A stretch of DNA of 23,907 nt from a virus, in IMG/VR virus record IMGVR_UViG_3300044972_000585, positions 1-23,907 of that record. The stretch is one strand, 5' to 3'. A program made the position numbers and the translations under genes. Below, one piece after another: positions 1 through 23,907 of the stretch; the first letter of the stretch is position 1; each line of letters opens with the position of its first letter. The notes under the pieces were generated by a model. The model was not told the DNA's origin, made no database searches, and worked only from the letters and a program-made list of their open reading frames with translations.

Positions 1-1265
1 CTAAAGAAAACATAATAAGGTTCACCCATATCTGAATAACGAATAATCATTTTATTCGGCACCATAGCAGCACCTACGAGTATTCGTTTTTCATCATTAA
101 ATGAAAATACCATCTTCTCTTTTTCTAATGAAGCAATCTTTCTTTCAGCATAGGTTAAACCTGCTTCCCCACCCCAACTATCATACATCAATTTACCACA
201 TCCTTCATCATACGATTTAGAACTTGTTAAATCTACTTTGTGTCTTGATAAATAACTATACATTCTTTTTAATGTATCAATTGAAATGGGTTCGCCTTTT
301 GCCAGTTGAGATGCTCTTGTTTTACCAACAGCAGTTCCACAACTACCCCATCCATTTTTTTCAGCCCAAGCAACTGCCTTTGCCGCTGCGGTCTTTACAC
401 CTTCAGGATAATCTGTAATGATTTCAGCAAAATCATCTTCAGTCATTTTAATTGGAACACAATTTGGTGAACCATCATCTTTTAATCCTATTGCTTCGTA
501 TCCTTCCCAACAAGCATCTTCTAATCCTTTTGATTCAGCAAATAAGTTTCCATTTCTTGGAACACCAGGTTTCCATTGTTTAGATGGGTCAGGTGAATCA
601 ATCGTTGGACCTGGTCTTGTGTCTGGTTGTAATGCTGGACTAATCTTTTGTTCTCTATCCAACCCTTTAGTTGAATTAGCATTATTTCTAATACTTCCTG
701 AATCTTGTGCGTATAATAAACGCACCCATATATGACGACAATTGAATGAACCACGCCATAAAAATATATTGTAAAATCCAAACTCTTCGTTTGCTACTGA
801 ATCAGTTAAGTCAGCAATATCTTCATCACGATAAACCCTATTTTTAGACAACATATCAGAACAGAACTTTCTATTCTTTTCGTCTCTTGGACCAACATAC
901 TTAAATCTTACTCTATATTTGTCGGTGTCTAATGCTGATGGTTCATTTGGAGACGAGAATCTCTCTTGGTTCATTTTATGAACCATCTGGGGACTTATCT
1001 TTTCCACTTTGATAATAGACCAACCCTCGTTGATTAGCTTATCGTATGGCTCACCTAATGTATCTAATTTTGGATTGTGATTACAAAAATCATCCTCCAC
1101 AATTCTATAAGGATTTATAGGTTCTATTTCAGTTTCTTTTGCTTGATGGTTAAATGCCATCCACTCCTCTTCGTGTGCTGGTTTTGATACTAATGAAATA
1201 GCGTCAATTCCTGCCTCGTCAAAGTCATCGTCAATAAATAATTCTACAATTTTGGTTTTATTCAT
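1..1265 (-). CDS. Prohead protease-like (XkdF-type) multidomain phage protein, C-terminus cut by window edge
   Basis: The frame is open from the ATG at 1265 to the left edge, giving about 421 codons with no stop. The N-terminus carries GIDAISLVSKPA (about residues 19-30), and the last visible part reads RILVGAAMVPNKMIIR followed by EPYYVFF. Both segments resemble XkdF-type phage serine proteases, which process the prohead scaffold. Between them lie two extra segments. One has a Cys/His pattern (FC near residue 130, then GSFNCRHIW near 180). The other has GTAVGKTRASQL (about 307), an RMYSYLSRH stretch and WGGEAGLTYA, a module I have seen attached to phage head proteins. The gene follows the tape measure after a 37-bp gap whose leader contains ATATTTAT five bases before the ATG. 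It probably opens the head module, with capsid genes expected further left. The protease assignment is by motif memory and the catalytic residues were not located. A general head or minor structural protein is the alternative. Confidence 0.6.
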   Translation of the reverse strand, partial: MNKTKIVELFIDDDFDEAGIDAISLVSKPAHEEEWMAFNHQAKETEIEPINPYRIVEDDFCNHNPKLDTLGEPYDKLINEGWSIIKVEKISPQMVHKMNQERFSSPNEPSALDTDKYRVRFKYVGPRDEKNRKFCSDMLSKNRVYRDEDIADLTDSVANEEFGFYNIFLWRGSFNCRHIWVRLLYAQDSGSIRNNANSTKGLDREQKISPALQPDTRPGPTIDSPDPSKQWKPGVPRNGNLFAESKGLEDACWEGYEAIGLKDDGSPNCVPIKMTEDDFAEIITDYPEGVKTAAAKAVAWAEKNGWGSCGTAVGKTRASQLAKGEPISIDTLKRMYSYLSRHKVDLTSSKSYDEGCGKLMYDSWGGEAGLTYAERKIASLEKEKMVFSFNDEKRILVGAAMVPNKMIIRYSDMGEPYYVFF

Positions 1266-1302
1266 CTTAAATAAATATAAATGTTTTTAACTTATACCAT
1301 TT

Positions 1303-3378
1303 TTATATTAAAGAACGAGTTTTAATTGTTCTATCAAATTGTTGTTGGTTGGTAATCTCTGTTCCTGTAACATAAGTTCTAACTGGTTGTCTCGTCAATG
1401 TATCATTTAATAATTGAATAAATCTTTCAGTATTATCTGTATCGGGTTTTTTCTTTTGTTGAGCCAATCCACCCATAGCAAATTGTGGGGTTGCTCCGGC
1501 ATTATTTATTGCCGATAATAATGGTTGGAATAATCTTGTTGAACGAGCATTTACTACGAACTCACCATCAGATAAGAATGCTGGTATTGAATCAGAATCA
1601 CTTGAACCAGGACCTCTAACAAATCCACCTTCAGCAAATCCTTTTCCTGCTGTTACATTTATTGGACCTCCTACTTTTGCTGATGGTCCTGATGGTGTTG
1701 ATTGAACCCCACCTCCACCACCGGCACTTGATGGAGCATTTGGAACTTGAACTGCGGTAATCTTTTTAACTGTCGCAATACCTGATGCCACGGCAGCTCC
1801 TGCTGCGATGGCTCCCAAAGCCGGACCTATGATTGGAATACCCGCTAATGATTTATATGCCGCTACTGCTGATTGGTATGTATCAATCGTTGCTTTGGCA
1901 ATTGCGAAACCTTTACCAGCAACAGTATCTTCCCCAACGATTGTAGATAATTGACCTAACGCATCACCAACTAATTTTGTTTTTTGTTGTGATGATACAA
2001 CCTCTGCCTTATCAATTTCTTGACGAGCCTTTTGGTTTGCTTGTAGTCGTTTGGTATATTCTTGTTGAGATATTGCCCCTCTATCTAATGCGGCTTTAAG
2101 GTCTAAATTATTTTGGTCGTTTTTTTCTTTTAAGTCCTTATAATAGTTTGCGTCAAATTGCTTGAACTCACCATACTTTAAGTCAATTGCGTTTAACTCT
2201 GCTTGGTATGAACTATCTAATGATTGTAATATCGCATCAGCATATTGTTTTCTTAATTGTTGTCTTTCAAGTTCAGAATAAGATGTTGCGTTGGTAAGTT
2301 CTTGTTGTAGTTTTTCATAGACACCAAGTTGTTGTTCGGCATTACCTTTTGTTCCATCAAGTTCAACTTGTAGTTCTTCTAATCGTTTCTTCTTTCTGTT
2401 TTCCTCTTCGGTCTTTTTCTTATCGTCATCAGCCTTTAATGCCTCTTCTAATTTCTTGGCATTTTCTTGTCTTAAAACTAATTTTTGTGCTTCAGATAAT
2501 TTTTGTCCTTCAAGTTCTGCTTTATATCTATCGTCTAATAGTTTCTTTAGTTTTTCTCTTGAGGTATTTTCCTTATCTGTTTCAAGTTTTATTTTGGCAT
2601 CAAGGTCAGCCTTTCTTTTTTCTAATTCTTGTTCTCGTATTTTTTGTCTGGCTTCAGCATTTTCTTTTTCTGTAGCAGTTTGTAATTCAGTTCCAGCCTT
2701 AAAATCTTTTTGGAACTCATTATATCTTTCAGTTGTTTTGTCCCAAGAGTTAGTAAGTTGTGTATAACCTTCTTTAATGGCATCACTATCTAATGTGAAA
2801 ATACCTTTTAAGATTTTTCCAACACCAGCACCGGCTTCTTTAACTAATGTGAATAATGATACTAACGCAGCATAATAAGTTCCAATACCTTTGGTAATAA
2901 CTGGTAATACTTTTACTGCTAATTGAATGAATACATCTAATAGAGGTTGAAGGGCAGTTACAAGACCACCAAATAACTTTTCAATCTGTATCATCAATGG
3001 TTGTAATGATTTCAATGCTGTTTCAGATTTGCTGAACGCACCTACCAATAAACCTATCGTTGATACAAGTAATCCAATACCTGTTGCTTTAAGAGCAGTT
3101 CCAAATGATACTGTTGAGACCTTTAATGAATTGATTGTTCTACCAAGCATTCCTAAAGGACCACCAGCACCTTCTAATGTATCAACCCAATCTTTAGAAA
3201 CATTCTTACCTGATTTAATTTTGTCTTCTAAATCATCAATCTGTCCGTATAGTTTCTTAAACTCTTCTGAACCTGCTGCTGTAAGTTTTAATTGTTTCTT
3301 TAACTCTTTTAATTGAGCTATGGAGCCTTCAACATTTGTTTCAATGTCTACTTCAACTTCTACTTTTTTCTTTGCCAT
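1303..3378 (-). CDS. Tail tape measure protein
   Basis: This 691-residue protein has the classic tape-measure layout. A charged coiled-coil start (about 1-60) is followed by hydrophobic segments (about 96-115 and 137-180), a long Lys/Glu/Gln-rich coiled coil (about 230-470), an Ala/Gly hydrophobic patch (about 500-550), a Gly/Ser linker, and a C-terminal GGFVRGPG...SDSIPAFLS motif with GEFVVNA (about 593-620). That motif is common at the C-terminus of tape-measure proteins. Tape measures set tail length and are threaded through the tail tube. At the usual figure of about 0.15 nm per residue, this length would suggest a tail of roughly 100 nm. Its ATG overlaps by one base the stop of the 42-codon gene upstream, so translation is probably coupled. 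No sheath gene is seen nearby, favouring a siphovirus. Confidence 0.85.
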   Translation of the reverse strand: MAKKKVEVEVDIETNVEGSIAQLKELKKQLKLTAAGSEEFKKLYGQIDDLEDKIKSGKNVSKDWVDTLEGAGGPLGMLGRTINSLKVSTVSFGTALKATGIGLLVSTIGLLVGAFSKSETALKSLQPLMIQIEKLFGGLVTALQPLLDVFIQLAVKVLPVITKGIGTYYAALVSLFTLVKEAGAGVGKILKGIFTLDSDAIKEGYTQLTNSWDKTTERYNEFQKDFKAGTELQTATEKENAEARQKIREQELEKRKADLDAKIKLETDKENTSREKLKKLLDDRYKAELEGQKLSEAQKLVLRQENAKKLEEALKADDDKKKTEEENRKKKRLEELQVELDGTKGNAEQQLGVYEKLQQELTNATSYSELERQQLRKQYADAILQSLDSSYQAELNAIDLKYGEFKQFDANYYKDLKEKNDQNNLDLKAALDRGAISQQEYTKRLQANQKARQEIDKAEVVSSQQKTKLVGDALGQLSTIVGEDTVAGKGFAIAKATIDTYQSAVAAYKSLAGIPIIGPALGAIAAGAAVASGIATVKKITAVQVPNAPSSAGGGGGVQSTPSGPSAKVGGPINVTAGKGFAEGGFVRGPGSSDSDSIPAFLSDGEFVVNARSTRLFQPLLSAINNAGATPQFAMGGLAQQKKKPDTDNTERFIQLLNDTLTRQPVRTYVTGTEITNQQQFDRTIKTRSLI

Positions 3379-3506
3379 TATTGTTCCATTATAAATGGTA
3401 TGAACTCAACATTAGATACAATATATCCAAATGTCTCTTTAAGTTCATCCATCAATTCTTTTATTTCTGTTTGAGATTCAATCTCATTATCTAAATATAT
3501 TTCCAT
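3378..3506 (-). CDS. Small acidic protein (42 aa) coupled to the tape measure gene
   Basis: A short ORF starts at the ATG at 3506 and ends in a TAA whose last base is the A of the tape-measure ATG (TAATG overlap). It begins 11 bases after the stop of the propeller gene, so it fills exactly the gap between two certain genes. The product is acidic, starts MEIYLDNEIESQTEIKEL, and looks largely helical. No family is recognised. Position directly before the tape measure would suit a small tail-assembly factor, but that is only positional. The perfect fit of start and stop between its neighbours is the main evidence that it is real. Confidence 0.55.
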   Translation of the reverse strand: MEIYLDNEIESQTEIKELMDELKETFGYIVSNVEFIPFIMEQ

Positions 3507-3517
3507 AAGTTGTTTAA

Positions 3518-5479
3518 TTATCTTGGAGGGTAAAGATTAGGTGCTGGTTTAGATGCCACAGCAAATCCAGCATCTGTAAAAAAGGTATTTGCGTTTGTTG
3601 CTCCACTCCAAGTAATACCATCATAAGAATATCCTAATCTATTTGTTCCATAACCACCAGCAACCCAAATATTTCCGTTCCATCCTATACCCCAACATCC
3701 AGAAACATCATTAAATATCGTATTACCATTAGTTGATGCTGACCAAGTTATTCCATCATAAGAATATCCTAATCTATTTGTGCTTCCATTTCCACAAGCA
3801 ACCCACATAGAACCATTCCAAGCAACAGTAGTTACATTTGTTGTAATAATACTACTACCATTAGTTGAACCAGACCAAGTTAAACCATCATAAGAATATA
3901 TCAAAGTATTTCCACCATAACCTCCAGCAACCCACATAGAACCATTCCAAGCAATAGAAGAACCATTTTGGATAAAGATATTATTAGTAACAGCAGACCA
4001 AGTAATACCATCGTAAGAATATGCTAATTTTGTTGATGATGAAGATTCACCACCAGCAGCAACCCACATAGTTCCATTCCAAGCCACATCCCAACCATTA
4101 GATGTAAACATACTATTACCATTAGTTGATGCTGACCAAGTTATTCCATTATAAGAATATCCTAAGACATTTGTTCCAAATCCTACAGCAACCCACATAG
4201 AACCATTATATGCTATTCGTCTTGCTCCTGTAGTAAAAATACTATTACCATTAGTTGATGCTGACCAAGTTATTCCATCATAAGAATATCCTAAGACATT
4301 TGTTGAAGGCGAGCCTCCAGCAACCCACATAGAATTACCATAAGCAATTCCTCTAACACTTCTTGAAAAAATACTACTACCATTAGTAGAACCAGACCAA
4401 GTTATTCCATTATAAGAATATGCCAAAGTATTTCCACTAAAACCTCCAGCAACCCATAAAGCAACTGGTGTTACACTTGGAGTTGGAGTATTAGTTGGAG
4501 TTATTGTTGGTGTCGTTGTTTTAGTTGGTGTGATACTTGGAGTATTAGTAGGTGTCTCTGTTGGAGTATTAGTATTTGTAGGAGTAACTGTTGGTGTGGT
4601 TGTTGGTGTAGATGTATTAGTCGGTGTTTGAGTAGGAGTAATAGTTGGAGTAGATGTATTAGTCGGTGTTTGAGTTGGTGTTGGTGTTAAAGTTGGAGTA
4701 GATGTTGGGCTTAAATAAGGAGTATTAGATGGAGCAGGTCTTGGAGCACATTGTGATATTGGAGCAGTTGTTACAGACCAATCAGGATATGTTGTCTCAT
4801 TACAATTAAACACACCATTACATACTTCATTACCAATAATCGTTTTAACATAATTGAATACTATTGTATCTTGTCCGTAAGGAATTGTTAAAGTAATTTC
4901 TTCACCACCATTTGATATTCCAAATTGATAAGTGTTATGGTCTGGTGTAAGGTTATTTCCATCAGTAATTGTTATTACCAACGAGGCAAATACTTCATCA
5001 TACATTACACCATTACATTCAACAGGAACAATATTATAAATTGTTTCAGAGAAATAACAACGAAACGCTTGAGTTGGTGATGGAGTAGGAGTTGGAGCAA
5101 TACAAGAACCACCATTAGTTATAAGTAAATCACATTCATAAGCAAAAGAACCCTCACAAGCACAAATGTAATCATCAAAACCACCACTTATTTCAACATC
5201 AACATATTCAATTTGTCCGCAAGGAATATAACTTAATAAACAAGGGGCATCAAAAAGATTTCTAACTCTATAATTTATACAAGAACAAGGAATAGTATAA
5301 GGGGTGCAAGAACCACTAACAACCAATCCACAAAGATTGGCAATAGGTAATTCATCATTCATACATACGGCTTCACCATAAGTTAAATAATAATTTACAA
5401 CATCACCAGCACAAGTTGTGCCAGAGATATATTTGTTCCCACCTGTTGGGTCATTGTGAATGTATAGATTACAAGCCAT
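3518..5479 (-). CDS. Tail-tip or receptor-binding protein with Cys-rich modules, Thr-Pro stalk and seven-repeat beta-propeller
   Basis: This 653-residue protein has clear modules. Residues 1-58 form Cys-rich module A (C3, C23, C39, C50, C58). Residues 65-126 form module B ([28 protein letters not shown]). A short TPTPSPT spacer and a third Cys-containing domain (about 141-245) follow. A Thr-Pro-rich stalk occupies about 248-338. From about 340 to the end there are seven repeats of 41-46 residues, each around MWVAGG...[14 protein letters not shown]...IAWNGS. Seven such repeats predict a seven-bladed beta-propeller, a fold often used for glycan or protein binding. It lies between a large tail protein and the tape-measure region, so a surface-exposed adhesin at the tail tip is the best guess. 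Its N-terminal modules resemble the C-terminus of the preceding gene, three bases away. Enzymatic activity is not indicated. Confidence 0.7.
3540..4460 (-). repeat. Seven tandem repeats encoding propeller blades (period 123-138 bp)
   Basis: On the plus strand the conserved block beginning ccaag and continuing through a form of ccatcataagaatat occurs at 3608, 3743, 3875, 3998, 4136, 4265 and 4397. Spacings are 135, 132, 123, 138, 129 and 132 bases, all multiples of three, so the repeats stay in frame. DNA similarity remains high across units, especially over [14 protein letters not shown], which suggests recent amplification or ongoing homogenisation. They encode the C-terminal propeller of the 653-residue tail protein. 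Confidence 0.9.
4462..4732 (-). repeat. Thr-Pro low-complexity linker in the propeller protein gene
   Basis: About 90 codons read as variations of TPT, TPTNT, TPTIT and TPTQT (residues about 248-338), made from degenerate short units such as gttggtgt, gttggagt and gtattagt. Such Thr-Pro runs act as extended stalks between folded domains. Here the run separates the Cys-rich modules from the propeller. The 14-mer acacttggagttgg also occurs in the similar linker near 14.2-14.4 kb. Confidence 0.85.
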
Positions 5480-5482
5480 ATT

Positions 5483-8400
5483 TTAATAACATAACGCTCC
5501 TACCGTTAATGAGTTTTGTAAGTTTATAACACTACCAACTCTCGCACATACCGATTGTCCTCTGAATAATGTTGCTCCGTTCCATTGTGTTCCATCACAA
5601 GCGGTATAACTACCATTCCAATAATCATTTCCAGTAAATGTATAATATCTACAAGTAAAAGTTGGAGTGCGAGTTGGTGTTGGTGTCGCTGTTGGTTGAG
5701 GTGGAGTTCTTGTTGGAGTTGGGGTAGGTGTTGCTGATGGGTTAGGTTGAGAACATAAACCAATAGAACTAACACTTAATGTTCCTTCATAAGCAAGTGA
5801 ATCTTCACAAGCACATATTTCTAAATCAACCTCTGGTCCTACTGTTATTGTTACTGGTGTTATTCCACCACAAGGGACATAACTTAATTCAACTCCTGTT
5901 GTTGGTGATGGGTTATACACAGAATAATTTACACATAATACACAAGGTAATGGAGTTGGTGTTGGGCTCGGTGTTGGAACAAAAGCACAAGTTTCACAAT
6001 CAACAAAAGTTTGAACTTCAATCCAATCTGTTGGTGATAAATAATTCAATTCAATATTGGTGATACAAGCATCAAAGTTAGTTACTGAATTATGTATTTT
6101 AACTACATCAGATGATGATAAGGTTGAACCTGTTGACTTAAATTGGAATTGAGTAGTTAGTGTATCACAATCATAACCGATGTAATAGAAGAAAGCAGTT
6201 TCTACTGGTTCTTGTTGAACGATATTAAATTGTGTTCTACCGGTGCAAGCACAATCAGGATATACCCCAACCATATCATTTGTATAACCTGATGAAATAT
6301 AATAATGTTGATAATCTTTTGCTGAACCATAAGTGTCTTGTTCTACCAAATAACAACCCAAGTAATTTACATCATCATCATACAACCTAACATAGTTTCC
6401 AATATAGGCATATAAGTTATACATTAAATCACTATTAGAATATAATATTGGTGGTTCTTCACAAGATGTTAGTTTATAATAAAGTATTGGGTGTGGATTA
6501 TATGTCTTTGTAAGTTTAACCAATTCAACATCACATACCGATGGCTCCAAGGCATTAAAGTTGGCAATTTTATTTATACGGAAAAAAGAATTGTTGATAA
6601 GGATTTTTTCGTTCCATCTTAAACTTTGTATGTCTTGAGGATACAAATAGATTTTACAACTATAAATCTTATTCTCTTCAGAAACAATATCATTTACATA
6701 ATCCTCATAATAGATGTTGTATAAGTCAGGGGCATTAAATGAATATTCTGCTGGTGTTACATTTGTCTTATCTTCACCTCTAAAGTTTGTGTAGTGTGAA
6801 AATCCTGTATATGAAAATGGATAAGTTGTAAAACGATTTATGTTTGTAAATCGGTCAACTTGTGTTTCATTCATATAATAATATTGGAATGTATCAAAGT
6901 TTAATAATGCGGTGCAGGCAGTTCCTTCAGCATCCAAATAATGTGCGGCAGTTTCAGCATAAGGAGTTCCTGGTTCAATTGAATATGGTTCAATACAATC
7001 TACTCCAAAATCATAAGTTCCATTCTCAAAGTATCCGTAATGTTGAACCCCAACACAATCATACCACTTTAACCAACCAGGAACATAGACAACCATAATT
7101 GTTGACTCTCTACAACTCTCACTTGATGTTTGTGCTGATGAAGCAATATACCCATAATTATCTACTGGCATCGTTGGACCACGAAACACCAATTTAGGTA
7201 ATATCTTAAATGGAACAAATGTTTGTTGTGTAACACCACCAACATCAATCTGTTTTAATTTAGACATTGATGATAATGTGATGAGTGGGGTAAATGAATT
7301 ATTTACTGTTATATCAATTGGTGATGAGAAGATATAATCAAACTTTGTTACGGCATCTTTGTATTGTAAGTTTAATAAGAACTTATCTGTTCCAAATATT
7401 CTATTTGCTTGTCCGTTAAAATCTTGGTTGGTATAATCTTGGTCTAACTTAAAGTTAAACTCTAATGTTCCATTTAATAATGCTGTCGTTGGATATAAGG
7501 CTTGGTTCTCATTAAAATCTACTTTGGTAGTCCAATCTAATATTCCGGCAGTTCCAATATAATCTACAATAGGTTCAACAATTAAATAATCTGGCTTATC
7601 AGGATTTGGAACAACAATCAAGTTGAAATATCTATTTACCGATGTAATAAAATCTAATTGTTTATAATCATTTACAGGAAACTCAATTGAGTAATCAACC
7701 ATAGCACCATTTGGAATAAATCTTGGAGAAGATATAATCTCTTGTGTGTAGTTTGTTATTACAACATCATTTAATACAAAGAAAAACGATAAGTAAGATT
7801 GACCTGTAATAATAAACTCTTGCTCGAAACTTACTTGTGTTGGTGATACAGTATCACAGAATGTTCCAAAAAATAATGATGTATTTGTTGTTCCATCATT
7901 AAAAATAAATGCTGCGGTGTTTGGTGAAAATATACATTCATTTGTTCCAATAGCATCAAAGGTAAATCTAATTTTATATGAACCAGTATAACCTGATTGT
8001 ATCATCAAGGTTGTTGTGTTGGCACTAAATCCTAAACTATTACATTGAACTCCTGATGATGGATTGGTTGTGTATGCCTCACCAACAGATGTTAAAGTTG
8101 GGTTGGTATATTTGTAACAAGCAGGTATTGCGTTCTTTGAGTATATTGTCTCATCGGCAAACTTTAATGGTAAGTAATATCTTTGTAGGTATGCTGTATC
8201 AAAAAAGTTTGATTCAATCTTATACCCCGCCTGATTTACAATTGCTGTGTATAATTCTTTAACTTGTATTGATGGCTTATAATAAAAATCTCTAACTGGT
8301 GTTCCTGAAAAATCAAAGTTTCCTGATACAGGTGTATAACTTGTTCCTGATATTGTTGGACTAAATTGAACTAATGGTGTTGTTGTGGCATTTACAGTAT

Positions 8401-8950
8401 TGGCAGAAATATATTCATAACCGATATTGTATAAAGCCCACATCGTTTTACCATTTTGGTAAGAATAATTTGTTGCTCCTGTTAAGGGGAATAAGTTGGG
8501 GTCAAGGTTTGATTGTAGAATAACCTCCGGTGAGTAAGGGTGAGATAAGTAATCAAGGTCAAGGTCAAATAAGAACTTGTCCCCGATGTTCGCCATAAGG
8601 TCTCCAATTTGATTATAGAAAGAAACCTGATAAATGATTTCCCCATCTGATATTGAAACAGAATTAAGACGAATATAACCAGTCATAATTTCATAACCAT
8701 CCCACAATAATGAAGCGTTAAACTTATCATTTGGATTGAAGTTTGTTGGAACGGCATTTAAGTCATAGAAGAAATTAAATGTTTCGTTATTATTCTTTGA
8801 GCCTGGTAATGAAAATGACTTTGAGAAGTTTGAGTTCTTCTTGGTGATGTCTTGTAGTTCAGCGAACGATAAAGATAAAAACACCGGTTCATTTTTATAC
8901 AGGTCTAAATAAACATATTCATTATCAATTGTGGTTCTTATTTGGAGCAT
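5483..8950 (-). CDS. Large tail/baseplate structural protein with C-terminal Cys-rich modules
   Basis: This 1155-residue protein begins with a segment (YLDLYKNEPVFLSLSF, then SFSLPGSKNNN) that I recognise as typical of large tail proteins of Bacteroidota phages, probably baseplate or tail-hub components. The first 800 residues or so are beta-rich with no Cys clustering. The last 350 are Cys-rich. Module B (CVLCVNYSV, LSYVPCGG, ICACEDSLAYE) lies at about 1001-1064. Thr-Pro spacers precede and follow it. The C-terminal module A (about 1101-1155: CRYY, TACDG, GQSVC, GALCY) resembles the N-terminus of the next gene. It starts three bases after the stop of the 540-residue tail protein and ends three bases before the propeller gene. 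The tail assignment is firm from context. The exact role, hub or tip scaffold that displays adhesive modules, is inferred. Confidence 0.7.
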   Translation of the reverse strand: MLQIRTTIDNEYVYLDLYKNEPVFLSLSFAELQDITKKNSNFSKSFSLPGSKNNNETFNFFYDLNAVPTNFNPNDKFNASLLWDGYEIMTGYIRLNSVSISDGEIIYQVSFYNQIGDLMANIGDKFLFDLDLDYLSHPYSPEVILQSNLDPNLFPLTGATNYSYQNGKTMWALYNIGYEYISANTVNATTTPLVQFSPTISGTSYTPVSGNFDFSGTPVRDFYYKPSIQVKELYTAIVNQAGYKIESNFFDTAYLQRYYLPLKFADETIYSKNAIPACYKYTNPTLTSVGEAYTTNPSSGVQCNSLGFSANTTTLMIQSGYTGSYKIRFTFDAIGTNECIFSPNTAAFIFNDGTTNTSLFFGTFCDTVSPTQVSFEQEFIITGQSYLSFFFVLNDVVITNYTQEIISSPRFIPNGAMVDYSIEFPVNDYKQLDFITSVNRYFNLIVVPNPDKPDYLIVEPIVDYIGTAGILDWTTKVDFNENQALYPTTALLNGTLEFNFKLDQDYTNQDFNGQANRIFGTDKFLLNLQYKDAVTKFDYIFSSPIDITVNNSFTPLITLSSMSKLKQIDVGGVTQQTFVPFKILPKLVFRGPTMPVDNYGYIASSAQTSSESCRESTIMVVYVPGWLKWYDCVGVQHYGYFENGTYDFGVDCIEPYSIEPGTPYAETAAHYLDAEGTACTALLNFDTFQYYYMNETQVDRFTNINRFTTYPFSYTGFSHYTNFRGEDKTNVTPAEYSFNAPDLYNIYYEDYVNDIVSEENKIYSCKIYLYPQDIQSLRWNEKILINNSFFRINKIANFNALEPSVCDVELVKLTKTYNPHPILYYKLTSCEEPPILYSNSDLMYNLYAYIGNYVRLYDDDVNYLGCYLVEQDTYGSAKDYQHYYISSGYTNDMVGVYPDCACTGRTQFNIVQQEPVETAFFYYIGYDCDTLTTQFQFKSTGSTLSSSDVVKIHNSVTNFDACITNIELNYLSPTDWIEVQTFVDCETCAFVPTPSPTPTPLPCVLCVNYSVYNPSPTTGVELSYVPCGGITPVTITVGPEVDLEICACEDSLAYEGTLSVSSIGLCSQPNPSATPTPTPTRTPPQPTATPTPTRTPTFTCRYYTFTGNDYWNGSYTACDGTQWNGATLFRGQSVCARVGSVINLQNSLTVGALCY
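5650..5750 (-). repeat. Thr-Pro spacer near the C-terminus of the 1155-residue tail protein
   Basis: About 30 codons of the form TPTPTPTRTP and PTATPTPTRTP separate Cys-rich module B from the terminal module A. A shorter TPSPTPTP spacer lies about 230 bases further right, near 5950-5985. Both use the same short degenerate units as the linkers near 4.6 kb and 14.3 kb. Confidence 0.8.
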
Positions 8951-8953
8951 AAA

Positions 8954-10576
8954 TTAGAATGGTAAGTAGAATGGTCTATATGGAACTTGTTTTAATTCAA
9001 TAGTGTATTGGAATATTCTTTCATACTTTTGTAGATATTCTTTTACTTCTTTATTTTGGACGGTCACCGGTATTAAATATGGATAAATGGCACTTTGATT
9101 TTCTGCTGGCATCCAATCATCCATAATTTGATAAACATAAGGGGACATCAATAATTCCTCAATAACAACTGTATCATTTTGATAAACGAAGCCAGAATCA
9201 ATTGTTACTAATTCTGCCGCATCACCATAGAATACGGTCTCACTTGAATCGTATGATTGTCTATTCCAATATTTTGTGTTTAATGACTTTTGTTGATTAT
9301 AAACTTTTTTACTTAACCCATAACTCTTTGAGTATTTCTTTGTAAATGTATATGTGTCCCATACTCCTTGACGATTCATAAATAAGAATGATACAGGATT
9401 ATTGAAACACTCTTCACCTACCATTTTGTATTGGACTATTTCACTCACACCAAATGTATCATAATCAATTTCAGAACAAGCAGAACCAAGATAAATTGCC
9501 ACATCAGAATCAGCCCTTAAATTAGGGTTTGCCTTGAATATACCATAAGCTATTCTTTGAGATAGATAAGAATAAGGTGGAGCAGTTTGTGCGTTTGTTC
9601 TTGTTGTATATGAAATTGGATAAGATGTAATTACATCGTAATTATATTGATTATTAGTTTCAGTTTTTTGTAGGTAGTTGATTGCTGCCACATTATCTGT
9701 GTTGTTGAATAATGGATTACCACCATACATAAATCCAACGATGATAGGACATTTATAATAATGTGTTCTAAATCTTGTTTGATAAACTTGTGAAGACAAT
9801 ATAGTCATTGGGATTGTTTGACTACCATAAGCGGACATAAATAATCCTGGTGTTGTCTGTCCCATATCATAAGCATAAACATCTGTATTAAGATAGTTGT
9901 ATTGTCCGTTTAAGTTATTACCTGAATAATAATATTTTTGTGATAATGATTTGTTCTCTTGAACTCCAGGCCATATCATAATTCCATAAGGTTGTCCGGC
10001 TGCTGATGTTACACCAAATGAACCGGTAAATCCTGTATAAATATTATAGTTAGTTGGAACAGATACAACAGTATTACCATTTCCATCTGTGTATTGAACC
10101 CCAAATACTAAACGATATTCATTTATTTGGTATATGTTTTGGAAACCTTCAACACCACCATTAAAACCATTTGAATATGATATTGTTGATGTTCTATTAC
10201 TTACTATGGTTGCTTGTGATGTATTGGCAGAATATGTTGTTCCACTTGAATCAGTTACTAATACACCGAAAGGACTTGGAGTGCTATTATAAACCATCCC
10301 CAAGTTTCTTGGGTTGGGGTCAGTTAAATTATAAATGATTGTCTCAACACTAAAGATACAATTACCAAATTGATTAGATGGGATAAGTAATCTTCCTACT
10401 TTACCATAATCCTGTGTTGAGCCAGAATCATTTTGGTATGGATTTTTATAGACATCAACAACTAATCTAATATCTGTATAGGCAGAATAATCATTTAACA
10501 CAACATTCCAAGTATGGTCTGCGTGTGTTGGAGTTACTCCTAAAGGTGATTGTCTTATGGTTAGTTCTAAACTCAT
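8954..10576 (-). CDS. Phage tail structural protein (540 aa), unassigned
   Basis: The protein is Tyr/Asn/Thr-rich and beta-type throughout. There is no transmembrane segment, coiled coil or signal peptide. A segment near residue 400 (VSFLFMNRQGVWDTYTF) followed by KKYSKSYGLSKKVYNQ is a pattern I associate with conserved tail proteins found next to the large hub-like protein in Bacteroidota phages. Its start overlaps the stop of the upstream gene by four bases (ATGA), and it ends three bases before the 1155-residue gene, so all three are surely co-translated. It could be a distal tail or baseplate component. No catalytic motif is visible. Confidence is good that it is structural and low for any specific role. 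Confidence 0.6.
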   Translation of the reverse strand: MSLELTIRQSPLGVTPTHADHTWNVVLNDYSAYTDIRLVVDVYKNPYQNDSGSTQDYGKVGRLLIPSNQFGNCIFSVETIIYNLTDPNPRNLGMVYNSTPSPFGVLVTDSSGTTYSANTSQATIVSNRTSTISYSNGFNGGVEGFQNIYQINEYRLVFGVQYTDGNGNTVVSVPTNYNIYTGFTGSFGVTSAAGQPYGIMIWPGVQENKSLSQKYYYSGNNLNGQYNYLNTDVYAYDMGQTTPGLFMSAYGSQTIPMTILSSQVYQTRFRTHYYKCPIIVGFMYGGNPLFNNTDNVAAINYLQKTETNNQYNYDVITSYPISYTTRTNAQTAPPYSYLSQRIAYGIFKANPNLRADSDVAIYLGSACSEIDYDTFGVSEIVQYKMVGEECFNNPVSFLFMNRQGVWDTYTFTKKYSKSYGLSKKVYNQQKSLNTKYWNRQSYDSSETVFYGDAAELVTIDSGFVYQNDTVVIEELLMSPYVYQIMDDWMPAENQSAIYPYLIPVTVQNKEVKEYLQKYERIFQYTIELKQVPYRPFYLPF

Positions 10577-11139
10577 ATCTTACTTGGTATTTCTTTTTCT
10601 ATTGTTACTTCAATAAACTTATTTATATCTTCTCCCATCGCTTCATATAATTCGTTGTATGCTTCAGTCAAAGTTGGTGGTAGATTTGTGGGTAAATTAT
10701 TAAATGTGTCTTCCAAGTCATCTAACCCTTTATCATAAATATTTGCGGGGCGAATACCATACTTAAATATATTTTTTTGGATGGCGAACGCAAAAGATAA
10801 ATTGGGAATAAATCTACCCTTTTTATTTCTTCCTCTTATCCCTCTTAATGAAATCCATTTTAATAATGCTTTAATTGGAACTTTCTTTTTTCCAATTTTC
10901 CTACCTTGATTTACATACTTAAAATAATCGGCATAACTTATTTCTAATACTGCCCCATTTTTTGTTTGGACTACCTCTGCTGATATTGAGTTGTATAAAT
11001 TACCAGACGCATATTTATCCCCATCACCCTTAACATCAGGATTTCCATAAGGATAAATCTTTTCTTTGATTTTTTGTTTTAATTGTTTAACAAATAAATC
11101 ACCAAGATGTTGTAATGCTTCGTCTGTATATTCCCACAT
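10573..11139 (-). CDS. HK97 gp10-like tail completion / head-tail joining protein
   Basis: This 188-residue basic protein contains YASGNLYNSI (about 44-53), a YADYFKYVNQGRKIGKKKVP stretch (about 69-88) and ALLKWISLRGI, then AFAIQKNIFKYGIRPANIYDKG. The order of SG-L-SI, Y-Y-V-N-GR and a C-terminal I-G-P-A-x-I/F motif is typical of the HK97 gp10-like family of small head-tail connection or tail-completion proteins, which cap the tail tube or bind the connector. Size fits the family (about 120-190 residues). It follows a 64-residue gene after two bases and overlaps the next gene by four bases. Separation from the portal and capsid genes is unusual for this family. Confidence 0.6.
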   Translation of the reverse strand: MWEYTDEALQHLGDLFVKQLKQKIKEKIYPYGNPDVKGDGDKYASGNLYNSISAEVVQTKNGAVLEISYADYFKYVNQGRKIGKKKVPIKALLKWISLRGIRGRNKKGRFIPNLSFAFAIQKNIFKYGIRPANIYDKGLDDLEDTFNNLPTNLPPTLTEAYNELYEAMGEDINKFIEVTIEKEIPSKI

Positions 11140-11141
11140 AA

Positions 11142-11336
11142 TTATTCTTCAATAGAGACCTCTGGTTTAAGTTCTATGTTGTAATGGGACATAGCGTCCT
11201 CTTTGGAATTAAACTCGTCCCAGCCTACATTTATACCCTCTGGTGTGTAAGCAATTTCTACCTCCATCATATTACGAGGTTCTTTTGTTGTGATGTCTAA
11301 ATAATCACCCTCTTCTATAAATAATTTGTATATCAT
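11142..11336 (-). CDS. Small acidic protein (64 aa), unknown
   Basis: A short ORF fitted tightly between two structural genes, one base after the leucine-rich fibre gene and two bases before the gp10-like gene. The product is acidic and soluble, with no Cys and no membrane segment. It starts MIYKLFIEEGDYLDITT. No family is recognised. A small accessory role in tail assembly, or a chaperone for the upstream fibre, is possible from position alone. The start is forced by the one-base gap to the upstream stop. Confidence 0.6.
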   Translation of the reverse strand: MIYKLFIEEGDYLDITTKEPRNMMEVEIAYTPEGINVGWDEFNSKEDAMSHYNIELKPEVSIEE

Positions 11337-11337
11337 A

Positions 11338-13509
11338 TTATCCTGTTATAGTCCAACCTTTACCTGTTGCGATTGCTCGTTCAGGTGCGGTAAGTGCTGC
11401 TGCTCCGGTTGCTCCGGTAATGTTTATTGTTTTTGCTGTTACTGTTGGTAAGTCGTTGAATACTTGAACGAGTGCTGCTTGTGATAAATCTGTATAAGAA
11501 ATATTGATTTGTGGTGATGTTCCTGCGTATTGTCCCGCCCCATTATTTCTTATTCTTAATGTGTTAAGTAGATTTTTAACTGTAGCAGTTCCTGCTAAAT
11601 CTAATTTACTAAACTTCATATAAAAATCTAAAGATAATAGTTGTGGGGAACCAGTAGTTAAAGTTGTTCCATCAGCATAATTGGTTGATGCCGTTGATGG
11701 ATTACCTAACTTATCAACATTATTTATTGTCTTTAATGAAGGACAATTAGCAAATGTGCTGGCAAATGATATAAATAATCCTGTTGTCTGTGTTGTTGGT
11801 AATGTTAAAGTTTCTAATGATAAACACCTTGATAATAAACCGGGCATCAACATACTTGTATTTGTTGTTGGTGGTAAAGTTATAGTTTTTAATAAATAAC
11901 AATTTACGAATGCGGTATTCATTTGAGCTAAAGTATTCATATTTGGAAATGATACACTTGTTAAATTAAAACAACCATTAAAAATATTTTGTATATTCGT
12001 GCAACTATTCATATCAGATGTTGGTAATACAATAGTTTCTAATGAATTATTGGATAAACACATACCTAACATAGTAGTAACCAATGGCATACTTGATGGT
12101 AAAGTTATTGAACGAATATTATAACAATTTTGGAATGTCTGTGATAATGAAGTGCAAGCACTTAATGATGTTGGAAGTATAACTGAATTAAGATTCCAAC
12201 AATTACTAAATGTTGTTGCTAATGTTGTTATATTATAACTTGATGGTATTTCCACTTTTGATAAACCATAATTTGTATTAAAAGTTGAGGTCATATCTAT
12301 TGTTGCCCCTACTGTTGTTGGTAATGTTATTTCTTGTAAATTAGCAGCATTAAAAGTAGAAACCATACTTGTTAGTGATGGCATAGATGTTGGCATTATA
12401 CAAGTTGATAATGAACTACACCCTTGAAACATACTTGCTAATGTTGAAGCATTAAAGTTTGTAGGAAAAATAAATGATTTAAGATTGATACAATTCTGAA
12501 ACATAGAAGTAGTTGTAAATACAGTTCCCGCCACCACAGTTGTAGGCATCTTTACATATTCTAATGAACTACACCCTATAAACATACTTGATAAATCTAT
12601 TGTTGTTGCCCCCGATGTAAATGATGGTATTTCTATTGTAATTAAACTACGACAATTAAAAAATGTTGAATTATAACTTGTTGATACTGGTAATGCTGGT
12701 AATTTAATTGATGTTAAATTATAACACTGATAAAAAAGATTTATAATATTTGTTGTGGCATTCATACTTGAGGGAAATGTTGCCCCTGTTAAAGAACTAC
12801 ACCCTATAAATGTTCCATTCATACTTGTAGGGTTTAGGTCTTGTGGTAATGTTATTTCTTGTAATGAAACACACGCTTCAAATGTTCTTAACATAGAACC
12901 AACATTAGGTAATGATTGTGGCATTATTACTTTTGCTAAAGCGGTATTACCTCTTAACAAAGCATCAAGGCTTACTGGTGCGTTCATTACACTTGGAAAC
13001 TTTAAGTATTCTAAATACATAAATGAACCGATTCCAGATGCTGAATCAAAATTACACAAAGACATATTATCAACAGTAGTATTACCATAATATGCTTCTA
13101 ATACACCAATAATTGCTAATCCACTTTGTTGGGTTGGGGTTGTGGTAAAAGAAGCACGAGTTATTCTTGTTCCAGCATCACCATAAATCCTAACCTTATA
13201 TGTATCATATCCCAAAGAACAAGGTGTTCCTGGTGTTGTATATGTGTGTGATGTATTAGTTAAACCGATTGTTGAAACTGTATCTGTTGTTCCATCACCC
13301 CAATCAATATAAATGTTTCCAACTCCTCCTGTTTGTGTAAAAGTTGTTTGTATTGTAAATGCCGAAAATGCTAAATTACTAGTTAGGAATTGAACTTCAC
13401 CAGTAGTATCGGTTATTGTAATCCAATCTGGTTGTCTCGTCCAAGCAGAATACGGACTAACCGGTCTTTGTTTAATATACGATGTTTGATTTGGAATATT
13501 AAAAGGCAT
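11338..13509 (-). CDS. Tail fibre/adhesin with PKD-like domain and BspA-type leucine-rich repeats
   Basis: This protein has 723 residues. The N-terminus has a conserved-looking anchor (SPYSAWTRQPDWITI, about 18-32). A PKD-like beta-sandwich follows at about 50-112, with WGDGT at 70-74, HTY at 88-90 and PG at 93-94. From about residue 190 to 605 there are some 17 repeats of about 23-27 residues built on C-x-SL-x-x-I-x-LP followed by M-x-x-x-F-x-x, the BspA-type leucine-rich repeat known from surface adhesins. The C-terminus (LPTVTAKTINITGATG, then AIATGKGWTITG) is a type I have seen ending BspA-like phage and bacterial surface proteins. There is no signal peptide, as expected for a virion protein. 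It most likely binds a host surface receptor. It lies one base after the 133-residue fibre-type gene. Confidence 0.75.
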   Translation of the reverse strand: MPFNIPNQTSYIKQRPVSPYSAWTRQPDWITITDTTGEVQFLTSNLAFSAFTIQTTFTQTGGVGNIYIDWGDGTTDTVSTIGLTNTSHTYTTPGTPCSLGYDTYKVRIYGDAGTRITRASFTTTPTQQSGLAIIGVLEAYYGNTTVDNMSLCNFDSASGIGSFMYLEYLKFPSVMNAPVSLDALLRGNTALAKVIMPQSLPNVGSMLRTFEACVSLQEITLPQDLNPTSMNGTFIGCSSLTGATFPSSMNATTNIINLFYQCYNLTSIKLPALPVSTSYNSTFFNCRSLITIEIPSFTSGATTIDLSSMFIGCSSLEYVKMPTTVVAGTVFTTTSMFQNCINLKSFIFPTNFNASTLASMFQGCSSLSTCIMPTSMPSLTSMVSTFNAANLQEITLPTTVGATIDMTSTFNTNYGLSKVEIPSSYNITTLATTFSNCWNLNSVILPTSLSACTSLSQTFQNCYNIRSITLPSSMPLVTTMLGMCLSNNSLETIVLPTSDMNSCTNIQNIFNGCFNLTSVSFPNMNTLAQMNTAFVNCYLLKTITLPPTTNTSMLMPGLLSRCLSLETLTLPTTQTTGLFISFASTFANCPSLKTINNVDKLGNPSTASTNYADGTTLTTGSPQLLSLDFYMKFSKLDLAGTATVKNLLNTLRIRNNGAGQYAGTSPQINISYTDLSQAALVQVFNDLPTVTAKTINITGATGAAALTAPERAIATGKGWTITG
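11700..12960 (-). repeat. About 17 in-frame BspA-type leucine-rich repeat units
   Basis: Units of roughly 70-80 bases encode C-x-SL-x-x-I-x-LP...M-x-x-x-F-x-x-C. The first Cys of nearly every unit is kept. The exceptions are the AANLQEI, TNYGLSKV and NNSLETI units, where the Cys is replaced. The DNA units have diverged more than the propeller repeats, indicating an older array. Confidence 0.8.
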
Positions 13510-13510
13510 A

Positions 13511-13912
13511 TTATAATGTTTGATTAAAGATGTTTATTGTTCCTGTGATATTATTACTTGGTGGATATTGAGAAGAGAATATTGAACTCCCATTACTCAC
13601 AGTATTAAATGGTTGAACCCTTGATGTAAGTGCTGTATAAACAGAATCATTATATGGGGTAAAATCAACTATTGATGTTGATGTTATACCTGTGTTTGTA
13701 TAGGTGTAATCATAATAAGTTGTTCCACTATTGTAAGTAAAACCTGTGTAATATAAAATTACATTTGGAATTGTTGAGTAAGTATTAGAAATTAAATCTT
13801 CTTTCTGTATCTTAAATGTTTCAGTTTCTCCTGAATTATTCAATACCAACCAAGTATCAACAGTTGTGTCTGCTGAATATAAAGGTAAGTCGGATATGAG
13901 TATGTCTGCCAT
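13511..13912 (-). CDS. Short tail fibre-type protein (133 aa)
   Basis: The protein begins MADILISDLPLYSADTTVDT and continues WLVLNNSGETETFKIQKEDL, an N-terminal segment that I recognise from Bacteroidota phage fibre proteins, where it probably attaches the fibre to the virion. The remainder is Tyr/Thr/Asn/Ser-rich and beta-type. At 133 residues it seems short for a fibre and may be the anchor part of a split fibre, with the leucine-rich gene one base downstream providing the tip. Its ATG is preceded by a 23-base AT-rich gap containing ATATTTAT, so it may begin a new translational or transcriptional unit. Confidence 0.55.
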   Translation of the reverse strand: MADILISDLPLYSADTTVDTWLVLNNSGETETFKIQKEDLISNTYSTIPNVILYYTGFTYNSGTTYYDYTYTNTGITSTSIVDFTPYNDSVYTALTSRVQPFNTVSNGSSIFSSQYPPSNNITGTINIFNQTL

Positions 13913-13935
13913 ATTTTTTATTTATAAATATTTTT

Positions 13936-15531
13936 TTATTGTTGAACTAATAATCTTTCGCTATTTTCTGTGTTTATGTATGCCCCACTTTGAGCCAATA
14001 ATCTATTACCTGATGCTACTGGACTTGGAGTAGGTGTTGGAGTAGGTGTTGATGTTGGTGTCTCGGTTGGAGTATTAGTAGGGGTCTCACTCGGTGTTTG
14101 AGTTTGTGTAACACTTGGAGTAGGAGTATTAGTTGATGTTGTTGTAGGCGTTTGTGTTGGTGTCTCACTTGGTGTTTGTGTTTGTGTAACACTTGGAGTT
14201 GGTGTGTTTGTCGGTGTTTCTGTAGGTGTTTGTGTTGGTGTCTCACTCGGTGTTTGTGTAGGAGTTCCTGTTTGTGTTGCTGTAACACTTGGGGTTGGTG
14301 TGGTTGTATTAGTAGGAGTTTGTGTAGGAGTTCCTGTTTGTGTTGCCGTAACACTTGGAGTTGGTGTCTGTGTTGATGTTGGAGTTACTGTTGGAGTTGA
14401 TGTATTTGTCGGTGTTAAGGTAGGCGTAGGAGTTTGTGTTGATGTTGGAGTAATAGTAGGGGTTGGTGTTTGAGTAGGTGTCTGTGTTGGTGTCTGTGAT
14501 GGAATAAACGAATCAAATGCGGCATCACATCTATCAAGAGCAGTTTTAACTTGAATTGATATTTCAGCAACCCAACCACCAAGTAAGTCATCGTATTTTT
14601 CCATAAATGGAATACAACTAACCGGTGTATCTAAATAATAATTTTCATTAAAGTTTCCCAAACTATCCGTAACAGATAATCTAAATTGTGATAATACATC
14701 ATCTAATATTTGGTTCGTATCAGACAACACATCAATTTGATTGGCTAAATCTCTTTCAATTATATCACTAACAATAATGGTAAATCTATAATCCATATAA
14801 CCAAAGTTCTGTGTAACCTCTCCTGGCACCACATAAAGATTTGGATATATTGGTGAATTAAATGTTGTGTTCTCTTCTTTGTCTCTTGATTCATTCCAAT
14901 AGATAAAATCATCCATTGCCCCTAAACCAAATGAGTTTAATTGTTTGTGATGGTCGGCAAGTAATCTAAAATCATCATAAAATGTTCTTAAGTTTATTCC
15001 TTCGTGGAATATTGGTGTTCCCGTAAATGTGTTATAAGCCGCAGCACATCTATCAAGATTAGTCATTGTCTTAATTTTAATAAGACCATTCCAACCATTT
15101 GTTAAGTCATCTTCCTTTTCTAAAAACGGGGTGCAATTTACTGCCTCATCCAAATAATACTTGTTGATGAAATTACCCTCAAAGGCGTTTACAGATAATC
15201 TAAACTGGCTAATAACATCTTGGAGTATTTGTAATGTGTCTGATACTGTATCAACTTGGTTAGTTAAATTAGTTTCCGCAATATCCATTACAAGAGTATT
15301 AAACTCCCACTCCTTAAACCTAAAATCATTTTGGACTCTTGATGGAACAACATATAATAATGGATAATATGGCGCGTTGAATGATGTATTCTCTTCTTTG
15401 TCCCTTAATGTAGTCCAATAAGATAGTTGGGATACATCACCTAAACCAAACGAGTTTAATTGTTTGTGTCTATCTGCCAATAAATTAAAATCTACTGCGA
15501 TTGTCTTAAAATTGATGGTTTGACCGGTCAT
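13936..15531 (-). CDS. Tail protein with duplicated N-terminal domain and long Thr-Pro stalk
   Basis: This protein has 531 residues. Residues about 14-168 and 187-342 are tandem copies of one domain. LAD-[RH][10 protein letters not shown] occurs at 18-31 and 191-204, RDKEENT at 43-49 and 216-222, SQFRLSV at 108-114 and 281-287, YYLD at 125-128 and 298-301, and LDRC at 159-162 and 333-336. The IYP-LYVVP and W-x-I patterns suggest a compact tail-completion or neck-type fold. This is inference. Residues about 345-505 are a Thr-Pro-rich stalk, and the last 25 or so residues ([20 protein letters not shown]) form a short cap. The gene starts immediately next to the stop of the minus-one frame of the upstream gene. 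The combination of a duplicated virion-binding domain and a stalk suggests a decoration or fibre attached to the tail neck. Confidence 0.55.
14018..14505 (-). repeat. Thr-Pro stalk DNA with 49-bp direct repeats
   Basis: About 160 codons of TPT-type repeats ([35 protein letters not shown]). The copies at 14253-14301 and 14319-14367 are 49-base direct repeats differing at two positions, offset by 66 bases. Further partial copies containing tctcact-ggtgtttg and acacttggagt lie at 14083-14205. All offsets preserve the reading frame. The run is open in other frames too, producing spurious Cys/Val/Gly-rich ORFs on the plus strand. Confidence 0.85.
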
Positions 15532-15789
15532 TTAATTTTCTTGTTGCTTCATTATCCTTTCGGTTTCTTTATTGAGGTCCATAAGGTAAGACAGATGGTT
15601 AAGACAAGCCACAAGGGGGAGAGAAGTAACATAATCAATTTGCCAAATCTTGTTTTCGGCAAGGACATTGATTCCTTGATACCAACCCCAAAACGCATTA
15701 AAGCTATTCGGAGTTTCATTATCTCCCACATCACTTTGTTCTTGGAATAAAAGTCCGAAAGTTCCAACAATCCTCTCCCTAAAGTTGAT
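15532..15789 (-). CDS. Minus-one frame extension of the chaperone-like gene (T-like part of a GT-type fusion)
   Basis: The minus-one frame is open from 15807 through the slippery run to a stop at 15532-15534, directly adjoining the next gene's ATG at 15529-15531. Reading the zero frame to the UUA codon (15791-15789) and then shifting back one base gives a predicted fusion of 163 + 85 = 248 residues. The extension contains a hydrophilic linker (SDVGDNETPNSFN), then FWGWYQGINVLAENKIW, VTSLPLVACLNHLSYLMD and an amphipathic end. It looks more protein-like than the zero-frame alternative. Flush packing against the next gene also argues that this frame is translated. A single-base error in the ten-base homopolymer would give the same appearance. 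Confidence 0.6.
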   Translation of the reverse strand: MNFRERIVGTFGLLFQEQSDVGDNETPNSFNAFWGWYQGINVLAENKIWQIDYVTSLPLVACLNHLSYLMDLNKETERIMKQQEN

Positions 15790-16277
15790 AAAAAAAAAAG
15801 GGCTCCTTCAAGATTTTTATAAGGTAGCGTCTTCATTTGTTCTATTCGTTTGGGGAAATCACTTTTACCATACTCTAATCCTTCCTCACAATATAAATAG
15901 GCAGCCAGTTCATTTAAGTTGGCAATTCTATATGCTTCATCTTTCTTTAAGAACGAATCAATATCCACAAATTGACCGAAACTAATTTTTGATGTATCCA
16001 ATAAATTATATTTAATACCATTAAGTTCAATCTTTGGTTGTAGATTTTTCCCTCCTTGATTCATCAATTTATTTATGGTTTCACCTACCAACTGAATTGT
16101 GGCAGCATCTGATTCCATAATATCTTTCTTTGATAGACCGGTAATCTTTTCTATTAGGGACACATATAATTCGTGTTCGTCCAATAGGTCTTTTAATTTC
16201 ATTACATCAGACCAATCTTGAATGGTTGGTTCTTTAATCTCGTATTTCTTTCCTTTGTGTTGAATGTAATTCATCAT
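15552..16277 (-). CDS. Tail assembly chaperone-like protein, zero-frame (G-like) product
   Basis: This 241-residue frame begins MMNYIQHKGKKYEIKEPTI. An N-terminal helical domain (about 1-75) is followed by a beta-containing segment (IELNGIKYNLL, about 83-93) and a helical segment up to GALFFL at residues 158-163, where the slippery run lies. After the run the zero frame continues for 78 residues and ends in a hydrophobic stretch (LIMLLLSPLWLVLTICLTLW) that looks like a shadow of the minus-one frame. Placement at the head of the tail genes, size, and the frameshift resemble the lambda G/GT tail assembly chaperones, which hold the tape measure. The ATATTTAT leader is five bases from the second ATG (16274), which may be the true start. 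The chaperone assignment is inferred from architecture. No diagnostic domain was identified. Confidence 0.5.
   Translation of the reverse strand: MMNYIQHKGKKYEIKEPTIQDWSDVMKLKDLLDEHELYVSLIEKITGLSKKDIMESDAATIQLVGETINKLMNQGGKNLQPKIELNGIKYNLLDTSKISFGQFVDIDSFLKKDEAYRIANLNELAAYLYCEEGLEYGKSDFPKRIEQMKTLPYKNLEGALFFLSTLGRGLLELSDFYSKNKVMWEIMKLRIALMRFGVGIKESMSLPKTRFGKLIMLLLSPLWLVLTICLTLWTSIKKPKG
15789..15809 (-). promoter_or_regulatory. Candidate programmed -1 ribosomal frameshift site (U UUU UUA) with upstream SD-like GAAGGAG
   Basis: On the minus strand the sequence reads GAAGGAG (15809-15803), then CCC and ten T (15799-15790), then A. In zero frame the codons are CUU UUU UUU UUA, so the heptamer U UUU UUA at 15795-15789 sits in the correct X-XXY-YYZ register. 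An internal SD-like sequence upstream of a slippery site is a known stimulator, as in dnaX. A possible stem (ttggaa at 15742-15747 with ttccaa at 15762-15767) lies about 21 bases downstream, rather far for a stimulator. Confidence 0.6.
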
Positions 16278-16293
16278 CTATAAATATATTTTT

Positions 16294-17439
16294 TTAATAG
16301 AACACATATTGTCCTGGCGTTCTCATTGACTTCATTTGTAAGACATATCTTATCGCATCAAGTATGTGGTTATTCTTATCTTCAGGTTCATCTAAATTAC
16401 CTCCGTTCTTATCTGATTTCCATACATAAGAATTGACCTCATCAATTAAATTAGATGATTGTGAATTGATAAAAAAGTTTGCTCTTTTAATTTGGTCTAT
16501 ACCGGATAAGATTGTGTCCTTCTTAACTGGCTTGGCATTTATCCCATTACGGGTCATCTCTGTTATTGCTTGGGGGTTGGCACTATCACATATAAAATCT
16601 TCTCTTAAATTGACCCCCAAGTCCTTTATCTTGTAAATAAAATCAGGTATGGTTACATTTCTTAAGTATAATAGTTCTTCACAATAAATTGATTCATCAA
16701 ACTTATAAACTGCCACCAAAGTTGAGGGGTCATTAAATCCAAAGTCAATTCCATATCCCAATAGTTTCGCTGATTGTGGTAAGGTCTCATAAAATTGTTG
16801 ATGGTTAAATACAACTCTTGTTGGAATACCCTTTTGTCCTAAACCAAATACCCTCCATAAGTTCTGGTCTCTATGTTGTAGTTTCTCAATTTCTCTAATT
16901 AAAGAGTCATCTAAAAATGGATTGTCTTTGTATGTAATGATTGTGTAAAATACATCAGGTTCATTTTCCAAATCATATATCCAAGATTTCCACAATGAGG
17001 GGTTTAAGTCAAGAACAATTCTACCTGATGTTCTTAATACCAATTGGATATATTCATCATAAGATACTTCTGTTGCCTCGTTGATAAAAAGGTAATCTCT
17101 TTTTCTTCCCCTTAATTTTGACTCGTCATCACAACTTATCCATTCTATTGTATTTGTTCCAAGTTGATAATAACCATCAACTGAATGCCATTTATCAGGT
17201 TCATATACATTAAACATAATTAAGATTTCTTTAAGGTCTCTCAAAACAGAACCCTTGAGTGCTGGTAGGGTTTTCCTGACGATGGTGAGAACTTTATTAT
17301 CTTCTTGGAGTAATTTACTTACCCACCATATTAAGATGTTGTAGGTCTTGGATGCTCGTGATGAACCCTGAAACACACAGATTCTTTTATCCGTTATTTC
17401 AAGGTCATCAAAAACTTTTGTCGTTTGTATTTTAATCAT
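16294..17439 (-). CDS. terL: Terminase large subunit
   Basis: This 381-residue protein is the packaging ATPase and nuclease. The Walker A-type motif is QGSSRASKT (24-32). RGRKRD (110-115) leads into Walker B DYLFINEAT (115-123, with E121 as likely catalytic carboxylate). The nuclease domain shows GIDFGFNDPS (D232), CDSANP (D285) and HILDAIRYV (D361), the three acidic metal ligands expected of the RNase H-like fold. Spacing and order match the PBSX/XtmB type (Terminase_3 family). It is slightly shorter than many relatives (about 400-450 residues) but all motifs are present. Its start overlaps the end of the HNH gene by eight bases. Unusually, no portal gene follows. The next gene is the chaperone-like one. 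Confidence 0.93.
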   Translation of the reverse strand: MIKIQTTKVFDDLEITDKRICVFQGSSRASKTYNILIWWVSKLLQEDNKVLTIVRKTLPALKGSVLRDLKEILIMFNVYEPDKWHSVDGYYQLGTNTIEWISCDDESKLRGRKRDYLFINEATEVSYDEYIQLVLRTSGRIVLDLNPSLWKSWIYDLENEPDVFYTIITYKDNPFLDDSLIREIEKLQHRDQNLWRVFGLGQKGIPTRVVFNHQQFYETLPQSAKLLGYGIDFGFNDPSTLVAVYKFDESIYCEELLYLRNVTIPDFIYKIKDLGVNLREDFICDSANPQAITEMTRNGINAKPVKKDTILSGIDQIKRANFFINSQSSNLIDEVNSYVWKSDKNGGNLDEPEDKNNHILDAIRYVLQMKSMRTPGQYVFY

Positions 17440-18181
17440 TCAACCATTCTTCAGGTAGTTTATTTGATTTACTTAAGTTTTCTTCCCACCAAAGAGGTTG
17501 AAGATTTGTATAGTGGCAAAGGTTAAAATATTCTTCTTCAGTTTTTGCTTTTGATAAAGGATATTTGTGGTCTAAATGCCAACCAAACTGATTCCAGTTA
17601 TTCCAACTCATCTTTTCAGTAAATTGATTTTCTATATGTTTTTTTAATTCATCCAAAGTGCATCCTACAATAGACATAGTATTATCACTCATAGAGTTTT
17701 GTTTAAGACATTTTCTAATCCTCGCTCTTAAAGCATTTTTTAATCTCACATTAAGTTGTAACGAATAGTTTTTTCTTGATTTGATATTATTAGGGTTATT
17801 CCAATTTTTATTTTTTGAATTGATAGAGGTTTTTTTTCTTTTATCAGGATTGTTGATTATATATTTTTTTTTCAAATCCTTAACATAATCTCTATTATTC
17901 TTATTTTTGTTTTTACAAACTTTACTACAAAACTTTTTAAGTGGATGAAAATTACCTGTATGATTATTACCACATTCTAAACAAACAATCATAATTTTAT
18001 TATAGGACCATTTTGTCTTTTTTGGGTTTTTATTTTTTAATCTATCTTGTTTAGATATTTCATTTTTACACATTTTACACTCGTATCTAAAACCATCTTT
18101 AGATGATTTTAATATTCCAAACTCTGTGATATTTTTATTCATCCCACACCTACTACAACATTTTGTTTTAATAATTTCCAT
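17432..18181 (-). CDS. HNH endonuclease with zinc-ribbon modules, homing-type
   Basis: This protein has 249 residues. The N-terminus has a CxxC-x22-CxxC ribbon (C9, C12, C35, C38). A second Cys cluster (CLEC, then CSKVC) follows at about 67-90, then a Lys/Asn-rich linker. The C-terminal HNH domain reads WHLDHKYPLSKAK (D204, H205), TNLQPL (N226) and ENLSKSNK (N235/N240). This architecture is common in free-standing phage homing endonucleases. Small HNH proteins next to terminases can also assist packaging in cos phages, but those are shorter and lack this double ribbon. It is conspicuously richer in A/T homopolymers than its neighbours, with 42 Lys and 36 Asn in 249 residues, which suggests separate acquisition. 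It sits between the methyltransferase and terL, overlapping terL by eight bases. Confidence 0.8.
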   Translation of the reverse strand: MEIIKTKCCSRCGMNKNITEFGILKSSKDGFRYECKMCKNEISKQDRLKNKNPKKTKWSYNKIMIVCLECGNNHTGNFHPLKKFCSKVCKNKNKNNRDYVKDLKKKYIINNPDKRKKTSINSKNKNWNNPNNIKSRKNYSLQLNVRLKNALRARIRKCLKQNSMSDNTMSIVGCTLDELKKHIENQFTEKMSWNNWNQFGWHLDHKYPLSKAKTEEEYFNLCHYTNLQPLWWEENLSKSNKLPEEWLND

Positions 18182-18213
18182 ACAACAAAGATAAAAATTA
18201 TTTTACTTATATC

Positions 18214-19713
18214 CTAATAGTTTATTCTTTGTTTCGCAATCTCCATATACTCTTCTTCTTTCTCTATTCCAATAAAGTTAAATCCCAAGTTCTTTGCTGC
18301 GATGCCTGTTGAGCCAGACCCCATAAAACAATCCAAAACAACTCCACCTTTTGGTGTAACCATCTTGATAAGATATTCCATAAGTTTAATTGGTTTAACT
18401 GTTGGGTGGTTATTCTCTCTTGGTTGGGGCTTAAATCTTTCCATACCTGGTGATGTTCTATCATAGTTTTCTTTATTTGTTCTACTATCAGGAGACATCC
18501 AAGCCGATGATTTTTTCTCAAATCCATCTAACCCCGCGTTTCGTTCTTTCTTGGATACTTTGGCACTATAAAAGAATCTTGATGCCCCACCTTTATCTGC
18601 GTATGTATTACCATCTGTATATTCTGTTTTACCTGGTGTTAGTTTGGTTGCGGTATTTGTATTATCATATTCTTTATTATATTTTTCACCTCTTTTAATT
18701 GATTTTTTAACACCACTCTGTTCGTCCAACATATAACAAGGACAATTTGGATTAGTATGTATTTTTGGTGTTTCAGTTCTTGGTGTATAAGTTCCTCTAT
18801 TTGTAAATGTATTTGATTCAGTATCGGTATTATTCCAATTGTAATTTTCATTTCCTTTGATTTCTTTACCATCAATCAACTCATCACATATACACTCAAA
18901 CATTATGTTGGCGGGGAATCTACCACCTTCATTTTGTTCGTTTCCACTTTTTAATCCAAACATACTATTCTCACCTGTTGCGTTTAATGAACCAGGTTTA
19001 GCACTTTCTTTATCTGTTTCGTCCTTAAATCCAATCCTACTTTCATCAATATTGATTCCACCAGTTCCCCACCTCAATACATTCTCTGCGATGGACTTTT
19101 CACTTAAAGGTTTTCTTGCCATACAGATTGGTTCGTGTGCTGGTTTTAATGCCGTTCCCCAACCTTCCCAATCACTTTGTCCTTTGGTGATTTCTAATTC
19201 AGTTCTATTTTCGTGTTTATTCCAACCACTACCTTGACCCATAGCAGTTTGACCTGCTCTCATTTCACCAACAACCTCTCGTTCATTACCTTGTATCTTA
19301 TCAATCGCTTTACCGATGTTATGTGATTTCGGAAAGCCTGAACCGTAAATCCACATAATCTGGTCTCTAATCTCAAACCCCGCATCTTCAATTGCCACAG
19401 CCATTCTGTGATATGTTCTTGAACCACCAAATGATAATAGATGTCCTCCAGGTTTTAATACTCTTAAACACTCACTCCATACATCAGTTCTAAATGCGAT
19501 GTCTCCTCCGTCCCATTCTTTACCCATAAAACCTTTTGATGCTCTTGCGAATGCTCCATCAGTTCCAAATTGTGCTGGTGCTGAACCTTCTTTACCAAAT
19601 CGTTTTACTATTGATGTTAAATGATATGGTGGGTCAACCACAATACTATCAACTGAATTATCTTCTAATGTTTTTAGGATTTCTATACAATCCCCTAATC
19701 TTAAATCAATCAT
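18214..19713 (-). CDS. DNA N6-adenine/N4-cytosine methyltransferase, beta class
   Basis: This protein has 499 residues. Motif IV DPPY is at 27-30, close to the N-terminus, and the AdoMet-binding motif I (DCFMGSGSTG, 461-470) is near the C-terminus, followed by IGIEKEEEYMEIA. Catalytic motif before SAM motif is the beta-class order (N6_N4_Mtase family). NNHPTVKPIKLMEYLI precedes motif I, as usual. The long middle part (about 150-420) contains repeated polar stretches and probably includes the target-recognition domain. No cognate restriction enzyme is nearby, so it most likely modifies the phage genome against host restriction or marks DNA for packaging. Its ATG overlaps the stop of the 41-codon gene (ATGA). 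The base modified and the recognition site cannot be read from the sequence. Confidence 0.88.
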   Translation of the reverse strand: MIDLRLGDCIEILKTLEDNSVDSIVVDPPYHLTSIVKRFGKEGSAPAQFGTDGAFARASKGFMGKEWDGGDIAFRTDVWSECLRVLKPGGHLLSFGGSRTYHRMAVAIEDAGFEIRDQIMWIYGSGFPKSHNIGKAIDKIQGNEREVVGEMRAGQTAMGQGSGWNKHENRTELEITKGQSDWEGWGTALKPAHEPICMARKPLSEKSIAENVLRWGTGGINIDESRIGFKDETDKESAKPGSLNATGENSMFGLKSGNEQNEGGRFPANIMFECICDELIDGKEIKGNENYNWNNTDTESNTFTNRGTYTPRTETPKIHTNPNCPCYMLDEQSGVKKSIKRGEKYNKEYDNTNTATKLTPGKTEYTDGNTYADKGGASRFFYSAKVSKKERNAGLDGFEKKSSAWMSPDSRTNKENYDRTSPGMERFKPQPRENNHPTVKPIKLMEYLIKMVTPKGGVVLDCFMGSGSTGIAAKNLGFNFIGIEKEEEYMEIAKQRINY

Positions 19714-19835
19714 CTACCTTGTCCTCTGTATTTACTTGTTTGTGGTGTATTTTTATTCACCTTCTTTTTATGAACTCCTTTTTTCTTTTTACCGAAAGAG
19801 GTTCTACCGGTCTTTAATGTTTTACTCTTTGCCAT
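19710..19835 (-). CDS. Small, very basic protein (41 aa) coupled to the methyltransferase gene
   Basis: The ATG at 19835 lies inside the end of the small-terminase gene (14-base overlap), and the TGA at 19710-19712 overlaps the methyltransferase ATG in an ATGA arrangement. The gap of 108 bases between the two larger genes is thereby filled exactly. The product begins MAKSKTLKTGRTSFGKKKK and ends SKYRGQGR. It is dominated by Lys, Arg, Thr and Gly with almost no acidic residue, so it is probably nucleic-acid binding or disordered. No family name is offered. Position in the packaging block would fit a DNA-binding packaging or virion accessory protein, which is inference only. Confidence 0.65.
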   Translation of the reverse strand: MAKSKTLKTGRTSFGKKKKGVHKKKVNKNTPQTSKYRGQGR

Positions 19836-20271
19836 CTTCTAATCTGTTTCTAATGATTTCAATTTCAATCTTCTTGTTGGAATCTAATTTATCACCTTGA
19901 GTTGTTATATCAACCTTCTGTTCTGCTCTATTCCAATCTTCATAGAATCTATTTCTCATCATTAAAGAATAAAGTTGTGAGTTCATATTTTTGGAATCAC
20001 CTTTCTTGAATGATTGGATTGGTAATTTAATCCACCATTGGTGTGATAATTCCCTCATGCGTTGGACGATTTCCAAAAAATCGGGTTCATTATCCATTAG
20101 TTTATAAAATGTATCGTTGGAAATGTTTAAGTAACATCTCGCATTTACATCAAACTCTCCTTCACTTCCCATCCTTAATAATTGTTCTTTCCAATCTTCG
20201 GGGAAGTCCTCCAACTTGATTGAAGGTCTCCCAATAGGGTTTCCTGTCTTCTTATATTTTCTTGGTTTCAT
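19822..20271 (-). CDS. Terminase small subunit-like protein
   Basis: A 149-residue protein beginning with a basic tail (MKPRKYKKTGNPIGRP) and then LEDFPEDWKEQLLRMGSEG, a helical segment with CYLNISNDTFYKLMDNEPDF resembling the helix-turn-helix of small terminases (about 45-65), and a helical C-terminal part with LYSLMMRNRFYEDW, a pattern typical just before the oligomerisation tail. Small terminases recognise the packaging site and regulate the large subunit. It lies about 2.4 kb before terL, separated by a small basic gene, the methyltransferase and the HNH gene, which may be later insertions. It overlaps the upstream 103-residue gene by 20 bases. Confidence 0.75.
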   Translation of the reverse strand: MKPRKYKKTGNPIGRPSIKLEDFPEDWKEQLLRMGSEGEFDVNARCYLNISNDTFYKLMDNEPDFLEIVQRMRELSHQWWIKLPIQSFKKGDSKNMNSQLYSLMMRNRFYEDWNRAEQKVDITTQGDKLDSNKKIEIEIIRNRLEDGKE

Positions 20272-20563
20272 ATTGTATAATTTTTGATTCCATATAGTTT
20301 AATCTATTTTTAATTTGGTTCATACAATCTTGTCCGCAATATGCTGGTGTGATGTCCCCAAAGTTTTTTAATAGTAAGTCAGCAACGAATAATCTTTCTG
20401 ATTCATTCTTGGTTGTTGATGATAGATAATCTTTTGCTCTTATAATTTCTTCACGAGTATATGGTGGCTCGGAAATATCAATTATCTCAACTACATCATT
20501 TGTCTTAACAAAGATTGGTTGAGGTGGTTGGGGTTGTTTGTTGTTTTTACAATTACAGCTCAT
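20252..20563 (-). CDS. Unknown 103-residue protein with N-terminal Cys and Pro-rich segment
   Basis: It begins MSCNCKNNKQPQPPQPIF, a Cys-x-Cys followed by a Gln/Pro-rich tail, then a helical domain with a further Cys pair (YCGQDC, about 75-80) that could bind a metal together with the N-terminal pair. No family is recognised. It precedes the small terminase with a 20-base overlap, and the next upstream gene ends six bases before it. Membership in the packaging operon is clear, the function is not. Confidence 0.6.
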   Translation of the reverse strand: MSCNCKNNKQPQPPQPIFVKTNDVVEIIDISEPPYTREEIIRAKDYLSSTTKNESERLFVADLLLKNFGDITPAYCGQDCMNQIKNRLNYMESKIIQYETKKI

Positions 20564-20569
20564 AATTTA

Positions 20570-21190
20570 TTATATTATTTCATTCATATCATAATAGAAA
20601 GAATTAGTATCTTCGGTAATCCATCTATCACTTTGATTTTCTACTGATGGTAATTCAGTATCTACCTTGAATTGTTTTAAGTTTTCAGGTAATTTTTTTG
20701 TAACCCAATTAGAATCTTTCCAAAATAATCTATTGTTTGGTTGGCATAATAAATACCCATCATCACCCTTAAAGATATGACCGCATTTATAGTCAGATGG
20801 TTCATCACTATATGGATTATCATACCAATCAATCGTAAACATATAAGTTCCCCATACCTTGCTTCCATCTCTTAAAACAATTTGTGCTCTATGGAAAGAT
20901 AAAAAATCATATTCTATTACTGATACATTCTCTGAAAAACAATCCCATAGTTGTTTGTAATTAAATGGAATATCTTTTTTGGGTGCTTTGGTATAGATTT
21001 CGGATATTGGAACTCTATTTCTAACCATACCATCATCGGTCATAATGTGGAATGTTAAAATCTTTCCCGAACAGGATTGTAAGCCAAAGACATAAACATC
21101 TACAAATACTTTGGAATCTTTTTTGTTTTTGGTAAAATATGATTTGCGAACTAATGCTTTGAACGATGGAATATTTGAGTTTAATTTCAT
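20570..21190 (-). CDS. Conserved-type phage protein of unknown function (206 aa)
   Basis: A mixed alpha/beta soluble protein rich in Trp, Tyr and Asp. Segments such as LWDCFSENVSVIEYDFL (about 81-97), GSKVWGTYMFTIDWYDN (about 109-125), YSDEPSDYKCGHI and QPNNRLFW resemble an uncharacterised family that I recall from aquatic phages, so it is probably a conserved core gene, not an accessory. No catalytic motif is recognised. It overlaps the sigma-like gene by four bases (ATGA), suggesting coupled translation with that regulator. Confidence 0.6.
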   Translation of the reverse strand: MKLNSNIPSFKALVRKSYFTKNKKDSKVFVDVYVFGLQSCSGKILTFHIMTDDGMVRNRVPISEIYTKAPKKDIPFNYKQLWDCFSENVSVIEYDFLSFHRAQIVLRDGSKVWGTYMFTIDWYDNPYSDEPSDYKCGHIFKGDDGYLLCQPNNRLFWKDSNWVTKKLPENLKQFKVDTELPSVENQSDRWITEDTNSFYYDMNEII

Positions 21191-21672
21191 AGTTTTTTTC
21201 TTTTTTCTATTAGAATTGTTCTAATCTTTTTTAGGTCTCTTGATACAGAATTAAGAGGTATGCCGGTTCGTTTAGATAATTTAGTCATATTCCCACCTTC
21301 ATCAATAAATAACTCAAACAATCTTGCGTAATACCATTGCTCGTTTTTGAGTTCTTCCAATTGTTTCTTAACCCATTCAAGGTTTGCTTCTGGTTCTTGG
21401 TAAGGAATATCAATTAGTTCAAGATTATTTATTTCTTGGAATTGAAAATTATATGTTCTGTAATATGGTGATGAACTTGAATAGAAATTATTTCTAACAA
21501 TCTTGGTAAAGAAATATAATCTTTCTTTATGTGGTAGGTCAATAACTTTTTTGTTCTTGATGAATTGTTCCACGCATAGTTGTAGTAGGTCATCATAGTC
21601 ATTTAACTTTGATACTCTACCACAAATCTTTTTTAACTCCTTGAAGTTCTCTGTAATCCACAAACTAATCAA
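21187..21672 (-). CDS. RNA polymerase sigma factor-like protein (sigma70 region 2 and 4 type)
   Basis: This protein has 161 residues. The first part (about 8-75) has the helical composition of sigma region 2, with DYDDLLQLCVEQFIKNKK and then RLYFFTKIVRNNFYSS, similar to the core-binding and -10-recognising helices of small sigma factors. The last part (about 115-157) carries a region 4-like helix-turn-helix, with GGNMTKLSKRTGIPLNSVSR followed by DLKKIRTIL. Lengths fit small ECF-like and phage sigma factors. It lies among early genes just before the packaging block, a suitable position for a middle or late gene activator that redirects host polymerase. A terminase-type HTH protein or anti-sigma partner seems less likely. 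The middle linker (75-110) is acidic. Confidence 0.7.
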   Translation of the reverse strand: MISLWITENFKELKKICGRVSKLNDYDDLLQLCVEQFIKNKKVIDLPHKERLYFFTKIVRNNFYSSSSPYYRTYNFQFQEINNLELIDIPYQEPEANLEWVKKQLEELKNEQWYYARLFELFIDEGGNMTKLSKRTGIPLNSVSRDLKKIRTILIEKRKKL

Positions 21673-21692
21673 ACATTAAGTTTTTAATTTGT

Positions 21693-21947
21693 TTATCCTA
21701 CGATATTACCTTTTAATATTTTACGGAGAAAGTAATTACCATTCTCGTCCCAATGATTACACAGGTTTAATAAATATCCTTTTTTGGCTAAACGAATTAC
21801 TTTGTCCCTTACTGTATTCTGTGGAATACTTAATGAAACACTAATAACATTATTTGTTAGGATTGAATAGTTCTTTCCATTTGTTTTAATGTCGTTGATA
21901 ATGTAATCATAGATTTTTTTATCAACCGGATTTTGTATGATACTCAT
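21693..21947 (-). CDS. Small winged-helix DNA-binding protein (84 aa)
   Basis: After an N-terminal helix (VDKKIYDYIINDI), residues about 33-59 form a helix-turn-helix (ISVSLSIPQNTVRDKVIRLA then KKGYL), and residues about 60-80 form a likely beta-wing (NHWDENGNYFLRKIL). This is the topology of small MarR/plasmid-replication-type winged-helix regulators. It has its own good sigma70-like promoter overlapping the end of the previous gene, so it may be expressed separately as an early repressor or activator. Target sites are unknown. Confidence 0.65.
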   Translation of the reverse strand: MSIIQNPVDKKIYDYIINDIKTNGKNYSILTNNVISVSLSIPQNTVRDKVIRLAKKGYLLNLCNHWDENGNYFLRKILKGNIVG

Positions 21948-21967
21948 AATATATTTGTTTTCCTATA

Positions 21968-21995
21968 AGTATATTACACCAACTACAATCGTCAA
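21968..21995 (-). promoter_or_regulatory. sigma70-like promoter upstream of the winged-helix gene
   Basis: On the minus strand TTGACG (21995-21990) and TATACT (21973-21968) are separated by 16 bases. The -10 is followed by TAT, and the ATG (21947) lies about 20 bases downstream, giving a short leader of about 14 bases. The -35 overlaps the stop codon of the upstream gene. Confidence 0.6.
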
Positions 21996-22267
21996 TAGTT
22001 ATTATATTTTTTTATTAAATCTTCTTTGAGCCTGGTTAGAAGTTCGCAACCTTCATATAATTCTTCATCAAGTGCGTTGTTTAATCTCTCATCTAACTCA
22101 AATAAAATTATATTTAATGCTCTTGGGTCAATCTTAATAACACTCATCATATTGTCGGTATAATGACTAACTATTTTCTTTCTTGTTCTCTTTGGAAGTT
22201 TGATATATTCTGCTAAAGTAATATCATACATTTCCTCCCCTATAAACTCTTTTGTTTTTTCATCCAT
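21992..22267 (-). CDS. Unknown helical protein (91 aa)
   Basis: An all-helical, highly charged small protein (starts MDEKTKEFIGEEMYDITL) with a basic patch PKRTRKK (about 25-31) and an acidic C-terminal half. There is no Cys cluster and no membrane segment. It is preceded by a 52-base gap that includes the short palindrome GTTC-GTT-GAAC (22289-22299), and followed by the winged-helix gene. No family is recognised. Context suggests an early phage protein. Confidence 0.6.
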   Translation of the reverse strand: MDEKTKEFIGEEMYDITLAEYIKLPKRTRKKIVSHYTDNMMSVIKIDPRALNIILFELDERLNNALDEELYEGCELLTRLKEDLIKKYNNY

Positions 22268-22319
22268 ACAATCATATCATTTAATATAGTTCGTTGAACC
22301 AGTGTCTTTATTTAAGGGT

Positions 22320-22529
22320 CTAATCCTTAACAAATCCTCTAACAGGTTCTTCCTCTTTCGTTGAAGGTGGGTTTATTGATTGTTGAATGCTCCAACGGTT
22401 ATACTCTAAATATATTTGGTGAATATCTCCTCGTTGAAGGGAGGTCAATTCACTTTCATTTCCATTATTCCAAGTTTTATCTGTAAATAAGATATGGAAC
22501 TTTTCTGGTATTGTGCTTAAATCTTTCAT
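22320..22529 (-). CDS. Unknown small protein (69 aa)
   Basis: It starts one base after the stop of the DUF6291-like gene (22531), so it is translationally linked to it. The product begins MKDLSTIPEKFHILFTDKTW, is polar, contains several Trp/Tyr/His residues and ends in a Lys/Glu/Pro-rich tail. No domain is recognised. It may partner the replication-type protein upstream, which is positional inference only. Confidence 0.55.
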   Translation of the reverse strand: MKDLSTIPEKFHILFTDKTWNNGNESELTSLQRGDIHQIYLEYNRWSIQQSINPPSTKEEEPVRGFVKD

Positions 22530-22530
22530 T

Positions 22531-22995
22531 TTATTTATTTAATAATTTTTCTAATTCTAAATCAACTAATCTATTCAAATCAATTTTCTCTTTATCTTTC
22601 TCTTTATCTTTCTCTTTATCTTTCTCTTTATCTTTCTCTTTCTCTTTAGGGTTGTTTATTTTATCAACGGGGGTTGTTTGGTGGTTGTTTTCTAAAACAA
22701 GGGGGGTTGTTTCAGGTTGTTTTTCAGTTGTTTTTTTTGCGTTTTGATTTCCTTTTGGTGCCCCACCTTTAGAACCATTATCATAATTTAATCTATGTCC
22801 TTCAAGGATTGGAATTAAATTATTAAATAATACTTTTACAATCTTGCTATTGAAGGTTGTTGGGTCAACCCCTAAATACCAATTAAAAACAACAGACATC
22901 ATCTCAAGTTTATCTTCGTTGTCTAAATCATTTAAGTAAGTTTCAATAAATGACTTTGGTAATAATAACATTCTTTCTTTTCTTTTAGTTTCCAT
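22531..22995 (-). CDS. DUF6291-like phage replication-associated protein with KEKD tail
   Basis: A 154-residue protein. The N-terminal domain (about 10-90), with FIETYLNDLDNEDKLEMMSV and later NGSKGGAPKGNQNAKK (about 73-88), matches the pattern of the DUF6291 domain, found at the N-terminus of phage replication or primosome-type proteins. The C-terminus is an extended KEKDKEKD run (about 115-137) followed by a short amphipathic helix. Full replisome proteins of this kind are usually longer, so the repeat may have replaced or truncated a second domain. It is the first gene of the leftward early operon, with a promoter 12-25 bases upstream. Confidence 0.6.
   Translation of the reverse strand: METKRKERMLLLPKSFIETYLNDLDNEDKLEMMSVVFNWYLGVDPTTFNSKIVKVLFNNLIPILEGHRLNYDNGSKGGAPKGNQNAKKTTEKQPETTPLVLENNHQTTPVDKINNPKEKEKDKEKDKEKDKEKDKEKIDLNRLVDLELEKLLNK
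22586..22650 (-). repeat. 12-bp tandem repeat encoding KEKD units
   Basis: About five copies of a 12-base unit, a permutation of tctttatctttc on the plus strand, ending in a degenerate copy. It encodes Lys-Glu-Lys-Asp repeats in the minus-strand gene. All units are frame-preserving, so copy number could change by slippage without disrupting the gene. Confidence 0.9.
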
Positions 22996-23013
22996 AATTT
23001 CTTTTTTATAATA

Positions 23014-23042
23014 AGTATAGTCAATTATAACAAAAGTTTCAA
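23014..23042 (-). promoter_or_regulatory. sigma70-like early promoter for the leftward operon
   Basis: On the minus strand TTGAAA (23042-23037) and TATACT (23019-23014) are separated by 17 bases. The -10 is followed by TAT as in the other promoter. The predicted start lies about 12 bases before the ATG at 22995. Confidence 0.65.
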
Positions 23043-23057
23043 GTAAAGAAAACTTTT
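23032..23057. promoter_or_regulatory. Inverted repeat in the divergent intergenic region, possible operator
   Basis: AAAAGTTT (23032-23039) pairs with AAACTTTT (23050-23057) across a ten-base spacer. The arm extends by a further C/G pair if one base is bulged. It overlaps the -35 of the leftward promoter and lies upstream of the only rightward gene, so a bound regulator could affect both directions. Confidence 0.4.
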
Positions 23058-23082
23058 TTCATTTTCGGTTATATTTATTGTT

Positions 23083-23478
23083 ATGGAAACGAAAAAATGT
23101 TTAGAGTGTAAAGTAGAACGCAGGATTACTATGTTTGAAAAAAGATATAACCAACGAGATGGTAGAATGTCTGTATGTAAATTATGTTATGTTAAGAACG
23201 CAAAACCTGAACCAGAGGAAATAGAAACTTGGGAAAAAGAAATTAAATTAGGTAAACCAACAAAAGAGGATTATGCCAGTATGTATGAGTTTATGTCTAT
23301 AATTGGATACGATGTAAATAAGGACATACAAGAACAATTTATTGATAAGTGGAACAAAGTATCACCAACGAAATTAAAGTATCGTAGAAGGACTACTGGT
23401 AATGTCTCCGCTTATTTTGCTGATGGGACTATCAACGACAAATCAAGAACCTACTTAAACAATAAAGGGGACAATTAA
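23083..23478 (+). CDS. Zinc-ribbon protein (131 aa), the only plus-strand gene
   Basis: The N-terminus carries CxxC-x22-CxxC (C6, C9, C32, C35), the same spacing as the first ribbon of the HNH endonuclease at 17432-18181, with shared flanking residues (I-T-x-F after the first pair, DGR and C-K-x-C at the second). There is no HNH motif, so it is not itself a nuclease of that type. The rest is helical, with a basic patch KYRRRTTG (about 98-105). It is transcribed away from the early operon, starts after ATATTTAT and a four-base gap, and ends within a GC-rich hairpin. A DNA- or RNA-binding regulator is plausible. No family name is claimed. Confidence 0.65.
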   Translation: METKKCLECKVERRITMFEKRYNQRDGRMSVCKLCYVKNAKPEPEEIETWEKEIKLGKPTKEDYASMYEFMSIIGYDVNKDIQEQFIDKWNKVSPTKLKYRRRTTGNVSAYFADGTINDKSRTYLNNKGDN

Positions 23479-23484
23479 GTCCCC
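23467..23484. terminator. GC-rich hairpin at the convergent gene end
   Basis: GGGGAC (23467-23472) and GTCCCC (23479-23484) form a perfect six-base stem around the loop AATTAA, which contains the TAA stop of the plus-strand gene. It stands out in AT-rich surroundings between converging genes. The following tract is T-rich on the minus strand (TTTATTG) and only weakly so on the plus strand, so it may act for either direction. Confidence 0.5.
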
Positions 23485-23513
23485 AATATTTAACAACACA
23501 AACAGAAATAAAA

Positions 23514-23732
23514 TTATTCTTCATCAAATAAATCAATTTCCCATTCTTCAGCGACAGCCATAAAATCTTCCCAAAGATTATCACCCATCAAACCAGATGT
23601 GGTCCAATTTTCAAGGTAGTCAGTAATACCGTCCCAATTATTTTCAATTTGTTCTACGGTAAAGTTTTCATCAAATCTGTCGTTTAAGTGATTACAGATT
23701 GTTTCAGGTGTAAATGTGATTGTGTGTTTCAT
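23514..23732 (-). CDS. Small acidic protein (72 aa), unknown
   Basis: It begins MKHTITFTPETICNHLNDRF and is strongly acidic, with many Trp, Asp and Glu residues and an acidic C-terminal tail (DLFDEE). Acidic small early phage proteins sometimes mimic DNA or inhibit host proteins, but nothing in this sequence shows that. It converges with the plus-strand gene across a 35-base gap that carries the hairpin. No family is recognised. Confidence 0.55.
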   Translation of the reverse strand: MKHTITFTPETICNHLNDRFDENFTVEQIENNWDGITDYLENWTTSGLMGDNLWEDFMAVAEEWEIDLFDEE

Positions 23733-23778
23733 TATTTCTATTTCTTTAAGTGTGTTTACAAAGATACTAATTATTTTT

Positions 23779-23907
23779 TTATCCTACTAATTCTTTTTGA
23801 AACTCTTTTAATTCTTCCTGTATTTGTTCCAATATTTCTTTGCCTTGTTCTATCCAATCATCAAATCCTGTTGGTTTATTACCAGTTAAAACATAATAAT
23901 ATGCTTC
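23779..23907 (-). CDS. C-terminal end of a gene entering from the right edge
   Basis: An open minus-strand frame from the window edge to a TAA at 23779-23781 gives the last 42 residues of a protein. The visible part ends in a charged helix (EILEQIQEELKEFQKELVG). It has no start in the window. Too little remains to name it. The coding-like composition and lack of competing frames make a real gene end likely. Confidence 0.5.
   Translation of the reverse strand, partial: EAYYYVLTGNKPTGFDDWIEQGKEILEQIQEELKEFQKELVG

Follow-up and report, generated by a model that had tools for sequence, protein, structure and literature searches.

A conserved T9/T10 run at the frame transition of a tail chaperone-like gene in putative Bacteroidota phages is a probable site of transcriptional slippage

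Tail assembly chaperones of the gpG/gpGT type bind the tape measure protein and the tail tube protein and are absent from the virion; their gene usually, albeit not obligatorily, immediately precedes that of the tape measure protein, and the frame switches of tail chaperones are textbook examples of ribosomal frameshifting. The work that places the threshold for slippage in vivo at 9 A or T, and that describes for Thermus dnaX how nearby stops end translation of the slipped transcripts, treats the known switches of phage tail chaperones as ribosomal (PMC5009743). For transcriptional realignment, a threshold of T runs above 8 has been used (PMC3711429), the RNA polymerase of E. coli prefers poly(T) and insertion (PMC6260861), and the avoidance of long runs has served as a signature of slippage-prone genomes (PMC1088944). 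A search of the open-access literature did not turn up a tail chaperone of a Bacteroidota phage for which transcriptional slippage had been reported. Here we describe a phage gene for which such a mechanism appears probable.

The gene is encoded on a viral contig of 23,907 nucleotides (IMG/VR record IMGVR_UViG_3300044972_000585), analysed at full length and referred to as the window, where a first-pass annotation had proposed a programmed -1 frameshift at the heptamer U UUU UUA. Direct reading of the minus strand at this site gives GAA GGA GCC CTT TTT TTT TTA TCA, with ten T's at 15799-15790 (feature 15790..15799, minus strand, as are all window features described below) that fall into the zero frame as NTT TTT TTT TTN. 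The proposed heptamer is indeed in register, as is, one codon before it, U UUU UUU. The zero-frame ORF (15552..16277, 241 aa) consists of an N-terminal, G-like domain common to both predicted products (residues 1-163; 15789..16277) and a zero-frame tail that runs for a further 78 codons (15552..15788) and closes with a hydrophobic stretch and a Lys-rich end. The -1 frame is open over the run up to a stop at 15534-15532 that abuts the ATG at 15531, and encodes a T-like domain of 86 codons (15535..15792), so that the predicted fusion comprises 248 residues; this length, the 78 further codons of the zero frame and the other coordinates given originally are all confirmed. The +1 frame is closed by a TAG three codons past the run (15779..15781). 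The overlap between the zero and -1 frames amounts to approximately 60-90 codons across relatives and is unusually long, as had been suspected.

The neighbor upstream of the frame-switch gene encodes the terminase large subunit (16294..17439; Terminase_3, PF04466), and this synteny is kept: in most relatives with enough flanking sequence (161 of the 168 loci with a T10 run and 190 of the 218 with a T9 run), the gene comes after the terminase gene, and tail-module genes come next. It does not adjoin the tape measure gene, which was identified by multiple PHROG matches and is located about 12 kb downstream (1303..3378). Profile comparisons connected the N-terminal domain to phrog_166 'tail protein' (22 of 23 members, best E 1.5e-5) and, below the cut-off, to Phage_TAC_7 (PF10109; 6 of 23 members). 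The predicted model of this domain had no meaningful match in the PDB; among its BFVD neighbors, two proteins are named tail assembly chaperone (E 1e-3 and 2e-2). The -1 domain gave a poor model (pLDDT 62) and an uninformative fold search. These weak but consistent signals agree with the original designation of the gene as tail chaperone-like, and they tentatively suggest a chaperone-like protein rather than a proven gpG/gpGT member. From isolate relatives that grow on flavobacteria, we infer that the phage is a tailed phage of the Bacteroidota type.

Between a DNA methyltransferase gene and the terminase gene, the window carries an Endonuclease VII/HNH-like gene (17432-18181) with an A9 run; apart from the T10 itself, no further run of at least 9 was found in the window genes. 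The product of 13936-15531, a protein of 531 aa, contains a domain present in two similar copies, after which comes a long Pro-Thr repeat, and PT repeats of this kind are present in two more proteins of the same module. The structural module also includes a BspA-type leucine-rich repeat protein (PF13306; 11338-13509), possibly involved in host binding.

Scanning viral contigs with the zero-frame product resulted in 80 relatives, and in all of those that reach the site the run is exactly T10, in an unchanged register. Further loci of the same kind came from scans with the -1 domain, which are independent of the run. Automatic scoring was possible for 386 of 393 loci, representing 121 distinct sequence contexts, of which 218 have T9 and 168 have T10, with no run of T8 or less and no T11; because the scored loci share ancestry and some contigs were counted twice, not all of them are independent. 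Among the 7 unscored loci, four that were inspected have T9 or T10, a fifth has T9, and one is without the site (the contig ends). The T9 and T10 clades are homologous over both domains (hhalign E 2e-16 for the N-terminal domain and 2e-21 for the -1 domain), and the T9 clade includes a single T10, made by substitution, the base before the run being also a T. On a tree of 95 T10-clade members, which corrects for shared ancestry in part, the ten T's show no change, compared with an average of 15.9 changes at the third position of an upstream codon; the third base of NTT is invariant while the preceding N changes 12 times, and the base after the run changes 9 times. This conservation is far beyond chance. 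Furthermore, the architecture in which the N-terminal domain is encoded alone and as a -1 fusion to the downstream domain is kept in all relatives, in support of a programmed -1 frame switch. No relatives were found in 84,980 prokaryote genomes.

These observations also bear on two simpler explanations. Homopolymers are prone to misreading, and if the true run consisted of 11 T's, the gene would be a single continuous ORF. The same register, however, is shared by hundreds of loci, drawn from many samples, and by a GenBank isolate, Nonlabens phage P12024L, and the zero frame beyond the run is under selection (see below); in several hundred environmental loci and the isolate, neither a run of in-frame length nor a continuous frame lacking the homopolymer was found. 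Therefore, a single-base sequencing or assembly error is excluded for practical purposes. Replication slippage, which is possible on long homopolymers, could in principle change the run length in the DNA itself, such that virus sub-populations would switch between the two proteins, but such phase variation is highly improbable because no locus has a length that places the -1 domain in frame and because the length is fixed at T9 or T10 in each clade, the one deviation having arisen by substitution. Both explanations are thus rejected by the conservation across loci.

The gp40/gp41 genes of phage P12024L were found via the -1 domain, lie directly after the terminase gene, and read CTT TTT TTT TAT at the junction, that is, T9 in the same register. 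P12024L_41 (JQ823123.1, 24473-24640), annotated as a gene of its own encoding 55 aa, corresponds to the 3' part of the -1 domain, and the record accordingly misses the start of that domain. A weak fold neighbor of the N-terminal domain was detected in Flavobacterium phage 6H (gp10; L218, 10050-10927, minus strand); when read for a slip site, gp10 showed no long T run (no T9) and no simple -1 continuation. About 290 unannotated bases after gp10 resemble a second-frame domain.

Which element of the site is conserved can be read from the flanking bases. In the T10 clade, the run is preceded by C, A or G and followed by A, G or, once, C; about half of the members carry U UUU UUG (one, U UUU UUC) instead of U UUU UUA. 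In the T9 phages, U UUU UUA is out of register and only U UUU UUU is in register. Since the base after the run varies and the register is lost in the T9 relatives, U UUU UUA, which the first-pass annotation had emphasized as the heptamer best known from HIV-1, is not the conserved element; what is kept is the run of T9 or T10. All members share one in-register heptamer, U UUU UUU, and the run exceeds the length needed for it by 1 base or more. No conserved downstream stimulatory RNA structure was detected, either by single folds or by alignment, and an HIV-type element was rejected on these combined grounds. The Shine-Dalgarno-like GAAGGAG noted upstream of the run is present in the window; as a conserved stimulator it was rejected, such a motif being found in only 22 of 80 and 2 of 30 relatives.

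Given the run length, the avoidance of such runs in other genes and the lack of conserved stimulators of ribosomal frameshifting, transcriptional slippage, originally listed as a second option, is now the better supported mechanism, and we favor it over ribosomal frameshifting. Specifically, it is rather likely that a G-like product and a GT-like -1 fusion are made from one chaperone-like ORF mainly via slippage of the RNA polymerase at T10. Translation of the unslipped U10 transcript in the zero frame would yield the G-like product, whereas some transcripts would gain one U, and normal translation of such U11 transcripts would enter the -1 frame and yield the GT-like fusion. The insertion bias of the E. 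coli polymerase is in the direction needed to reach the -1 frame here. Loss of one U or gain of two would lead into the +1 frame and, within a few codons, to a stop, resulting in a short G-like product. A ribosomal -1 slip on U UUU UUU within the same run may contribute.

A purely ribosomal switch, in which two tRNA-Phe would slip in tandem on U UUU UUU (or, for the T10 clade, on U UUU UUA/G) as in lambda gpG/gpGT, is the main competing possibility, to which we assign a clearly lower probability. The heptamer is in the zero-frame register in every member, the -1 direction fits, and precedent among tail chaperones is on the side of the ribosome. However, an in-register slip on U UUU UUU would need only T8, and the observed minimum in the 386 loci is T9, although this minimum could reflect an amino acid constraint, with Y, W, L or F at the fourth codon and L or F at the -1 codon; in addition, neither a Shine-Dalgarno-like motif nor a downstream structure is conserved. 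For slippage by the polymerase, a conserved A/T homopolymer of at least 9 at the frame transition is the expected feature, and one was found in 386 of 386 loci.

The avoidance of such runs elsewhere was assessed in 339 other genes of 59 non-redundant loci by comparing observed counts with those expected under codon-usage nulls, on which all the expected counts given here rest. A runs of at least 9 are strongly depleted (3 observed, 20.6 expected), whereas A8 runs are not (29 and 32.7); among T runs, depletion extends over T7 (13 and 35.5), T8 (3 and 9.5) and T9 or longer (1 and 5.2). Long runs are thus avoided, and for A runs the avoidance begins at 9, not at 7, which argues against a purely ribosomal process, although replication slippage could also account for the purging of long runs. 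The sole T run of this length in the 339 genes is a T9 in another gene of one T9-clade phage (L280, 4117).

A fourth and weaker line of evidence for slippage comes from the +1 frame. A +1 stop within 3 codons of the run is present in all relatives examined: in 23 of 23 T10-clade representatives, against a mean probability of 0.35 by position or 0.62 per genome given the -1 amino acids, which thus explain it in part, and at an identical codon in 42 of 42 T9 representatives. Such a stop would be useful only if +1-frame transcripts exist and has no purpose under a ribosomal model.

Both overlapping frames are under selection in both clades, and the zero-frame tail is open in every relative. In the T10 clade, the zero-frame tail is free of stops in 23 representatives, whereas 6.8 per genome are expected after synonymous recoding of the -1 frame and 2.2 when codons are shuffled within each gene; on the tree, third-position changes of the -1 frame drop from 15.9 to 8.6 in the overlap, without a drop at first and second positions. 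The T9 clade behaves similarly, with no stops in 42 representatives against 3.6 expected, and with third-position changes reduced from 15.5 to 8.9. The absence of stops and the third-position constraint in both clades imply that the long overlap is selected in both. The hydrophobic stretch, in contrast, is specific to the T10 clade: a Kyte-Doolittle value above 1.6 over 19 residues is reached by 99% of the T10-clade zero tails and by none in the T9 clade, and the hydrophobic peak is above the mean of stop-free recodings in 23 of 23 T10-clade members. The hydrophobic tail, once described as odd, is a conserved, dual-coded feature of this clade. That the zero-frame tail is a functionless by-product, and that nothing matters beyond the -1 fusion and a product terminated early, is improbable in view of the missing stops, the near halving of third-position changes and the hydropathy, even if the clades differ in the sequence and hydropathy of this tail and the zero tail of the T9 isolate P12024L is just 28 codons long. 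Sequence searches and a PDB fold search with the zero-frame product gave no meaningful match (model pLDDT 75, from 23 sequences); as guesses, the tail might serve as an anchor, or it might shield the tape measure protein where that protein is hydrophobic.

Taken further, the data can be accommodated by a three-way switch, which we put forward as a tentative extension with less than even chances: U10 transcripts would encode the product with the membrane-like dual-coded tail, U11 transcripts the GT-like fusion, and U9/U12 transcripts a short product whose end is set by a +1 stop under selection. By slippage, a single gene would supply two forms, and perhaps three, of what is probably a helper protein in tail building. 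If this switch is real, slippage would be the ancestral and near-universal mode of tail chaperone expression in a large Bacteroidota-type phage group that has evolved an overlapping gene of 60-90 codons. If slippage alone is correct, a large phage group with T9/T10 in a run-purging background would be a strong natural case of the polymerase doing the job otherwise ascribed to the ribosome, and the T9 and T10 clades provide a ready-made comparison. The long overlap is an unusually clear case of a single stretch of DNA specifying two proteins, of which one acquires a hydrophobic tail. Annotation would benefit as well, because the genes of the available isolate are labeled as unrelated hypothetical proteins.

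Among described systems, the closest are the Nonlabens (Persicivirga) phages P12024L (gp40/41) and P12024S (gp38/39), in which homologous N-terminal and -1 domains occupy the same position after the terminase gene; these phages differ from the window in having T9 (read in P12024L) instead of T10, a short zero tail that is not hydrophobic, and an annotation as two separate proteins. Lambda gpG/gpGT and the HK97-type chaperones likewise produce, in tailed phages, an N-terminal domain alone or fused through the -1 frame to a C-terminal domain. There, a heteropolymeric heptamer is located near the end of G and the zero frame ends near the slip site; here, the site is a T9/T10 run, the zero frame continues for approximately 60-90 codons, and the gene follows the terminase gene, far from that of the tape measure protein. 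HIV-1 gag-pol shares the heptamer U UUU UUA, which happens to be in register in the window, but in these phages of bacterial hosts it is neither kept in relatives nor accompanied by a conserved downstream structure. With Shigella mxiE and spa13 and Thermus thermophilus dnaX, the phage gene has in common a homopolymer of 9-10 (T9/A9-A10) at the frame transition, the avoidance of long runs elsewhere, and a nearby stop in another frame. It differs from these cases in that it belongs to a phage structural module, includes a long dual-coded overlap, and has slippage predicted from sequence.
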